Source of the DNA: Methylobacter tundripaludum | GTDB taxonomy: Bacteria > Pseudomonadota > Gammaproteobacteria > Methylococcales > Methylomonadaceae | DNA length: 64,000 nt | Assembly (NCBI RefSeq): GCF_002934365.1 | Contig: NZ_PTIY01000008.1 | Location: 62,001 to 126,000 of the forward strand | Direction of reading: 5' to 3' | In this document: in pieces, positions 1 to 64,000 of the stretch | Layout of the letters: each line of letters opens with the position of its first letter | Numbering within the stretch: the stretch's first letter is position 1 | The notes under the pieces: model-generated | Databases searched by the model: none | Seen by the model: the letters and a program-made list of their open reading frames with translations, nothing else | Told to the model about the DNA's origin: nothing | Translations under genes and position numbers: made by a program

Positions 1-1836
1 CTCAAAGACATCAACACCCCAGCCGATCTGCGCAAGCTGTCGAAAAGCCAGCTTAAGCCTTTGGCAAAAGAACTGCGCGAGTATTTAACCCATACCGTGA
101 GCATTTCCGGCGGCCACTTTTCCGCCGGCTTGGGTACGGTTGAATTAACGATAGCCCTGCATTACGTGTTCGATACGCCGTCCGATCAGCTGGTTTGGGA
201 CGTCGGCCATCAGGCTTACCCGCACAAGATCCTGACCGGACGCAAAGACCGGATGACCACCATTCGTACCAAGGACGGGGTATCTGCATTCCCTAATCGG
301 GCGGAGAGCGAATACGATGCATTCGGCGTCGGCCACTCCAGCACCTCGATCAGCGCGGCCTTGGGCATGGCGATTGCGTCCGAGTTAAAAGGCGAAGACA
401 AGAAAATGGTCGCGATCATCGGCGACGGCAGCATCACCGGCGGCATGGCGTTTGAGGCGATGAACCACGCCGGCGCCCTGGACGCCAACCTGCTGGTGAT
501 CCTGAACGATAATGATATGTCGATCTCGCCGCCGGTCGGCGCGATGAACAATTACCTGACCAAAATCTTGTCCAGCAAGTTTTATTCTTCAATGCGCGAA
601 GGCAGCAAAAAAGCCCTGAGCAGCATGCCCAGCGTCTGGGAACTGGCGCGGCGCACCGAAGAACACATGAAGGGCATGGTCGTTCCGGGTACCCTGTTTG
701 AGGAGCTGGGCTTTAACTATATCGGCCCGATCGACGGACATGACATCGACATGCTGGTGTCCACCCTGGAAAACCTGAAGCATATTACCGGACCGCGCTT
801 TTTGCATATCGTGACCCAAAAAGGCAAGGGTTATGCGCCTGCCGAAAAGGATCCGCTAGCTTATCACGGCGTACCGGCTTTCGATCCCAGCAAAGATTGC
901 CTGCCCAAATCAGCGCCTTCCCCGCACCCGACTTACACCGAAGTATTCGGCGAATGGCTCTGCGATATGGCGGCAAAAGACGAGCGCTTATTGGGCATTA
1001 CTCCGGCCATGCGCGAAGGTTCCGGGCTGGTCAAGTTTTCAGAATGCTACCCAAAACGTTATTTCGATGTCGCGATTGCCGAACAACACGCTGTAACGCT
1101 GGCCGCAGGACAAGCTTGCCAGGGCGCTAAACCCGTCGTGGCGATTTATTCGACGTTCCTGCAACGGGCTTACGACCAGATGATTCACGATGTCGCGATC
1201 CAGAACCTGGACGTATTGTTCGCCCTGGATCGAGCAGGCCTAGTCGGCCCCGACGGCCCGACCCATGCCGGCAGTTTCGATTACACCTACATGCGCTGCA
1301 TTCCCAATATGCTGGTCATGGCGCCTGCCGATGAGAACGAATGCCGGCAAATGCTCTACACCGGTTTTATGCATGAAGGCCCCGCCTCCGTCCGTTATCC
1401 GCGCGGCAAAGGCCCCGGCGTTGCGGTCGACAAAACCATGACCGCATTGCCGATAGGCAAAGCCGAAGTTCGTCATCAAGGCAGCCGCATTGCCTTCCTG
1501 GCCTGGGGCAGCATGGTAACCCCGGCTATGGAAGCGGGCAAACAGATGGGAGCCACCGTCGTCAACATGCGCTTCGTCAAACCTATCGATGAGCAACTGG
1601 TGCTTGAATTAGCCAAAAGCCACGATGTGCTGATCACCGTCGAAGAAAACGTACTCGCCGGCGGCGCAGGCAGCGCCGTCAATGACTTCCTGCAAGCCCA
1701 ACAAATCCTGATGCCGGTGCTGAATATCGGCCTGCCGGACAGCTTTGTCGAGCAAGGAACCCGAGAGGAATTACTGGCGCTATGCGGCCTGGATATACAG
1801 GGAATTCTTGATAAAGCTAAGAAATTTTGTGCTTAA
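1..1836 (+). CDS. dxs: 1-deoxy-D-xylulose-5-phosphate synthase, 5'-truncated by window
   Basis: Thiamine-diphosphate enzyme that condenses pyruvate and glyceraldehyde 3-phosphate to DXP, the first step of the MEP isoprenoid pathway in the cytoplasm. The frame is open from base 1 ([13 protein letters not shown]...), matching the DXS N-terminus, so the true start lies outside the window. The TPP-binding region with [13 protein letters not shown] is clear, as are the transketolase pyrimidine-binding part ([26 protein letters not shown]) and the C-terminal domain ([13 protein letters not shown]). The internal start at base 61 would delete conserved N-terminal residues and is rejected. The protein ends at TAA 1834-1836 with a normal DXS C-terminus. 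Very secure identification. Confidence 0.97.
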
Positions 1837-1845
1837 GGGTGCTGT

Positions 1846-1957
1846 CCCGCCAAAGTCATAAAAATGTTGGGCAACGAAAAGCAGTTGCCCAACCTGTCCG
1901 GCTCGAGATTGAAAATCTCCGAGCAGCATAGATGATGGCGGGTTTTCTGACTTTTAT
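1846..1957. repeat. Structured intergenic block with two hairpins and crossing arms
   Basis: Directly after dxs there are two strong hairpins. 1866-1893 has a perfect 10-bp stem (GTTGGGCAAC/GTTGCCCAAC). 1901-1924 pairs GCTCG+AGATT with AATCT+CGAGC. They are bracketed by CCCGCC (1846-1851) and GGCGGG (1937-1942). AAAGTCA (1852-1858) is also complementary to TGACTTT (1948-1954), and the two outer pairings cross, as in a pseudoknot. No T-run follows the first hairpin, so it is not a textbook terminator. It could be a structured RNA, a repeat element, or part of the dxs 3' end. Confidence 0.45.
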
Positions 1958-1976
1958 CCTGAAAGCAAATTATCGT

Positions 1977-2005
1977 TTGACATATAGACTCTTGCAGCGT
2001 AATTT
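1977..2005 (+). promoter_or_regulatory. Candidate sigma-70 promoter for the small secreted protein
   Basis: A perfect -35 TTGACA (1977-1982) is followed after 17 nt by TAATTT (2000-2005), a weak -10. It lies about 43 nt before the ATG at 2048. The -35 and spacing are good and the -10 is poor, so this is a prediction only. Confidence 0.4.
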
Positions 2006-2047
2006 TTTGGACAATTCCACTTGATTACAATCTCTGGCGGCCAAAAT

Positions 2048-2362
2048 ATGAATTTTACAAAATTAATCTTGTCGGCAGCGGTCTATACCGCAAGCTCAAT
2101 GACTTCGGCAATAGCGGTTGCAGAGACTGATCCTGCGACATTTCAAGCGGATAAAGAACGCCATATAGCAAGCATTCTGGAAAGAATCAGAATTGATCAA
2201 AAAGATCTAAGCTGCGTGCAAGCCGCCGAAGACCATGCGGCTTTACAGGCCTGTGTTGAGACCGTTAAACAAGATAACTCCGCTTCAGAGCCGAAAGCAG
2301 AAGCTCCGCAAAACGCCGATAAAAAAGCACCTAAGGCCGTGAAAAACAACAAACAGAAGTAA
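2048..2362 (+). CDS. Small secreted protein of unknown function
   Basis: About 104 residues, not recognised as a known family. The N-terminus MNFTKLILSAAVYTASSMTS followed by AIAVAE looks like a Sec signal peptide, so the product is probably periplasmic. The mature part contains two cysteines (DLSCVQAAEDHAALQACVET) that could form a disulfide, and it ends in a lysine-, alanine- and proline-rich charged tail (residues ~75-104). I chose the ATG at 2048, since the upstream in-frame start adds nine residues before the signal peptide. It stands alone between dxs and the convergent membrane-protein gene. Confidence 0.7.
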   Translation: MNFTKLILSAAVYTASSMTSAIAVAETDPATFQADKERHIASILERIRIDQKDLSCVQAAEDHAALQACVETVKQDNSASEPKAEAPQNADKKAPKAVKNNKQK

Positions 2363-2428
2363 CTTCAGTTTCTTGGAAACAATCCATACATTCGAGAGAC
2401 GGCGATCGGCGTATCCCTCTTGAATGCC

Positions 2429-2773
2429 TTAGTCAGTGTACATTGGCTTACCGTCATTCAGCCGCAACCAGCCTTTCACTATACGGTAAATAACCCAAAT
2501 ACCGTTAGCGACAAGCACAAACCACCCGACAATGAACACCATCGTGATTGTCCCCAGCACACCCCACAGCACCCCGAACCAGAAGGTTCTGATTTGCCAC
2601 CGAAAATGGCTATCCAGGAATGTTCCTGCCACGTCGTCCTTCTTGACATAATTCATCACGATTGCAACGATGGCTGTGACACCGACAAAGTAAGACGCCG
2701 CGTACAGCGCGTAAATGACTGTGGTAAGCGTTTTTGCCGATTCTTCGTTCTCAGGGGATTCTATGTTGTTCAT
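2429..2773 (-). CDS. Small membrane protein, DUF4870-like
   Basis: 114 residues with about three membrane segments: residues ~20-43 (VIYALYAASYFVGVTAIVAI), ~68-92 and ~93-108. The motif 'DVAGTFLDSHFRWQIRTFWFG' between the first two helices resembles the DUF4870/YidB-like small inner-membrane proteins found in beta- and gammaproteobacteria. No enzymatic residues are evident and function is unknown. It starts 17 nt downstream of the AI-2E transporter-like gene on the same strand, so the two are probably co-transcribed. Family assignment is moderately sure. Confidence 0.7.
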   Translation of the reverse strand: MNNIESPENEESAKTLTTVIYALYAASYFVGVTAIVAIVMNYVKKDDVAGTFLDSHFRWQIRTFWFGVLWGVLGTITMVFIVGWFVLVANGIWVIYRIVKGWLRLNDGKPMYTD

Positions 2774-2790
2774 TGTCGTTTTCGCTTCTT

Positions 2791-3891
2791 TTAATAATTT
2801 GCATCCAGCCCTTTATCCCCGAGCCGCGGCCAGGCGGTCAGCACCGCCTTGACCACGGTCGCTAACGGAATAGCTAAAAATACCCCCCAAAAACCCCACA
2901 AACCGCCAAAAAACAAAATGGCGATAATAATTGCAACAGCGTGTAAATTAACCGCCTCGGAAAACAATATCGGCACCAGCACAACGCCGTCGAGCATCTG
3001 GATAATCGAGTAGGCAATGACAACGTACATAAATTCATCGCCGCCAAATCCCCACTGAAAATAAGCGACGCCCAAAACAGGGAACGTAACCAGCGTTGCG
3101 CCAATGTAAGGAATAATGACCTGCAAGCCCATAAAAACAGCCAGCAGCATCGCGTAATTCAGGCCCATCGTCGCGTAAGTCGCATAACTGACAGCCCAGA
3201 GAATAAAAACCTCGCCGAATTTGCCGCGCACATAATTGCCGATCTGGACATCGATCTCTTCCCAAACGCGCACCGTCAAATGCCTGTCCCTAGGCATAAA
3301 CTGCAAAAACCAGGCTACCAACATCTGCTTATCTTTTAAAAAGAAAAAGACCATCATCGGCACCAGGAACAGATAAATCATGACGCTGACCAAACCCACA
3401 ACCGATGCCGCTGAATGTGACAATATATTTTGCCCGTAAGTTAGCAACTCCCGCTGTACGGCAAACATCATTTGTTGAACTTTGCTTTCTGAAATCAATT
3501 TCGGATACATTTCCGGCAAGCGCATGATTCCGGTTTGCGCCCTGTTCAGGATCTCCGGGACCTGCTGAACAAGCTCGACGGCCTGTTGCGAAACGATCGG
3601 TATCAAATAAAACAATAAAAAAACCAAACCGGCCATAAACACTGAAAATACCAGATACACCGCCGGCAGGCGCGCTATCTTCATGCTTTCAGCCTTGCTC
3701 ACCACGCCTTCCAACAGATAGGCCAGCACGATCGATACAAAAACAGGCATTAATAAGCCTGACAGCGAATAAATCAGCACAAAACTGACAATCAGGATGA
3801 TTGCCAGCGCAACGGCTTGGGAGTTTGGTAAGAAACGTTTAAAGAAGTCCCTAAAAAAAAGCAGATTTGCAGATAGTTCTTGAGTTGCCAT
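2791..3891 (-). CDS. AI-2E family transporter (PerM/YhhT-like)
   Basis: 366-residue polytopic inner-membrane protein. It shows the family layout: two N-terminal helices (residues ~20-70), a third around 75-100, a long amphipathic middle segment (~100-160), then a cluster of C-terminal helices (~160-350). The C-terminal region has the family-typical 'IPYIGA' (residues ~260-266) and a glycine-rich 'FFGGLWGFWGVFLAIPLA' segment. Members export varied small molecules; the TqsA paralogue exports autoinducer-2, but substrates are mostly unknown. It is the first gene of a two-gene unit with the DUF4870-like protein. The substrate cannot be inferred. Confidence 0.9.
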   Translation of the reverse strand: MATQELSANLLFFRDFFKRFLPNSQAVALAIILIVSFVLIYSLSGLLMPVFVSIVLAYLLEGVVSKAESMKIARLPAVYLVFSVFMAGLVFLLFYLIPIVSQQAVELVQQVPEILNRAQTGIMRLPEMYPKLISESKVQQMMFAVQRELLTYGQNILSHSAASVVGLVSVMIYLFLVPMMVFFFLKDKQMLVAWFLQFMPRDRHLTVRVWEEIDVQIGNYVRGKFGEVFILWAVSYATYATMGLNYAMLLAVFMGLQVIIPYIGATLVTFPVLGVAYFQWGFGGDEFMYVVIAYSIIQMLDGVVLVPILFSEAVNLHAVAIIIAILFFGGLWGFWGVFLAIPLATVVKAVLTAWPRLGDKGLDANY

Positions 3892-4037
3892 TGGTAACCG
3901 GAGTTTTTATTTTTATTTGCGCCATTTTACATTCAACACGGCTGTTAAACGAAACTATAGCGTCATTCCTACATAGCGGTAACGAGCTGCGCGCAAGGCA
4001 ATACCCGTCTAAACGGCCGCAAGCATATCGAAGTCCG

Positions 4038-5024
4038 TTAAGACTGGTTTTTTGACAACGGCGCCGAGGCGTAATTCAGGCAAGTGTAAAGAAAGAACTG
4101 GGCGCCGAAAATGAGGTTCGCCATCAACAGGTGTATCGGCTGAGCGACCGGCGGCATGCCCAGTCTATCCAGGCTGATGCCTGCAATAATGGCCGCAACC
4201 ACTAAAACAGACAAAGACAGGCCGATTCGCCGCAACAGGCTTTTCTTGTCGAAAGACCGGACAATCTTCCAGGCCAGCCAAAGGTTGGTGAATAAAATAA
4301 TCGAGGAGAACGATCGGTGTATATAAAAGATGACCGGGAAATCGTCACGCCAGTATTGCCGCTCGATATAAGCATGATTATGAGAGATAAAATCGACCGC
4401 TTCCCTGACCTGAGTCCCCATAGCCACTTGCACCAAAGTCATAATCATTGCCGCGATCAACACGGTTTTAAATTTGTCCGGCAGCGCCCGAATATCAATT
4501 TGGGCGATCACGTCCCGTTGCGAACGGGCAATCGTATAAATAAGCAATGCGACTATAAACAAAGCCAGCAGCATATGTAAGGTGATCATCAACGGCTTGA
4601 GATTGCTCGCCACCACCGACGAGCCAAGCCAGCCTTGAAAACCGACCAGAAAAAACACGCTGACCGCCAAATAAAAAATGGTCTTGTCCGTTTTGAGATA
4701 GATGCGCGACGACCAGGCGGTCAAAAAAATCAGGAATCCAATCGTCACTCCAACCAAGCGATTGGTGTATTCGGTCCAGGTTTTGACCGGGTTGAACTCG
4801 GTGTTCTGATAACCGCGCCCGGCATAAATTTCATGATAATTGGCAGGTAATTGCGACTCATCGGTAGGCGGCACCCATTGTCCGAAGCAGGTCGGCCAGT
4901 CGGGGCAGCCCATGCCCGCACCGGAAGCCCTTACGATCCCTCCGACAAGAATCACAAAATAGACGGCAAAAATGGTTATGGTGCCCAATCGGCGAAAACG
5001 TGCGGCGGCTTCAGTATTCATCAT
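4038..5024 (-). CDS. ctaA: Heme A synthase (COX15/CtaA family)
   Basis: 328-residue inner-membrane protein that oxidises the C8 methyl group of heme O to the formyl group of heme A for aa3-type cytochrome oxidases. About eight transmembrane helices are visible. The N-terminal motif 'GGIVRASGAGMGCPDWPTCFGQ' is the COX15 signature, with the extracytoplasmic cysteine pair. Conserved histidines appear near residues ~150 (LHMLLA), ~217 (SHNHAYIERQ), ~236 (IHRSFSS) and ~300 (QPIHLLMANL). It ends a likely three-gene unit with ygfZ and a 53-residue-class small protein 14 nt upstream. No ctaB or cytochrome oxidase genes are in the window. Confidence 0.93.
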   Translation of the reverse strand: MMNTEAAARFRRLGTITIFAVYFVILVGGIVRASGAGMGCPDWPTCFGQWVPPTDESQLPANYHEIYAGRGYQNTEFNPVKTWTEYTNRLVGVTIGFLIFLTAWSSRIYLKTDKTIFYLAVSVFFLVGFQGWLGSSVVASNLKPLMITLHMLLALFIVALLIYTIARSQRDVIAQIDIRALPDKFKTVLIAAMIMTLVQVAMGTQVREAVDFISHNHAYIERQYWRDDFPVIFYIHRSFSSIILFTNLWLAWKIVRSFDKKSLLRRIGLSLSVLVVAAIIAGISLDRLGMPPVAQPIHLLMANLIFGAQFFLYTCLNYASAPLSKNQS

Positions 5025-5038
5025 AGTTTTAAATATTC

Positions 5039-5197
5039 TTAGGAAAACAGGCTTCGGGCAATTTCCATCTCATCCAAAATAACTTCAATTTCCAGTATTT
5101 CAGTGTCGGCGGAAAAGCCGGGCTTGGCAAATGAAAGATTCGCATCAAGTTTGGCTTGAACATGATCGAGGAAGTCCTGGGCGGAAGTAAATTGCAT
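5039..5197 (-). CDS. Small conserved-looking protein between ygfZ and ctaA
   Basis: About 52 residues (MQFTSAQDFLDHVQAKLDAN..., ending EMEIARSLFS), acidic, with no signal peptide and no family I recognise. I chose ATG 5197 because AAGG stands about eight bases upstream; an upstream in-frame start would add nine residues. It sits between ygfZ and ctaA on the same strand with short gaps (32 and 14 nt), so it is probably translated from their mRNA. Possible roles cannot be read from the sequence. Confidence 0.55.
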   Translation of the reverse strand: MQFTSAQDFLDHVQAKLDANLSFAKPGFSADTEILEIEVILDEMEIARSLFS

Positions 5198-5229
5198 TGT
5201 TATTACCTTGTCGAATAATACCAATTAAA

Positions 5230-6192
5230 TCATGCGCTTAATAAAATTATTTCATCCCGACGAGGATTTTCCAACCTGAGATTATAAGTATGGGTCTCGG
5301 AAACTTGCAGAACAATCAGCATCTTGCAGCTATTCGGCCCATTCTGGGCATACAGCACCTTACCTATGCTTTGTCCGCTGTCGTCGATGATTGTTGAATT
5401 AGGCTCAGGAGCTGCCGAGACGTCGCATTCGGCCAGAAACATTTCCCTTTTTGTCTTGCCCAAATAATGAGTCCGGGCAACAATTTCCTGGCCGGTATAA
5501 CAGCCTTTATTGAAACTAATGCCGCCCAGTTTATCCAGGTTAAGCATCTGCGGAATAAACTCTTCCGATGTTTCCGCAGTAAGCCACGGAACCCCTGAGA
5601 TAATATCGAGATAGCGCCATTGCGCCGAACTCTCAGGCTGGAAACCTTGTTTAAGCTGTTCCGCCCAAAGAGCTTGGGCGTTATCGGCCTCGGCGATAAC
5701 CAGACGTCGATCCTGAAAGTCAACCACGATATTTTCCTGCCGAGTTGTCGCGAAGCGGTGTTCGGGCGCATCGCCAGATTGCAGGCTCAAGCCGATTAAA
5801 CACAAATCATCCGAGCTGTCCGTTAAAACTACATCCGACCGCAGCACATACATCTGTAGTCTTTTTTTGACCGCCGCCAATAATTCTTTAGGCAAAATCA
5901 TCAAAAAAGCATCGGCGTTTTTAACCAGTAAAAAAGTGGTAATCGCCCTGCCCTTGGGATTGCACATTGCCCCCAGGCTGCTTTGCGTGTCCGTAATGTC
6001 GTTAATATTGCAGGTGATCTGCCCCTGCAAGAATTTTTCCGCATCTTTTCCTGCAATCGTCAAAACGCCCAGATACGAAACCGGATAAATACGCTTATCA
6101 CCTCCATGCCTGGACGATGGAAAAACGATGTCGGTATCGTTGTCAAATATTGCATGTTCAGCAAGCAGAAAGTTTTTCCAATTAGGATTCAT
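5230..6192 (-). CDS. ygfZ: tRNA-modifying / Fe-S maturation protein YgfZ (GcvT-like)
   Basis: Folate-binding GcvT-superfamily protein, about 320 residues, that in E. coli supports assembly or repair of some iron-sulfur enzymes such as MiaB. The diagnostic 'KGCYTGQEIVAR' motif with its cysteine is present around residue 235. The upstream region has the expected beta-rich GcvT-like fold (YLGVLTIAGKDAEKFLQGQ; 'GQITCNIND'). I took ATG 6192 (MNPNWKNFLLAEHAIFDN) over an upstream alternative. It heads a unit with the small protein and ctaA and is divergent from a ygfX-like gene, as ygfZ and ygfX are neighbours in E. coli. Confidence 0.93.
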   Translation of the reverse strand: MNPNWKNFLLAEHAIFDNDTDIVFPSSRHGGDKRIYPVSYLGVLTIAGKDAEKFLQGQITCNINDITDTQSSLGAMCNPKGRAITTFLLVKNADAFLMILPKELLAAVKKRLQMYVLRSDVVLTDSSDDLCLIGLSLQSGDAPEHRFATTRQENIVVDFQDRRLVIAEADNAQALWAEQLKQGFQPESSAQWRYLDIISGVPWLTAETSEEFIPQMLNLDKLGGISFNKGCYTGQEIVARTHYLGKTKREMFLAECDVSAAPEPNSTIIDDSGQSIGKVLYAQNGPNSCKMLIVLQVSETHTYNLRLENPRRDEIILLSA

Positions 6193-6326
6193 CAATATAC
6201 AAAACAATAGATTTTAAAGTGCGTTGATTATATCGCTGTTTGAACAAAGACAAAAAACCGGTGTAATCTTGCTTTGCATTGAAATACGCCTATTATCAAG
6301 CGGCAATAACACAGGAGCGGCCGAAC

Positions 6327-6746
6327 TTGCCAAAGAAAACCGAACCCACACTGCGGGTGGAACTTAAACCATCCGTGCGGTTAAAACAGCTGCTGGTCGT
6401 GATGCATGCGCTGGCATTGGCCTCAAGCATCGCCAATGCGTTACCGATTGCCGTCAAATTGGCCCTGTTGACCGGCATTTGCGTACATCTTCGGTTTATT
6501 TTCAAACGCGTAAAAAACCAACGGTACAACATCAAACAGTCCGAGACATTCGGCTGGGAGCTCTCCGTCGGCAACGACTTTGAACAGATTCAAATTCTGG
6601 ATTCAACCGTCATCACCACCTTCGCTATATTTCTGCATTTTAACCGCGATGCAAAAAAGCGGTCCGTGCTGATAATGAACGATGTGTTAAGCGAGGATGA
6701 TTACCGGCGTCTTATCGTCAGGCTGAAAACGTCCGATAAAAAGTAA
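6327..6746 (+). CDS. YgfX-like (CptA) membrane protein
   Basis: About 139 residues. The N-terminal 'LRVELKPSVRLKQLLVVMHA', a hydrophobic hairpin (residues ~20-55) and the C-terminal 'W.L.....QIL...VITTFAIFLHF' segment follow the pattern of YgfX, described in E. coli as a membrane toxin paired with SdhE and affecting division. The longer frame begins at a TTG at 6279. I prefer TTG 6327 because AGGAG lies nine bases upstream (6313-6317) and the length then equals E. coli YgfX. No sdhE-like gene is adjacent. Assignment rests on pattern and on the neighbouring ygfZ. Confidence 0.65.
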   Translation: MPKKTEPTLRVELKPSVRLKQLLVVMHALALASSIANALPIAVKLALLTGICVHLRFIFKRVKNQRYNIKQSETFGWELSVGNDFEQIQILDSTVITTFAIFLHFNRDAKKRSVLIMNDVLSEDDYRRLIVRLKTSDKK

Positions 6747-6764
6747 GCTCCAATAAACCGCAAA

Positions 6765-8996
6765 TCACTCGGACTCCAAGCCGTCAACCCGCTGAAAGCC
6801 TCTGGGCAACGCCAATCCCCGTTTGGCGCGGCTGCCGGAATAATGCTCAATATCCGCACCCTTAAGCGTTAACTGCCGTTTACCGGCAATGATTCTCAAC
6901 TGGCCGTTTTCAGGCAGCGCCACCGCAGCGACCACGTAATCTTTTCCGCCGGTCAGATCGGCGCTCGGAATTTGAATCAGCTTATTGCCTTTGCCTTTCG
7001 CCAGCGCAGGCAGCTCGGCCACCGGAAAAATCAGCAGGCGGCCTTGCAAGGTCACCACCGCGAGCGAATCGGATTCGTTATGTATCGGCGCGGGTTTTAA
7101 CACCTTGGCGCCATCCGGCAGCGTGATCAGCAATTTACCGGCCTTGTTCTTGCTCAACAATTCTTTCAACTGAACCCTGAAGCCGTAACCGAAATGGCTG
7201 GCAAGCACATACCAATCGTCAGGCTGACCTGCCAGCAGATGCAAAAATAACGAACCCGGCGGCGGATTCAGTCGTCCCGTCAACGGTTCGCCCTGAGTCC
7301 TGGCCGACGGCAGATCGTGCGTGGCAGTGCTGTAAGCCCGGCCGGTGGAGTCGAGGATATAAACCGGTTGCGTGGTCCGGCACTTGACCGCATCCAGGAA
7401 GCCGTCGCCGGAGCGGTAGCTCAGGCTGGCGACATCGATGTCATGGCCCTTTGCGGCCCTGATCCAACCCTTTTCCGACAGGATGACGGTTAGCGGCTCG
7501 TTGCTTATCAACGCCGTTGTTTCCAGCGCCTGCGCCGCATCCCTGGCGACAATCGGCGAGCGGCGGTCGTCGCCGTATTTTTCCGCATCGCGCTCCAATT
7601 CTTTCCTGATCAGGCGATTCAGCAAGCGCGGCGAACCCAGGGTTTTTTCCAGCGCGGCGCGCTCCAGCTCCAGCTCATCCTGCTCGCCGCGAATCTTTAT
7701 CTCTTCAAGCTTGGCCAGATGCCGTAACTTCAATTCCAGTATCGCTTCGGCCTGAATGTCGGTGATACCGAAGCGCTCCATCAGCACCGGCTTGGGATGG
7801 TCTTCATTGCGGATAATCGCGATGACTTCGTCGATATTCAGGTAGGCAATCAGCAAGCCGTCCAGGATATGCAGCCGCGCCAACACCTTATCCAGCCGGT
7901 ATTGCAGACGTCTGCGCACCGTCTCGGTACGGAACGCCAGCCATTCGACCAGGATGTCACGGAGCCCTTTAACCTTGGGCCGCCCGTCCAGGCCGATCAT
8001 GTTCATGTTAACGCGATAGCTTTTTTCCAGATCGGTCGTCGCGAACAGATGCGACATCACCTCGTCCGCATCGACCCGTTTCGAGCGTGGAATCACCAGC
8101 AGGCGGGTCGGATTCTCGTGATCCGATTCGTCCCGCAAATCTTCAATCATCGGCAGCTTTTTCGCCAGCATTTGCGCGGCTATCTGTTCCAGCAATTTAG
8201 CCCCCGAAACCTGATGCGGCAGTGCGGTGATCACGATATTGCCGTCTTCCTGCTCGTATTTGGCACGCATTTTGATCGAACCGCCGCCACTGATGTACAT
8301 TTTTTGTATCTCGTCGGCCGGGGTAATGATTTCCGCATCGGTCGGGTAATCCGGGCCTTTGATATGGGTGAACAGCGATTCCAGCGTACTGTCCGGGTCG
8401 TCCAACAACTGGATGCAGGCATTGGCGACTTCGCGCAGATTATGCGGCGGTATATCGGTCGCCATGCCGACCGCGATGCCCATCGTGCCGTTCAACAATA
8501 TATTCGGCAACCGCGCAGGCAACAGCACCGGTTCTTTTAAGGTGGCGTCGAAATTGTCCGCCCATTCGACCGTACCCTGCCCCAATTCGCTGAGCAAGGT
8601 TTGCGCATAGGCGGTCAGGCGCGATTCGGTGTAACGCATCGCGGCAAAGGATTTGGGATCGTCAGGGGAACCCCAGTTGCCCTGCCCGTCAACCAGCGGA
8701 TAACGGTAAGAAAAGTCCTGCGCCATCAGCACCATCGCTTCATAGCAGGCGGAATCGCCGTGCGGGTGATATTTACCCAGCACGTCGCCGACGGTTCTGG
8801 CCGATTTCTTAAACTTGGCCGCCGAGGTCAAGCCCAATTCGGACATCGCATAAACGATACGCCGCTGCACCGGTTTTAAGCCGTCGGCAATATTCGGCAA
8901 AGCCCGGTCCAAAATCACATACATGGAATAATCCAGATAGGCTTTTTCGGTAAAATCCTTTAACGGCAGTTGTTCAAAATTTCCCTGCATGATCAT
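6765..8996 (-). CDS. parC: DNA topoisomerase IV subunit A
   Basis: 743-residue type IIA topoisomerase breakage-reunion subunit; with ParE it decatenates replicated chromosomes. The N-terminal domain is nearly canonical: '[20 protein letters not shown]' quinolone-determining region with Ser82 and Glu86 (equivalents of E. coli Ser80 and Glu84, wild-type for quinolones) and the active-site Tyr122 in '[10 protein letters not shown]'. The GyrA-box-free beta-pinwheel C-terminal domain and a length near 750 residues favour ParC over GyrA. Start ATG 8996; a second ATG two codons later is equally possible. parE is not adjacent. Confidence 0.97.
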
Positions 8997-9140
8997 AAAT
9001 TCAAGCCATCCTTGGATAAATCCACGCGCAAGGCGCGAGTCCTCTCCAGGCTTTCCTGACGCATTCGTTTGCGCAGTTGAGCCGATTCATAACATCTTTT
9101 TCCACATCGTTATCCAATTGTCATATCAAAACTTCAATAT

Positions 9141-9488
9141 TTAAGTCTTTTCAAGGTCGGCTATTTCAACAATCGCTTCACCCGATACCAGTAATTCCAG
9201 TGCCCGAGGAAACACCTGAGTCAAAAGATTTTGCAAGCGACGGTTGGTCACATTGCCGCAAGTCACCCAAAGCAGTTGCGGAGGCGTACCCAAACGCAAC
9301 ACCATCTCGACGAAATCACTGTCTTTGCTGATGAGCACGATACCTTGCTGACGCGCTTTTTGAAAAATCCGTTCATCTTCGGCATCGCGTAACTGCAAGT
9401 CACGTAAAGCATAGGCTTCTACCTTAAACGTCTGGCTAAGCCAGCTAGCCAATTGCGGCGGCAGTTGTGCATCAATCCAAAAAATCAC
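9141..9488 (-). CDS. DUF5615 PIN-like protein (putative toxin)
   Basis: About 115 residues. The N-terminus 'IFWIDAQLPPQLASWL' and the later 'LISKDSDFVEMVLRLG' carry the acidic residues typical of DUF5615 PIN-like putative ribonucleases (Asp near residue 5, 'D.RDAEDERIF', 'SKDSDF'). The start is probably GTG at 9488, which overlaps the upstream gene's TGA by four bases (GTGA); the longer frame would run deep into the upstream gene. Pairing with DUF433 is a common toxin-antitoxin-like arrangement. Ribonuclease activity is inferred from the family. Confidence 0.85.
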   Translation of the reverse strand: MIFWIDAQLPPQLASWLSQTFKVEAYALRDLQLRDAEDERIFQKARQQGIVLISKDSDFVEMVLRLGTPPQLLWVTCGNVTNRRLQNLLTQVFPRALELLVSGEAIVEIADLEKT

Positions 9489-9712
9489 GCTGCCAACCGT
9501 TCCAAATTCACCCGACGCGCAGCATACAGCAGGCAAGCCTGAATGTCTTGCAGCTCTAAATCGGGAAAATCTTGCAAAATCTCCTCGGTACTGACGCCTT
9601 CACCCAACATTTGCAAAATATCGCTAACCCGAATTCTCATATTACGAACACAAGGTTTGCCCCCGCATTGAAGCGGATTATAGGTAATTCTTGCCTCTAG
9701 GTTCATACTCAT
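9485..9712 (-). CDS. DUF433 domain protein (putative antitoxin)
   Basis: 75 residues. 'ITYNPLQCGGKPCVRNMRIRVSDILQMLGEGVSTEEILQDFPDLELQDIQACLLYAARR' is a standard DUF433 domain, a winged-helix/HTH-like fold. DUF433 proteins are usually the upstream partner of DUF5615 PIN-like proteins, acting as DNA-binding antitoxin (known association, not tested here). The stop overlaps the start of the DUF5615 gene by four bases, suggesting translational coupling. A 65-residue gene precedes it by 21 nt on the same strand. Confidence 0.88.
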   Translation of the reverse strand: MSMNLEARITYNPLQCGGKPCVRNMRIRVSDILQMLGEGVSTEEILQDFPDLELQDIQACLLYAARRVNLERLAA

Positions 9713-9733
9713 GACACCTCTTAATTAACTTGT

Positions 9734-9931
9734 TTACAACTCATCGCTCAAAACCGCTTCACGACTTGGTACCTTAGCCAACAAACCTTGAAAAGCCTGC
9801 TTATCGGCCCGTTGCGCGCGTTGCCGTAAATAATCTTCCGTTGCAAGAGCCGAGACCTTTTCAGCAACCGCACTGGCAATAAGCCGATTGAGGCCGGTAA
9901 TTATAAATCTTAAAAATTTATCTTTATTCAT
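9734..9931 (-). CDS. Small protein heading the DUF433/DUF5615 operon
   Basis: 65 residues (MNKDKFLRFIITGLNRLIAS..., ending KVPSREAVLSDEL), basic in the middle, with no recognised domain. Its C-terminal 'FQGLLAKVPSREAVLSDEL' resembles short tail motifs of small proteins found beside toxin-antitoxin genes, but I cannot name a family. There is no clear ribosome-binding site before the ATG, and the surrounding DNA upstream (9932-10000) is AT-rich. Position, 21 nt before DUF433 on the same strand, suggests one transcript. Confidence 0.5.
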   Translation of the reverse strand: MNKDKFLRFIITGLNRLIASAVAEKVSALATEDYLRQRAQRADKQAFQGLLAKVPSREAVLSDEL

Positions 9932-10124
9932 ATAATTTAAATTTTAAACAACCCACGCCAAGGAACGGGGCAAAAAACATCGCTAACGCTGACTGACCTG
10001 TAGTCTTTTGATGGCATCAAGAAGTAGTTGCGGTAAAACCACGATGCGGCTAGCATGCTGGATACCAGCCTCAAATATCTGGTGGTATTTCATTTTTCTT
10101 TCAATTAGTTACCGGGAGATTATC

Positions 10125-10379
10125 ATGCCAAACCAAGACGAACATCCAAACCAACCCTTGTCCTCAACCGATTCAGACGATATTGCAGAAAATGTTGCAG
10201 GCAACATTAAAACGCTGTTGTTATTTATCGGCGGCCTGGCGTTAGTTTTATCCATTCTTGTATTATTGCCGATGTTTCTTACCTATCTATCTGAAGGCGA
10301 TTATCGCGCTCCGTCAGAGACTCACCCAACAGACACCGCCGCCAAAAGCAGTCAAAATACCTATACACCTGATAAATAA
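10125..10379 (+). CDS. Single-pass membrane protein of unknown function
   Basis: 84 residues: an acidic, soluble N-terminus (MPNQDEHPNQPLSSTDSDD), one strong transmembrane helix (residues ~32-55, TLLLFIGGLALVLSILVLLP) and a short polar C-terminal tail. The ATG at 10125 has GGGAG seven to eight bases upstream. The longer in-frame start at 10008 adds a cysteine-rich stretch without a ribosome site and is rejected. The gene converges on folP and ends just before a shared terminator-like hairpin. Confidence 0.65.
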   Translation: MPNQDEHPNQPLSSTDSDDIAENVAGNIKTLLLFIGGLALVLSILVLLPMFLTYLSEGDYRAPSETHPTDTAAKSSQNTYTPDK

Positions 10380-10390
10380 GAAATGGACAA

Positions 10391-10416
10391 GGGTGGGCAA
10401 AAAAGCCCGCCCACCC
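10391..10416. terminator. Convergent terminator-like hairpin
   Basis: GGGTGGGC (10391-10398) pairs with GCCCACCC (10409-10416) around an A-rich loop, between the ends of the small membrane protein gene and folP. On the minus strand the loop reads as a T-run, so the hairpin may serve both convergent genes. It abuts the folP stop codon. Confidence 0.5.
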
Positions 10417-11234
10417 TATCTGCTCTGTTTAATGGCCCAGGCCACATCGACCGCCTGCCGGTTTTCCTTGACATCATGCACCCGAAACATCTGTACGCCC
10501 GCCATCACGCCTAAAGCCGTGGTCACGGCGGTGGCGGTAACCAGTTCAGAGGGCTCGGTCACATCGCAAATCGTCCCCATAAAGCGCTTGCGGCTGGTAC
10601 CCAGCAACACCGGGAAACCCGTTGCCACGAACCTGTCAAGATGCGCCAGCAGATCGAGATTATCCTGCTTGCGTTTGCCGAAACCTATGCCCGGATCGAT
10701 CGCAATCGCTTGTTGTTTAACGCCTGCTTTTAATGCCGCATCGATGCTTTCATTCAGCACATCGAGCACTTCCTGAACCACATTTTGATAATGCGGATTG
10801 TCCTGCATGGTTTTTGGGTCTCCCTTGCTGTGCATCAAAATAATCGGCGCACCGGTTTGGGCTGCCAGCGTCAGGATTGCTGCATCCTCCCTGCCCCCGG
10901 CAACATCGTTGATTATATCGGCTCCGGCATCCAGCGCCGCTTTGGCGACCTCGCTTAATGTCGTATCGATGCTGATCAGAACATCGTAGGCTTGTTGCCT
11001 GATCGCTTTAATCACCGGAACGACCCGCGAAATCTGTTCAGCAGCCGCAACCCTTTCAGCGCCGGGGCGGGTTGACTCTCCACCAATATCGATAATATCC
11101 ACGCCTTCGGCCAGCATCAGCTCAACCTGCCGCATCGCGGCATCGAGTCCCGAGTATTTGCCGCCATCGGAAAAACTGTCCGGGGTTATATTTAAAATCC
11201 CCATAATTAATGGCTTGTTGATATTACTGAACAT
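10416..11234 (-). CDS. folP: Dihydropteroate synthase
   Basis: 272-residue TIM-barrel enzyme joining 6-hydroxymethyl-dihydropterin pyrophosphate to p-aminobenzoate in folate synthesis, the sulfonamide target. The signatures 'GILNITPDSFSDGGKY', 'DIIDIGGESTRPGA', 'DVLISIDTT', 'INDVAGG', 'DPGIGFGKR' and 'GTSRKRFMG' are all intact. In E. coli folP lies behind ftsH; here it stands divergent from the methanopterin/methanofuran operon, 80 nt away, placing two competing pterin-pABA pathways side by side. A separate archaeal-type pterin-binding homologue is encoded at 11848-13287. Confidence 0.96.
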   Translation of the reverse strand: MFSNINKPLIMGILNITPDSFSDGGKYSGLDAAMRQVELMLAEGVDIIDIGGESTRPGAERVAAAEQISRVVPVIKAIRQQAYDVLISIDTTLSEVAKAALDAGADIINDVAGGREDAAILTLAAQTGAPIILMHSKGDPKTMQDNPHYQNVVQEVLDVLNESIDAALKAGVKQQAIAIDPGIGFGKRKQDNLDLLAHLDRFVATGFPVLLGTSRKRFMGTICDVTEPSELVTATAVTTALGVMAGVQMFRVHDVKENRQAVDVAWAIKQSR

Positions 11235-11314
11235 TCCCTAAAAGCTCCTGTGCGCAAGATCGATGTTTTGATTCATGTATAATAACCAAATGTTTTCGAC
11301 CCTGATTGAATTTA

Positions 11315-11851
11315 ATGCCTAAATCACGATTAGCCTGGGCCATTACCGGCTCCGGCCATTACATAGAAGAATGCCTGGACTTCCTGCTGACGCTGGATGA
11401 AGTTGATCTGTATCTGAGTCAGGCCGGTGAAGAGGTGTTAAAAATGTATGGCGTCAATCTCGATGACGTTCGAAAAAAAATGCCGGTGTACCGCGATAAA
11501 GCCGCCTCAGCGCCGCCGGTCGGGCATTTTTACAAGGGCCATTACCATACCTTTGTGATGGCGCCGACCACGTCGAACACGGTAGCAAAATGCGTGCTGG
11601 GCATTGCCGACTCCTTGGTGACCAATCTTTACTCCCAAGCCGGAAAATGCAAGGTTCCGAGCATTGTCTACCCCTGCGATATAGCGCCGGAAATGGAAAC
11701 CACCGCGCCGGGCGGCAAAGTCATGGTTTATCCGCGTAAAATCGATCTGGAAGGCACGGCCAAATTGCGCACCTTTGAATACACGAGCGTCGTTGAAAGC
11801 GTCGATGAATTGATCGTCAAAGTCAAAGAACGGCTACAATCGTTAACATGA
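11315..11851 (+). CDS. DmrB/AfpA-type flavoprotein (dihydromethanopterin reductase-like)
   Basis: About 178-residue flavoprotein of the archaeal-flavoprotein family (AfpA; DmrB). 'AWAITGSGHYIEECLDFLL' is the FMN-phosphate loop of flavodoxin-like Flavoprotein-family (PF02441) members, and 'VMAPTTSNTVAKCVLGIADS' is a second family hallmark. Homologues occur with H4MPT genes of methylotrophs and archaea, and DmrB reduces dihydromethanopterin to the tetrahydro form. I use ATG 11315 rather than the TTG at 11306. Its TGA overlaps the next ATG by four bases, so it opens a tightly coupled operon. The exact electron donor is unknown. Confidence 0.85.
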   Translation: MPKSRLAWAITGSGHYIEECLDFLLTLDEVDLYLSQAGEEVLKMYGVNLDDVRKKMPVYRDKAASAPPVGHFYKGHYHTFVMAPTTSNTVAKCVLGIADSLVTNLYSQAGKCKVPSIVYPCDIAPEMETTAPGGKVMVYPRKIDLEGTAKLRTFEYTSVVESVDELIVKVKERLQSLT

Positions 11852-13287
11852 GCGAACATATCCTCTTTCTTACCGGCAAACTGGCGGAAAAGCAGCTGCG
11901 TAGCATCCTCGAAAAAATGCAGCCGAAATTCACCTATACCGTGCATCAGCTGGGGCTTAAAGTCGCGGCGTTGATGACCGCAGACATGATAGGCCGCCGC
12001 TTGACCGACACTTTCGGCGCCGACCGCATACTGGTGCCCGGACGCTGCCGCGGCGATCTGGAAGCCTTGTCCAAAGACTTAGGCATGCCGATTGAGCGCG
12101 GCCCGGACGAACTGAAAGACTTGCCGATGTTTTTCGGCCACGCCGCACACAAGATTGATTTAAACAACTACAACGTCAAAATCTTCGCCGAAATCGTCGA
12201 TGCGCCCAATGTCAGCGTCGAAGAGGTGGTCAAACGCGCCTATTACTACAAGCACAATGGCGCTGACGTGATCGACATAGGCTGTCTGCCGAGCACCGAT
12301 TTTCCGCACATGGAAGACATCATCCGCACCTTGAAACAGGAAGGCTTTACCGTCAGCATCGATTCGTTGGAGTCGGACGACTTGCTCAGGGGCGGCAAGG
12401 CGGGCGCGGACTACATGCTCAGCTTGCACGAAAGCACGTTATGGGTTGCCGACGAAGTCGCGGCGACGCCGATTTTAATCCCGGAAAAACATGAAGACTT
12501 GGCTTCGCTGGACCGGGCTATAAAAATCATGCAGGCAAAAAACCGGGACTTTATCGTCGACCCGATTTTAGACCCGCTGCACTTCGGCTTCACGCAATCC
12601 ATCGTGCGCTATCACGAGGTCAGGAAGAAGCATCCCGATATTGAAATGATGCTCGGCGTCGGCAATATCACCGAACTGACCCATGCCGATACCGTAGGCA
12701 TGAATGCGTTGCTGCTGGGCATCTGCTCGGAACTCAACATCAACAGCATTCTGGCGACCGAAGTCAGCAAGCATGCCTGCCGGGCGGTCAAGGAAGCCGA
12801 TCTGGCCCGCCGCATCATGTTTGCGGCGAAAGAGCATAACATGCTGCCCAAACATATCGATCCGGGTTTAATGGCCTTGCATGAAACCTCGCCCTTCCCT
12901 TACAGTCTGGATGAAATCAAGGAACTGGCCGGGCAAATCAAAGACCCCAGTTACCGCGTACAAATCAGCACCGAAGGCGTACATATTTTTAACCGAGACG
13001 GATTGCACAGCGCCACCGATCCATTCGACCTGTTTCCAAAACTGCATGTCGAAAACGACGGCGGCCACGCTTTTTACCTGGGCGTTGAACTGGCCCGCGC
13101 CGAAATAGCCTGGCAGTTAGGCAAACGCTACACCCAGGATCAAGCACTGCAATGGGGCTGCGCAACCGACACCTCAGAATCCACCGTCGACCTGCACACC
13201 TTTAAACCGGCCGGAACCACTTTCGCCGCGCCCGCTCCCGGCGGGCCTGCGGCATACACACCATCCCTGGCGATAAAAAAGCACTAA
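11848..13287 (+). CDS. DUF6513 / pterin-binding (DHPS-like) protein, H4MPT-linked
   Basis: 479 residues. An N-terminal DUF6513 domain (residues ~1-110, with 'DRILVPGRCRGDLE' and 'ERGPDELKDLP') is followed by a dihydropteroate-synthase-like pterin-binding barrel: 'KHNGADVIDIGCLPSTDFPH', 'SIDSLESDDLLRGGKAGADY', 'DFIVDPILDP'. This architecture belongs to the conserved unknown genes of the bacterial H4MPT cluster (orf-type genes of Methylobacterium) and resembles MJ0107-type archaeal pterin enzymes. A role in methanopterin biosynthesis is family knowledge; the reaction is unproven. Coupled by 4-nt overlap upstream and 1-nt overlap downstream. Confidence 0.88.
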   Translation: MSEHILFLTGKLAEKQLRSILEKMQPKFTYTVHQLGLKVAALMTADMIGRRLTDTFGADRILVPGRCRGDLEALSKDLGMPIERGPDELKDLPMFFGHAAHKIDLNNYNVKIFAEIVDAPNVSVEEVVKRAYYYKHNGADVIDIGCLPSTDFPHMEDIIRTLKQEGFTVSIDSLESDDLLRGGKAGADYMLSLHESTLWVADEVAATPILIPEKHEDLASLDRAIKIMQAKNRDFIVDPILDPLHFGFTQSIVRYHEVRKKHPDIEMMLGVGNITELTHADTVGMNALLLGICSELNINSILATEVSKHACRAVKEADLARRIMFAAKEHNMLPKHIDPGLMALHETSPFPYSLDEIKELAGQIKDPSYRVQISTEGVHIFNRDGLHSATDPFDLFPKLHVENDGGHAFYLGVELARAEIAWQLGKRYTQDQALQWGCATDTSESTVDLHTFKPAGTTFAAPAPGGPAAYTPSLAIKKH

Positions 13288-13889
13288 TGATTCAAGAAAC
13301 CATAGTCACCACCCAAAACAGTTCAGGCGTGGCGCATATTGCGCCTATGGGCATACATTTATCCGCTGAAGCGCAAGACGAATTCATCATCCTGCCGTTC
13401 CGCCCTTCAACCACGCTCAATAACCTGCTGGACAGCAAAACCGCAGTTATCAATTATTGCGACGACGTGCGGGTATTTGCCGGCTGCCTGACCGGGCGGC
13501 GCGACTGGCAGTTAAAACCGGCGAAGAAAATCAACGGTCAAGTGCTGGCCTGCACATTGGCCCATACCGAAGTCGAACTGGTTCGCGTCGAAGACGACGA
13601 GACCCGGCCCAAATTATTCTGTAAAGCCGTGCATACCGTTAATCATGCGCCCTTTAAAGGCTTTAACCGCGCCCAGTATTCGGTGCTGGAAGCGGCGATT
13701 TTAATCAGCCGATTAAACATGCTTCCGCTGGAAAAAATACAAGCTGAAATCGACTATCTGCGCATCGGCCTGGAAAAAACAGCCGGGGACCGGGAGCTGG
13801 AAGCCTGGGGTTGGTTGATGTCTGTCATTGAAAACCATACAGTAAACCAAGCGAAAACGGCTGAGGCAAAAACCGGAGTTAAGCCATGA
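13287..13889 (+). CDS. DUF447 family protein, H4MPT-linked
   Basis: 200 residues. 'IQETIVTTQNSSGVAHIAPMG' and 'EFIILPFRPSTTLNNLLDSK' mark DUF447, a split-barrel FMN-binding-like family found with archaeal and methylotroph C1 genes. The ATG overlaps the preceding stop by one base (TAATG) and the gene ends overlapping the MfnB gene by four bases (ATGA), so its translation is coupled to both. The biochemical role is not known. The predicted flavin-reductase-like fold makes a redox step in cofactor synthesis plausible (inference). Confidence 0.88.
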   Translation: MIQETIVTTQNSSGVAHIAPMGIHLSAEAQDEFIILPFRPSTTLNNLLDSKTAVINYCDDVRVFAGCLTGRRDWQLKPAKKINGQVLACTLAHTEVELVRVEDDETRPKLFCKAVHTVNHAPFKGFNRAQYSVLEAAILISRLNMLPLEKIQAEIDYLRIGLEKTAGDRELEAWGWLMSVIENHTVNQAKTAEAKTGVKP

Positions 13890-14926
13890 CCGGAATGCTC
13901 GCCAGCGTCAACAGCGTAGAAGAAGCCTTGCAGGCGCTAAGCGCGAACGTCGATATTATCGACCTGAAACAACCGGCTTTAGGCGCTTTGGGCGCGCTGG
14001 AAACAGACCTGGTCAAAACCATTGTTGATGAAATCGATGGCCGTTGTCCCGTCAGCGCAACCGTTGGCGACCTGCCGATGCAGCCGGAGCTTGTCTACCG
14101 GGCAGTCGAGGCGATGGCCGAAACCGGCGTCGATTATGTCAAAATCGGTTTTTTCCCCGGCGGCGACTGGCAGGGAACGATTGAAAAACTCGCTACGTTG
14201 CCGCAAACGCTGAACTTAATCGCCGTATTATTCGCCGATACCCAACCGGATTTAGCCGTGGTAGACTCGCTCGCCGATGCCGGTTTCAAAGGCGTCATGC
14301 TCGACACCATGAACAAGGGCAACGGTTCTTTAACCCAGGTCATGGCGAAAACCGGCATAGCCCGATTTGCCGGTCTGGCAAAAGACCGGCAACTGCTCTG
14401 CGGACTGGCCGGTTCGCTCAGACTGGACGATATAGCCGCACTGATGCCCCACCAGCCTGATTACCTGGGTTTCAGGGGCGCATTATGTCAGGAACACAAC
14501 AGGACAGCGCAATTAAGCAGGTCGTCAATCATGCAGATAAAACAAGCTATAGATACTCAGAACCTGCTCCAGGCAGAAAACCGCATTTTAATTGCCGATG
14601 ACAGTGAAATAAACCGGCTGATATTGGGCAACATGCTTGAACTGAGCGGCTACACCGTAGACGCCGCCGCCGACGGCGCCGAAGCGTTGCAATTTATCAG
14701 CGAAAACCGCTATCAAATGGCGCTGATCGATCTCAGCATGCCGGTCATGTCGGGACTGGAGATGATAAAAATCCTCAGAAGCCGACATAACCCGCTAAAA
14801 GTCGCCGCCATCAGCACGTTTGCCGACAGCAACCAAAAGACCGAAGCGTTGGCCGCCGGATTCGATTACTGCTTAACCAGACCTATCGATGAAGAACAAT
14901 TGGTTGCGCTGATAAATCTACGCTAG
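13886..14926 (+). CDS. MfnB-like methanofuran enzyme fused to a response-regulator receiver domain
   Basis: 346 residues in one uninterrupted frame. Residues ~1-225 are (5-formylfuran-3-yl)methyl phosphate synthase (MfnB, DUF556), which makes the furan of methanofuran from glyceraldehyde 3-phosphate. 'IIDLKQPALGALGALE' carries the candidate Schiff-base Lys28, followed by 'DYVKIGFFPGGDW', 'MLDTMNKGNGSLTQVM' and 'LCGLAGSLRLDDI'. Residues ~232-346 are a CheY-like receiver domain: acidic pair Asp238-Asp239, phospho-acceptor Asp282 (ALIDLSMPVMSG), Ser310/Thr311. The usual Lys before Pro is Arg332 (TRPI). The stop overlaps the end of a MITE-like repeat. A linker at ~215-231 joins the domains. Such a fusion is new to me. 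Confidence 0.85.
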   Translation: MTGMLASVNSVEEALQALSANVDIIDLKQPALGALGALETDLVKTIVDEIDGRCPVSATVGDLPMQPELVYRAVEAMAETGVDYVKIGFFPGGDWQGTIEKLATLPQTLNLIAVLFADTQPDLAVVDSLADAGFKGVMLDTMNKGNGSLTQVMAKTGIARFAGLAKDRQLLCGLAGSLRLDDIAALMPHQPDYLGFRGALCQEHNRTAQLSRSSIMQIKQAIDTQNLLQAENRILIADDSEINRLILGNMLELSGYTVDAAADGAEALQFISENRYQMALIDLSMPVMSGLEMIKILRSRHNPLKVAAISTFADSNQKTEALAAGFDYCLTRPIDEEQLVALINLR

Positions 14927-15088
14927 GAGTCTGTCGGATAGATATTGTTCCGATCTCTCGGGTGGATATTATTAGAGTGTATTGATTTCGAAATATTTAT
15001 CAAAATGGTTTTTTAACGTCATCAAACGGCCTTTTCCTATAACCAGCGGAATAACATTCATATCAATTCGCTAAATTAGACAGACTCC
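14926..15088. repeat. MITE-like element with GGAGTCTGTC ends
   Basis: 163 bp bounded by GGAGTCTGTC (14926-14935) and its inverse GACAGACTCC (15079-15088), AT-rich and without an open frame inside. The left end begins at the last base of the mfnB-fusion stop codon. It is either a miniature inverted-repeat element or a remnant of an insertion sequence. No target duplication is obvious. Confidence 0.5.
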
Positions 15089-15121
15089 CAGGCGTTTTTT
15101 TGCAACGCATGATCAACAGGA

Positions 15122-16336
15122 TCAATGCAGTTGGTGAAGCTCCAACCGGCGCAGTTTCGGCGCCAGTTTTGCCGTCGCGGCAACTACAGTCAAGGTCATC
15201 ACTCCGCCGAACACTACCGACGGCGCCAGCCCCATCAGGCGCGCAGCAATACCCGATTCAAAAGCTCCCAGCTCGTTGGATGAGCCGATAAAGATGCCGT
15301 TGATAGCGGAAACCCTGCCACGCATGGCATCGGGCGTCGCCAGTTGCATAATGGTCGTGCGCATAACCACGGAGACTCCGTCGCAAACACCGGAAAGTAT
15401 CAACGCCAGCCCGGCAACCCAGAAGTTTGTTGATATGGCAAAGAAAATCATGCAGAAGCCGAACCCTGCCACAGCTGTCAGCAGCCAACGCCCGGCGTGC
15501 AGGTTGATCGGATGGCGGGCTAGCACTAGCCCGGTTACCACGGCGCCGACGGCCGGCGCGGCGCGAAGAATCCCGAGCCCCTCGGGACCGTAATGAAAGA
15601 TGTCGTGAATGAACGCAGGCAGCATGGAAACCGCGCCCCCGAACAGCACGGCGAACATGTCCAGCGACTGCGCGCCCAAGATGATCTGGTTGCTGAACAC
15701 GAAACGCAATCCTTCGGCGATGCTGGTGAAAATAGGTGCGCTGGCCGCTGCGGGAGGTTCCTCGACACGCAGTGACAGCAACGCCACTGCGGCAACCAGA
15801 CACAGGCCGGCTGCAACGCCGTAAGCGGCAGTCTTGCCTGCCCATCCGACCAGGATGCCACCTATCGCAGGCCCGACCACGAGTCCAAACTGGAACACGG
15901 CACTGCCGATTCCCGAGGCCCTGGCATAGTGTTCGCGCTGTAAAACCAAGGCGAACATCGCGCTATACGACGGACCGATAAACGCGCGCGCCACTCCGGT
16001 AAAGGCGATAGAGCCGTAGATCCACAACGCAGGATTGCCGCCTATCCAACCTGCCGCCACTGCTGTCAGTGTCAACGCGGTCAGAAACAGCATCAAGCAG
16101 GCGAACACACCGAACATGCGCCGAGAATGGTGATCTACCGCATAACCGGCAAACAACGCGCAACAGAAGTAGGGAACGACCTCAGCCAATCCGACCAGAC
16201 CCAGGGCCAGTGTGTCATGCGTCAGCTCGTAAATATGCCAACCCACCACGATCGCCATTATTTGGTAGGCGAGGACGATTATGACGCGAAAAGATAACAG
16301 CTTGAGAAAAGGATTGGGTTTAACAAAAAATTGCAT
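15122..16336 (-). CDS. MFS transporter (EntS/MFS_3-like exporter)
   Basis: About 404 residues with twelve predicted membrane helices. The N-terminal 'YELTHDTLALGLVGLAEVVP' and 'GYAVDHHSRRMFGV' (variant of the GxxxDRxxRR loop between helices 2 and 3) fit the MFS_3 group that includes EntS. Middle segments such as 'RAFIGPSYSAMFALVLQREH' and 'GVSVVMRTTIMQLATPDAMRGRVSAINGIFIG' are typical of this branch. Substrate is unknown; no siderophore genes are near. I take ATG 16336 as start; a GTG at 16435 would add 33 residues. The gene converges on the MITE after the mfnB fusion. Confidence 0.85.
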   Translation of the reverse strand: MQFFVKPNPFLKLLSFRVIIVLAYQIMAIVVGWHIYELTHDTLALGLVGLAEVVPYFCCALFAGYAVDHHSRRMFGVFACLMLFLTALTLTAVAAGWIGGNPALWIYGSIAFTGVARAFIGPSYSAMFALVLQREHYARASGIGSAVFQFGLVVGPAIGGILVGWAGKTAAYGVAAGLCLVAAVALLSLRVEEPPAAASAPIFTSIAEGLRFVFSNQIILGAQSLDMFAVLFGGAVSMLPAFIHDIFHYGPEGLGILRAAPAVGAVVTGLVLARHPINLHAGRWLLTAVAGFGFCMIFFAISTNFWVAGLALILSGVCDGVSVVMRTTIMQLATPDAMRGRVSAINGIFIGSSNELGAFESGIAARLMGLAPSVVFGGVMTLTVVAATAKLAPKLRRLELHQLH

Positions 16337-16447
16337 GAATGTCTGATGATTAATAGCGGCTTGCCTGCCCAAGCAAAGCAACGGAGTCAAAATAAGTTCT
16401 GAGTGTACTATTTCTAGGAGAGAGCGATTTGGCACACCCGCGAACCC

Positions 16448-16593
16448 TTAGGAACGTGCATGAAATAACTTGAGCAAGTTTTATTTTTCATTTTTTAACC
16501 ATGAAGGACATGAAGCGGCATGAAAGGTTTAAGTCTTCATGTCCTTCATGCTCTTCATGGTAATTGCCTAAATTAATTTATGCACGATCCTTA
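16448..16593. repeat. Palindromic MITE family A, copy 1
   Basis: About 146 bp with terminal inverted repeats near TTAGGAACGTGCATGAAATAA and TTAATTTATGCACGATCCTTA and an inner stem of ACCATGAAG...CTTCATGGT. Two more copies lie at 41436-41581 and 43503-43623. There is no open frame. It separates the MFS gene from the LigB dioxygenase gene. Confidence 0.75.
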
Positions 16594-16650
16594 GTTTAAC
16601 GGTATCTCCCCCCAAATAGTTTTTTATGTTTTGTTTTGAATAAAATCGTT

Positions 16651-17463
16651 TTACCAAAGATAAGCACTCGCCATTTTTCCCATTATTTCAAACTCGAATA
16701 CTCTTTTTGCCGCAGTGCCGGCGACGCCATAGCAAACGTGTAAGGGCAGTAAGTGCTCAGCTCTTGGATGGCAGAATCTTGCGGCCGGGGCGCTATCCCA
16801 GTTTTTCAACCGGTGTTCCCGCTCCGCTTCAGTCAACTGACTGTTAGAGCAGGTATCAATCAGCCATTGCTCGAAGGACTCATTCATAGATCGGGCTTCT
16901 TTTGTCGATGGCGCAAAAAATTCCTTGAGATTATGGAATGAAAACCCGGAACCAATAACAAGAATGTTCTCTTGTCTCAAATCAGCTAAGGCCTTGCCAA
17001 TCTGGATATGCTCTTCGGGCTGCAAGCTATCGACCAGAGACAATTGGACACAGGGGATATTTGCATTGGGATACATAAGCTTTAATGGCACAAATAAACC
17101 ATGATCAAAACCTCGCCGGTTGTCTAACTTTGCGTCAATACCGGCTTTTTCCAACAGATTAAAAATCTTATTCGCCAGCTCAGGCGAGCCCGGTGCAGAA
17201 TACTCGATTTCATAGGATTCTTTGGGAAACCCATAATAATCGTATATCAATGCAGGAGATGCCCCGCTGGTAATGGTTGGCTTCCCCTCTTCCCAATGCG
17301 CGCTAATGACTAAAATAGCGCGGGGCTTTGCAAGTGTTCGAGTAATCTCCCTAATAATATTGATCATGTTCCGGTGGCCTTTATCTCCAAGCAAGGGTAA
17401 AGGTCCTCCTCCATGAGAAAGGTACACAACAGAACTGGGTAAACTATTTGATTCGCTGTTCAT
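16651..17463 (-). CDS. Extradiol ring-cleavage dioxygenase, LigB/YgiD family
   Basis: 270 residues. 'VVYLSHGGGPLPLLGD' with the metal-binding His near the N-terminus, 'ILVISAHWEEGKPTITSG', 'GFDHGLFVPLKLMYP' and 'LVIGSGFSFHNLKEF' are the conserved blocks of the class III extradiol dioxygenase family (zinc- or iron-dependent; YgiD is a DOPA 4,5-dioxygenase). The length agrees with the family. No other aromatic catabolism genes are present, so the substrate is unknown. It lies alone between two repeat-rich intergenic stretches. Confidence 0.9.
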   Translation of the reverse strand: MNSESNSLPSSVVYLSHGGGPLPLLGDKGHRNMINIIREITRTLAKPRAILVISAHWEEGKPTITSGASPALIYDYYGFPKESYEIEYSAPGSPELANKIFNLLEKAGIDAKLDNRRGFDHGLFVPLKLMYPNANIPCVQLSLVDSLQPEEHIQIGKALADLRQENILVIGSGFSFHNLKEFFAPSTKEARSMNESFEQWLIDTCSNSQLTEAEREHRLKNWDSAPAARFCHPRAEHLLPLHVCYGVAGTAAKRVFEFEIMGKMASAYLW

Positions 17464-17762
17464 GATTGCTTGGCCAATGTGCGTATTACTGTGATCGCCC
17501 CGTGTTACCAGATGATACTTGTGTAACCTGATGCAAGTAAGCGTCTCAAATCCACGATGAGGGCGGTCTGGAAAGTCGGCGACGAATCGTTACAACGCGC
17601 GAGCAGGCGCGTCGTACTCCTTAATAACGATAACAGTAACCTGTTACCGTTGTTTATTTATATTCTGATATGGGGCTTTAACCAAAGGTTTATTCCTTGA
17701 CGGCTTCAACGGCAATGGTAAGGGTAACTTCGACAGGCTCAGGACGAACGGAATCAATATGT
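17464..17762. other. Intergenic region with one hairpin
   Basis: No gene is supported. A hairpin AACGATAACAG/CTGTTACCGTT stands at 17626-17651, followed on the plus strand by a T/A-rich stretch. At about 17728-17749 there is a CTTCGACAGGCTCAGGACGA-type element (written from its visible bases), a short sequence often scattered between genes. Confidence 0.4.
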
Positions 17763-17999
17763 TCAGCACTTCCTTAGATAACGGCTAGCCAATTCCGGGT
17801 TCAGGACAAAACCAGCGGTCCGCTGCCTGGGGGCTGATGTTCGTTCTGTAACCGCGTTGTTACGCACCGCCTCGATAAATTCCGAATAGGGAATCTCGTT
17901 TTGCTGATTGTATGCAAAAGAAGTGGCATTAAACGCCGCAAACATCGTAATGCCGATCACAACCAGTATGAACAACAGAGGGATTAATAATTTTTTCAT
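17763..17999 (-). pseudogene. FtsH N-terminal-like fragment
   Basis: 78 residues. The first ~52 show a transmembrane helix (LLIPLLFILVVIGITMFAAF) and 'NEIPYSEFIEAVRNNAVTE', which resembles the membrane anchor and start of the extracytoplasmic FtsH domain. Then the frame runs into unrelated sequence (RTSAPRQRTAGFVLNPE) derived from repeat-like DNA and stops. FtsH proteases are ~600 residues with AAA+ and zinc-protease domains; none follows. I read it as a broken ftsH-type gene or a small membrane protein; moderate doubt remains. Confidence 0.45.
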
Positions 18000-18305
18000 G
18001 GGCGTCGCCTCTTAAGGCAAAGGGCAAAAATGCGCTGATTCGATGTTTGGTTTTTTTCGCCTTTCAAGACGGAGGTTAGCCTCGTATTCGTCGCCACCGA
18101 CCGTGGTATAAAAAAGACCCGCATCACCGATTCGCCACTTGGCGAACGAATCTACAATCACGTTATTTCGGAGGTAAGAAACGCTCGGACTTGGTGTCCA
18201 AGGTCAGCACACGCGCATCAAATGCACTGACTTTATTGATGATGAGAGTCTTAAAAAAATGGAGTCCCGGTGTAAAGTCGCAGGCAACCATTTCCCCGAG
18301 ACAAT
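18000..18305. other. Intergenic region without supported gene
   Basis: About 300 bp between the ftsH-like fragment and the terminator of the helical periplasmic gene. Only short direct and inverted repeats (for example TTCGCCA/TGGCGAA near 18133) are visible; no open frame with a plausible start. Confidence 0.4.
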
Positions 18306-18331
18306 AAAGGATGGCTTTACGGCCATCCTTT
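18306..18331 (-). terminator. Terminator hairpin after the helical periplasmic gene
   Basis: Perfect 10-bp stem AAAGGATGGC/GCCATCCTTT with a 6-nt loop (18316-18321), about 11 bases beyond the stop codon of the minus-strand gene at 18343-18720. The minus-strand continuation is TATTG, not a long T-run, so efficiency is uncertain. Confidence 0.65.
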
Positions 18332-18342
18332 ATTTAGAGCGA

Positions 18343-18720
18343 TTAGTGGTTAGCCGCGTAGAGCTGTTTGATTTCTTTATACCGGTTTAAGGCATCAGCC
18401 AAAGACTCTTTCGCCGCTTGCGGCTCATTGTTCGACAAAGCCGTGCGCGCTTGCTTCAACACATTGCTGGCTTGATTGCGTTTTAAATCAAGTACGTTAT
18501 TGGCAATATCTTTTTGCAATTGGCGGGCATCGGTGACCATATCGATAACCGCTTCGTTGCTAGCTCCAGTGTCCAGAGCGGCTTTAGCCTCTTCCACTTT
18601 CGCCAGCGTATTGTCGATAGCCGCCCTAACGTCTTCATACGAAGGATTCGCTACCGCAAAAGCGGTTGATGTCATTGCAGTCATAACAATAGTAGCCAGG
18701 ATTTTTTTCAATGTGTTCAT
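18343..18720 (-). CDS. Small periplasmic helical protein
   Basis: About 125 residues. MNTLKKILATIVMTAMTSTAF is a Sec signal peptide ending near Ala-Phe-Ala-Val. The mature part is almost entirely alpha-helical and rich in Ala, Asp, Glu and Lys, with heptad-like repeats (DVRAAIDNTLAKVEEAKAAL; ALNRYKEIKQLYAANH). It might be a small helical bundle, but no metal-binding or heme motif is evident and I do not recognise a family. I use ATG 18720 because the signal peptide starts there. A terminator hairpin follows, and an unusual long dyad lies ~110 nt upstream. Confidence 0.7.
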   Translation of the reverse strand: MNTLKKILATIVMTAMTSTAFAVANPSYEDVRAAIDNTLAKVEEAKAALDTGASNEAVIDMVTDARQLQKDIANNVLDLKRNQASNVLKQARTALSNNEPQAAKESLADALNRYKEIKQLYAANH

Positions 18721-18831
18721 GGGGGTAAACCTCATAGTTGATAAACAGAATATTGATACTTAACGATTCATGAACTTTGCTGTAAGAAAGATTCGAGTCC
18801 TTCGCTAGGTATGGTTATAGTCTAGCAGATT

Positions 18832-18871
18832 TAGTCCTGATTAGAACTATTATTTGTTCTAATCAGGACTA
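18832..18871. promoter_or_regulatory. 16-bp perfect dyad upstream of the helical protein
   Basis: TAGTCCTGATTAGAAC (18832-18847) and its exact inverse (18856-18871) enclose an 8-nt loop. Plus-strand T-rich sequence (ATTTTTTAT) follows. On the minus strand a TATAAC -10-like element stands at 18814-18819 with no matching -35, where the dyad would lie. It could be an operator or activator site, or a rightward terminator. Confidence 0.5.
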
Positions 18872-19140
18872 ATTTTTTATGGGACCTGTTTTTCCAGTCG
18901 GCAACCCCACTCGCACTTGTCGATATAACTGTTATTTATCAAAGTATTATACTCGCATGCATACAAAATTAAGCAGTCCCTGACTACGCTCGCCTGAAGC
19001 TGCATCGTCGGCAAGTCTTGCCGAAAACACCAAAAATAACCCGGTGCATAGGCAATAAATAAGATAAATGTTTTGACGGTAGAGCGGATGTGATGAGCTT
19101 ACCGACTTGCTGCATAATCTTTAAAAGTCTTGAGGTTAAA

Positions 19141-19173
19141 TTTAGTTAGGGTTACTATTTCGTACTAGCTAAA
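19141..19173. promoter_or_regulatory. Imperfect palindrome before the marR gene
   Basis: TTTAGTTAG (19141-19149) and CTAGCTAAA (19165-19173) form an inverted repeat 18-50 bases before the ATG of the MarR gene. MarR proteins usually bind ~16-20 bp palindromes and repress their own genes, so autoregulation is possible. The match is imperfect. The rest of 18872-19191 shows nothing else I can support. Confidence 0.3.
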
Positions 19174-19191
19174 ACAATAAACTGTAAAAAT

Positions 19192-19668
19192 ATGACTTCT
19201 ACCTCAACATTCCCAACCGTGCTGCGTGAACTATTAAGGACGCATCAAGCGTTTTTAGCCTATGCAGCAACCCATGTTCACACGCTGGATCTGACGCTGC
19301 CGCAATACGACATCATCATCACCTTAGGCGACACGCCCGGTATGACTTTCAAAAAACTGGGCGAGAAAACATTAATTACCAAAGGGACGTTAACCGGCGT
19401 AATCAGCCGTCTGGAAGATAAAGGACTGGTGCAACGGGTGGCTTCGGAAACGGACGGCCGCAGCCAGATTGTGCGATTGACTGCGACGGGTGAGGCTTTA
19501 TACGAACGCACTTTTCCCGAGCATCTGGTATTCATTAACCGGATATTTAATGACTACTCCCCGGAGGACGTAGAGAACCTTGAATCCGCTCTGTTGCGGT
19601 TACACGAAACTGTAACCACATTGCGCAGCAACGGGAGCGGAAAGCTTGCCGATGAAACCGATGAGTAG
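19192..19668 (+). CDS. MarR family transcriptional regulator
   Basis: 158 residues. A winged helix-turn-helix core is visible: 'LTLPQYDIIITLGDTPGMTFKKLGEKTLITKGTLTGVISRLEDKGLVQRVASETDGRSQIVRLTATGEAL' contains the recognition helix and the beta wing with the typical 'DGRS' turn. The N- and C-terminal helices fit the dimer interface. MarR proteins are usually ligand- or redox-responsive repressors; the ligand here is unknown. It stands alone, its target possibly the flanking gene on the left or itself. No cysteine-based sensor is obvious. Confidence 0.9.
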   Translation: MTSTSTFPTVLRELLRTHQAFLAYAATHVHTLDLTLPQYDIIITLGDTPGMTFKKLGEKTLITKGTLTGVISRLEDKGLVQRVASETDGRSQIVRLTATGEALYERTFPEHLVFINRIFNDYSPEDVENLESALLRLHETVTTLRSNGSGKLADETDE

Positions 19669-19746
19669 ACCATTATTTGTAAAGCGCTGAACTTGATCTG
19701 CCAGTTTCAAAACATTTGTTGTAACTATTCAGCACGAAGCACAACA

Positions 19747-19844
19747 TCCCTCTCCTGCTGGAGAGGGTAGGGTGAGGAGAATCAAAATAAAGCTTTTTGC
19801 TATTTAAATTCTCCTCACCCCGGCCCTCTCCATCAGGAGAGGGA
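19747..19844. repeat. Palindromic element, CTCTCC family, copy 1
   Basis: Two arms of about 35 bp, beginning TCCCTCTCCTGCTGGAGAGG (19747) and ending CCATCAGGAGAGGGA (19844), pair almost perfectly over a short AT-rich centre. A related copy is at 24178-24279. There is no coding potential. Confidence 0.7.
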
Positions 19845-19955
19845 GCAAGTTCTCCGCGATTTTCGATTTGCTGAGTAGTTACCATTTGTTTAGATTGAAC
19901 CTGACACTGACGGTCTCAGTTGGGCCATAAACTGCCTGTAGTGACTGGCGGCTTT

Positions 19956-20147
19956 ATGACGATGAATAATGGCAGAATGAAGTACGGTAAAGCTTGGGCG
20001 AAAGTCTGGAAGCCTATATATGATAAAAAGCATTACCCTCTGCGCATCACAAAAATCAAACCTTATAAACAGGTTCAATATAATTACGTTATCAAATCCA
20101 ATATTTCAAACCATTGGTATTTGATATTGCCAGGAGACATTTTCTGA
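19956..20147 (+). CDS. Small basic ORF coupled to the RlmN-like gene
   Basis: 63 residues (MTMNNGRMKYGKAWAKVWKP..., ending LPGDIF), rich in Lys, Tyr and Trp, with no known domain. Its TGA at 20145-20147 overlaps the CTG that probably starts the RlmN-like gene, suggesting translational coupling. Base composition is AT-rich like that gene and unlike flanking DNA. It may be a remnant leader or fragment; support is weak because no ribosome site or homology is visible. Confidence 0.3.
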   Translation: MTMNNGRMKYGKAWAKVWKPIYDKKHYPLRITKIKPYKQVQYNYVIKSNISNHWYLILPGDIF

Positions 20148-21181
20148 AACAATCCTTTTATGACCTAAATTATTCCGATTTAGAAACAATTATAAATCAG
20201 AATAATTTAAACCCCTCAGCAGCGACAGTTCTTTTTAATTGGCATTATAAGAAAAAAGAAAATGCTCAATGCCTTGATAAGATTTCCAAATGTTCATCGG
20301 CCTTTTTTCAAAATAATTTCGACTTTTCCCTACCCGAAATCGATACGGTTCATGAGTCAAAAAAAGATCGAACAGTAAAATTTCTTTTTAAGCTTAAAGA
20401 CAATCATAAAATTGAAACCGTCCTTATTCCGTTTCATAATAAATATTCAATTTGCCTTTCATCGCAGGTTGGCTGTGCAATGAATTGTTCTTTTTGTTTT
20501 ACCGGAAAACAAGGACTTAAAAGAAATTTGACGACAAGTGAAATTGTTGGCCAGTTTCTACAGGCCTGGCGTTGGTTAGCGAAAAACAGGCCTGGAGAAG
20601 AGAGAATCTTAAATATTGTTTTTATGGGACAAGGCGAACCTTTACATAATTTTGATGCCGTCAAAAAAGCGTGCGAAATATTTTTATCAAAACACGGAAC
20701 TTCAATCGGCGTTCAAAAAATTACTATTTCAACGGCTGGTTATATTCCCGGACTTAAAAGATGGAGCCAGGAAATTCCTGGAGTGAACCTTGCGTTATCT
20801 CTTCATTCACCCTTTAAAGAAAAGAGGAATGAACTTATTCCCATTAATATGAAATATCCGCTGGATGAAGTGTTGGCAACTATTGACAAGATACCTTTAA
20901 ATAAAAAGCAATTTATTACTTATGAATATATTCTGATAAAAGATTTTAATGATTCTCCAGATGATGCTAAAAAATTGGGAACGATACTGGCTGGTAAAAG
21001 GGCTTATATAAACTTAATTCCTTTTAACTCATTCCCAGGATCACATTATAATCATCCTGATTTGGATAAAATTGAAAAGTTTAAAGAAGTCTTAGATACT
21101 TTTAAAATCCCGACTTTAATAAGAAGTGCTAAAGGCGATGATGTATTAGCAGCATGTGGACAACTCAATTCTAAAAATTAG
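20144..21181 (+). CDS. RlmN/Cfr-family radical SAM rRNA methyltransferase, likely acquired
   Basis: Radical-SAM methyltransferase of the 23S rRNA A2503 type. The cluster motif 'CAMNCSFCFTGKQG' (CxxxCxxC) and 'KRNLTTSEIVGQ', 'FMGQGEPLHNFD' and the C-terminal 'KGDDVLAACGQL' with its catalytic Cys match RlmN. The second methylation cysteine seven residues before the cluster (SICLSSQVGC) is also present. An upstream frame exists from TTG 20114, but the CTG at 20144 has AGGAG seven bases before it and overlaps the stop of the upstream small ORF. AT-rich, with Lys- and Asn-rich codons, so probably horizontally acquired; a Cfr-like C8 specificity cannot be excluded. Confidence 0.85.
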   Translation: MKQSFYDLNYSDLETIINQNNLNPSAATVLFNWHYKKKENAQCLDKISKCSSAFFQNNFDFSLPEIDTVHESKKDRTVKFLFKLKDNHKIETVLIPFHNKYSICLSSQVGCAMNCSFCFTGKQGLKRNLTTSEIVGQFLQAWRWLAKNRPGEERILNIVFMGQGEPLHNFDAVKKACEIFLSKHGTSIGVQKITISTAGYIPGLKRWSQEIPGVNLALSLHSPFKEKRNELIPINMKYPLDEVLATIDKIPLNKKQFITYEYILIKDFNDSPDDAKKLGTILAGKRAYINLIPFNSFPGSHYNHPDLDKIEKFKEVLDTFKIPTLIRSAKGDDVLAACGQLNSKN

Positions 21182-21356
21182 AGCTATCAAGTGCCTGTGA
21201 ATGAGGCCGGACCAAGTCAACAATATGTTTTCATGAAAAAATACATAAAACCTGAAATTTAACCAATAAATCACCGGATGAGCCGGTGATTTTCATGTTC
21301 CGCAGGTTCCCAAGCTCAAGAGGATGTGAAAATATTCCAAATCCCAGCGATCCGCT

Positions 21357-21405
21357 GGTTCCCAAGCTCCAGCTTGGGAACCCAGTCGTGGAAGCTCCAG
21401 CTTCC
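21357..21405. repeat. REP-type palindromes upstream of the RAYT transposase
   Basis: Two hairpins: 21357-21382 (GGTTCCCAAGCT, 2-nt centre, AGCTTGGGAACC) and 21390-21405 (GGAAGCTCCAGCTTCC). A partial copy lies at ~21304-21318. The same motifs flank the downstream side at 21978-22026, typical of a REP-associated transposase (REPtron). Confidence 0.8.
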
Positions 21406-21435
21406 CGTCTACTCTCACCACAAAGGAGCACAACC

Positions 21436-21969
21436 ATGCCCAGAAGCCACTACCGCATCCAATGCGACCCGTGCCCACACTTCCTGACTGCAACGGTAAA
21501 CCACTGGCTGCCGTTGTTTACCCGCCCGGAAACCGTGAACATCATTCTGGATTCTTGGCGTTTTTTACAGCGGGACGCAGGCTTTCGACTCTACGGTTAC
21601 GTCATTCTTGAAAATCATCTGCATCTTATCGCCGCGTCTGATAATTTGAGCCATGACATGCAGCGCTTTAAATCCTACACGGCAAAACAAATCGTCGCGC
21701 ATCTGGAACAACGCCGCTCGGTCAAGCTGTTGGAGTTGCTGGCGTTTTTTAAACGCGCCCATAAGCAGGAGACCACTTATCAGGTTTGGGAAGAAGGCAA
21801 TCATCCGCAAATCATCGAATCTGAGGCGGTTATGCGTCAAAAGCTGGATTACATTCATCACAATCCTGTCAAGCGGGGCTACGTGGACCAGCCGGAACAT
21901 TGGCGTTATTCCAGTGCGCGCAATTATGCCGGTCAAGACGGTTTGATTGAGGTGATTCGGTCGTGGTGA
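21436..21969 (+). CDS. REP-associated tyrosine transposase (RAYT, Y1_Tnp)
   Basis: About 177 residues. HxH metal site in 'VILENHLHLIAASDNLS' and the candidate nucleophilic tyrosine in 'MQRFKSYTAKQIVAH' are the Y1-transposase signatures; 'YIHHNPVKRGYVDQPEHWRYSSA' is the C-terminal RAYT block. Such proteins move single-stranded REP hairpins in the genome. ATG 21436 is preceded by AAAGGAGC, a good ribosome site; the upstream extension in frame is repeat sequence. Flanked on both sides by matching REP hairpins, so the unit looks intact. Confidence 0.88.
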   Translation: MPRSHYRIQCDPCPHFLTATVNHWLPLFTRPETVNIILDSWRFLQRDAGFRLYGYVILENHLHLIAASDNLSHDMQRFKSYTAKQIVAHLEQRRSVKLLELLAFFKRAHKQETTYQVWEEGNHPQIIESEAVMRQKLDYIHHNPVKRGYVDQPEHWRYSSARNYAGQDGLIEVIRSW

Positions 21970-21977
21970 GTTGCTCG

Positions 21978-22026
21978 GGAAGCTGGAGCTTCCGACACTG
22001 GGTTCCCAAGCTGGAGCTTGGGAACC
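21978..22026. repeat. REP-type palindromes downstream of the RAYT gene
   Basis: GGAAGCTGGAGCTTCC (21978-21993) and a hairpin of GGTTCCCAAGCT/AGCTTGGGAACC at 22001-22026, repeating the upstream REPs in reversed order. Central dinucleotide GG instead of CC. Confidence 0.8.
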
Positions 22027-22164
22027 AGCGCAATATTACGCAATTGTTTGCACGTATGTTTAATAACAAGGTAAAGTCTCAAAAATTATACTAAAGGACA
22101 GTACCACTTACCCCTGCCCTTGCCTTTGTTGCGAGTTATTCTTATTTAAAATATAGTGCATGTA

Positions 22165-22569
22165 ATGGAAACAATGAAAAAATTCTTATTTGATACATTA
22201 AGAAGTGTGGCTGTTTATAAAGCGAAAATAATAGTAATTTCGACATGGCCAATCTTGCTAATTGCATTCTTTTGGCTAAAAAATAGTCTTTCAAAATATT
22301 TTGAGGACCCTACAGGCGTAATTGGATTAGTTTTATCGTTAATATGTTTAGCATTGGTTATAACGAATATAGGTGTTTACTTTATTTTTAAGCCTAAACT
22401 TAAATTTAAAGATACTGAAGGATGTTGGATTGATGAAAAAACTAATATTCGCTATTGCCCAACATGCCAAGTAAAACATAAACAATTAGTCCCTATGAAA
22501 AGACTTGGAAATAATTGGAGATGTTCTGTTGGAGATTGCCCATCAATAAGTAAAGGTGGTCTCTTTTAA
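22165..22569 (+). CDS. Two-TM membrane protein with C-terminal zinc-ribbon-like cysteines
   Basis: About 134 residues, not assigned to a family. Two transmembrane helices (residues ~22-40 and ~55-77) are followed by a cytoplasmic domain with 'IRYCPTCQVKHKQLV' and 'NWRCSVGDCPS', a CxxC...CxxxxC arrangement able to bind zinc. AT-rich (many Lys, Ile, Asn codons), resembling the RlmN-like gene and differing from the core genes, so likely acquired. Start ATG 22165; a GTG at 22156 is possible. Confidence 0.6.
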   Translation: METMKKFLFDTLRSVAVYKAKIIVISTWPILLIAFFWLKNSLSKYFEDPTGVIGLVLSLICLALVITNIGVYFIFKPKLKFKDTEGCWIDEKTNIRYCPTCQVKHKQLVPMKRLGNNWRCSVGDCPSISKGGLF

Positions 22570-22822
22570 AACGAATATGTAAACGACCTCGCATAATGCG
22601 CCCTATGCAAAAAAGTTCCGGTGTACAATGAAGAACACCGGCGGGGGAGGCAAGACCGGAATGTCAGTAATGGACCGATAGTGCTACTTTGCCAATGACC
22701 GGTATCGGAAAGTTCAAATCCATATCCGAATGTCTCAAAGAGGGGCGAACTGAGTCAGTCAATATCTGATGCAGTTGAGGCTAATTTTGGCAATTGTCAG
22801 ATCAAGTCCAGAGTTTTACAAA

Positions 22823-22992
22823 TCATTCAACTCCCTGCCCCATTGCCCCGCATAAAAGCGTTCATTTAGCGCTGCCCTGGAAAGAGCAGCTAATTCGGTT
22901 TCCTTAAAATCGTCATCAAGTACATCCGCCTCGGCTTGGTAGCCGACGGCCATCATTGCCATCGGCCTGCAATCGCCCGGAAGATTAAAAAC
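22823..22992 (-). pseudogene. Duplicated 3' fragment of the nitroreductase gene
   Basis: About 170 bp matching the 3' end of the complete nitroreductase at 23545-24147 (roughly 92% by eye). The similarity extends beyond the stop codons, so 22787-22992 parallels 23509-23715 as direct repeats. One base is missing near the 3' end (CTCCC against CTCCCC). The 5' two-thirds of the gene are absent. Between the copies lie the BrnA gene and a BrnT remnant. The stretch 22570-22786 shows no gene. Confidence 0.75.
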
Positions 22993-23038
22993 GGCTCACC
23001 AATGACCATTTCCGGTTGAAAGCGACGGTCTCACTCTA

Positions 23039-23305
23039 TCACTGGCTATGCAACTTTTCCTGTAACCATACTTTTATAAGTGACTGGTAGGGTACATCCC
23101 GCGAATTAGCGGCGGCTTTAATCGAATCAAGAAGGTGCTGAGGAAGTCTCAGTGAAATGGTTTTTGTCGTTGGCTTTAAGTTAGGGAGCACTATCCGCTG
23201 GGCTTTCGTCCAATCCATATAGTCTGTGGAATCATGCGTTTCCCAAAACGCCTGCTCTTCGGCTTCATTGGCGAATTTTGGAATTGTTTTAAGTTGTTTG
23301 CTCAT
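23039..23305 (-). CDS. BrnA-like antitoxin (CopG/RHH)
   Basis: 88 residues. 'AFWETHDSTDYMDWTKAQRI' is the family N-terminal feature of BrnA/CopG-like antitoxins paired with BrnT, and the C-terminal 'KTISLRLPQHLLDSIKAAANSRDVPYQSLIKVWLQEKL' is a ribbon-helix-helix DNA-binding domain. ATG 23305 is chosen since the BrnT-like frame ends there and the upstream start would lengthen it unusually. Normally it is translated after brnT; here only the 3' part of brnT remains in front. Antitoxin function is inferred from the family. Confidence 0.85.
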   Translation of the reverse strand: MSKQLKTIPKFANEAEEQAFWETHDSTDYMDWTKAQRIVLPNLKPTTKTISLRLPQHLLDSIKAAANSRDVPYQSLIKVWLQEKLHSQ

Positions 23306-23537
23306 AAATTTTGCGCTCCTTTCTGTGCATGTCTCTGGCTGATATAACACGTATACTCTCGCCAGCATTACGCAGGGTGAATGTGATATGCAACGTCCGA
23401 ACTTTGTTTGTCTTACCTAGTGCGTGAAAGCGGCACTCGCCTTGACTGTGTTTAGTATCGTCAATTACAAGTAGTGGTTCATTGAAGAAAACCTGCTCTG
23501 CTTCAGCCTTGGCAATTGTCCGATCAAGTCCAGCATT
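23289..23537 (-). pseudogene. BrnT toxin remnant lacking its N-terminus
   Basis: The minus frame ending at 23289 encodes 'AEAEQVFFNEPLLVIDDTKH', 'GECRFHALGKTNK', 'HITFTLRNAGESIRVISARD' and 'MHRKERKIYEQ', the body and C-terminus of BrnT-family RNase toxins. The family start (a 'WD..K...N..KHG' segment of ~20-25 residues) is missing: the frame meets TAA at 23538-23540 and no start codon precedes it. The join lies at the border of the duplicated nitroreductase 3' sequence. The stop overlaps the brnA start. The fragment is probably non-functional. Confidence 0.75.
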
Positions 23538-23544
23538 TTACAAA

Positions 23545-24147
23545 TCATTCAACTCCCCTGCCCCATTGCCCCGCATAAAAGCGCTCATTTAGTGCAGCCC
23601 TGGAACGAGCGGCTAATTCGGTTTCCTTGAAGTCGTCATCAAGCACATCCGCATCGGCCTGATAGCCGACGGCCATCATTGCCATCGGCCTGCAATCGCC
23701 CGGAAGATTAAAAACCTCTCGGGCTTTTTCAGCATCGAAACCGCCCATTTGATGTACACACATTCCCATCGCAGTAGCCTGCAAGCACAAGCTGACGCTG
23801 GCCGCTCCGGTGTCATACATCGCCCAGCGGTTAGGTTGGCCGTTATGATTGAAATTTTCCATTGCCACAGCAAGTATCAACACCGGGGCGTTCTTCGCCC
23901 ATCGCCGGTTCTTTTCAGCCAGGATTGAAAACGCATGTTGCCAGCCGGTTTCATCGGTGACTTTATCGCACACCACAAACCGCCAAGGCTGGTCGTTAAA
24001 ACAAGACGGCGCCCAATGCGCGGCTTCCAGCAGCGCCAGCAAATCGTCATGACTTACCGGTTTGTCAGCATCAAAAGCCCTGGGACTCCAGCGGGCCTGG
24101 ATAATATCGTGGATTTTTACACGGGTTGTTGCCGATTTTTGCTGCAT
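23545..24147 (-). CDS. Nitroreductase family protein
   Basis: 200 residues, the usual length for FMN-dependent NAD(P)H nitroreductases. 'RWSPRAFDADKPVSHDDLLALLEAAHWAPSCFNDQPWRFVV' is the FMN-binding N-terminus, and 'GAASVSLCLQATAMGMCVHQMGGFDAEKAR' plus 'PMAMMAVGYQADADVLDD' complete the fold. The physiological substrate is unknown; family members reduce quinones and nitro-compounds. Its 3' end is duplicated at 22823-22992. It stands alone, with a palindromic repeat ~30 bp upstream of the start. Confidence 0.92.
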   Translation of the reverse strand: MQQKSATTRVKIHDIIQARWSPRAFDADKPVSHDDLLALLEAAHWAPSCFNDQPWRFVVCDKVTDETGWQHAFSILAEKNRRWAKNAPVLILAVAMENFNHNGQPNRWAMYDTGAASVSLCLQATAMGMCVHQMGGFDAEKAREVFNLPGDCRPMAMMAVGYQADADVLDDDFKETELAARSRAALNERFYAGQWGRGVE

Positions 24148-24177
24148 GTTTGTCTCCTTAGTCTGGTTAGATAAAAG

Positions 24178-24279
24178 CTCCCTCTCCTGCTGGAGAGGGT
24201 TGGGGGTGAGGAGAATAAAAATAAGGAAAAAACCTTATTTGATCCCCTCATCCTAACCTTCTCCCTGAGGGAGAAGGGA
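24178..24279. repeat. Palindromic element, CTCTCC family, copy 2
   Basis: Arms CTCCCTCTCCTGCTGGAGAG (24178) and CTCCCTGAGGGAGAAGGGA (ending 24279) pair around an A/T-rich centre. Related to 19747-19844. It lies in the promoter area of the nitroreductase gene. The remaining bases up to 24412 include a degenerate sequence like the CCCACGC-type repeat but no gene. Confidence 0.65.
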
Positions 24280-24412
24280 CTGTCCATCCTTAAATTTAAT
24301 GGCAGTGACGCAGCCCGTGGGAACGCAGCCTGAACCGCTCTGGGGCGGCGTCCCTGACTGGATTTCCACGCGGAGCGTGCAAAACCTAAGCTGAAGTTAT
24401 TTTGGCGAAATC

Positions 24413-25273
24413 CTACTGCGTCAACACGCCGTCACGATAATCGCGAAACGCCTGTTCGATTTCTTCGCTGCTGTTCATCACAAACGGGCCGGACTGCACT
24501 ACCGGCTCTTTTAACGGCAGCGCGGCCAGCACCAGAAATTGCGCCGACTGCTCTTGTGTTGCCAGCTGTAGGTTATCGCCGTTTTGTAACTGCCCGAGTT
24601 GCCCGGCTTTTAAGACCCTGTCCGAGGCGCCGACAGCCAGTTCCCCTTTGTACACATAGACCAAGACGGTGTGTTCCGCGCCTATCGGTATATCCAGCTG
24701 CTGCTTGGGGCTTAACGACACATCGAAATACAACGGCTGTGTCGATACGCCTGTTACCGGGCCGGATATTTTTTGTGTTTCGCTCACATAGTCACCGGCG
24801 ATAACCTTGAGGTAACCGCCGTCCGCCAATTCAACGCTAGGGATATTCGCGGCGGCAAACTCCTGGTAATGCGGCGGCTTCATTTTTTCTTTGGCAGGCA
24901 GGTTAATCCATAGCTGAAAGCCGTGCAGCAAGCCGTTTTCCTGTTCCGGCATTTCCGAATGAATAATGCCGTGCGCGGCCGTCATCCATTGCACGTCGCC
25001 TGCCCGCAGATGCCCTTCATGTCCCAGATGATCGCGGTGCAGCATCGCGCCTGCCAGCATATAGGTCACGGTTTCAAAGCCGCGATGCGGATGATCGGGG
25101 AAACCGCCGACATAGTCCGTCGGCTCATCCGAGCCGAACTCGTCCAACAAAATAAAAGGATCGAAAGCGTTTTTTTGCTGCTGACTGACGATGCGTTTCA
25201 ACTTAACACCGGCACCATCCGAGGTATTTTGCCCTGTGATAACAGCCGCGAGTTGCCGTGTTTGCTTATTCAT
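24413..25273 (-). CDS. Pirin family protein
   Basis: 286-residue bicupin. The N-terminal 'FDPFILLDEFGSDEPTDYVGGFPDHPHRGFETVTYML' and 'MTAAHGIIHSEMPEQ' contain the metal-binding His and Glu residues of pirins, and 'GFQLWINLPAKEKMKPPHYQEF' closes the first cupin. Pirins act as quercetinases or regulatory proteins; the role in this organism is unknown. Its ATG overlaps the end of the DoxX gene by eight bases, so the two form an operon (DoxX first), likely controlled by the divergent LysR regulator. Confidence 0.93.
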   Translation of the reverse strand: MNKQTRQLAAVITGQNTSDGAGVKLKRIVSQQQKNAFDPFILLDEFGSDEPTDYVGGFPDHPHRGFETVTYMLAGAMLHRDHLGHEGHLRAGDVQWMTAAHGIIHSEMPEQENGLLHGFQLWINLPAKEKMKPPHYQEFAAANIPSVELADGGYLKVIAGDYVSETQKISGPVTGVSTQPLYFDVSLSPKQQLDIPIGAEHTVLVYVYKGELAVGASDRVLKAGQLGQLQNGDNLQLATQEQSAQFLVLAALPLKEPVVQSGPFVMNSSEEIEQAFRDYRDGVLTQ

Positions 25274-25724
25274 CTTCCGCCTCCAGTAGTTTTGTCTCGA
25301 TCAGAGCGTCCAGCGAGTACTGTCCGCCACCGATAAATATCAGCGCCGTGCTTGCCGATAATAAAGCCAACGCATATTCAATACCATGCGTATCCAGAAA
25401 AAAGCCGTGCCCCCAATGCACCCAAAACAGTGCCACCAGCATCGTCAGCGCATTAATGATCGCCGCAGGACGTGTCAACAAACCCAAAATTAACGCGACG
25501 CCGCCAAAAAATTCGGCGCTGCCCGCCAATAACGCCATCGCAAACCCTGGAGTCAGCCCCACCGACGCCATCCATTGCCCGGTTCCGTCCAATCCGTAAC
25601 CGCCGAACCACGCGAATAATTTTTGGCTGCCATGCGCGGCCAGAATCAAGCCGATAGGAACACGTAATATCACAGCTTCCAAACCCGCGTTAGAATCCAA
25701 TGTTTTATTGATTAAATTTTTCAT
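25266..25724 (-). CDS. DoxX family membrane protein
   Basis: 152 residues with four hydrophobic helices. 'AVILRVPIGLILAAHGSQKLFAWFGGYG' and 'FFGGVALILGLLTRPAAIINALTML' match the DoxX/SURF4 family of small quinone-related membrane proteins. It precedes the pirin gene with an 8-nt overlap and is divergently arranged with the LysR gene at 25852. DoxX-pirin pairs are common in proteobacteria (family knowledge); the shared function, possibly thiol or oxidative stress, is not demonstrated. Confidence 0.9.
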   Translation of the reverse strand: MKNLINKTLDSNAGLEAVILRVPIGLILAAHGSQKLFAWFGGYGLDGTGQWMASVGLTPGFAMALLAGSAEFFGGVALILGLLTRPAAIINALTMLVALFWVHWGHGFFLDTHGIEYALALLSASTALIFIGGGQYSLDALIETKLLEAEDE

Positions 25725-25851
25725 GATATCCTCTTAAATGTTAAAGAATTTGAAATGTCGAGATCATTATAGAATTGGCCGGAATAATAAAAAGCGATCA
25801 ATTTTGCTTAATAGATTCAGAATATTTGAACAATAAAAACGGGCAAGCAGC

Positions 25852-26745
25852 ATGAAATACCCTATCACCCTCGATGCGCTGGAAGTACTGGATGCGATAG
25901 CCCGGAAAGGCAGCTTTGCCGCAGCGGCTAACGAATTGTTTCGGGTGCCTTCGGCAATATCTTATACCGTGCAGAAACTGGAACAAGATCTGGATGTGGT
26001 GTTGTTTCGCAAGGAAGGCAGAAAAGCCGTATTGACCGAGACCGGAAAAGTGTTGCTTGAACAAGGCCGGGAAATCCTGGATGCAACCGAACGCCTGGCG
26101 ATAGCCGCCAAGAAAACCCATAGCGGCTGGGAACCTGTTTTCAATATCGCGATAGATTCTATTTTAAGCTTTGACTTCATCTACCCGTTAATAGCTAGGT
26201 TCTACGAGGTGCTGCCGGATATTGAAATCAATATTTATGAAGAAGTGCTGGGCGGCGCGCAAGAAGCGATAACCAGCAACCGGGCCGATCTGGTCATCGG
26301 CACAGGCGCTGAAGCAACATCGAGTCAAGGCATTAAATACCAAAAGATCCGGCAGATCGAATGGGTTTTCGCCGTTGCGCCGGGCCATCAACTGACCCAA
26401 GCACCACTGCCGCTTTCCCGGCAGCTGATTGAACAACACCGCTTTATCGTGGTCAGGGATTCATCAAGGAATCAGGCTCCGCAAAGCCATCGGGTATTCA
26501 GCAAGCGTCCGGTATTGAGCGTACCGTCGGTGGAAGAAAAAATACACGCCTTATGCTCAGGCTTGGGAGTCGGCTTTTTACCGGCTCACCGGATTCAGGA
26601 TAGGCTGGAACAAGGCCTGCTGATCGCGCTGCCTGTAGAAGACACGATACCTGTAGATACGCTTAACATGGCCTGGAAAACAACCAATAAAGGTAAAGTC
26701 CTGCACTGGTTTATCGAGCAGTTATCGGGGCATGATTTCATTTAA
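25852..26745 (+). CDS. LysR family transcriptional regulator
   Basis: 297 residues. 'LDALEVLDAIARKGSFAAAANELFRVPSAISYTVQKLEQDLDVVLFRKEGRKAVLTETGKVLL' is a complete LysR winged-helix DNA-binding domain, followed by a substrate-binding domain typical of this family. Length is normal. It is transcribed away from the DoxX-pirin operon, and the intergenic region (25725-25851) is the obvious place for its operator, so it probably controls that operon (inference from the LysR pattern). Ligand unknown. Confidence 0.93.
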   Translation: MKYPITLDALEVLDAIARKGSFAAAANELFRVPSAISYTVQKLEQDLDVVLFRKEGRKAVLTETGKVLLEQGREILDATERLAIAAKKTHSGWEPVFNIAIDSILSFDFIYPLIARFYEVLPDIEINIYEEVLGGAQEAITSNRADLVIGTGAEATSSQGIKYQKIRQIEWVFAVAPGHQLTQAPLPLSRQLIEQHRFIVVRDSSRNQAPQSHRVFSKRPVLSVPSVEEKIHALCSGLGVGFLPAHRIQDRLEQGLLIALPVEDTIPVDTLNMAWKTTNKGKVLHWFIEQLSGHDFI

Positions 26746-26754
26746 GATTTTTTA

Positions 26755-26870
26755 CTCACCACGAACGACTGCATGGATGCAGGAGGTAGAGCAATGCAGG
26801 AGCAATTGCCGAGGCACGAAGGACACGAAGAAAACATAAAACTTCGTGTCCTTCGTGCCTTCGTGGTGAA
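26755..26870. repeat. Hairpin repeat of the CACGAAGG type
   Basis: A 19-bp stem AGGCACGAAGGACACGAAG (26812-26830) pairs with its exact inverse at 26842-26860. An outer arm CTCACCACGA (26755-26764) matches TCGTGGTGA (26861-26869). About 48 bp containing another short repeat separate the two left arms. It ends between the convergent LysR and emrA genes and may terminate both. Confidence 0.65.
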
Positions 26871-26882
26871 TTAATTAACTAC

Positions 26883-28076
26883 CTACACCGGCTTTTTTGC
26901 CTGCCTATTGCCGTCAATAACCTTCTGAATCAATACTTCGACGCCATCCAGCTGATGATCGTAAACTTCGGTTTTATAGGCCGTAGCGGGCGTCGTGGTT
27001 AAAGGCTCCAGCACCGAGCGGCCAGGATGCGAGGTATCGATCCGCACCACCGCCGATAGCCCCGGACGCAACGGATTGGCCTTTAGTTCCTCGGCGCGCA
27101 AGCCGATCCGTACCGGCACCCGCTCGACGATATGGATATAGTTGCCGGTGGCGTTATCCGGCGGCAACAGGCCGAACACGCTGCCGGTACCTGCGCCCAA
27201 GCCCTGCACTTCGCCGTGATAAACCATGCCGGAACCGTACAGGTCGACCGTGATTTCCACCGGCTGACCGGGCTGCACATCGGCCAGTTCGTTTTCCAGG
27301 AAATTGGCCTCCACCCATAAATAATCCAGCGGCACGATAGCCAACAACGGCGTCTCAGGCCGCACCTGCTCGCCGGGCTGGATCGTGCGCTTGGCGACGA
27401 AACCCGAGACCGGCGCGACAATCTGCTGCCGGGCATTGTCCAGATAAGCCTGTTTCAGCGCGGCGACCGCCTGCAACACTTTCGGGTTATCGGCCGAGCT
27501 GGTGTTCTGAATCAACGCTTCGGCTCCGCCCAATTCGGCGCGAATCTGACGAACATCGGCTTCCAGCTCGCGGACCTGAAACTCGCTGTCCTCAATCTGC
27601 TGCGCCGATACCGCCCCGTCGCCCGCCACGCTGCGATACCGGGCCAGGTCTTTCAGGCTGCGATTCAAGGTTGCTTCTTTCGAGGCCAGTTTCTGGCGCA
27701 GCATGTCGGCTTGGCTGAACGCCGTTTCGATCTGCCGCACGCTATCGGCCAGATTGGCTTCGGCCCGTTCCAGAGCGACCTTCGCTTGTAATCCGTCGAG
27801 ACGCACCAGCACGTCGCCCTGCTGTACATGCTGGGTGTTATCGACCCGCACATCCACCACCGTGCCGCTGGTTTGCGCCTTCAGCGGGGCCAGGTTGCCG
27901 GTGATATAGGCGTCGTTGGTGACTACGAACCGACCGGCAAAATTCCACCAATAAATCAGGTAAATCAGTCCGGCTAGCAACGCGACCGCAGTCACCAGCA
28001 ACAGCCGATAACCTCGGTGTTGTCGGCGCTGGTGAAAACCGAAGTGACGCTGGGGTTTGGTTTGGGTATTAGTCAT
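26883..28076 (-). CDS. EmrA/HlyD-family membrane fusion protein
   Basis: 397 residues. One N-terminal transmembrane helix (residues ~21-45), then a biotinyl-lipoyl-like domain 'APLKAQTSGTVVDVRVDNTQHVQQGDVLVRLD', a long coiled coil (~95-190), and 'IVAPVSGFVAKRTIQPGEQVRPETPLLAIVPLD'. This periplasmic adaptor links an EmrB-type pump to an OprM-type channel, which are the next genes on the strand. It starts at 28076 without a strong ribosome site: a duplicated copy of its first ~20 codons lies 330 bp upstream (28343-28407) beyond a palindromic element, so its former overlap with oprM is lost. Confidence 0.93.
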   Translation of the reverse strand: MTNTQTKPQRHFGFHQRRQHRGYRLLLVTAVALLAGLIYLIYWWNFAGRFVVTNDAYITGNLAPLKAQTSGTVVDVRVDNTQHVQQGDVLVRLDGLQAKVALERAEANLADSVRQIETAFSQADMLRQKLASKEATLNRSLKDLARYRSVAGDGAVSAQQIEDSEFQVRELEADVRQIRAELGGAEALIQNTSSADNPKVLQAVAALKQAYLDNARQQIVAPVSGFVAKRTIQPGEQVRPETPLLAIVPLDYLWVEANFLENELADVQPGQPVEITVDLYGSGMVYHGEVQGLGAGTGSVFGLLPPDNATGNYIHIVERVPVRIGLRAEELKANPLRPGLSAVVRIDTSHPGRSVLEPLTTTPATAYKTEVYDHQLDGVEVLIQKVIDGNRQAKKPV

Positions 28077-28114
28077 CTTTGTCTACATTAATTGGGCATT
28101 TTCATGGTTGTATA

Positions 28115-28340
28115 GCTCTCGTTCCCACGCGGTGCGTGGGAATGCGATATGGGACGCGCTGCGTCCTACGTTGAAATGCCCCGCATTTCGACGCATTAAC
28201 CACGACTCGCGGCGCAGCGCGCTCGTCGTTATACACATCTCGAAGTAGGCCGGAATAAGTCGGTTCGAGCGACAGCGAGAACTAGCGTTTCCGGCAAACA
28301 CCTCCCGGACTGCATTCCCACGCAGCGCGTGGGAACGAGC
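28115..28340. repeat. Palindromic element between emrA and the outer membrane factor gene
   Basis: Ends GCTCTCGTTCCCACGCGG (28115) and GCGCGTGGGAACGAGC (ending 28340) form an inverted repeat, with inner palindromic pieces such as GGGACGCGCTGCGTCC. About 226 bp, no gene. It splits an operon in which a duplicated emrA 5' piece lies on its other side. The type (CCCACGC...GCGTGGG) resembles repeats common in methanotroph genomes. Confidence 0.7.
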
Positions 28341-28342
28341 CC

Positions 28343-28407
28343 CTTCGCTGCTGTTGACGCTGATGAAAGCCGAAGTAGCACTGGGATTTGGTTGGAATAT
28401 TAGTCAT
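28343..28407 (-). pseudogene. Remnant of the 5' end of emrA
   Basis: The minus strand reads MTNIPTKSQCYFGFHQRQQQ..., which parallels the real EmrA start MTNTQTKPQRHFGFHQRRQH. Its ATG (28405-28407) overlaps the stop of the upstream outer membrane factor gene by 8 nt, as expected in the intact operon. The frame then runs into the palindromic element. So this is a ~20-codon duplicate left at the original position while the complete gene begins at 28076. Confidence 0.75.
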
Positions 28408-29869
28408 GATTGCCCACCTTGCTGACATGAATCATATTTGTGTTTTCGTAGCCGCCGCCCAGCGCTTCGATCAATCCGATTGCAGCCAGCAGATGAGCAT
28501 TGTGCATCTCGCTGGCGGTCAGCCGCTGCCGGATCAGCGCCGCGACGGCCTCGATAATGCCGTCGCGGCTGCTCAGACCGGCCCGGTAACGCTTTCCGGC
28601 CAGCTCGGCTTCAGCTTCGGCCGCTTCCAGCGCACGTTGCTGGGCCGCATCGTGTTCCAGCGTTTGCCGCCATTCGGCCAGACTGTCGGCAACCTGCTGC
28701 ACGGCTGCCAGCAATGTCTCGTTGTAGCTTTCGGCGGCGGCGTCGTAAGCCGCTTGCTGATTCTTCAATTCGGCTTCCAGCCGCCCGCCTTCAAAAATCG
28801 GCAGGGTAATCGTCGGCCCCATTCCATAAGCCACGCTCGCACCGTTGGACAAAAACAAATCCTTCAGATTAAGGCTGCGCAAACCGGCGAAACCGACCAG
28901 ATTGACGTCCGGGTAAAAATTGGTTTTCGCCACTTTGGTCAACTGGGCGGCGGCCTCCACGCGCCACAACGCCGCCGCCACATCGGGGCGGTGCGCGAGC
29001 AATCCGAGCGCTATCGCTTCCGGCTGCGGCAAGAGTCCGGCGACCTTATTTTCCGCCACATGAATGGTTTTGCCCCAATCCGGCCCTTGCCCGGCCAGCG
29101 CCGCCAGCCGGTTGCGCAATCGCTGCGCCTGGTTGCGCACGCTGGTTTCGCGCTGCCGCGCCGCTTCCAGTTGCTGTTTGCCCGCATGAACCGGATCCCG
29201 GCTGGTCAATCCGCGCTGCCAGCGCAGCTCGGCCAGCTGCATTTTTTCCCCGGCTTGCTCAGTCAGCCCCTGGGCCAACTCAATGTCTTCCTCGGACGAG
29301 CACAGGCGGATATAGCCGCGTGCAATGGCTGTACTCAGCATCAGCCGCGCCATCGCCAATTCCGAAGCCTGTGCCTTCTCCTTTCCCAACGCCGACTCCA
29401 GAGCGGCTTTATCCTTGCCCCACAGATCGAGATGATAGCGAAATACCGCCGGATCGATGTAAGCGCCGGTAAAAGTCTTGCCCCCGTTGGGGCCGTAAAA
29501 ATCGGTTTCGGAAAAACGGCGCTGATGAAATTCGACGCCGGCGTTGATGCTGGGCAGCATCTCGGCGGCCTGAAAATCGGCTACCGCTTCCGCCTGAGTC
29601 AAGCGCGCCGCCGCCGCGTGCAGGCTTGGGCTGTCTTTCAGCGCGGTTTCGATCAGCCGGTTCAGTTCGGTGTTATGAAAATCCCGCCACCACTGCGCCC
29701 TCGGCCATTCCCGGACGATCTTCTCGGCTTGGGTGTCGCCGTTCAGGGTTTGGCTTAACTTAGGCGTATCCAGCAATTTGGCACGCGTTCCGTCTTCCGG
29801 CAGTAATGCGCAGCCGTGCAACAGCGACAAACCGGCCGCCAACACGGTTGTTTTGTTAAACCGGATCAT
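28400..29869 (-). CDS. Outer membrane factor lipoprotein (OprM/NodT-like)
   Basis: 489 residues. The N-terminus 'MIRFNKTTVLAAGLSLLHGC' ends in a lipobox (LLHGC), so it is a lipoprotein of the outer membrane. Two repeated helical OEP domains follow: 'LIETALKDSPSLHAAAARLTQAEAVADFQAAEMLPSINAGVEF' and 'HRPDVAAALWRVEAAAQLTKVAKTNFYPDVNLVGFAGL'. This is the channel of a tripartite efflux pump together with the EmrA and EmrB-like products around it. It begins three bases after the EmrB-like gene's stop. Confidence 0.94.
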   Translation of the reverse strand: MIRFNKTTVLAAGLSLLHGCALLPEDGTRAKLLDTPKLSQTLNGDTQAEKIVREWPRAQWWRDFHNTELNRLIETALKDSPSLHAAAARLTQAEAVADFQAAEMLPSINAGVEFHQRRFSETDFYGPNGGKTFTGAYIDPAVFRYHLDLWGKDKAALESALGKEKAQASELAMARLMLSTAIARGYIRLCSSEEDIELAQGLTEQAGEKMQLAELRWQRGLTSRDPVHAGKQQLEAARQRETSVRNQAQRLRNRLAALAGQGPDWGKTIHVAENKVAGLLPQPEAIALGLLAHRPDVAAALWRVEAAAQLTKVAKTNFYPDVNLVGFAGLRSLNLKDLFLSNGASVAYGMGPTITLPIFEGGRLEAELKNQQAAYDAAAESYNETLLAAVQQVADSLAEWRQTLEHDAAQQRALEAAEAEAELAGKRYRAGLSSRDGIIEAVAALIRQRLTASEMHNAHLLAAIGLIEALGGGYENTNMIHVSKVGNHD

Positions 29870-29871
29870 GG

Positions 29872-31521
29872 CTACGGCTCCTCGATCAGATCTTCCAAAG
29901 CCGCCTGCCGCCTGTCGTCTTTAGGCCGCGCCTCGGGTTTCGGCCCGACCGGGCGAGCAAGCCAGACTATTGCGGCCAAACCGGTAAACAACCAAGCCGC
30001 CAGCCGGAAGGTATCGTCCAGACCGAGAATCGCAGCATGCCGACCTGACACTGCGGCCAGCTTGGCTGTGGCCAACTGATCGTGCAGACCGGCCGCTTGC
30101 AAGCGGGCGATAATCTCCAGGGACTGAGCGTCGTGCAATGAAAAACTTTCGCTTAACCGGCTTTGGTGGAAGGCGGTGCGCCGCTCCCAAAATACGCCCA
30201 ATAACGGCGAGGCGATGCTGCCGCCCAATACGCGCAGCATGCCGCCCAGTTCCACCGCCTGGATTTGACGTCTCGGCGTCAAGCCGGCAAGAAACAGCGT
30301 GGTCAGCGGCACGAACAAACCGCCCAAGCAAAATCCTTCCAACACCTGAGCCCACAACGGCTGAGTAAACCAGCCGCCGCGCCCGAAAAAGTCGTAACGA
30401 CTGATCAATCCGCAATACAGCGCAAACAGCAGCATGTTTAAACTGACCAGCAGGCGGGCATCGAAACGATGCACGATCCGGTGCATCATACTGGCCACCG
30501 GCTTGGCCAGAAACACCAGCGGCAACAGCACGCTGCCTGCCAGAAACGAGGTGTAACCGGCCACGACCTGCAAACGCACCAACAGCACCGACAACAAACC
30601 GTACATCAACATAAAACTCAGGCTGAGCATGATGCTGCCGATCGCGAAATTGCGCCGCGCGAACAGCCGTAAATCGAGTAGCGGCGAGCGTTCCGCCAGC
30701 TCCCAAACGATGAAGTAAGCCAACATCAGCAATCCGGCCAGCGTCATGACGACCAACTGAATCGAATTGTACCAATCCGAATCCTGGCCCTGATTCAGCA
30801 CGGTCTGCAAACAAACCAGCACTGCGGCCAATAAGATAAAACCCAGAGTATCGAACGGCGTTTTCCGCTGAGGAGAGTGCCTGTCGAACAGCAAGGCCCA
30901 AACCAGCGCCGCCGCCAGCAGCGGCAACGGCACATTCAGGTAGAACAACCAGCGCCAGCCCAAGTGGTCGGCGATCCAGCCGCCGGCGGCAGGGCCCAGC
31001 GTGAACGGACTCAGCGCGGCAATGCTCCACAACGACACAGCGAAGGATTTGGACGATTCCGGGTATTCGCGCATCAGCAGGGTTTGCGACAGCGGGATGG
31101 TCAAGCCGCCGAAAAAACCCTGCAAGGCCCTGCCCGACAAAAACCAGAACAGGTCACCGGTAAAGGCGCACAGCAGCGAAGCCAATGTCATCGCAACCAT
31201 TGCGGTCAAATACAGCCGGACTTCGCCGACGGCGGCCGCCAACCAGGAACTGACCGGCAGCGCCAAGGCCAGGCTGATAAAATAATAGGTCTGCATCCAG
31301 CCGGCGTGACTGGGACTGACTCCCAAATCGCCGGTGGCGTGCAGGCTGACGGAGGCGAACGCACCGGTATTGAACAGCACCAGAATGTTGCCCAGCAGCA
31401 AGCCGAAATTGAGCAGGAAAAACTGTACGCCGGTCAGCGTTCGCTTGCCGATTCGGGCATTAAGGCTGTCGTGGGTTAATGTCGCCCAGGCGGCGCGGGC
31501 ATTTTTATCGGTTGAGGTCAT
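29872..31521 (-). CDS. DHA2-family MFS drug transporter (EmrB/QacA-like)
   Basis: About 550 residues with some 14 predicted helices, the DHA2 size. 'GDLGVSPSHAGWMQTYYFISLALALPVSSWLAAAVGEVRLYL' covers the first helices, 'FFGGLTIPLSQTLLMREYPES' and 'GPAAGGWIADHLGWRWLFYLNVPL' match motif C of drug/H+ antiporters. ATG 31521 is preceded by AAGGAGA; a longer frame starts at 31608. It is the inner-membrane pump of the EmrAB-OprM-like operon that continues with the OMF and EmrA. Substrates unknown. The upstream 31522-31856 holds no other gene. Confidence 0.92.
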   Translation of the reverse strand: MTSTDKNARAAWATLTHDSLNARIGKRTLTGVQFFLLNFGLLLGNILVLFNTGAFASVSLHATGDLGVSPSHAGWMQTYYFISLALALPVSSWLAAAVGEVRLYLTAMVAMTLASLLCAFTGDLFWFLSGRALQGFFGGLTIPLSQTLLMREYPESSKSFAVSLWSIAALSPFTLGPAAGGWIADHLGWRWLFYLNVPLPLLAAALVWALLFDRHSPQRKTPFDTLGFILLAAVLVCLQTVLNQGQDSDWYNSIQLVVMTLAGLLMLAYFIVWELAERSPLLDLRLFARRNFAIGSIMLSLSFMLMYGLLSVLLVRLQVVAGYTSFLAGSVLLPLVFLAKPVASMMHRIVHRFDARLLVSLNMLLFALYCGLISRYDFFGRGGWFTQPLWAQVLEGFCLGGLFVPLTTLFLAGLTPRRQIQAVELGGMLRVLGGSIASPLLGVFWERRTAFHQSRLSESFSLHDAQSLEIIARLQAAGLHDQLATAKLAAVSGRHAAILGLDDTFRLAAWLFTGLAAIVWLARPVGPKPEARPKDDRRQAALEDLIEEP

Positions 31522-31856
31522 GGCTTTGGAGTCTCCTTGGACTCGCAACAACGGAATGTTAACCGTATCAGTGCAAGTGCCGTGCCGGAGCCGATAAAAG
31601 CCGGTCACATCTATTTAAATCATCGACTTAATGAATTAAACAATAAAGAGCCAAACGCTATGCAAACATAAAGTCACTAAATATCGTGAATTTCACGTAA
31701 TATCGTAATCAACTATAGTCAATGGTTCCGCGTAGCCGCCGGTCAGCAAGTTTGCTGTGGCGTCCCTTTATCTTGAGTTTTGGTCAACCAAGGCTGTTTG
31801 AACGTTGTTTCGGGCAGCCGGAATCGGCCGGCAGTGTGATATTGAGTTGGCGCTTA

Positions 31857-32426
31857 CTATTGCCGGACAAGATACAGCATAAGATCGACAACGTCACGGG
31901 AGGTAAAAATATAACTCCAGACAGTCAAAAACAGTAGAAAAGCGATTAAGGGGGGCCGATTACCGTTAAGGTTATGGACAAGCTCTTCGACCAGCGCAAA
32001 AGCAAACCAGGCAACGGTAAGCCCCAAAACATTAAAGAAAACAAAAGAAAAGTCCATTATATAGCCCGTTCCGGTAATCATATAAGAAACCATATACAAC
32101 AGCGGAAGGACAAACAAACAGGCCATCCAAACCCCGCCCCAGACGATAATCGGCGAAAAAAGGACCCGGCCTTTTAAGGAAGGTTTGCTAAAAGACAGCC
32201 AGCCAAACAAAACCCAAGACCACAAGATCGATAACACCATTAATCGAACCAGCGGTTCCTTGCCGATCACAATCTCGGGTTGTTCGCCTAACGAGAAACT
32301 CTCGACTTGAGCTTCATCCCACCATGAAGGCGTTACGTTCTTTATTTCTCCACAGCCGGCGAGCAAAAGGCCGAATAAACAAGCAACAACGCATAAGGTT
32401 TTAGCTCTCATCGACTGACGCCCCAA
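31857..32426 (-). CDS. Membrane lipoprotein of unknown function
   Basis: 189 residues. A signal peptide with lipobox 'LLLAGC' (residue ~25) is followed by a short periplasmic segment and about four transmembrane helices: ~60-77, ~88-112, ~121-146, ~158-178. No family recognised. A lipobox on a protein with later helices is unusual; alternatively the first helix is simply a membrane anchor. It lies alone between the EmrB operon promoter area and the rhodanese-like gene. Confidence 0.6.
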   Translation of the reverse strand: MGRQSMRAKTLCVVACLFGLLLAGCGEIKNVTPSWWDEAQVESFSLGEQPEIVIGKEPLVRLMVLSILWSWVLFGWLSFSKPSLKGRVLFSPIIVWGGVWMACLFVLPLLYMVSYMITGTGYIMDFSFVFFNVLGLTVAWFAFALVEELVHNLNGNRPPLIAFLLFLTVWSYIFTSRDVVDLMLYLVRQ

Positions 32427-32662
32427 GTAGTCGCTGCGGCAGCGTCGGCCTGTAAAAGTTCAAATAGTCAGCTGTTTTTTTTGCCGGCTTCATAAGCTTT
32501 ACTGGGTTATTAATTCAATCCGAAAATAGGGGACATTTAGACGGGAACAAGCTGAAAATTTGATTTTCCTTGCAATTTAAAACTTCACCGGCCGCGATGA
32601 ATCAACCTCGGCCTTCCGCGAATAGGGCGTCACATCAAGCCTAACCAATACCACGCATCCGC

Positions 32663-33046
32663 TTATTCAAAACCAAAGCCTGCCTTACGCCAAGCCTTTG
32701 CTCCTCCCTCAAGATTGAGCAAGTTAGGATAACCTAATTCATGCAGAGACCTTGCCGCGGCATTGCCCATCGGGCCGCCCTCGCAATACAGATAAATAGC
32801 GGTATTTTTGTCTTTGGGAAGTTTGTCTTTGTATTTCTCGATTTCGTTGTAGGGAATAAAAAGGTCGGTGCCTTTGATATGTTGTTGCTCAGGCGTGTGA
32901 ACATCAACCAGGAATATATCCTCATTTTGCATGCTCCGGTTTAACTCAGTCGCGGTTATCATTTTCAGGTAGTCCGGTTTTTGAAACCCGCAGCCGGTAA
33001 CGATGAGAATAAAAGCGATGAGAAGAAATATAGTTTTAGAGTTCAT
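32663..33046 (-). CDS. Rhodanese-like lipoprotein
   Basis: 127 residues. 'FLLIAFILIVTGCGFQ' is a lipoprotein signal with lipobox VTGC. The body is a single rhodanese domain: 'FLVDVHTPEQQHIKGTDLFIPYNEIEKY', then the active-site loop 'IYLYCEGGPMGNAAARSL' with the catalytic Cys, and 'LNLEGGAKAWRKAGFGF'. Periplasmic single-domain rhodaneses may transfer sulfur or serve in thiol chemistry; the function is not shown. It stands alone; the intervening 32427-32662 has no gene. Confidence 0.88.
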   Translation of the reverse strand: MNSKTIFLLIAFILIVTGCGFQKPDYLKMITATELNRSMQNEDIFLVDVHTPEQQHIKGTDLFIPYNEIEKYKDKLPKDKNTAIYLYCEGGPMGNAAARSLHELGYPNLLNLEGGAKAWRKAGFGFE

Positions 33047-33086
33047 AAGAACACCCCGTTGGTAAACAGATAAAAGTCTGCGTTAG

Positions 33087-33225
33087 TTCTACTTTGTCAG
33101 ACACTACGCAAACTCGTCATCCTCGCCGGGAGCGGGGATCCAGCGCCATGAATGGTAAGCTAAAATCCATCCCTGCCGGAATGACGATTTTGGATTGTGC
33201 GTTCATTGAATCTGACAAAGTAGAA
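33087..33225. repeat. MITE-like element with TTCTACTTTGTCAGA ends
   Basis: 139 bp whose 15-bp ends TTCTACTTTGTCAGA (33087-33101) and TCTGACAAAGTAGAA (33211-33225) are perfect inverse complements. Inner segments CGTCATCC/GGAATGACG also pair. It has no frame and is inserted between two lipoprotein genes. Confidence 0.75.
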
Positions 33226-33248
33226 TGAGAAAATCCAGAGATAAACGG

Positions 33249-33866
33249 TTATATCGTGCTGGAACGAGGCTGCTGTTTTTCAGGCGGGGCCGCTTTTTCC
33301 AGCTGACGGCGGAATTCGTCCAATTGCCGTATCAACTCATCACTGAAGGATTTGATTTGTTTCTCAAACAAAGGAATCTGCTGTTCCAGTTCCTTGTTAA
33401 TGGTTTCACCTATCGCCCGCAAGCTTTTAAAAATATCGCCGAACGGCAGGTTTGAAAGATTATTGAGCGTTCGCTGATAATCGACTTTCCATAGATCGTT
33501 TTCTTTTGATAAGACGGTATCAAAAGACAACTCCTTGTTGTTCTCAGGTTTTTTTAAGGTCATGACCGTTGCGACCGTTGCATTGGAGCCGTCGATTAAA
33601 ATCGCCCCGGTCTTTACTGTCGCTTCTTCCAGGTTTTGCTGTTTAGTCACCAGATGCCGAGTTTCTTGAGTAGCATATTCTCTGGCCGAGTCGAGATTGC
33701 CTTCCGCCATCGCCACCCAAAATGCCGTGGCAACCTGCTCTGGAGTTAATGCGGCCTGACAGCCGCTTAACAAGAGCAATAGCGTTAAAAGTCCCGTCAA
33801 TCCAACCGGGCTTTTCTTGGTGTGACAACAAGGGAGGTTCTTTGATAAAACGTTAGTTGTCGCCAT
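33249..33866 (-). CDS. DUF4878-like lipoprotein
   Basis: 205 residues. 'GLLTLLLLLSGCQAAL' is a lipobox signal; 'EQVATAFWVAMAEGNLDSAREYAT' and the following cystatin-like beta segment ('DGSNATVATVMTLKKPENNK', 'LWKVDYQRTLNNL') resemble the NTF2/DUF4878 fold. The C-terminal ~70 residues are a helical, Glu/Gln-rich coiled coil (ETINKELEQQIPLFEKQIKS). Anchored in a periplasmic membrane face by inference. It follows the Pit gene on the same strand with a ~80-nt gap; a link to phosphate is not evident. Confidence 0.7.
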   Translation of the reverse strand: MATTNVLSKNLPCCHTKKSPVGLTGLLTLLLLLSGCQAALTPEQVATAFWVAMAEGNLDSAREYATQETRHLVTKQQNLEEATVKTGAILIDGSNATVATVMTLKKPENNKELSFDTVLSKENDLWKVDYQRTLNNLSNLPFGDIFKSLRAIGETINKELEQQIPLFEKQIKSFSDELIRQLDEFRRQLEKAAPPEKQQPRSSTI

Positions 33867-33945
33867 CGAAACCTCCGGGAATTTGCAGCAAATTCAAGAA
33901 AAATTTTCAAACACAAAGATGGGGACAGCCCCATTGATTCTTGCT

Positions 33946-35058
33946 TTAATCCAACAAAAACAACAAATTAACTAATCCCCAGGCAACCCCGCCCGCTGCC
34001 GGAATCGTCAAAACCCATGCCCAAACAATCCGTTCGATGACCGACAGTTTAAGCGCGTGAGGATTCTTCGCAAAGCCTACGCCCATAATCGCTGTTGAAA
34101 TGCTGTGCGTGGTGGAAACCGGCATGCCGAAATGGGCGGCGGTCAGCAGAATGGTCGCTGAGCTGGTTTCGGCCGCGAAACCGTGTATCGGGTGCAACTT
34201 GACCATTTTATGGCCGAGAGTCTTGATGATACGCCACCCGCCTACCCCGGTACCCAGCGCCATGACCAAAGCGCAAGTGCAGGCAATCCAGGTATCGATG
34301 TCTTTTTCTCCGCCATCCGGCTTTAAAAATTCGGCCCACTGCGGCAATTGATCGAGCGTACCGGCGCTGTTGGCGGTAAAAATGGCTAACGCGATGATGC
34401 CCATGGTTTTTTGCGCATCGTTGCTGCCGTGCGCAAAGCCCATATAGCCGGCCGACAAAAGCTGGGCTTTGCCGAATAATGCATTAACCCATTTTGGGCG
34501 GGCCAATCGCTCCATAACGCCACCGGCCGAATTCATGCCGCTGATGATAGCCATCAAGCCGCCCATGATAACGATACCCAAGGTAAAACCGACAACCGGC
34601 GAACTGATCATCGGAAGCACGACTTTCCAAAGCAGTCCTTTGTTTTCGGTCCAGACTGCGGCGGTTTTCGACCAGATCAATACATCGAAATTATTGTGGC
34701 CGGCAGCAAGCGCAGCGCCGCATAAGCCGCCGATCAAGGCATGGCTGGAAGAGGACGGCAGCCCCAACGCCCAGGTAATCAGGTTCCAGATAATTGCGCC
34801 GATCAGCGCACAGATCAGGACTTCGGAGGTGATATTCACCAGGCCGGTATCCACCAATCCCGATGAAATGGTTTTAGCCACTGCGGTACCCGATAACGCG
34901 CCGACCAGATTGGTCACTGCGGCGAGCATGACCGCCTGGGTTGGGGTTAATACTTTGGTGGCGACAACCGTGGCAATGGAGTTCGCAGTATCGTGGAATC
35001 CGTTGATGAACTCGAATACCAGCGCTACAAAAATGACAAGCAAGAGCAAGGTCAGCAT
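33946..35058 (-). CDS. Low-affinity inorganic phosphate transporter (Pit family)
   Basis: 370 residues with about ten helices. The repeated family motif 'EFINGFHDTANSIATVVATKVLTP' at the N-terminus and 'GFAHGSNDAQKTMGIIALAI' plus 'TTHSISTAIMGVGF' in the second half are the internal duplication of Pit/PHO4 sodium- or proton-phosphate symporters. Its shortness agrees with bacterial Pit-type members lacking a big loop. It is preceded by 10 bases by the DUF47 (PhoU-like) gene, the normal Pit accessory. Confidence 0.95.
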   Translation of the reverse strand: MLTLLLLVIFVALVFEFINGFHDTANSIATVVATKVLTPTQAVMLAAVTNLVGALSGTAVAKTISSGLVDTGLVNITSEVLICALIGAIIWNLITWALGLPSSSSHALIGGLCGAALAAGHNNFDVLIWSKTAAVWTENKGLLWKVVLPMISSPVVGFTLGIVIMGGLMAIISGMNSAGGVMERLARPKWVNALFGKAQLLSAGYMGFAHGSNDAQKTMGIIALAIFTANSAGTLDQLPQWAEFLKPDGGEKDIDTWIACTCALVMALGTGVGGWRIIKTLGHKMVKLHPIHGFAAETSSATILLTAAHFGMPVSTTHSISTAIMGVGFAKNPHALKLSVIERIVWAWVLTIPAAGGVAWGLVNLLFLLD

Positions 35059-35068
35059 GGCAACCCTT

Positions 35069-35698
35069 TTATGAATTTTTTAAGGCAATGTGGTAGACGA
35101 CATTGCCCGCATCTCGGCAGCGGTCAATCGCTTTTTCGAGGATTTCAAACAAATCCATTTTTACCAAGTAACGGATCGGGTCGGTCTCATTGGCGTAGGC
35201 ATCCCGATACAACTCAAGTATTTCACGGTCCGCTTCGGCTTCAATGGTTTGCAGCCGGTCGTTTAGTTTTTTGATTTCGTCCAAATCCATCCCTTTACGC
35301 AACAGTCTGACCATTTGTTCCAGTACTTCGCAGGCCTGTTCCAGCATCTCGGCACGGCCGGCGAAATCCACATCGCCAATACGGCCCAAGGCTACGGTAT
35401 ACCGCTCCGCAAATTTTTCCACGACTTTAGGGATTTTGTAGAGGGCGCTGCTAAGATCTTCAATATCTTCACGGTCGAGCACGGTAACAAAAGTATTAAC
35501 TAAGGCCTCGCTGATTTGCGCGAACAAATCCTTTTCCCGGCGACGCGCCTGTTTAAACTTTTCCAATGATTGTTGCGTCGCCGGCGTGCTTAAAAGCTCG
35601 ATCAATGCGCTGGTAGACGAACGCGCGGATTCGGCGCTGGCTTCAAGCAAGCCATAAAATTTATCGCCTTTACCGAAGATGGTTTGTAATGAGAACAT
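35069..35698 (-). CDS. DUF47 (PhoU-like) phosphate transport regulator
   Basis: 209 residues, all helical. 'GKGDKFYGLLEASAESARSSTSALIELL' and 'FVTVLDREDIEDLSSALYKIPKVVEKFAERYTVA' are the two halves of a DUF47/TIGR00153 domain, a PhoU relative with acidic metal-binding clusters (DREDIEDL). Such genes precede Pit transporters and are thought to modulate uptake (known association). It starts an operon with pit 10 bases away. No histidine kinase or pho regulon genes are near. Confidence 0.92.
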   Translation of the reverse strand: MFSLQTIFGKGDKFYGLLEASAESARSSTSALIELLSTPATQQSLEKFKQARRREKDLFAQISEALVNTFVTVLDREDIEDLSSALYKIPKVVEKFAERYTVALGRIGDVDFAGRAEMLEQACEVLEQMVRLLRKGMDLDEIKKLNDRLQTIEAEADREILELYRDAYANETDPIRYLVKMDLFEILEKAIDRCRDAGNVVYHIALKNS

Positions 35699-35999
35699 GG
35701 TGTTTCCTTATTTAAGCCATAAGGCATTTATTAATTTTATCGGCCTATTATCGCATAACAACGTTCTTAATCATCAAAAGTTCTGAGTTGAAACAGCTAA
35801 ATGTGGGTTTAATAAAGCGCTCAAACGGCCGGTTTACTGACGAGCGGGATCTGGGGTTGCGGCCTAACCGACTATACGGCAAAGCAAAAATTGTTACACA
35901 ATCGGTATCGTATCGTTCTCCAGCATAGTCATTGCGAGCACATTGATAACGACAGTGAATTGTTGGGCTTCGTTCCATTCAGTCCAACTTACGGCCTAT

Positions 36000-36083
36000 A
36001 ATCCTGTCGAGCATGGCTATGTCAAACGGCCGATTGATTGGCTGTTTTCGACATGACATCCGTATGTGCAAACGGAGCATTAG
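36000..36083 (+). pseudogene. RAYT transposase C-terminal remnant
   Basis: The frame reads NPVEHGYVKRPIDWLFST, then a stop at 36054-36056, then HPYVQTEH, matching the C-terminal block of REP-associated transposases (…NPV.HG.V...DW..S.FH.YV). Only this ~28-codon tail is left, with a stop inside. It is flanked by two copies (35963-35996, 36132-36162) of a TTGGGCTT...TACGGCCT sequence. The rest of 35699-36233 contains no gene. Confidence 0.6.
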
Positions 36084-36233
36084 GCAAGCGATCTTGCAGT
36101 TGAGGATATTACCGGCGGCGAGCAGTGAAGCGTTGGGCTTTATTGCATTCAACCTACGGCCTAACTCGATATTGATTTTCCGTAATTTTGATCGTTCAAA
36201 GCATAGCTTTACATCCAACCGAGGAGATAGTTT

Positions 36234-37436
36234 ATGGTCGACAGAAGACACTTTATCAAGAAAACCGCAGGCAGCCTGGCAGCGGCCGGCGGTTTAGCTT
36301 TGTTGCAACGGTCCGGCTTGGCGGCTGCGGGTGCCGAGGAACCGACGGTCCCGGATGCTCTTCCCGGCAAAGAGGCGCTGATCAAAAAAACTTACCGTCC
36401 TCCCAATTACGAAACGCCGATCAATTATTTCGATGCACCGTTTACGCCCAACAATCGCTTTTTCGTGCGTTACCATAACGCCGTCATTCCCGAGATAAAA
36501 ACCAGCGAATGGCGGCTGCGCATAGGCGGCGATGCGGTTCGCGCTCCGTTGGAACTCACCATTGAGCAATTGCGCAGGGATTTCGAACAAGTCGAAATCG
36601 CCGCTCTTTGTTTATGCTCCGGTAATCGACGGGGAGCATTTCAACCGCCCGTCCCCGGATTACAGTGGGGTTCCGGTGCAATGGGCAATGCGCTCTGGCG
36701 CGGCGTTCGCCTGAAAGACGTGCTTGCGGGGGCCGGGATCGACAAATCCGCGCTGGAAGTGAGTCTGGCCGGCGCAGATTCCGGCGTGCTGCCGACAACG
36801 CCGGATTTTGTCAAAAGCCTGCCGTTGGCTAAAGCGCTGGATGAGAACACTCTGATCGCCTTCGAGATGAACGGCGAACCTTTGCCCCACTGGAACGGCT
36901 TCCCCGCCCGACTGATCATTCCCGGCTGGACCGCCACCTATTGGATCAAGCATCTGACTGCGGTGAACGTCATCTCCAAACCCTTCGACGGCTTTTGGAT
37001 GAAGACCGCTTACCGCATCCCCAAGGACCGGTTCCCCAGCGGACAATTCAGCTCGCAGGAAACCGAGACGGCTATGCCGATCACGGAAATACTGGTCAAT
37101 TCATTGATCACCAACCTGGAAGACGGCCAGACCTTGCCTAACGCCAAGCCGATCGAAATCAAGGGTGTCGCCTGGGATGGCGGCAACGGCATCGCGCGCG
37201 TGGAAGTCTCCACGGATGGCGGCGTCCGTTGGCATCAGGCCGCACTGAAACAGGATTACGGACGCTTTTCCTGGCGCCAGTGGCACTGGGTCTTTGATCC
37301 TAAACATCCCGGAACCTACCGGATTATGGCCCGCGCCACCAGCCATTCCGGCGACAGCCAACCACCGGAGCCGATCCCGAATCCTTCCGGTTACCACCAT
37401 AACGCCGTGCAAAAAATCACTATCCAGCTGGCTTGA
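36234..37436 (+). CDS. Sulfite dehydrogenase molybdopterin subunit (SorA-like)
   Basis: 400 residues. The twin-arginine signal 'DRRHFIKKTAGSLAAAGG' indicates Tat export to the periplasm. The Moco domain shows 'NNRFFVRYHNAVIPEI', then the molybdenum cysteine near residue 128 in 'LCLCSGNRRGAFQ', 'LIAFEMNGEPLPHWNGFPARLIIPGW' and a C-terminal dimerisation domain ('GVAWDGGNGIARVEVSTDGG'). Sulfite:cytochrome c oxidoreductase SorA oxidises sulfite to sulfate; a nearby cytochrome c fits its partner. Other members of the family use different substrates, so sulfite is likely, not certain. Confidence 0.85.
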   Translation: MVDRRHFIKKTAGSLAAAGGLALLQRSGLAAAGAEEPTVPDALPGKEALIKKTYRPPNYETPINYFDAPFTPNNRFFVRYHNAVIPEIKTSEWRLRIGGDAVRAPLELTIEQLRRDFEQVEIAALCLCSGNRRGAFQPPVPGLQWGSGAMGNALWRGVRLKDVLAGAGIDKSALEVSLAGADSGVLPTTPDFVKSLPLAKALDENTLIAFEMNGEPLPHWNGFPARLIIPGWTATYWIKHLTAVNVISKPFDGFWMKTAYRIPKDRFPSGQFSSQETETAMPITEILVNSLITNLEDGQTLPNAKPIEIKGVAWDGGNGIARVEVSTDGGVRWHQAALKQDYGRFSWRQWHWVFDPKHPGTYRIMARATSHSGDSQPPEPIPNPSGYHHNAVQKITIQLA

Positions 37437-37443
37437 GGAGAAC

Positions 37444-37722
37444 ATGATGCGAACGCTGATTTTGTTGTTATCGTTTTTAGCCGCCACCGCAACAGCCGGG
37501 GAAAGCCGGATATTTCTGAAGGACAGGCCCGGCAAAAACCAAGTCGTTGCGCAGTGCGCAATGTGTCACAGCCTGGACTATATCACCCAACACGCCGCGG
37601 TTCTGGACCGGGCCGGCTGGGAAAAAACAGTCGGCAAGATGATCAATGTTATGGGTGCGCCGATCAATAATGCCGACAAACGGATCATCATCGATTATCT
37701 GGCGCAGAATTACGGGAAATAA
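37444..37722 (+). CDS. Small cytochrome c (SorB-like)
   Basis: About 92 residues. The N-terminal 'MMRTLILLLSFLAATATAG' is a signal peptide, and 'AQCAMCHSLDYI' holds one CxxCH heme site; 'MINVMGAPINN' offers a Met for the sixth ligand. The start is seven bases past the sulfite dehydrogenase stop, with GAGGAG overlapping that stop, so they are co-translated. It probably accepts electrons from the SorA-like protein and passes them to oxidase. Length is normal for SorB-type subunits. Confidence 0.88.
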   Translation: MMRTLILLLSFLAATATAGESRIFLKDRPGKNQVVAQCAMCHSLDYITQHAAVLDRAGWEKTVGKMINVMGAPINNADKRIIIDYLAQNYGK

Positions 37723-37748
37723 GAAAACCAACCTGGAAACTACAGTGC

Positions 37749-37829
37749 GTAGCCCGTATGTAGCGTAGCGGAATACGGGATAATCGTAGCTCCGAAGCCC
37801 CGGATTCCGCTACGCTTCATCCAGGCTAC
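37749..37829. repeat. GTAGCCCG-type palindromic repeat
   Basis: About 81 bp with imperfect inverse ends GTAGCCCGTATGTAGCGTAG (37749) and GCTACGCTTCATCCAGGCTAC (ending 37829; shown by its last bases). No gene in it. The following 37830-38019 has no supported feature. Confidence 0.6.
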
Positions 37830-38019
37830 TTGCTCCTGAATCAATTTAATCTAACCCCATTGATTAAAAAAATCTAGGGTGTGTTGCGCGTACCCAGAAT
37901 AGACGGGATTGATTCTGGCAAAGCAGCTGCTTGAGAACATAATATATACGTTAGTGTGGTAGCGTACCCTTCCGGGATTTTATGTCGAATCTAGGGCCTG
38001 CCCCCGTCTTCCGGCTTAA

Positions 38020-39162
38020 TCAAGCAGTTTTTTCAACGTCAACAGCGTTTCCCGACCTATCATCGATTTTGGATGCTTTCTTAGCGGCGTACATTTCTTC
38101 ATCGGATTGCCGGATCAGGGCATCAGGCTCGCCGTATTTATCCGGGCCGGTTTGCACGATACCGACGCTCAGTGTTACATTTTTCAAACACCGGCTGATT
38201 TCAATATTGAGACGATTGATGTATATCTCCCGAGCCGGTTCTTCTTCGCAGTTAGGCAGTATTAAACAAAATTCATCGCCACCATAACGAAAACAGCAAT
38301 CTTCTTCACGGGAAATTTTCTTGATCGCTGCACCAACCGCGCGCAGGATATGGTCGCCGTGCGGATGGCCTTGAGTGTCATTAATGGCCTTAAATTCGTT
38401 TATATCCATATAAACAATAGATACCGGCTCGTGGCGACGTTGAGCGGTCCGCAGTGTTCTGGTCAGCGTTTCGTTCAAGTAACGCACGCTTAGCAAACCT
38501 GTCAGTGAATCGATGCGGGTTAACTCTTCGAGCTGCTGAGTGCGTTCCTTGACCTTTTCTTCCAGTACGCAGGCATAACGCTCGGACTTTGCCTTGGAAA
38601 TTTCGATTTCCGAAACCAGGCTGCGAATATAGGTTTCAAACACCAACGTTATGTCGAACAACAGCAATTTGTCGAGCGCTGCAAGCATGGCCTGACGCTC
38701 TGTCTTTTCGGGGAGCGTTTCGAAAATGATTTCCAGCAGTAGGCTCTTGAGGACATTTATCGCAGCGAGATACAACTTCGGCTCGACACCAATACGTTTG
38801 TGTACCAAGCCAATCCTGAGCCGGTTGTTCACATACTCGAGGTCGTATATTCCGCTAAATAAATCAAGCACATATCTGCGCTGCGCATTCTTCAGGCGAT
38901 CCAGCGTATCCGCGTCGCCTATCAACAGCGCGATTTCGGCTACGTTGGTCTGCATTTGATAAAAAGTATCCACCAAGGCATCGACTCTACTCTCAATGAT
39001 TGGACGATAGTCCTTCAGGAGGTTGACATCCTCATTGGACAGGGCAAGTAGCGCTTTACGATTATCGATATCGAACTCAGTAATTCGCATCTGCTCGAGT
39101 AAAGTTTGATCGGTTTGTTTCAATTCCATCTCCACTATGTAATTTTCAAATTTAACCATCAC
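38020..39162 (-). CDS. Globin-coupled diguanylate cyclase (DosC-like)
   Basis: 380 residues. Residues ~25-180 form a globin-sensor domain whose proximal His121 lies in 'RLRIGLVHKRIGVEPKL', as in DosC/GCS proteins. A short coiled linker (~185-215) leads to a GGDEF domain with 'GGDEF' at 294-298 and the magnesium Asp in 'VYMDINEFKAIND'. An RxxD inhibitory site (Arg285-Asp288) sits five residues before GGDEF. It should make cyclic di-GMP under control of oxygen or NO bound to heme (family knowledge). It stands alone; no EAL domain gene is adjacent. Confidence 0.92.
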   Translation of the reverse strand: MMVKFENYIVEMELKQTDQTLLEQMRITEFDIDNRKALLALSNEDVNLLKDYRPIIESRVDALVDTFYQMQTNVAEIALLIGDADTLDRLKNAQRRYVLDLFSGIYDLEYVNNRLRIGLVHKRIGVEPKLYLAAINVLKSLLLEIIFETLPEKTERQAMLAALDKLLLFDITLVFETYIRSLVSEIEISKAKSERYACVLEEKVKERTQQLEELTRIDSLTGLLSVRYLNETLTRTLRTAQRRHEPVSIVYMDINEFKAINDTQGHPHGDHILRAVGAAIKKISREEDCCFRYGGDEFCLILPNCEEEPAREIYINRLNIEISRCLKNVTLSVGIVQTGPDKYGEPDALIRQSDEEMYAAKKASKIDDRSGNAVDVEKTA

Positions 39163-39559
39163 TGCTCTGAAAAAGAAAGGGATTCCTGGCGAGATAGACG
39201 TGTCGGCATTTTATCAAGCCATTAAAGGAGCAACCTGATAATTAAGAATAGCGTAAGAGTCATCAAACATAAAGCAAGCTAGTTGAATCCAGCCGAATAG
39301 ACGCATTATGCTTTTTCGTTGCCACAGGCGGTACGCTCGGGGATTCCTTTTTATCCATCCTCAGCGTGCCTAGTAGGCGTGTATCGCCTTCCGGCAGAGT
39401 CGATATCGCATGAAAAAGATAGCCGGGCAAAACAATTGCATCAATCCGAAACAGCCAGGGCTATAAGATGGGACAAACAAAGTACAGTTCCCTATCCACC
39501 GCCTCCATACAGCAGCCACAAGCAAAAATTGACCATTATCGGCGCGGCCCAACACACCA
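39163..39559. other. Intergenic region without supported gene
   Basis: About 400 bp between two minus-strand genes. I see no ORF with family signal and no strong hairpin. It should hold the promoter of the diguanylate cyclase gene, but no convincing -35/-10 pair stands out. Confidence 0.4.
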
Positions 39560-41419
39560 TTACCCCGCCCTGGAAATCCCCAACTTCAGCATCCTGGATC
39601 GCAAGGTATTCGGATTCATGCCTAGTACCGCTGCCGCGCCCTTGGCGCCGGAAATCTGCCAGCCGGTTGCTTCGAGGGTGCGCGTTATGTATTCGCGCTC
39701 CACCGCGTCCAAGGTCCTCAGCTTGCCGATAGCGGCTTCGGGATGGGCGTGAGTGGGCTGCAACGGCGCTATCTCCAATAGCGAACCTTGGGACAGAATC
39801 ACCGCCCGTTCGATGACGTTTTGCAATTCGCGGACGTTGCCGGGCCACAAATATTGACGTAAATAGTCCAGACCGGCGGGATCGATGTCGTCAAAGCGCT
39901 TACCGAATTTCTTGGCGTATTTGATCAGGAAAAACCGAGCCAACAATGGAATATCCGCCGCCCGCTGCCGCAACGCCGGCACTTCGACAGGAAACACATT
40001 CAACCGGTAATACAGATCGGAACGGAAGCGACCCAGACTGACCTCCTCGGCCAGATTGCGGTTGGTTGCCGTGATCACCCGCACATCGACCCGGATGGTT
40101 TCGCTGCCGCCTACCCGCTCGAATTCCTGTTCCTGCAACACCCGGAGCAACTTGGCCTGCGCCGACAGGGACAGTTCGCCGAGTTCGTCAAGAAACAGGC
40201 TGCCGCCGTCGGCCAGCTCGAAGCGGCCTTTGCGCTGCTGGGTCGCGCCGGTGAACGCGCCTTTTTCATGTCCGAACAATTCGCTCTCGATCAATTCGGC
40301 GGGCAGCGCCGCGCAATTGACTTTGACCAGGATCGCGGCGCTGCGGTCGCTGAACTCGTGTATCGCGCGGGCCAGCAATTCCTTGCCGGTGCCGGTTTCG
40401 CCGAGCAGCAATACCGGCGTATCGGTGCGGGCCACCATCCGCACTTGTTCCATGACGGTCCGCATCAGCTTGGAGCCGCTGACAAAGTCGCCGGGATTGT
40501 GATCGTCGTTGAGCACTTCCTGCAAGTAGCCTTTTTCCTGTTGCAGCCGGTCCAGTTTCTGCTCGGCGAGGCGGCGGTCGTTCACATCTCGCAGGATGAT
40601 GGTATAGAGTTTTTGGTCGTGGGCTTCCAGCGGCGAAAAGGTGGCTTCGATTGGGAATTCCTCGCCGTCGGCGCGCCGGGCGCTGAGACCTTCCGGCGCC
40701 CAGGCCTGGGTTTTGGCGCTAACGTTATCGAACGCGATAAATTGCATGAACAGTTTGCTGCAATGCGGCGCGATGAAGCGCTCGACCGGCTGGCCGATCG
40801 CAAAATCGGCCGCGCAACGGAAGATTCTGGCCGCCGCGGCATTGAACAGGGTGATCCGGTGTTGCTGGTCGATGGTGACGATGGCGTCCATCGCCGAACC
40901 GAGGATCGAGAAAATCCGCTGTTCGCTTTCGGCCAACGCCTGCATCGTCAGTCTTTGTTCGGTCCGGTCGCGCTGGGTTTCGACGATCGCGACCACCTCG
41001 CCTTGCTCATTGCTGATGGTTCCGGCATCAATGACCAGATAAAGCCTGCGGCCGTCCGGCATCAAGCACCAGTTTTCGGTATGGCAAATGTCGCTGTAAG
41101 ACGTAAAGTCGCTGGCTTGCTCATAGAGACTGGACACTTCGCCCAAGGTGCGATCCAGCAGCAAGTCCGCCAGGCACGGGCGTTTTTCGGTGTAAAAGCC
41201 GCGCCAATGCTGATCGGTGCCGATCATCTCCGCAGCTTTCAGGCCGGTCAATTGCTCGCAAGCCTTGTTCCAGATCACCACCTGATGCCTGGCATTCAAT
41301 ACGAACGTCGGCACAGGCATATGTTGCAACAAATGTTCGGCGGATAAATTTGGGGTCAACGGCTTTGTTCTCATATCGGATTCACACATAAAATCTACTC
41401 GCCTAAGGAAGCGCTGCAT
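39560..41419 (-). CDS. PAS-domain sigma-54-dependent transcriptional activator
   Basis: 619 residues. Two PAS domains (residues ~25-140, ~165-285; 'GWVR'-type motifs absent, 'RRADGEEFPIEATFSPLEAHD' present) precede an AAA+ domain with Walker A 'GETGTGKELLARAIHEFSDR', the 'GAFTGA' loop that contacts sigma-54, and Walker B 'GGSLFLDELGEL'. A Fis-type HTH ends the protein (AKGAAAVLGMNPNTLRSRMLKLG). The PAS domains could bind a ligand or redox cofactor. Adjacent target genes are not evident. Confidence 0.93.
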   Translation of the reverse strand: MQRFLRRVDFMCESDMRTKPLTPNLSAEHLLQHMPVPTFVLNARHQVVIWNKACEQLTGLKAAEMIGTDQHWRGFYTEKRPCLADLLLDRTLGEVSSLYEQASDFTSYSDICHTENWCLMPDGRRLYLVIDAGTISNEQGEVVAIVETQRDRTEQRLTMQALAESEQRIFSILGSAMDAIVTIDQQHRITLFNAAAARIFRCAADFAIGQPVERFIAPHCSKLFMQFIAFDNVSAKTQAWAPEGLSARRADGEEFPIEATFSPLEAHDQKLYTIILRDVNDRRLAEQKLDRLQQEKGYLQEVLNDDHNPGDFVSGSKLMRTVMEQVRMVARTDTPVLLLGETGTGKELLARAIHEFSDRSAAILVKVNCAALPAELIESELFGHEKGAFTGATQQRKGRFELADGGSLFLDELGELSLSAQAKLLRVLQEQEFERVGGSETIRVDVRVITATNRNLAEEVSLGRFRSDLYYRLNVFPVEVPALRQRAADIPLLARFFLIKYAKKFGKRFDDIDPAGLDYLRQYLWPGNVRELQNVIERAVILSQGSLLEIAPLQPTHAHPEAAIGKLRTLDAVEREYITRTLEATGWQISGAKGAAAVLGMNPNTLRSRMLKLGISRAG

Positions 41420-41435
41420 CGGTCCTTCGACAAAC

Positions 41436-41581
41436 TAAGGAACGTGCATGAAATAATTTGAGCACGTCTTATTTTTCATTTTTTAACCATGAAGGACATG
41501 AAGCGGCATGAAAGGTTTAAGTCTTCATGTCCTTCATGCGCTTCATGGTAATTGCCTAAATTAATTTATGCACGATCCTAA
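41436..41581. repeat. Palindromic MITE family A, copy 2
   Basis: About 146 bp, nearly identical to copy 1 at 16448-16593: TAAGGAACGTGCATGAAATAA at the left and ATGCACGATCCTA at the right, with ACCATGAAGGACATGAAG / CTTCATGTCCTTCATG inner arms. It ends where an IS remnant begins. Confidence 0.8.
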
Positions 41582-41802
41582 GAGGCTGTTTAAAAATCAA
41601 AACGGTCGGTTAAACTACAGTAATTTTGGCTTAGGAGGGCTGGCGGTCGTATTTGACGAATTTAACCGATGAGCAATGGCAGTTATTCCAGACGGCTTTT
41701 CAAGGATTATGAGCGCTTAACCGATACGGCCGAGGTATTCATCAAAATTACCGAGGCACACCGTCTTTTACGAGGAATTTGTTAGGTTTTTAAACAGCTT
41801 CT
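41581..41802 (+). mobile_element. Internally deleted IS5/IS4-type element
   Basis: 222 bp with 18-bp terminal repeats AGAGGCTGTTTAAAAA... (41581) and ...TTTTTAAACAGCTTCT (41802). The left part encodes YLTNLTDEQWQLFQTAF, resembling the N-terminus of IS5-family transposases; another frame gives DYERLTDTAEVFIKITEAHRLLRGI before a stop, resembling the C-terminus. Everything between is missing, so it cannot encode a transposase but could be moved by one. Confidence 0.7.
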
Positions 41803-41823
41803 AAAACTTCATCTCGCTTGGCA

Positions 41824-42342
41824 TTACGTTAGTTTTCGGCCTGACAATCGTTCAAGAATTTGCAGTGGCGATCTTGACGGATCCAACATCGAAGTAACGG
41901 GCAAGTAAAAGGTTTGTTCCAAGAGGTACTGCCCCGACATGACGGCGTGTGACACTTGGTCGGTAAATGCGATCCATGTACTGCCCGGAGGGAACTCAAA
42001 ATCGATTTGATTCGCGCTCGACTGATAAGCCAGATCCGCTTTCATACGGTCATGTAATTGCAGCATAAAATGGTCGTAGACGCTACGCCGACTCTTGGTG
42101 ATCCCGCACCATTGAAACAGTCGGCTGCTGCCCCAAACAGGGCCGGGCATGGAAGGCAGAAAACGCTTAGCGATGTACTCAAATGATTCGCCAAGCCGCC
42201 AGTGGCGACACTTTCCATCGGGATTTACATTGCTGAAAACACGCAGGATTCTCTTGCCCTGGACAGGCGCCGAAGGAAAACTGTCGACGTGCAATCGCGT
42301 ATCGTCTTTTCGCCACGAAGTCTGCCGTCCGGCAACCTCTAC
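41824..42342 (-). pseudogene. Kdo hydroxylase family gene lacking its 5' part
   Basis: The open frame covers about 170 residues from 42342, after an in-frame TAA; an internal start gives 156. 'TSWRKDDTRLHVDSFPSAP' with HxD, 'GKRILRVFSNVNPDGKCRHWRLGESFE', 'ITKSRRSVYDHFMLQLHDRMKADLAYQ' and 'FTDQVSHAVMSGQYLLEQTF' with the second His match the Fe(II)/2-oxoglutarate Kdo 3-hydroxylase (KdoO) that modifies the lipopolysaccharide core. The family has ~290 residues, so the first ~120 are gone. The IS remnant lies just downstream. Metal ligands are intact, but it is probably inactive. Confidence 0.75.
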
Positions 42343-42465
42343 TTATAACGGAGTGTGTACACGCCAATAAGATTACCACTTTCTTAAAAATGCATAGCCT
42401 AACAGCAGGCTATTCTTCCGAAGAGCTTACCGTTTTGCGAACCGCCGTTAATGTAACCGGTGCGG

Positions 42466-43482
42466 CTACCTAATGATTGGAGCGTGACCCGTTGCGGACA
42501 ACGATACCGGCTGAGGTAATCTTTGATAAAGCGCCACCGGATTTCCGTCCAAAGCTGTAAGGGCTTTATTTAACGCCGCCCGGTCAAATTCAGGCGGGTT
42601 CTGCGCCGGGGCGCTTGCGGTCATGGCGGCTTTTTGAATAAGCTTTAACGCCGTATCGACTTTTTGAGCCAACGTTGTTTCCTCGCCTTCCAAATCGGGA
42701 TGCGCTTCGATGTAAAGCGTATTGTCCAGCCATCCGACCTTGATCGGTTGCTTAACGATATAGACAGGCGTTCCTACCGGAACCGAATTGTATAAGGCCT
42801 CAATATCTTCAGGGTACATCCGCACGCAACCGTGCGTTATCTGCATGCCGATACCGTAAATTTTGTCGATATCGGTACCGTGTATCAGGTAGCCGCCGGG
42901 AACGGCCAGATGCATCTTGTAGGCGCCCAGAGGATTATGGGGACCCGGTGGAACCACCGCAGGCAGCGGATCGCCATTTGCCGCATGTTCGCGCCTGATC
43001 GATTCCGGCGGATGCCATGCCGGATCTTTGACTTTTTGCACAATACTGGTTTTACCCATAGGCGTTTTCCAGTCTTGTCTGCCTACGCCGTGAGCATAGG
43101 ACATTACCTGTGGCGCGACCCCTTTCTGAACCGGCGGATAATAATACATGCGGTATTCGGCAATATTTAAGGTAATCCCTTCGTGCGGCGTATCCGGTAA
43201 AATACGTTTATTGGGTAAACGAACAATCTCGTCCTTTTTGATATGCCAGCGGTCGACGTCGGGGTTTAACCTCACTATTTCCGCTTGCCCCAGTAGAAAG
43301 CGCCTGGCCACATCCAGCAAGGTCTCGTCTTGTTCAGCACGTGTTAACGGCACATCGTCATGGAACTGGGTGATGACGCTGTCATTACTGTTTTCCGGCA
43401 ATGCGTAGGTCGTGGCATGAGCAACACCGTTACCGGCGGACAGTAAAATCAAAACAGCAAATAGCGAACGAATTTTCATCAT
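42466..43482 (-). CDS. L,D-transpeptidase (YkuD domain, ErfK/YbiS-like)
   Basis: About 338 residues. A signal peptide (MMKIRSLFAVLILLSAGNGV) is followed by a LysM-like part ('ETLLDVARRFLLGQAEIVRLNPDVD') and a YkuD catalytic domain with 'IHGTDIDKIYGIGMQITHGCVRM', catalytic Cys in HGC with Thr in place of the usual Ser. Such enzymes form 3-3 cross-links or attach Braun lipoprotein to peptidoglycan in the periplasm. The C-terminal ~60 residues are low in similarity. ATG 43482 is preferred over a frame beginning at 43557. MITE copy 3 lies just upstream. Confidence 0.92.
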   Translation of the reverse strand: MMKIRSLFAVLILLSAGNGVAHATTYALPENSNDSVITQFHDDVPLTRAEQDETLLDVARRFLLGQAEIVRLNPDVDRWHIKKDEIVRLPNKRILPDTPHEGITLNIAEYRMYYYPPVQKGVAPQVMSYAHGVGRQDWKTPMGKTSIVQKVKDPAWHPPESIRREHAANGDPLPAVVPPGPHNPLGAYKMHLAVPGGYLIHGTDIDKIYGIGMQITHGCVRMYPEDIEALYNSVPVGTPVYIVKQPIKVGWLDNTLYIEAHPDLEGEETTLAQKVDTALKLIQKAAMTASAPAQNPPEFDRAALNKALTALDGNPVALYQRLPQPVSLSATGHAPIIR

Positions 43483-43502
43483 AATAATGTTCTCGGGTTC
43501 AT

Positions 43503-43623
43503 TAAGGATCGTGCATGAAATAACTTGAGCAAATTTTATTTTTAAACCATGAAGCACATGAAGGATTTAAGTCTTCATGTGCTTCATGGTGATTGCTTAA
43601 ATTAATTTATGTATGTTCCTAAG
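43503..43623. repeat. Palindromic MITE family A, copy 3
   Basis: About 121 bp, shorter than the other copies: TAAGGATCGTGCATGAAATAA left and TTAATTTATGTATGTTCCTAA right, inner ACCATGAAGCACATGAAGG / CTTCATGTGCTTCATGG. It separates the L,D-transpeptidase gene from the DUF2182 gene. Confidence 0.75.
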
Positions 43624-43630
43624 TAAGTGT

Positions 43631-44377
43631 TTAAAACGCTGGATAAATCAGGAAAACGCCCCAGGCCAGAAAAGCGACGCCGACCGCTTTGCAAATAAAC
43701 TTTGATTGCAGCGGCATGGATTTCTCCGATATAACCAGCAAGGTTAGTAAAGCCATCCCCAACAGGTTCATCACGCCGACGGCAAACATGATCAGCATTT
43801 GCGCCCAGCAGCAGCCCAAACAGTACGCACCATGCTTCAGTCCCATCTTAAATGCGCCTGCCGCCCCCTCCTGCCATTCGGTTAATAAAAATCCCACCGG
43901 GGTTTTGCAGTATGTCAGGCAGGCATTCTTGATCGGCGTAAACTGGTAAAAGCCGGCCAAAAATAAAATACCGGCGGCTAATGCCGGGTTTTGGTTATCC
44001 ATCATCGGCGACAACCAGGCCAGTCCATGCATTTGCCATTGCAGCAACGTTAACGCGCAACTGAATAATAACCATATTACCAGATAAGCCAAAATGAACA
44101 GGCCGGTCAATTGATAGGAAGGTTTATTTTGTTGCCTGCAAACCCGGCCAAAGGCCAGAATCATCGGGATCGCGGAGGGCAGCATCATGGCCGCCATCAT
44201 GACGGCCCACATAAAATAAACTAAAGCGAAGTCTAGCAAATTCCACGCCGACAGCGTAGCGGGAGGCATCCACATACCCGACATCGGCTGGGACGCCATT
44301 TGCTCATGCTGGTAAAACAGATAGCCCCAGGCGGCAAAAATCACCGCCAATACATTGGCAACAATAAAACGCCCCAT
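43631..44377 (-). CDS. DUF2182 membrane protein
   Basis: 248 residues with about six helices. 'DFALVYFMWAVMMAAMMLPSAIPMILAF' carries the conserved methionine-rich helix, and 'GFYQFTPIKNACLTYCKTPVGF' followed by 'GLKHGAYCLGCCWAQMLIMFAVGVMNL' has the conserved cysteines and histidine of DUF2182, predicted to bind metal. It starts one base inside the end of the DUF1326 gene, its usual partner. Function unknown; the Met/Cys/His pattern suggests copper (inference). Confidence 0.93.
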   Translation of the reverse strand: MGRFIVANVLAVIFAAWGYLFYQHEQMASQPMSGMWMPPATLSAWNLLDFALVYFMWAVMMAAMMLPSAIPMILAFGRVCRQQNKPSYQLTGLFILAYLVIWLLFSCALTLLQWQMHGLAWLSPMMDNQNPALAAGILFLAGFYQFTPIKNACLTYCKTPVGFLLTEWQEGAAGAFKMGLKHGAYCLGCCWAQMLIMFAVGVMNLLGMALLTLLVISEKSMPLQSKFICKAVGVAFLAWGVFLIYPAF

Positions 44378-44985
44378 TACGGCTGATAAACAAAAGCGGA
44401 AAAATAACCGTTGCGCTCGGAAAATTCCCAGTTTTTATCGTAATCTTGGTATTGATATTTTTTCGATTTGGCGACAATTGAAGGATGACTTGTCACCACG
44501 CACAACGGCGGATTATTAATGGTTGCCGGCCCGCCGGTTATGCCTTGAATGCTTTCAATCTCGGCCTGGGCTATATTGGGAATAGTCACACACCGGGCGC
44601 CGCCCTGCCGCTGGTAATCGATTTTCACTTTTTTCACGCCTAAAACTTCACCGACAAAGCTCATTAAAATAGCGGGGTGTCCGCCTTGCCGGCCGCTAAA
44701 GATTTGCACCAACGCATCAAATTGACTGTCATCGGCCCGCTCGTCGACATATAACGCCGCTTGCCAGTTGCCGTCTTTCATATTCCCCGGCGAATAGCAC
44801 GCCATCGCAACATTCAAACCATCCAGCGATTTTCCATCCAGCTGCCCCTGGTCGATATGCCATGCCGCCAACAGCTTACAATCGCCTGTTGTAGGCGGTT
44901 GCAGCCATACGCAAGGACAGGCTGTTTCACAGTTGCAGGTTTCAAAATAACTGCCCTGCAACATCCAGTTTTTGATTTCCGACAT
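44377..44985 (-). CDS. DUF1326 domain protein
   Basis: 202 residues. 'SYFETCNCETACPCVWLQPPTTGDCKLLAAWHIDQG' near the N-terminus contains five cysteines, the DUF1326 mark, and 'QIFSGRQGGHPAILMSFVGEVLGVKKVKIDYQ' follows. It is soluble with no signal peptide. It partners with DUF2182 (one-base overlap downstream) and starts nine bases after the SDR gene, so the three genes form one operon. A metal- or thiol-related role is inferred. Confidence 0.93.
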   Translation of the reverse strand: MSEIKNWMLQGSYFETCNCETACPCVWLQPPTTGDCKLLAAWHIDQGQLDGKSLDGLNVAMACYSPGNMKDGNWQAALYVDERADDSQFDALVQIFSGRQGGHPAILMSFVGEVLGVKKVKIDYQRQGGARCVTIPNIAQAEIESIQGITGGPATINNPPLCVVTSHPSIVAKSKKYQYQDYDKNWEFSERNGYFSAFVYQP

Positions 44986-44993
44986 AGTATTTC

Positions 44994-45728
44994 CTAAAAC
45001 GGTTCTTTAAACGGTCTCAAATCCAGTTCATGAGTCCATGCGCTGGGGTGTTGTTTGTGCATGGCCCAATAGGTTTCGGCGATGGCGTCCAATTGCAGCA
45101 AGCCGTCCTTGCCTTTGGCTTTAACATAGTCCGGGAACTGGTTTTCCGCCCGTTCGCCGTCAATCACGCCGTCAATGACCGCATGAACCACATGAACGCC
45201 CTGCGGCGAAAACTCTCTGGCCATGCCTTGCGCCAACGCCCGTAAACCCGCTTTCGCGGCCGCAAATGCGGTAAACGGCGGTTTTGCTCTGAGCGACGCC
45301 GTGGCGCCGGTAAAGAACAGCGTTCCTTTTTGCCCGTCCTTCATTGCCTTAACCGCTTCCTTGCCGAAGAAAAAAGCGCCCAGGCAGTTTTGCTGCCAAA
45401 GCGCGGTAAAGGTTTCCGCATCCGTTTCCAATAACGGCGACGGGATATTACTGTCCACATTATAAGCGGCAATATCGATACGGTAAGCATCCAGTTGGGC
45501 TATTTTGAATAAATGCGCGACGTCGGATTCAACGGTTGCATCGGCCAGCACGGTGGTGGCTGAGCCGCCTCTTTGCCTGATTCTTTCCGCGACCTGTTGA
45601 AGCTTGTCTTCACTGCGGCCGGCTATATAAACATGTAGACCTTTTGCTGCAAAATATTTGGCGAGTGTCGCGCCCAAGCCACGTTCCGGGCCTACCCCGA
45701 TAATAACGGCTGAACATTTTTGCTCCAT
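44994..45728 (-). CDS. Short-chain dehydrogenase/reductase
   Basis: About 244 residues. A Rossmann N-terminus 'SAVIIGVGPERGLGATLAKYF' is a variant of TGxxxGxG; 'AKPPFTAFAAAKAGLRALAQGM' replaces the usual YxxxK region, with the Tyr not clearly placed (FTAFAAAK), so activity may differ from classical SDRs. ATG 45728 avoids an upstream frame of eight residues. It heads the SDR-DUF1326-DUF2182 operon. Its 5' region has a 14-copy heptanucleotide repeat 36 bases away. Confidence 0.88.
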   Translation of the reverse strand: MEQKCSAVIIGVGPERGLGATLAKYFAAKGLHVYIAGRSEDKLQQVAERIRQRGGSATTVLADATVESDVAHLFKIAQLDAYRIDIAAYNVDSNIPSPLLETDAETFTALWQQNCLGAFFFGKEAVKAMKDGQKGTLFFTGATASLRAKPPFTAFAAAKAGLRALAQGMAREFSPQGVHVVHAVIDGVIDGERAENQFPDYVKAKGKDGLLQLDAIAETYWAMHKQHPSAWTHELDLRPFKEPF

Positions 45729-45763
45729 GGTTAGTTTCCTAAATTGCACATCATTGAGAAAGA

Positions 45764-45860
45764 GCTAAAGGCTAAAGGCTAAAGGCTAAAGGCTAAAGGC
45801 TAAAGGCTAAAGGCTAAAGGCTAAAGGCTAAAGGCTAAAGGCTAAAGGCTAAAGGCTAAA
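45764..45860. repeat. Heptanucleotide tandem repeat (GCTAAAG), ~14 copies
   Basis: 97 bp of perfect period-7 repeat GCTAAAG in the promoter/leader region of the SDR operon, 36 bases before its start codon. Slippage would change the spacing of regulatory elements by 7 bp per unit. All visible units are identical, consistent with recent expansion. Confidence 0.95.
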
Positions 45861-45896
45861 AATTGAAATGCCCCTTAAACTTAAATGCAAGCTTTT

Positions 45897-45937
45897 TTCG
45901 CCCTTCGCCCTTCGCCCTTCGCCCTTCGCCCTTCGCC
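45897..45937. repeat. Second heptanucleotide repeat (TTCGCCC), ~6 copies
   Basis: 41 bp of period-7 TTCGCCC, about 36 bp beyond the GCTAAAG array and 18 bp before the end of the DUF938 gene. The motif is different from the first array. It is non-coding and lies between the SDR promoter and the methyltransferase 3' end. Confidence 0.9.
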
Positions 45938-45955
45938 TTTTTAATCCGTGTTCTA

Positions 45956-46615
45956 TTACTTTCTACCAAATATCAGCGAGAAATTATTGGCAGGCATATT
46001 AATCTGTTCTTTTAATTCCAGGCCATGATTTTCCGCAGCTTTTTTCAGGTCGGCCACATCTTTCAAGCCCCATTCCGATACACCCGCCGAACTCAATGTC
46101 TGATGAAACTCTTTATTGGAATCGGTGGTAAAGGTACCTTCTACTTGGAACGGGCCGTAAATCAGCAGAAAACCATCGTCATCCAGCAAGTTTGAGGCGC
46201 ATTGCATCATGCCGTCGGCAATTGAAATAGGCGCTACCTGGAAAATATTGATGCAGAAAATTGCCGCAAATGAACGGGGCGCTCCGGCATTAAACCAGGT
46301 TTCAGGATTGGTTAAATCCAGATGAACGGGATCGGCAATATTATCGTTCTTGTGATCGATTGACAGTTTCTTGATGTTATCGAACACCTCTTGATCCTTG
46401 TCGGAAGGATGGAAATGCAAATGCTCGAAATGCGGCGCAAAGTAATTGATATGCATGCCGCTGCCGCTGGCCAGTTCCAGCACGTTTCCGGGATCTTGGG
46501 GCAATTTTTCTTTTAAAACGCCGAGCAACGGCTCACGGTTGCGGTTTCCGGCCCAGGCCACATACTCGCTTAATGGATGCGGATCTAAAGGTGGTTTGTC
46601 TTGACTCATTTTCAA
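45956..46615 (-). CDS. DUF938 SAM-dependent methyltransferase
   Basis: 219 residues. 'NRNREPLLGVLKEKLPQDPGNVLELASGSGMHINYFAPHF' contains the glycine-rich SAM loop (ELASGSG), followed by 'FHPSDKDQEVF' with the acidic ligand and 'FCINIFQVAPISIADGMMQC' with catalytic-core residues. The family (DUF938) has no established substrate. The start at 46615 gives MKMSQDKPPLDPHPLSEYVAWAGNRN, a normal family start. It is divergent from the MetOD1/sigma-54 activator. Confidence 0.9.
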   Translation of the reverse strand: MKMSQDKPPLDPHPLSEYVAWAGNRNREPLLGVLKEKLPQDPGNVLELASGSGMHINYFAPHFEHLHFHPSDKDQEVFDNIKKLSIDHKNDNIADPVHLDLTNPETWFNAGAPRSFAAIFCINIFQVAPISIADGMMQCASNLLDDDGFLLIYGPFQVEGTFTTDSNKEFHQTLSSAGVSEWGLKDVADLKKAAENHGLELKEQINMPANNFSLIFGRK

Positions 46616-46770
46616 CTCCTCGTTGTTATTAGTTGCAATTCAGATGAGAGCAAGTGTTGTGCCAGTAATATTCGCTGATATTTTCACTAAATTACAATAA
46701 CTTGAGTTTTGTCTTTACCGAATACAAGAAGCTGTGCTTCAATTATGGAAAATCAACTTCACAAAACATC

Positions 46771-48336
46771 ATGAACAACAGCACTCTTTCAGATTTAACA
46801 CCGGTTTTTTTCCTGCAAACCTTCATCCTTGAGCTGATGCATGCCAGCGAACAGCAGGGCCAAAAGCACTGCGAGCAATTGATCGAACACATCGCCAAAA
46901 CCGCCGGGTGCTTTTTTGAAGAAACCTACCGGGAGGAGACCCATAACAGCGAACTGCTAGACAAAGACAGTTATACCGAACTGATCCTCGGCCTTAAAAA
47001 CAATATCGGCGGCAAATTCTCGCTCGCTTCCAGCGACCAAGACTGCATTACCGTGACCAACAGCTGTTGTCCTTTTGGCGACCGGGTTACCAATTTTCCT
47101 GAATTGTGCAGAATGACGTCCAGCGTCTTTGGCGGCATCGCCGCCAGAAACTTCGGCTACGCCAAGGTTGAAATCAAACAAAGCATCGCCCGCCACGACG
47201 GCAAATGCGAAGTTTGCGTATACACCAACCCGGATGCGGCAAAAGACCGGCCTGGGACGGAATACACCGACACGACGCCGGTCAAGGAAATCCAGGATAT
47301 TAATGAGCTGCACTCGCGCATTGAACAAAGCATGCAGCAGATTTGGCGGCAACAAAGCAAACAACCGGAAAAAAAACGCCAGCCTCCGGCGATTATCGCC
47401 AAATCGCCGGCCATGCAAAAAATCCTGCAATCGATAGAAGTGATTGCTCCGACACCGGCAACGGTGCTGATTCAGGGGCAAACCGGCGTCGGCAAGGAAT
47501 TGATTGCACGCGCGATACATGCGATGAGCGACCGCTGCAACAACCCGTTTATCCCGATCAACTGCGGCGCAATTCCTGAAAGCCTGATCGAAAGCGCGCT
47601 GTTCGGGCATGAAAAAGGCGCGTTCACCGGGGCCATCGAAGTGCATCAAGGCTATTTTGAACGAGCCGAGGGCGGAACCTTGTTTCTGGACGAGGTCGAT
47701 ACATTGTCCCCCGCCGCGCAAACCCGGCTGCTGCGCGTACTTCAAGAAGGCGAACTGGAACGGGTTGGCGGCAAGCAAACCTTGTCGGTCGACCTGAGAA
47801 TCATCTCCGCGACCAACAACAATCTGGAAGAACTGGTTAAACAAAACCTGTTCCGCAATGACCTGTATTACCGCCTCAATGTGGTTCGATTAAGCATCCC
47901 GCCGCTGGCCGAACGCCCGGAAGACCTGCCTTATCTGGTGCAATTGATTTTGCAGCGCCTCAGCAGGAAATATAACAAAGCAGTCGAATCGGTCAGCCGC
48001 GACGTCATGCAAAAGATTCGCGCCTATCCCTGGCCGGGCAATGTCCGCGAACTGGAAAACATCCTTGAACGCAGCATTTTATTTGCCCGCGGCAAAGAAA
48101 TGACCCAACTGGATTTGGAACTTCCAACTGACTCGAACAACGCCGAACTATGGAAAGACATCAAGGAATACGCGATTGCCAAAGCCGAGCGATCATTTCT
48201 TGAAAGCTCTTTAAAACAACATCAGGGCGACATCAAGAAAACGGCGGAAGACATGGAAATGACGGCCCGCGCCGTCTACACCAAGCTGAAAAAGCATGAA
48301 ATTAATTTGGCGGACTATCGCAGAGTGCGTCGCTAA
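46771..48336 (+). CDS. MetOD1-containing sigma-54-dependent activator
   Basis: About 521 residues. The N-terminal ~155 residues hold 'SCCPFGDRVTNFPELCRMTSSVFGGIAARNFGYAKVEIKQ', which fits the metanogen output domain 1 (MetOD1), here with several cysteines. The AAA+ domain follows: Walker A 'GQTGVGKELIARAIHAMSD', 'GAFTGA' loop, 'GGTLFLDEVDTL', and a Fis-type HTH at the C-terminus ('IKKTAEDMEMTARAVYTKLKKHEI'). It should activate sigma-54 promoters in response to a cysteine- or metal-related input (inference). A TTG at 46702 offers a longer start. Confidence 0.9.
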   Translation: MNNSTLSDLTPVFFLQTFILELMHASEQQGQKHCEQLIEHIAKTAGCFFEETYREETHNSELLDKDSYTELILGLKNNIGGKFSLASSDQDCITVTNSCCPFGDRVTNFPELCRMTSSVFGGIAARNFGYAKVEIKQSIARHDGKCEVCVYTNPDAAKDRPGTEYTDTTPVKEIQDINELHSRIEQSMQQIWRQQSKQPEKKRQPPAIIAKSPAMQKILQSIEVIAPTPATVLIQGQTGVGKELIARAIHAMSDRCNNPFIPINCGAIPESLIESALFGHEKGAFTGAIEVHQGYFERAEGGTLFLDEVDTLSPAAQTRLLRVLQEGELERVGGKQTLSVDLRIISATNNNLEELVKQNLFRNDLYYRLNVVRLSIPPLAERPEDLPYLVQLILQRLSRKYNKAVESVSRDVMQKIRAYPWPGNVRELENILERSILFARGKEMTQLDLELPTDSNNAELWKDIKEYAIAKAERSFLESSLKQHQGDIKKTAEDMEMTARAVYTKLKKHEINLADYRRVRR

Positions 48337-48375
48337 TACGTTCGGAAGATCACCCAGTCGCAGTATAGAGACGGC

Positions 48376-48936
48376 TTATTCAATCCAGCTTTGGACATTA
48401 ATAATGCGTGTCGTAAAAGCGGCTTGCGCGACAAAATCGCAAAAGGCTTTATCGACTATCTGTTGTTCGGCGAGTTGTTGCAGGCTAAGGCCAGCATCAA
48501 TAGCGGCTGACTTTATCAGGACAAGCTCGGTTGCCGAAAGCGCCCCAGCCAACCACGCCGCCAGGCTGTCCGAGGTTATATCCCAGCTTGGCTGCATGCC
48601 CGCATTATCGAGCTCAATAATATCCGGCGACCAAATGACGGTTTTTTGCCGGTTTAACTGTTGTTGAATCGCCGAAACGGTATGGGCAATAGCAAAACCG
48701 GGTTTAAGCCCTTTGAACAACAAGGCCATTTGCTGCATGGCCAACAGAGCCATGCGGTGCGCGGTGGTATCGTCGAATTGCCAGTGCTGCTGCGCGAGCC
48801 TGACTTGATCGGCAAACGCGCCGCCGCCGGGAACAATGACCGCCGCCCTGTCCTGGTAGTTTTTCTCCACCGCATCCAGGCAATCGACAAGGGCATCGGA
48901 GCGGGACAGGCTGCCGCCCAGTTTGATAATAATCAT
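48376..48936 (-). CDS. Amino-acid-kinase-like protein (MfnE-like, methanofuran synthesis)
   Basis: 186 residues. 'MIIIKLGGSLSRSDALVDCL' and 'AAVIVPGGGAFADQVRLAQQ' are the phosphate-binding and glycine-rich loops of the aspartokinase/uridylate-kinase superfamily; 'WDITSDSLAAWLAGALSATELVLIKSA' is the second lobe. Short members near C1 genes correspond to MfnE, which phosphorylates (aminomethyl)furanmethyl phosphate in methanofuran synthesis. It starts 17 bases after pabB's stop on the same strand. The gene fits the same cofactor pathway as the MfnB fusion 34 kb away; substrate not proven. Confidence 0.8.
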   Translation of the reverse strand: MIIIKLGGSLSRSDALVDCLDAVEKNYQDRAAVIVPGGGAFADQVRLAQQHWQFDDTTAHRMALLAMQQMALLFKGLKPGFAIAHTVSAIQQQLNRQKTVIWSPDIIELDNAGMQPSWDITSDSLAAWLAGALSATELVLIKSAAIDAGLSLQQLAEQQIVDKAFCDFVAQAAFTTRIINVQSWIE

Positions 48937-48953
48937 GTCATGTCAGCGGCGCA

Positions 48954-50342
48954 TTACCTGACCGTAAAACGCTGCAATAAATCTAGCATGGCCGCCGCCT
49001 TGTCAAAACTCTCCTGGTATTCTTCTTCGGCTACGGAATCGTTGACGATACCGCCGCCCGCCCAGAAACGGATGGTGTTTTCCGAATGCACCAATGTCCT
49101 GATTGCAATATTGGTGTCCATGTTGCCGTTGAAACCGATGTAACCGATAGCGCCGCAATAAACGCCGCGCCGGTTGGGCTCGAGTTCCTCGATGATTTCC
49201 ATGGCCCTGATCTTGGGTGCGCCGGTAATCGACCCGCCCGGAAAGCAGCTTTTTAATAAATCCAGCGCGTGCCGGTTATCCGCCAGCAGGCCTGTTACGG
49301 TGCTGACCAGATGGTGTACGGTGGCATAGCTTTCGACATCGAATAACTTCGGCACTTTGACCGAACCGCTCTTGCAGGTTTTACTGATGTCATTGCGCAG
49401 CAAGTCGACGATCATCAGGTTTTCCGCCCGGTCTTTGTTGCTGGCTTCCAGGTTTTTTATCTGCTGCTGGTCTTCCGCATAATCGGATTTTCTCGGCCGT
49501 GTTCCTTTAATGGGTTTGGTCTCGACCACGCCATCGGTCAGTTTCAAAAAACGCTCCGGGGATGAGCTTAAAATCTGCACTTCGGGCAGATTAAGATAGC
49601 AACTGAACGGGGCGGCGTTTAATTTCCGTAAGGTTTGATAGGCCGTCCACGGATCGCCCTCGCAACCTGCGACAAACCGTTGCGTCAGATTCACCTGATA
49701 ACAGTCGCCTTCCTTAAGGTAATGCTTGATCCGGTTAAAGGCGCGAACATAGGCGTCCTTGTCCATATTGGACTTAATCTCGCCGACAACCTTAAACTCA
49801 TGATCATCCTGTCTTGCCGGTAATTGGCTGAATTGCTTGATTAAGGACTGCCGCTTTTGCGGATCGCATTGGCCGACCCAGTAACTTTTCTGCCGATGAT
49901 GATCGACGATAACCGCCCACTCGTAGATTCCCACCGCCATTTCGGCAATATACTCTTCATCTTGGGCAGTTGTCGGCAAGACTTCCAGCCGGCGGGCTAA
50001 ATCATAGGAAAAATAGCCGATGGCGCCGCCGTTGAAGGGTAAATCATCCAGGCCTGTTTCCAGCTTAACGTTTGAAAATGAACGAAGCTGCTGTTTAACC
50101 AAATCGAACGGGTTCTCAGTTGATTTTAGAGTTATGCCATTGCAGGTAATCTCGGTCATCTCGCCGTGTGTAACCAGGGTGCATACCGGATCAGCCGCAA
50201 TAATATCGTATCGCCCCTGATTGCTATGGGGAAAACCGCTATCCAAAAAAACAGCCCAAGCCTTGTCTGCACAAATGGAAAACAGCTCTGCACTGTCGGA
50301 AAAATAAGGAAGAGAGACGATAAGTTGATTCGGTGACGGCAT
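48954..50342 (-). CDS. pabB: Aminodeoxychorismate synthase component I
   Basis: 462 residues. With PabA it converts chorismate to aminodeoxychorismate, the precursor of p-aminobenzoate for folate and methanopterin. The chorismate-binding C-terminus has 'PFSCYLNLPEVQILSSSPERFL', 'IKGTRPR', 'DLLRNDISKTC', 'CFPGGSITGAPKIRAMEIIEELEP' and 'NMDTNIAIRTLVH'. The KPIKGT motif, with Lys, is of the PabB rather than the TrpE type. The N-terminal domain is present. It is followed by the MfnE-like kinase, linking pABA supply with C1 cofactor synthesis. Confidence 0.93.
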   Translation of the reverse strand: MPSPNQLIVSLPYFSDSAELFSICADKAWAVFLDSGFPHSNQGRYDIIAADPVCTLVTHGEMTEITCNGITLKSTENPFDLVKQQLRSFSNVKLETGLDDLPFNGGAIGYFSYDLARRLEVLPTTAQDEEYIAEMAVGIYEWAVIVDHHRQKSYWVGQCDPQKRQSLIKQFSQLPARQDDHEFKVVGEIKSNMDKDAYVRAFNRIKHYLKEGDCYQVNLTQRFVAGCEGDPWTAYQTLRKLNAAPFSCYLNLPEVQILSSSPERFLKLTDGVVETKPIKGTRPRKSDYAEDQQQIKNLEASNKDRAENLMIVDLLRNDISKTCKSGSVKVPKLFDVESYATVHHLVSTVTGLLADNRHALDLLKSCFPGGSITGAPKIRAMEIIEELEPNRRGVYCGAIGYIGFNGNMDTNIAIRTLVHSENTIRFWAGGGIVNDSVAEEEYQESFDKAAAMLDLLQRFTVR

Positions 50343-50447
50343 TTAAAGGGCTAATCTGATTGAGGAGTGATTGTAATGCGTGTTGTATCGGGACTGTTTA
50401 AAGGCCGGTAGAAGACGAGACTTTTTGAGCCCCATCTTCTACAGCAA

Positions 50448-51458
50448 TCATTTGCTTATAAACTGCCCAAATGCACGACTGCCTTCGCCGGTTGTAATGG
50501 TATCAATCACTTTCAAGGTTCTGGCGTCGATCACCGAAACATTGCCGTCAAACCAGTTAGCGACGTAGACATGCCGGTCATCGGGATGGGTACTGACGCC
50601 TTCGGGCTTTTCGCCCACCTTAATCAGGGCGATTTCCTTTAAGGTTTCCGTATCGATAACGGAAACCGAACCGTCATCCTGATTGGTCACCAACAGTCGG
50701 CTGTCATTAAGCGCCAGCGCCGTTGCATAAGGCAGCATGTTGACTTTTACGGTGGCAATAGGCTTCATCCTGGCTGTTTCCACAACCGTCACATCATCGC
50801 TTTGTACATTGGCGACATAAATGCGTTCGCCTCTGGCATCGATGGTGAGTCCAAACGGATGCGTCCCAACCTGCGCGGTTCTTTTAACGTCCAAGGTCTT
50901 CAAATCGATCTGGGAAACCGAATTACTGATCCGGTTGGCGACATAGAGCCAGCGGTTATCGGGACTGACAACCAAGCCTGACGGTGATTCGCCGACGGCT
51001 ATCGTACTCAGTATTTGCAGACTGTTCGCATCGATAACCGAAACGGTATTCTTATACCAATCCGCCACATAAATCCGCTTGCTATCGGGGCCTACAGCAA
51101 TACCCAGGGTGCCGTCATTGACCGCAACAGTGGCGATGACTTCGCGTTTTGTTGTGTCGACAACGGCAAAGCCTTTGGCTTCCGGCGTACTGACATAACA
51201 ATGCTTGCCGTCAGGAGCAACCGCAATTCCTGCCGGCTTGCCGGGAACGGCAATCGTATCGACCACTCGGGCCGTTGCCGTATCGATAACAGATACGCTG
51301 TCGGCCAATTGGTTGCTGATGTAGGCAAAAGGCTGGGCTGCCAGCGGCGTAGATAAAAAGGCTGTAGCGATGTAAATCGCTACAGCCTTATTGCCAAGGA
51401 TGGTGTGTATGCCACTAGCCAGCCGGGAGCTGGCGTGGCGATAGTTCACAGGGAACAC
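50448..51458 (-). CDS. YVTN beta-propeller repeat protein
   Basis: 336 residues. A signal sequence (residues ~1-42, AIYIATAFLSTPLAAQ) precedes about seven 40-residue beta-propeller repeats such as 'IYVADWYKNTVSVIDANSLQILSTIAVGESPSGLVVSPDNR'. Proteins of this type often occur in methanol-oxidation gene clusters, as PQQ-dependent-system companions. It follows the mxaD-like gene with a 10-base gap, so they form an operon. No catalytic residues are expected; it may bind a partner in the periplasm. Confidence 0.9.
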   Translation of the reverse strand: MFPVNYRHASSRLASGIHTILGNKAVAIYIATAFLSTPLAAQPFAYISNQLADSVSVIDTATARVVDTIAVPGKPAGIAVAPDGKHCYVSTPEAKGFAVVDTTKREVIATVAVNDGTLGIAVGPDSKRIYVADWYKNTVSVIDANSLQILSTIAVGESPSGLVVSPDNRWLYVANRISNSVSQIDLKTLDVKRTAQVGTHPFGLTIDARGERIYVANVQSDDVTVVETARMKPIATVKVNMLPYATALALNDSRLLVTNQDDGSVSVIDTETLKEIALIKVGEKPEGVSTHPDDRHVYVANWFDGNVSVIDARTLKVIDTITTGEGSRAFGQFISK

Positions 51459-51468
51459 TCGCTAAACC

Positions 51469-52032
51469 TTACTTTTCAGCCAATTTTTTCAAGTTAATCA
51501 ATCCTGTTTCCAACATAGCTTTCACTGCTGTGTTAGCGGCTTCTTCGTTCATTTCTTCCGGCGGGTTGTTGTTCATGTAGGCACGGTAGTAACCGGCTTT
51601 CCAGATAACCTCGGTGCTGCCGCCTTTATCGGCCAATTCGATGCTCGCTGCGTAATCATTTACCGGTAACGCTGGAACTTTTTCTTCAGCACCGGCATGA
51701 GTGATCGATTTAGATGAACTCATTTCAGTGATTTTGTATGCATAAGACATTTTCGCGTCGTCATGCTTTTTTAATTCTTCCGTAATCGTGCCGCCGTCTT
51801 TTAAGGTCAAAACACGAATCGCGCCTTTTGTATTGTCGCCCTTAACGGTTGTGTTAAAAACTTCAGGATGCCAGGACATATCGCCATAATTTTTAATAAT
51901 AGCCCAGACTTTTTCAGCGGGTGCATTGATGGTGATTTTCTCTTCGGCTTTTTGACGCACAGGGCCATGAGCGCTGACCATTGAGCTAAAAAAGAACAGC
52001 AAAACTGAAACAAATAAAGTGATTTTCTTCAT
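51469..52032 (-). CDS. mxaD: MxaD-like SRPBCC periplasmic protein
   Basis: 187 residues. Signal peptide (residues ~1-21), then an SRPBCC/START-like lipid-binding fold: 'EEKITINAPAEKVWAIIKNYGDMSWHPEVF', 'LTLKDGGTITEELKKHDDAKMSYAYKI' and 'AGYYRAYMNNNPPEEMNEEAANTAVKAMLETGLINLKKL'. This is the pattern of MxaD, a periplasmic 17-kDa protein reported to aid electron transfer between methanol dehydrogenase and cytochrome cL. No mxaF or xoxF lies in the window, so this is a detached unit. Gene name tentative but pattern strong. Confidence 0.85.
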   Translation of the reverse strand: MKKITLFVSVLLFFFSSMVSAHGPVRQKAEEKITINAPAEKVWAIIKNYGDMSWHPEVFNTTVKGDNTKGAIRVLTLKDGGTITEELKKHDDAKMSYAYKITEMSSSKSITHAGAEEKVPALPVNDYAASIELADKGGSTEVIWKAGYYRAYMNNNPPEEMNEEAANTAVKAMLETGLINLKKLAEK

Positions 52033-52267
52033 ATTAACTTACCTTATGGGAACATTAAAAACTAAAACTCGCATTATATGACAACCAAGCGCCGCAAGCA
52101 TCAGCTTAGCGTGTTAAAAACGCAATATTAAGGAAACAGTCCTGACAAAACTCAGTCTCGCTTTTTATTACCGCGCTGTTGCTGTGTGCTGTTATTAACG
52201 ACTAGAGCCAAAGGTGACTATTCAATAGAACAAGGGGATAAAAGCTGAACTTTATAAATAAAGTGTA

Positions 52268-52300
52268 CTCCCCTGCAGTCATTGCGAGACTACAGGGGAG
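52268..52300. terminator. Hairpin after the OmpA-like gene
   Basis: CTCCCCTGCAG (52268-52278) pairs with CTACAGGGGAG (52290-52300), one G-U mismatch, directly beyond the stop of the minus-strand OmpA-like gene. The minus-strand continuation (TACACTTTATTT) is only weakly T-rich. The rest of 52033-52267 shows no gene. Confidence 0.5.
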
Positions 52301-52312
52301 CTGTGATGGTGA

Positions 52313-53017
52313 TTATTTCAAATTAGAACAATCGGCATAAGTAGGATGCACGGTAACCATGGATACTGTCCGATGACTCTGGTCGCGTACATTGTCAGGC
52401 CCATGAGCTTCACCTAACATTTTTATATTCAATTGTTCCAACTTGGCGCCATGCTTGATCAGCTGATCCCTGACATAGGCGGCTCTTCTTTCCGATAGAT
52501 GTTGATTACTTGCAGCACTACCAACCGTATCAGTATAAGCGTTTACTTCGGCGGTAACTTCGGGATGCGTTTCCAGATATGATCCTAAGATAGCAATTTC
52601 ATGCTCATCAGATTTATAAGGTACCGCACTGCCATCTGCGAAAAATACGGCGGAATATTGGGCTGAAACCGATCCATCCTTAAGATGATTTTGACTATGA
52701 ACCTGCGTTAACCACTGGCACATCTCTTTTTCCGACGCGAGCCGGTGTTCCGCAGCTTCACGAGCCGCATCCAGGGCTTTTTGCCGGTCATTGATATTCC
52801 AGTAATGATCTTTTTTCCAGTGAGCTAAAGCTTCGTCGGCCTCTTCGAGTTTTTCCTCGGCTATCTCCTCATGCATGATAGCTTGGCGGTAATGACCGGC
52901 ATTAGCGGCATCAATTCCCGCAGTTAGCGCCGGAATATCTTTCTGTGCTGGCGCACTGCAAGCGGCAAGAGCTGCGACTAATACGGCGAACGGCACGTAA
53001 ATACATTGTTTGTTCAT
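52313..53017 (-). CDS. OmpA-family lipoprotein
   Basis: About 234 residues. 'MNKQCIYVPFAVLVAALAAC' gives a lipobox (LAAC). A helical, Glu/Ala-rich middle (~40-115) leads to a C-terminal OmpA peptidoglycan-binding domain: 'NAYTDTVGSAASNQHLSERRAAYVRDQLIKHG' and 'LGEAHGPDNVRDQSHRTVSM'. The first His of the OmpA 'GHTD' is replaced by Tyr (NAYTD). It should tether the outer membrane to peptidoglycan. The ATG 53017 is used; a frame from 53035 adds six residues. Confidence 0.88.
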   Translation of the reverse strand: MNKQCIYVPFAVLVAALAACSAPAQKDIPALTAGIDAANAGHYRQAIMHEEIAEEKLEEADEALAHWKKDHYWNINDRQKALDAAREAAEHRLASEKEMCQWLTQVHSQNHLKDGSVSAQYSAVFFADGSAVPYKSDEHEIAILGSYLETHPEVTAEVNAYTDTVGSAASNQHLSERRAAYVRDQLIKHGAKLEQLNIKMLGEAHGPDNVRDQSHRTVSMVTVHPTYADCSNLK

Positions 53018-53095
53018 AACTTTATCCTTTTTCAATCCTAATCACACGTCACCTTCTCGCGAATCGACGCACGATTATATTTAATGGGTCAATGG

Positions 53096-53500
53096 TTATT
53101 CGCCGTCATCTAACGGTCCGTAGGTAGTCCAGTATCCCGGCACATGAAGACCAAAATAACGGCTATCTTCACTAAACCGGTTCCATACATAAGGCGGAGT
53201 AATAAAATCATCTGAAGGGATAGGTGCAGTAATCAATTCCACTACACCCACAGTCGTCCGGTTGACAGTCTCTATGACGCCACGCAACAACCCCCATGTT
53301 ATTCCGACGAAAACATTTTGATCGTGACTGATATTGATAATGTTTTTCGGTATCTCGACAACACCAGTCGTTGTATTAGCTAGTCCCTGACCTATTTTAG
53401 AGCCCACGCCGGATAGATAACTCTCATCCGCATAAGCCGCTCCTGTTGACAATAATGCGCTGCAAAGTACACAGGCAGTGAAGAGGTTTTTCTTATTCAT
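53096..53500 (-). CDS. TIGR04073-family exosortase-associated protein
   Basis: 134 residues. 'MNKKNLFTACVLCSALLSTGAAY' is a signal peptide; 'KIGQGLANTTTGVVEIPKNIINISHDQNVFVGITWGLLRGVIETVNRTTVGVVELITAPIPS' is the repeated hydrophobic pattern of TIGR04073, a family associated with the exosortase/PEP-CTERM sorting system in gammaproteobacteria. No exosortase gene is in the window. Mature domain probably peripheral or membrane-inserting. Alone, ~80 bases upstream of the OmpA-like gene on the same strand. Confidence 0.8.
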   Translation of the reverse strand: MNKKNLFTACVLCSALLSTGAAYADESYLSGVGSKIGQGLANTTTGVVEIPKNIINISHDQNVFVGITWGLLRGVIETVNRTTVGVVELITAPIPSDDFITPPYVWNRFSEDSRYFGLHVPGYWTTYGPLDDGE

Positions 53501-53702
53501 TATTGATTCCTCATGAAATGTTTAGTCCACAGGGTTTTTATAACCTTAACCGATCCGGTCATAAATCTACCCCAAAAAGGCTGGCAAGGGGATCAAAACT
53601 TAAAATTCCCTTAAGGCAACGGTATCCCAACAGTTTTGTAATGTCAAATATCCACACAGAATATGTGGACCAGTAATTAAAACCAATTGGATAGGAATTA
53701 AC

Positions 53703-54869
53703 CTATGCCAAAGATTTGCCTTCAATAATAGCCAGCCTGTCAGACTCTATCCCTAATAACAACTCGCCTTTTAACAAACCTACCAATTCCCTACCGGCCA
53801 TTTTGAAGCGCCAGCCGTGCAAAAGCGGACATTCATCATCGTCATTGAACAGCAACACTTCCAGGTCTTTGCGCGTTGCAAGAATAACCGGATTTAACGA
53901 ATTTTCTTCGGCGCGTATTCTGACCAGCGCCGTTAAAATATCCAATATCGCTTCTTGTTGCTGAGTTTTTTTAGCAGGCCGGCCTTTTTCATTTAGGGGT
54001 ATAGGGGGGCGATTCTTGGCCGCAGTGATGAGTTGACACAGTTCTGTACCATAACGGTTGACCACGCGTTCATTGATGCCCCGAACATTGGCCAAGTCGC
54101 CAACGGCTTCCGGTTGCAGCTTGGCCATATCGAACAGCAACTCATCGCGCAACAGCCAGCTCTTGGGACGATCTTCAGACTGCGCGGTTTTTTCCCGCCA
54201 TTCGGCCAACGCTTGAACTATTGATAATTGCCTGCCGGTCAGTTTATTTTTGCCTTTAATTTTCAACCAGGCTTTCTCGGGCTTTACCTCATACAAATTC
54301 GGATTTTCCAGCTCAGCAAAGTCCCGCTCCAACCAATCAGTACGTCCCAGTTCGGCTAATTTCTGCAACATCATTTGATAAATCTTGCATAAATAAATCA
54401 CATCATCCGCAGCGTATTGAATTTCCGCAGCTATCAGCGGCCGTTTGGTCCAATCGGCTCGGGTATGCGCCTTGTTTAAATTCACGTTCAACAGGCTCGA
54501 GACCAGCATCGCGTAGCCTGGATTCTCCTGAAAACCCAGCAACGGTGCAGCTATTTGGGTGTCGAATAGCGGCGCAGGTATCCTCCCGGTCAATTGATAA
54601 AATATCTCCAAATCCTGTCGGCAGGAATGAAATACTTTTACGATGGAGGGGCTGTATATGACTTCAAAAAGGATGTCCAACGACGGTAATGCTATAGGGT
54701 CAACGCACGCCACCCATTCCGGTGTCGCTATTTGCAGCAGGCAAAATTTCGGATAATAGGTTTTTTCGCGCAAAAACTCTGTATCAAGAGCCAACCAGGG
54801 CTCTTTTTTAATCTGTTCACACAGCTTAACCAGCTGATCAGGGGTATTGATATATTGTATGTTTGTCAT
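53703..54869 (-). CDS. rnd: Ribonuclease D
   Basis: 388 residues. DEDD-type 3'-5' exoribonuclease of tRNA and small RNA maturation. The motifs are visible in order: 'WLALDTEFLREKTYYPKFCLLQIA' (D, E), 'VFHSCRQDLEIFYQL' (D), 'YAADDVIYLCKIYQMM' (D with Tyr). An HRDC domain follows ('TGRQLSIVQALAEWREKTAQSEDRPKSWLLRDELL'). The length is about that of E. coli Rnd. It is divergent from the glyoxalase-like gene. Confidence 0.95.
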   Translation of the reverse strand: MTNIQYINTPDQLVKLCEQIKKEPWLALDTEFLREKTYYPKFCLLQIATPEWVACVDPIALPSLDILFEVIYSPSIVKVFHSCRQDLEIFYQLTGRIPAPLFDTQIAAPLLGFQENPGYAMLVSSLLNVNLNKAHTRADWTKRPLIAAEIQYAADDVIYLCKIYQMMLQKLAELGRTDWLERDFAELENPNLYEVKPEKAWLKIKGKNKLTGRQLSIVQALAEWREKTAQSEDRPKSWLLRDELLFDMAKLQPEAVGDLANVRGINERVVNRYGTELCQLITAAKNRPPIPLNEKGRPAKKTQQQEAILDILTALVRIRAEENSLNPVILATRKDLEVLLFNDDDECPLLHGWRFKMAGRELVGLLKGELLLGIESDRLAIIEGKSLA

Positions 54870-54976
54870 AGTGTTAAACGAGCAGTCAGTAACGCACCGT
54901 AAAAATCATGCCTTTCACGGTTAATGGTGGTTTTTCATTTTAGTGATAAGATTTGTTTCTTTGTCTTCACTTACCT

Positions 54977-55624
54977 ATGCGATTTTGTATTATTCCGGTT
55001 ACCGCTTATCAGCAGAACTGTTCCTTGCTGATTTGCGAGCAGTCTCATAAAGCGGCCATCGTTGATCCCGGCGGTGATATTGATATGATTCTAAAAATCA
55101 TTAACAGGGAAAATGTATTACCCGAATCGATCTTAATCACTCACGGCCACCTTGATCATATCGGTGCCGCTGCTGAACTGGCGGCTTTGCTTTCCATCCC
55201 CGTCATAGGGCCTCATCAAGACGACCAATTCTGGATTGACGCCATTCCCGAACAATGCCGGACTTTTCGCTTCCCGGCCTGTGATTCATTTACACCGTCC
55301 CGCTGGTTAAGTCAGGGTGATATTGTCAAGGTTGGCGAAGAGATACTGGACGTTTTTCACTGCCCTGGACATACACCGGGACATGTGGTTTTTGTTCACC
55401 GCAACACAAAACTGGCTATAGTCGGCGATGTGTTATTTAAAGGCTCAATCGGTCGAACCGATTTACCGAAAGGAGATTTCAATACCTTGATTAATTCAAT
55501 CAAAAATAATCTATGGCCCTTGGGTAAAGAGTTTTCTTTTATTCCCGGTCACGGCCCGATGTCTACTTTTGGGGAAGAAATGCGCAGCAACCCTTTCGTC
55601 GGCAACGCCTCCCTCATCGACTGA
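54977..55624 (+). CDS. MBL-fold hydrolase (YcbL/glyoxalase II-like)
   Basis: About 215 residues. The HxHxDH metal motif appears as 'THGHLDHIG', with later ligands in 'CPGHTPGHVVF', 'IVGDVLFKGSIGRTDLPKGDF' and 'PGHGPMSTFGEE'. The size and lack of the C-terminal glyoxalase II domain favour the YcbL type (type II glyoxalase-like hydrolase). Start ATG 54977 (MRFCIIPVTAYQQNC); an upstream frame adds eight residues. It is alone, with an unrelated gene converging on it. Confidence 0.92.
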   Translation: MRFCIIPVTAYQQNCSLLICEQSHKAAIVDPGGDIDMILKIINRENVLPESILITHGHLDHIGAAAELAALLSIPVIGPHQDDQFWIDAIPEQCRTFRFPACDSFTPSRWLSQGDIVKVGEEILDVFHCPGHTPGHVVFVHRNTKLAIVGDVLFKGSIGRTDLPKGDFNTLINSIKNNLWPLGKEFSFIPGHGPMSTFGEEMRSNPFVGNASLID

Positions 55625-55697
55625 AGCGCCTTGCCTCTGTCTCCTTCGTAGCCGGCGGAATTTAACGCTATCTCTAGTCGATCAGATTAACGCCAAT

Positions 55698-56084
55698 TTA
55701 TTCAGCTCCGCCATTATCAGCTTGGGGAGTACGCGGTTTCCCCCTCCGCCCCCGGTAGTTGCCGCGTTTTTTATGACGTGCTTTTATCCGTTTTATATCC
55801 AGCTTATGCTGATTGATTTCCACTGCTTTTAAATGCTGGAATATATCCGGCGGCATTTCATCAGGCAACTCAACCAGCGTGTAATCACCTTGAATATTAA
55901 TATTGTTGATATTGTTTTTGTCGACCCCGGACTCCTCAATCAACACCTTCTTAAGCTCTTCCGGGGTAATCTGATGTTTACATCCGACATCCAAACGATA
56001 GCGCACCATTTTAATGCCCGGTTGGGTTGCGGCAGCATTTATTAGCCCCTTATCCGCATCATCCTTTTTATTTTTGCCGTTCAT
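55698..56084 (-). CDS. Free-standing DbpA/CsdA-type RNA-binding domain protein
   Basis: 128 residues. 'KMVRYRLDVGCKHQITPEELKKVLIEESGVDKNNINNINIQGDYTLVELPDEMPPDIFQHLKAVEINQHKLDIKRI' is the DbpA-type RRM-like domain that ends DEAD-box helicases, but here no helicase core is attached. A short N-terminal lead and a basic Arg/Gly C-terminus ('RHKKRGNYRGRRGK') suggest RNA binding. It is on the surA-lptD strand, 40 bases downstream of surA, and so may be co-transcribed. Function unknown; rRNA binding is inferred. Confidence 0.8.
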   Translation of the reverse strand: MNGKNKKDDADKGLINAAATQPGIKMVRYRLDVGCKHQITPEELKKVLIEESGVDKNNINNINIQGDYTLVELPDEMPPDIFQHLKAVEINQHKLDIKRIKARHKKRGNYRGRRGKPRTPQADNGGAE

Positions 56085-56124
56085 CCCAATTCCGATCTTG
56101 AAGCGCTAACCGCACAACACTGTT

Positions 56125-57429
56125 TCAAAGCCTGTCTTGATAGATTTCCACAAAAGCCTCATCGCGCAATCTGCGCACCCAAAGCTCTGTTTCTTCCTCA
56201 ATTTTCCGTTTGCGGATAGCATCTCTGACCAGGTTCTTTTTGAACTCATCACTATCATCCTTATTTTCCCGGCCTAAAACCTGAATCATGTGCCAACCGA
56301 ACTGCGTTTGTACAGGATCGCTAACCTCGTTAATGCCGAGTTTTGCCATCGCGTCTTCAAACGGCTTAACCAAATCCCCCGGCCCCACCCAATCCAATGA
56401 ACCGCCTTTTAATGCAGAACCTTTATCGTCTGAATGCGCCCGTGCCAAAGCAGCAAAATCATCGCCATCGGCAATACGGGTTTTTAATGCCAGCAAACGT
56501 TTTCTTGCTTCGGCATCGTCAACCAATTCATTGGTTTTAATTAAAATATGTCGAACCTTGGTTTTGATGATCATATGATTGTCCGTGCCTTTTAGCTCTA
56601 GTACTTTAATGATATGAAAACCGCTCGGACTGCGTATCGGCTCAGACACATCGCCCTGCTTCATCTGACTGACCTCATTAACAAACAGGGTTGGTATTTC
56701 ACTCTCGGTACGCCAACCCAAATCGCCCCCCTTCAGGGCATTAGCGTCATCGGACTCACTGATCGCTGTTTGACTAAAGTCTTGTCCTCCCCGCAAGCTC
56801 CCGACAATATCTTCGGCCCTGCTCATCGCTCGCTGTATCTCTGCCGATAACGCACCTTCCTTAACCGCAATCAATATATGTCCCAGATGGTATTGGGTGG
56901 CCGCTTCGCCTATTTTATCCTGGGTTTCCATATAATGTTCGACCTCACGGTCGGTAACCTTAATACGTCCGCCTATCTCTCTACTACGCAATTGATTAAT
57001 GACGATTTCATTGCGGATACTATCCAAAAAGCTTTGATAGCTCATGCCCTGGCTTTCCAGCTCTGTCCTGAATTGATCCAGCTCCATGTTGTTTCTTCGG
57101 GCTATATCGGCCGCCGAGCTGTTGAGCATTTCTTCGCTGACAGTAATCCCCGCTTTTTCCGCTAATTGCCGCTGGAGTTTATCGATAATCATTTTTTCCA
57201 GCACTTGTTTGCGCAGCACATACGCGGGCGGGAGCGTGGCGTTACCTTGCTGCATTCTTTGTTCAATGACGGCCACTTCCTTTTGTAACTCTCCTTCAAG
57301 AATAACGTCATCTTCAACCACAGCGATAATGGTATCAAGAACTTCGGCATGCACTGGAAAACTGCCGAACAGTAGATTGCATAACAGCGCCGCTATAATG
57401 GCTATTTTGATATTTTCTTGTTTAATCAT
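56125..57429 (-). CDS. surA: Periplasmic chaperone and peptidyl-prolyl isomerase SurA
   Basis: About 434 residues. A signal sequence (residues ~1-31) is followed by the SurA N-domain ('EVLDTIIAVVEDDVILEGELQKEV') and two parvulin domains: 'QYHLGHILIAVKEGALSA' with 'NALKGGDLGWRTESEIP', then 'KVRHILIKTNELVDDAEA' with 'SALKGGSLDWVGPGDLV'. It folds outer membrane proteins such as LptD. The ATG 57429 overlaps the end of lptD by 8 bases; a longer frame from 57450 is rejected. The lptD-surA order is the conserved gammaproteobacterial one. Confidence 0.96.
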   Translation of the reverse strand: MIKQENIKIAIIAALLCNLLFGSFPVHAEVLDTIIAVVEDDVILEGELQKEVAVIEQRMQQGNATLPPAYVLRKQVLEKMIIDKLQRQLAEKAGITVSEEMLNSSAADIARRNNMELDQFRTELESQGMSYQSFLDSIRNEIVINQLRSREIGGRIKVTDREVEHYMETQDKIGEAATQYHLGHILIAVKEGALSAEIQRAMSRAEDIVGSLRGGQDFSQTAISESDDANALKGGDLGWRTESEIPTLFVNEVSQMKQGDVSEPIRSPSGFHIIKVLELKGTDNHMIIKTKVRHILIKTNELVDDAEARKRLLALKTRIADGDDFAALARAHSDDKGSALKGGSLDWVGPGDLVKPFEDAMAKLGINEVSDPVQTQFGWHMIQVLGRENKDDSDEFKKNLVRDAIRKRKIEEETELWVRRLRDEAFVEIYQDRL

Positions 57430-60361
57430 TTTTCGGTGCCTGATAACCATAAATTTGCTGCTGAAAAAACTCCTCCAGTTTTGTCCCGATACCGGTCAAT
57501 CCTTTTAGTTCAATCTGAAAAAACACACCCGTCTGGGGTATGCCCGTCACATTGAGGGCAATTGGCGCGTTCGGATTATTTGGGTCTGAATTAATACCGA
57601 TACCACTAATCCAGCGCCGTCCAATAACACGGAAACGCCAACAACAATTTTCTTTTTCCGCGCCAATAAAACTTTCCTGAGTGTTATTGTTCAGCAATGA
57701 ATAACTCCAACGTCCAACAGCAGACCAATCGTTATAAATCGGCCAGTGGAAGGAAACGTCACTATTAACAATGTCATAAGGCCTTAATCCTGAAGCATCT
57801 GGATAAGTTGTATTTTTCCTGTAACGATAACCGAGATTAATAATCTCACCAGGCTCATTCTGGTAATGTATCCCGAGGTTCTGCCTGACAACCCGATTCA
57901 GATGAGGATTCCATTGCGCCCCTGAGCTAACCGATAAATGATCTGTCAATTCAAAGTTGAGATCAGTCACCAGATTCGAGAACCTATCGGTATCCGGGAA
58001 ATAGCCTGGCAAAGATTCCTGATAGCCCGGCAAATTAACCTTCCTATCCTGAAAATAAGCAATCTGACCCACACTGAGCTTTAACTTTTCTCGACCGGAT
58101 TTAGTATCGACCAGACGCGTTGTTAAGGCCGCCGTTAGCTGGTTAGCATCCTGCACCCTATCCCCGCCGCTAAAGCGGTTTTCCAAAAACATGCTGTTAA
58201 ATGAAAAATCAGTTAACCCGGTATCGAAAACGGGGATACCACTCTGATCAGTCCTGGGGATATACAAATAAAACAATCTGGGTTCAAGCGTATGCAGATA
58301 AGATCTATTAGAAAAGTTCACGTCCTTTTCTAAATACAGGCCGCTATCTGTAGAAAAAATCGGCATAGTTCTTGACATGCTGCTCGGAGCTAATGCAGCA
58401 CTGTCTTTTGGGTTACTTAACGAATATTGGGTATGCTGCAAGGAGAGCTTGGGTATTAAAAACGCACTGGCAGTTTGCAACGGAAAACTGACTGACGGCC
58501 TAACACCGGCCCGCTGACCGTTCAGCAATGTGCTATGTTGAAAATATACATATTCCGTATCCATCGCCGTATTCAACGGCATAAAATCGAATGCATGATT
58601 CAAATTCAAATTAACTCGCGGCAGCGTCCGATACGGTAATCCCGCATCGTTTATCGCTTGGTCAATCGATTCATAACTGGTCGCAGTGCCTCTTAATGAA
58701 ACGCCTGTGTTTGCATAATTCAGACTACCTTGACTTACAAGATAGCTGTTGTAAGTGGACATACTCAACGCATTGCCCAAATCGATAAAATAATTTTTAT
58801 CCGACACCTTGTTTAAATTCAGGTTTGAACTGATATGAGGTGTAAATTGGCTGGCATCCTTAAATCCTACCAAATAACGGGATGTATTGAGTAGACTGTC
58901 ACGGGGCATATATTCCAGATCCACATTCCCTTTTGACATTTCCGTCAGATAGCGGAATTCCCCACCCAATAAAGCGCCCCTATTTGAAAGATACCGGGGC
59001 CGTATAGTTGCATCATAATTAGGCGCTATATTCCAGTAATAAGGCATTTCCAGCCTCAAACCGCCTCGTTGCGTATTGCCGAATGAAGGCGCAAGAAAAC
59101 CGGAAAGCCGTCTGTCATCAATCGGAAACGACATATAAGGCGAATAAAACACAGGCGTGCCTTTAAACTCAACCCAGGTATTTTTAGCGGCGCCTTGCCC
59201 GGTCACTTTATTCATCTTCAACTCACTCGCATGCACGACCCAGTCCTGATTGCCGGGGCGGCAGCTGGTATAAGCAACGCTTTTATATCTCGTCAGACTC
59301 TTGCTTTCCCGATAAATCGTTTTCGCCCGCCCCCTGAGCGGCGTAGCCGGAGAAATAAACAAGGCCTCCCTCAATTTGGCTTGATCGGCAGCCATGTCAA
59401 GGGATGCAGACTGGCTATGCAGAGCCAGTTCATCGTCGCTGTAATAGACATTACCCTCTAAATCCAATGCCTGAGAAACCGTGTCATAACTCGCTTTATG
59501 AGAAACCGAACTCTGATCCGCACGGGTCATTTCAACATTACCGACATAGCTGTAGATTTCGTTATCGAATATTTCCGCATAATCGGAATTAATATCCAGC
59601 GGCGATACGTCCCTCAAATCCTTTCCAGGCACAAAACTGGGCTTGGCGCCCGCGGGCGCCGCGCAGTTCTGCCAGGGATCATACTTCAATTGCGATTTAA
59701 TGTTTTTAAACGTCTGCTCTTCGCCGTGGTCAAACGCCGGAGTCAGCAAACTGATGGCGGGCTCTGGTATTTCAACAATCCGCGCCTGCCCCTTGGGATC
59801 TTCGCCGACCAGCTTACAATCCCAGTTTTTGTCTCCCGACTTGGCGTCGCAGGTCCAGCCTGGACGGTTGGTTTCAGTTTGAAGCGATCTTTTTGGAGAA
59901 CCGTCTGGCGACAAGGCGACTTGTTTAAGCTCTACATTAGCTTGTCGCGTGTCTTTGTCTGACTTGGTGCTGACCGGAAGTTTGGAAGCGGCAGCTTCCT
60001 GCTCAGTCTTTTTAACCGGGACCGGCTGTTGCTTGACGCCCCCCGGCTCTGCGACAACAGCCGGCGGAATATTCTCAATAGGCTCCGAACGAAACGGCTG
60101 TTTCTCTTTAACAGGCGTCTCCTTGGCAGTCTCTACGGGCTTGACATCCGTAGGCGCCGTTGCCCGCGCAGGTTCGGGTACGGAGCTTGCGGTTGGAGCG
60201 CTTGGCTTTACCGCGTCGGTTTTATCCACAGGCTTTTTTTCACCGACACAAACCCACTCATTGCTATCCTTGTTTTGCACACAATTCCAGAGTGCTTCAC
60301 TAGCGATGCTGAAAGGCGCATAAATGGAAGGTAAAAAAAACAGTATTAAGCGGCGGCGCAT
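57422..60361 (-). CDS. lptD: LPS-assembly protein LptD
   Basis: About 979 residues, longer than the ~780 of E. coli because of a proline/alanine/glutamate-rich insert near residues ~50-150. Signal peptide 'RRRLILFFLPSIYAPFSIAS' precedes. The LptA-like jellyroll domain ('DIFDNEIYSYVGNVEMTRADQ' and 'LDLEGNVYYSDDELALHSQS') leads to a large beta-barrel ('RLSGFLAPSFGNTQRGGLRLEMPYYW', conserved). C-terminal adjacent cysteines appear in 'EKENCCWRF' and N-terminal ones in 'GWTCDAKSGDKNWDCKLV', for the rearranging disulfides. Start ATG 60361; the 60394 frame adds 11 residues. Followed by surA. Confidence 0.95.
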   Translation of the reverse strand: MRRRLILFFLPSIYAPFSIASEALWNCVQNKDSNEWVCVGEKKPVDKTDAVKPSAPTASSVPEPARATAPTDVKPVETAKETPVKEKQPFRSEPIENIPPAVVAEPGGVKQQPVPVKKTEQEAAASKLPVSTKSDKDTRQANVELKQVALSPDGSPKRSLQTETNRPGWTCDAKSGDKNWDCKLVGEDPKGQARIVEIPEPAISLLTPAFDHGEEQTFKNIKSQLKYDPWQNCAAPAGAKPSFVPGKDLRDVSPLDINSDYAEIFDNEIYSYVGNVEMTRADQSSVSHKASYDTVSQALDLEGNVYYSDDELALHSQSASLDMAADQAKLREALFISPATPLRGRAKTIYRESKSLTRYKSVAYTSCRPGNQDWVVHASELKMNKVTGQGAAKNTWVEFKGTPVFYSPYMSFPIDDRRLSGFLAPSFGNTQRGGLRLEMPYYWNIAPNYDATIRPRYLSNRGALLGGEFRYLTEMSKGNVDLEYMPRDSLLNTSRYLVGFKDASQFTPHISSNLNLNKVSDKNYFIDLGNALSMSTYNSYLVSQGSLNYANTGVSLRGTATSYESIDQAINDAGLPYRTLPRVNLNLNHAFDFMPLNTAMDTEYVYFQHSTLLNGQRAGVRPSVSFPLQTASAFLIPKLSLQHTQYSLSNPKDSAALAPSSMSRTMPIFSTDSGLYLEKDVNFSNRSYLHTLEPRLFYLYIPRTDQSGIPVFDTGLTDFSFNSMFLENRFSGGDRVQDANQLTAALTTRLVDTKSGREKLKLSVGQIAYFQDRKVNLPGYQESLPGYFPDTDRFSNLVTDLNFELTDHLSVSSGAQWNPHLNRVVRQNLGIHYQNEPGEIINLGYRYRKNTTYPDASGLRPYDIVNSDVSFHWPIYNDWSAVGRWSYSLLNNNTQESFIGAEKENCCWRFRVIGRRWISGIGINSDPNNPNAPIALNVTGIPQTGVFFQIELKGLTGIGTKLEEFFQQQIYGYQAPKND

Positions 60362-60465
60362 AGATGGTATAAGTTCAGTAGCGTAATGGATCAAAAATCG
60401 AATAAAATGCCGGGCGCTAATTTTACCTTACTACCCCACCATTATACTAATCTATCCTAAACATC

Positions 60466-61542
60466 ATGATGCCTGAAGACTTAAGAACAATGTTAATGTT
60501 CGACTGGCTTGAAAACGATTTGTTGCTCACCATCACCGCATGTGCGCCCGCTTCCAGCGATGCCAGTTTTCGACGTTACTTTAGAGTCCGGGTTTCAAAT
60601 GACGGCATGGATGCAGGAGCCGTTAACAAACAGCAGTTTATCGTCATGGACGCTCCCCCAACCAAAGAAAACATTGAACCCTTCATTAGAATCGCCAAGC
60701 TGCTGGCGCAATCCCGGATCAACGTCCCGAACATTTTCCATCAAAACCTGACTGACGGATTTTTACTGCTGGAAGATTTCGGCAGCCAGTGTTTTCTGGA
60801 CCGGCTTGATGCGGCCACTGCCGCCGACTTATATCAAACCGCTTTCGACAGCTTATTCAAACTGCAAACCCTGACACCGGTACAAAACGCAGGGCTGCCG
60901 CATTACGACGAGCCGCTGCTGCGCAGAGAACTGGCTATTTTTGACGAATGGTTTTTAGGCCAGTTATTGGATATTCAAATCCCCGCAGCGGTTTGGGAAC
61001 CGGTCCGCGCCGTTCTTACAGCATCGGCTCTGGAGCAGCCCAGCACCTGCGTACATCGGGATTACCATTCCCGCAACCTGATGGTTTTAGACAGCGATTC
61101 GCCCGGCGTGATCGACTTTCAGGACGCAGTAATCGGCCCGATCACCTACGACCTGGTGTCATTATTACGCGATTGTTACATAGCCTGGTCTGAAGCCCAG
61201 GTTAAACAATGGCGGAATGGCTATTTTGAGCGTCTACGGCAGGCCGGGCTTGTTCACTGCGGCCCCGCCCAATTTAAACGCTGGTTTGACCTGATGGGGC
61301 TACAGCGCCACCTTAAAGCCATCGGCATTTTCTCCCGCCTGCATTTGAGAGACGGCAAGTCCAACTATCTTAACGACATACCGCGCACCCTGAACTATGT
61401 CACCGCCGTTTGCGCGACATACCCCGAGCTTGCCGAATTCAACGACTTCCTGCACGATCATGCGCTGCCTGCGCACGGCAAATGCTCAGCACCTGTGTTG
61501 AGCGCAGTCGAAGTACCTGTACTGAGCAAAGTCGAAGTATGA
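60466..61542 (+). CDS. amgK: N-acetylmuramate/N-acetylglucosamine kinase AmgK-like
   Basis: 358 residues of the aminoglycoside-phosphotransferase superfamily. 'ACAPASSDASFRRYFRVRV' is the N-lobe, 'VHRDYHSRNLMVL' the catalytic HxD loop and 'GVIDFQDAVIGPITYDLVSLL' the DFG-like loop. AmgK phosphorylates MurNAc and GlcNAc at C1 in peptidoglycan recycling, followed by MurU, the next gene. The C-terminus carries two 8-residue repeats ([16 protein letters not shown]) from a 24-bp DNA duplication, an unusual tail. Its stop overlaps murU's start by four bases (ATGA). Confidence 0.9.
   Translation: MMPEDLRTMLMFDWLENDLLLTITACAPASSDASFRRYFRVRVSNDGMDAGAVNKQQFIVMDAPPTKENIEPFIRIAKLLAQSRINVPNIFHQNLTDGFLLLEDFGSQCFLDRLDAATAADLYQTAFDSLFKLQTLTPVQNAGLPHYDEPLLRRELAIFDEWFLGQLLDIQIPAAVWEPVRAVLTASALEQPSTCVHRDYHSRNLMVLDSDSPGVIDFQDAVIGPITYDLVSLLRDCYIAWSEAQVKQWRNGYFERLRQAGLVHCGPAQFKRWFDLMGLQRHLKAIGIFSRLHLRDGKSNYLNDIPRTLNYVTAVCATYPELAEFNDFLHDHALPAHGKCSAPVLSAVEVPVLSKVEV
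61492..61539 (+). repeat. Tandem 24-bp repeat inside the 3' end of amgK
   Basis: Two 24-bp units (61492-61515 and 61516-61539), 19 of 24 bases alike by eye, encoding PVLSAVEV and PVLSKVEV. The sequence type (TGAGC..AGTCGAAGTA) is found as a common intergenic repeat. The last unit ends at the murU start. Confidence 0.7.
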
Positions 61543-62210
61543 AAGCCATGATATTAGCGGCGGGGCGCGGCGAAAGAATGCGTCCGTTAACCGACCACAC
61601 GCCCAAACCCTTGCTTCAAGCCGCCGGAAAACCGCTGATCGAACATACAATCACTCAACTGGTAGCCAACGGTTTTAACGATATAGTCATCAATCATGCC
61701 CATCTGGGACTGCAAATAGAAGACCGGCTGGGTAACGGCCATCAGTTTGGCGCAAACATAAGCTATTCACCGGAAGGCGAACATGCATTGGAAACGGCCG
61801 GCGGCATTATTAATGCGCTGCACTTATTAGGTGACGAGGCGTTTCTGGTGGTCAACGGCGATATAGCGACAGACTTTCCTTTTGCCGAACTCAAAAACCT
61901 GGCTGTCGATTTGGCCCACTTGGTTCTGGTCGATAATCCGGCGCATAATGCACAAGGCGACTTCGGCCTGGACAAGGACGGACTGCTCGTTTCCAGCAGC
62001 GCTGAACGATTCACCTTTAGCGGCATCGGACTGTATCGCCCGGAACTGTTCCACAACAGACCTAAAGGCCCCAGCAAGCTTGGGCCGTTATTACGCCGGG
62101 CCATGACAAGCGGCCGGGTTTCAGGACAGAAAACGGACGGCTTCTGGATGGACATAGGCACACCGGAGCGTTTGCAAGAACTGGACTTTTATTACACCCA
62201 ACAAAGGTAA
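61539..62210 (+). CDS. murU: MurNAc-1-phosphate uridylyltransferase
   Basis: About 223 residues. '[35 protein letters not shown]' is the nucleotidyltransferase signature (LAAGxGxRLxPLT...PKPLL), '[11 protein letters not shown]' holds the metal Asp, and '[10 protein letters not shown]' closes the fold. MurU makes UDP-MurNAc from MurNAc-1-P, bypassing de novo fosfomycin-sensitive synthesis. ATG 61539 is right: the frame from 61410 is nested in amgK. It overlaps amgK by 4 bases and is followed by dodecin five bases later. Confidence 0.94.
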
Positions 62211-62215
62211 AGATC

Positions 62216-62425
62216 ATGACTGACCACGTTTACAAAAAAATAGAACTGACCGGCTCTTCAACCATCGGCATGCAGCAAGCTATCGAAAACGCCATCGGCA
62301 AGGCGTCAAAAACCATCCACGACATGCGCTGGTTTGAAGTCGTCGAAACCCGCGGCCACATAGAAAACGGCAAAGTCGCACACTGGCAGGTCACCGTTAA
62401 AATCGGCTTTGCGCTGACTGAATAA
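62216..62425 (+). CDS. Dodecin
   Basis: 69-residue flavin-storage protein that forms a dodecameric shell. '[63 protein letters not shown]' has the conserved Trp35-region (RWFEV) and Gln (WQVTVKIGF) that stack and bind flavin. Starts five bases after murU's stop; likely part of the amgK-murU transcript. Function in flavin homeostasis is family knowledge. Confidence 0.95.
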
Positions 62426-62437
62426 ACTCAATCGCCG

Positions 62438-63061
62438 ATGAACAAGCAACCGGACAAAAGCCCCAATACCGTATGGCACCGTGCCACCGTCACCCGGCAA
62501 CGCCGCGAACAAAAAAACGCGCATAAATCGGCAGTGCTCTGGTTTACCGGCCTGTCCGGTTCCGGCAAATCGACGCTGGCCCATGCGGTAGAGGAAGACT
62601 TGCATCAATACGGCTTAAACACGTTTGTTTTGGACGGCGACAATGTACGTCACGGCTTGTGCAGCGACCTCGGCTTTAGCGATAAAGACCGCAAGGAAAA
62701 CATCCGCCGCATCAGCGAAACCGCCAAACTGCTGCTTGAAGCGGGCGTAATAACGCTGACCGCGTTCATTTCTCCGTTTAAAACGGAACGCGCCATAGCA
62801 AGAAGCCTGATGCCGGATGGCGATTTTATTGAAATCCACTGTTTTTGCCCGTTACCGGTTTGCGAACAACGCGATGTCAAAGGCCTGTATAAAAAAGCCC
62901 GGCTAGGTGAAATCAAGGAGTTCACCGGCATATCCTCGCCTTACGAAGAACCGGAAAATCCTGATTTAAGAATCGACACCAACCTGCTTACGCTCGAAGA
63001 AAGCGTACAGCAGGTCATATCACTGCTACGCGCTCGAAATATCCTGCCCGCAAAGGAATGA
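62438..63061 (+). CDS. cysC: Adenylyl-sulfate kinase
   Basis: 207 residues. APS kinase of sulfate assimilation: '[20 protein letters not shown]' is Walker A, '[30 protein letters not shown]' the APS-binding region, '[15 protein letters not shown]' and '[18 protein letters not shown]' the lid. It makes PAPS from APS. The first ~25 residues are a charged N-extension. cysDN are absent from the window. It starts 12 bases after dodecin and leads into the DHH gene three bases later, so it belongs to the same unit. Confidence 0.95.
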
Positions 63062-63064
63062 ACC

Positions 63065-64000
63065 ATGAACTTCGATGTCTTTAATGGCGATGCCGACGGC
63101 ATTTGCGCCCTGATTCAACTACGCCTCGATCAACCGCTGTCAGCGAAGCTCGTCACCGGCATCAAGCGCGACATACAGTTACTGGATAAATTCAGCGTAA
63201 GCTCCGGCGATCGGATCACGGTACTGGATATTTCCCTGCAAAAAAACAGCGCGCGGGTTAACGAGTTTTTAAATCAGGGCGCACATATTTTTTATGTCGA
63301 TCACCACCAACCCGGTGATATTCCGAAACATCCCCATTTAAAAGCGTTGATTAACACCGACAGCGCGGTCTGCACCAGCCTGTTGGTTAATCAGCACCTG
63401 AACGGCAAATACCCGTTGTGGGCCATAACCGCAGCTTTTGGCGACAATTTAAACCGCAGCGCCGAACAGCTGGCCGCAACCCTGAATCTCAACCCAACAG
63501 AACTCGAAACCCTGAGAGACCTGGGCATCTACATCAACTATAACGGTTACGGCAGCTGCATAGCCGACCTGCATTTCGCCCCGGACGCACTGTATCGGGA
63601 AATGGCGGAGTTCCAATCCCCTTTTGACTTCATCAGCGGCAACCATGACATCTTTACGCAACTGAAACAGGGCTACCAGGAAGACATGGCGAATGCCGAA
63701 CTCATCACCCCGGAATACCAAAGCAACGCCGTCGCCGTCTTCATACTGCCGGACACCATCTGGGCAAGACGCGTTAACGGCGTTTTCGGGAATTCCCTGT
63801 CCAACCTTCACCCGGCCAGAGCCCATGCGGTCATCACCCATAACAGCGACAACAGCTATCAGGTCGGCGTCAGAGCGCCGCTATGCAACAAAACCGGCGC
63901 CGACGAGCTATGTTCAGCCTTTCCGAGCGGCGGAGGGCGCAAAGCCGCGGCGGGCATCAATCATTTGCCCGGCGATCAGCTGAGTATTTTCATCAAAAAG
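63065..64000 (+). CDS. DHH-superfamily phosphoesterase-like protein, 3'-truncated by window
   Basis: At least 312 residues; the frame is open at base 64000. 'NFDVFNGDADGICALIQLRL' with GDADG and 'DITVLDISLQ..', 'IFYVDHHQPGDIP' with the DHH motif are the metal-binding blocks of the DHH family; 'GNLN'-type sequences and a C-terminal 'AFPSGGGRKAAAGINHLPG' resemble the DHHA1 domain (GGGH.xAxG variant, here GGGRKAAAG). Substrate unknown; members include nanoRNases and pyrophosphatases. It begins three bases after cysC's stop. Confidence 0.8.
   Translation, partial: MNFDVFNGDADGICALIQLRLDQPLSAKLVTGIKRDIQLLDKFSVSSGDRITVLDISLQKNSARVNEFLNQGAHIFYVDHHQPGDIPKHPHLKALINTDSAVCTSLLVNQHLNGKYPLWAITAAFGDNLNRSAEQLAATLNLNPTELETLRDLGIYINYNGYGSCIADLHFAPDALYREMAEFQSPFDFISGNHDIFTQLKQGYQEDMANAELITPEYQSNAVAVFILPDTIWARRVNGVFGNSLSNLHPARAHAVITHNSDNSYQVGVRAPLCNKTGADELCSAFPSGGGRKAAAGINHLPGDQLSIFIKK

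Follow-up and report, generated by a model that had tools for sequence, protein, structure and literature searches.

A receiver domain behind MfnB in Methylobacter as the probable remnant of a downstream hybrid histidine kinase

How an enzyme of methanofuran synthesis came to carry a two-component receiver domain, and what that domain does there, is the question raised by one gene in a 64,000-nucleotide stretch of Methylobacter tundripaludum DNA (hereafter the window). A first-pass annotation had described the gene as MfnB continued in one clean frame into a receiver, and had proposed that a two-component input gives phosphorylation control of methanofuran supply. The open reading frame (13886-14926, + strand) runs from ATG to TAG and encodes 346 aa with zero internal stops. 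Pfam places 4HFCP_synth (PF04476) at residues 4-218 (13895-14539, +; 231.6 bits vs. a cut-off of 22.4, E = 1.3e-68) and Response_reg (PF00072) at residues 234-343 (14585-14914, +; 91.5 bits vs. 30.2, E = 4.9e-26), which confirms the single clean frame. VpsR (PF20161) was the one further Pfam match. Neither HisKA nor HATPase was found by Pfam in the fused chain, which is thus not a hybrid histidine kinase. Residues 219-233 (14540-14584, +) comprise the end of the last barrel helix (helix 212-226 in the AlphaFold2 model) and a variable linker, the length of which differs between fused relatives in the alignment.

Among the NCBIfam models, NF002576, titled "hypothetical protein", was a near miss (279.3 bits, under its cut-off of 297). 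The pair of models that carry the name (5-formylfuran-3-yl)methyl phosphate synthase scored 113.6 and 103.1 bits vs. 304 and 341, and no NCBIfam equivalog cut-off was reached by the MfnB part. In the alignment with MJ1099, K27, K85, D151 and K155 of that enzyme correspond to K28, K86, D140 and K144 of the window's protein (MJ1099 numbers after subtraction of a 7-residue tag from the aligned sequence). K27, K85 and D151 count as further pocket residues. Lys155 is named as catalytic in PMC11365854. Judged by these features, the N-terminal part is MfnB, a 4-HFC-P synthase of predicted activity. One MfnB gene was found in the window's genome (1 of 51 matches spans the MfnB part). The structure prediction suggested in the first-pass annotation returned a barrel and a complete (beta-alpha)5 receiver (AlphaFold2, mean pLDDT 89.2); at a pTM of 0.66 the relative placing of the two domains is uncertain, so that no interface can be claimed. 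Foldseek paired the MfnB part with MJ1099 (4rc1, 4u9p) and the receiver part with receivers of the CheY/PhoP type. Separate translation of the receiver from an internal ATG (residue 216) was considered and set aside: the Met is present in 9/12 fused proteins and missing in G001, G007, and G021.

The fusion gene is the last in a run of overlapping genes. It is preceded by a flavoprotein gene (11306-11851, +; PF02441, scanned from 11315, resembling dihydromethanopterin reductase and AfpA models below their cut-offs), a dihydropteroate-synthase-like gene (11848-13287, +; DUF6513, and TIGR00284 below cut-off, from Pfam and NCBIfam), and a DUF447 gene of the same operon (13287-13889, +; ORFs and Pfam) with a 4-base overlap with the mfnB start. 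The intact overlaps reported earlier (11848-13287, 13287-13889, 13886-14926) were recovered. A folP-like pterin-binding enzyme (10416-11234, - strand; Pfam) is encoded divergently from the operon. Promoter and terminator scans gave sites no more frequent than in shuffles, and no tandem repeats were found in 13000-16000. In several congeners a dispersed repeat of ~50 bases, encoding DGVYA-x-SGTGSA-like peptides, has entered the DUF447 gene at two places with the frame kept open, and the protein with these insertions grows from 187 to 270 aa (loci L014, L039, L040, L042, L045, and L046). The repeat is also present elsewhere in the window, at 13265 (-) and 51399 (+), and we take it to resemble ORF-invading palindromic elements.

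At a threshold of E <= 1e-25, 219/237 genomes of the family matched the protein, a few perhaps in part or through a kinase receiver only. Among the matches listed, those running through both domains came from 12 genomes, all of them in the window's genus (g1, 23 genomes); rows that reached past residue 225 only via stop codons (e.g. G113, to 280) were excluded from this count. Carriers include Methylobacter tundripaludum SV96 and Ca. M. oryzae KRF1, and the other 11 fused proteins are 71-88% identical to that of the window. No frameshift or stop was found in the fused genes of the 12 species. In one of them (G013) the gene ends at residue 330 with its contig and contig L091 of the same MAG starts with receiver residues 285-346, and this gene was read from the two contigs. 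The two-domain order that the first-pass annotation proposed to look for in relatives is thus present in 12/23 congeners, and the outcome named as its refutation, separate genes in all close relatives, did not occur. The suggestion of a recent gene fusion holds as to the fusion, but the event is common to most of the genus and not confined to a single strain.

Among the long frames read from wider scans, none placed a further receiver behind MfnB, G528 aside. At class level 49/369 genomes matched, with eight matches in open frames of at least 335 aa, the window's gene included. Six of these frames (L236-L241) were rejected as MfnB-receiver fusions, their extra length lying upstream of MfnB in what is apparently a GC-rich non-gene frame, and reading of the eighth (G528, L242) yielded no hit to MfnB. 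At phylum level 20/398 matched, 11 of them with frames of at least 336 aa including the window's; the 10 others comprised six with a C-terminal FolB domain and four from which an added C-terminal domain is absent. Four loci from other scans, the family scan among them (L243-L246), likewise lack such a domain. Among the family, class and phylum scan matches, G528 aside, no receiver behind MfnB was found outside the window's genus. The FolB (dihydroneopterin aldolase) proteins are encoded at L247, L248, L249, L251, L252, and L253, and in L248 the frame continues past FolB into an amino-acid-kinase domain, to the end of the stretch read.

A source for the receiver is suggested by what lies behind mfnB in relatives. 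The downstream side was inspected at 91 mfnB loci, many genomes being represented twice and some contigs being short. A same-strand histidine kinase was found downstream at 14/91 loci, corresponding to 12 genomes: 11 from genera g1, g10, g15, g27, and g30, and MAG STB_140 (L061). The window's genus contributes G003, G015, G017, and G018, and four other genera contribute G031, G064, G036, G070, G071, G117, and G122. In 10/12 genomes the start of the kinase ORF lies no further than 8 bases upstream or 12 bases downstream of the mfnB end (at L058 and L060 it overlaps the mfnB end by 4 bases). The exceptions are G018, with a gap of ~290 bases, and G003, where the contig breaks off within the kinase, short of a receiver. 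Five kinases were scanned for domains, and their layout was NMT1/THI5-PAS-HisKA-HATPase-REC in three (L055, L058, and L060) and MASE1-HisKA-HATPase-REC in two (L061 and L074). Since the core and the receiver are shared and the sensor parts differ (NMT1/THI5-PAS or MASE1), the sensor part was probably exchanged during evolution.

The 11 mfnB-linked kinase receivers that lie on a contig share 51-69% identity with the fused receiver, and the next receiver in the window's own genome shares 38%. In a receiver tree of 33 rows the 12 fused receivers form one clade (100/99) that adjoins G015/G004 (88/80) among the kinase receivers, with a rooting that is weakened by long outgroup branches. In G004 a lone receiver gene occupies the kinase position, with apparent pieces of a kinase start before it as judged by eye, and this arrangement looks like a deletion intermediate in which the kinase was reduced to a separate receiver gene. 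Most likely, judging from these comparisons, the fused receiver was left by deletion of the body of a downstream kinase. The ancestral state supported by the comparison would be mfnB followed, mostly without a gap, by a same-strand hybrid histidine kinase with a terminal receiver. In an ancestor of most of the genus, the mfnB stop and the sensor-kinase part would then have been lost through a deletion that brought the receiver into the mfnB frame. The mfnB-linked kinase was not found in the 7/12 fused genomes searched (G000, G001, G007, G010, G011, G012, and G019). Their best matches to the kinase core, among the matches listed (76 candidates scored per genome), were 36-42% identical, and the mfnB-linked kinases are 54-71% identical among themselves. 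Near full-length kinase paralogues of the same layout were present in G012 (39%) and G001 (36%), and paralogues of the sensor part reached 68% (G011), again among the matches listed.

In 6/23 congeners (G002, G005, G008, G016, G020, and G022) mfnB has neither kinase nor receiver behind it, so the receiver is not essential. Receiver DNA remnants follow the mfnB stop in G002 (23 bases at 96% and 51 bases at 92%). For G008, 67 columns match (87%) from the mfnB end across the linker into the receiver's first codons, and 24 bases of the receiver start are 96% identical to the window. In G022 the match is limited to 16 bases, and no receiver remnant was found past the mfnB end in G005, G016, and G020. 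The 254-aa MfnB of G022 (L138) is matched twice, at query 1-131 and, with some overlap, at 116-223, which suggests that the domain has gained an insertion. In a tree of the rpoB region (6.8 kb, 28 rows; G018 and G022 absent, no rpoB match; G015 fills 49% of columns) G005/G020 and G002/G008/G016 fall inside two separate fused groups. The fused G014 lies among G002/G008/G016, a position that would need three losses. One clade of fused and loss genomes (17 rows) was not rejected (p-AU = 0.54), and a clade of fused genomes alone was rejected (p-AU = 1.3e-8). The poorly resolved tree of MfnB and DUF447, on which the fused state needed three changes, is superseded by the rpoB-region tree. One gain of the fusion would fit these trees together with at least two losses, the base of the clade not being firmly resolved; at least two sublineages would accordingly have lost the receiver again by deletion.

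The active site of the fused receiver was compared with that of its putative source. In 12/12 receivers of the parental type (11 kinases and the G004 lone receiver) the DD pair, D, N at D+2, S, A, Y, Y at K-3, and K are all present. In the window's receiver DD corresponds to D238/D239, D to D282, the T position to S310, the K position to R332, and K-3 to C329. Four of the five canonical residues (DD, D, S/T) are thus kept, and the conserved active-site Lys is replaced by R332 (codon AGA, 14879-14881, +). The aromatic residue at K-3 that serves Y-T coupling is missing, C329 standing in its place. All 12 fused receivers keep DD, D, and S. The K-3 Tyr is gone in 12/12 (C in 11, S in one), N at D+2 is lost in 11/12 (G006 alone retains it), and Lys has become Arg in 10/12 (G001 and G007 keep Lys). 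In the same 10 Arg proteins S-T-F replaces S-A-Y, T+1 having changed from Ala to Thr and T+2 from Tyr to Phe; for G013 the two contigs were combined into one row. This distribution suggests an order of remodelling in which loss of the K-3 aromatic and, in 11/12, of N at D+2 preceded the Arg, Thr, and Phe exchanges.

In PMC12632262, a receiver lacking any one of the five active-site residues is termed a pseudo-receiver, Arg commonly replaces K in pseudo-receivers, T+1 governs access to the phosphorylation site, the Y-T coupling of the K-3 aromatic is described, and phosphorylation may survive substitutions of DD, T, or K. PMC3203184 gives two cases of the same exchange: K102R in CsrR blocks signalling, and CheY with K109R still accepts a phosphoryl group yet fails to trigger tumbling. 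With R332 and C329, the window's receiver is a pseudo-receiver by the definition in PMC12632262. As D238, D239, D282, and S310 remain, weak or altered phosphorylation is possible.

Selection on the fused gene was estimated with a codon model from the 12 fused genes, with the topology fixed from the rpoB tree. Omega was 0.185 for the receiver and 0.194 for MfnB, and omega = 1, at the best kappa of a nine-value grid, was worse by 113 and 206 log units, respectively. NG86 estimates for 66/66 pairs were 0.147 (receiver) and 0.159 (MfnB), at a median pairwise receiver dS of ~0.75. The receiver is under purifying selection, with a constraint equal to that of MfnB. In three close pairs (among G000, G009, G010, and G013) the NG86 synonymous divergence of MfnB/receiver was 0.24/0.55, 0.29/0.51, and 0.23/0.62; the halved or lower values for MfnB perhaps reflect recombination among relatives.

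Several accounts of the fusion were weighed against these data. A sequencing or assembly join, raised in the first-pass annotation, or an accident of a single strain can practically be dismissed, as the fusion occurs in 12/23 congeneric genomes that include two named strains, the other 11 proteins being at 71-88% identity. In canonical control, as originally worded, another histidine kinase or a small phosphodonor would phosphorylate D282 and thereby switch the activity or assembly of MfnB. The residues for this are present (D238, D239, D282, and S310, at positions invariant in 12/12 fused receivers), 30 HisKA matches in the genome (29 over the cut-off) offer possible donors, two fused species keep the Lys, and substitutions of DD, T, or K may, according to PMC12632262, leave phosphorylation intact. 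Retention of DD, D, and S adds little to the case, however, since 52/114 receiver columns are invariant anyway in 11 fused sequences. Against it stand the change of Lys to Arg in 10/12 and the loss of the K-3 aromatic in 12/12, both seen in 0/12 receivers of the parental type, and the failure to find the mfnB-linked kinase among the matches listed for the seven fused genomes searched. The active-site changes, read with the pseudo-receiver literature, make canonical control less likely in the window's protein; we consider it unlikely, and the claim does not stand in its original form.

The receiver could also be a passenger with no signalling role, a tail that stabilises or solubilises MfnB or that has not yet decayed. 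Its absence from 6/23 congeners after at least two losses, the lost switch residues and the partner kinase not found in the seven fused genomes searched would all agree with this. The omega of 0.185 and the 113 log units by which the fit worsens at omega = 1 speak against it, as do fused genes free of frameshift or stop in 12 species at a median receiver dS of ~0.75. The S-T-F/R set, moreover, is identical in all 10 Arg members and not scattered, and such a uniform new residue set together with the low omega argues against mere decay. We regard the passenger account as rather improbable. The account to which we give somewhat better than even probability joins a fusion by kinase deletion, a receiver remodelled under selection, and a pseudo-receiver that would tune MfnB. 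The fused receiver would have been kept by purifying selection, as the codon model supports, while its active site was remodelled.

We accordingly favour a captured pseudo-receiver that would act on MfnB mainly without phosphorylation. It may alter the stability, the oligomeric state, or the partner binding of MfnB, largely without phosphorylation, and would thereby tune methanofuran supply in a way that is useful but dispensable. In a TIM barrel the last helix normally terminates at the side that faces away from the active site. For a receiver placed behind that helix, contacts in an oligomer, stability, or a partner would therefore be likelier targets than blocking of the active site. The remodelled pocket (DD, D, S, T, F, R) might even bind a phosphorylated metabolite or an anion, giving direct, phosphorylation-independent feedback on methanofuran supply, an idea we hold to be of low probability.

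Known systems resemble the fusion in part. MJ1099, the MfnB of Methanocaldococcus jannaschii (4rc1, 4u9p), shares the fold and the aligned K27/K85/D151/K155, but has no added C-terminal domain and is about 30% identical to the window's MfnB. The mfnB-linked hybrid kinases (e.g. L058 3374-6364 and L060 1882-5658) share the place behind mfnB and, in 11, a receiver 51-69% identical; they have in addition a sensor, HisKA, HATPase, and a full receiver active site, whereas the fusion has the receiver only. To our knowledge, receivers joined to biosynthetic enzymes appear to be rare. With the pseudo-receivers of PMC12632262 the fusion shares an incomplete active site, one residue of the five being replaced (K to R), and it differs in sitting behind a metabolic enzyme and in the retention of D, DD, and S. 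The six MfnB-FolB proteins, from other genomes of the phylum, likewise combine MfnB with an added C-terminal domain, but join enzyme to enzyme with no signalling domain and are presumably of independent origin. In open-licence PMC texts no description of an MfnB-receiver fusion was found, in agreement with the first-pass annotation, and nothing pertinent was found there on the MfnB-FolB fusion.

The proposed path is visible in living relatives, from a kinase behind mfnB to a lone receiver (G004), a fusion that retains Lys (G001 and G007), the remodelled fusion of 10 species, and loss. Because the named strain M. tundripaludum SV96 carries the fusion, the proposal is testable. The MfnB-REC series would constitute a natural experiment in the conversion of a phospho-switch into a pseudo-receiver. 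It also suggests a previously unstudied connection of sensor kinases with methanofuran synthesis in methanotrophs.
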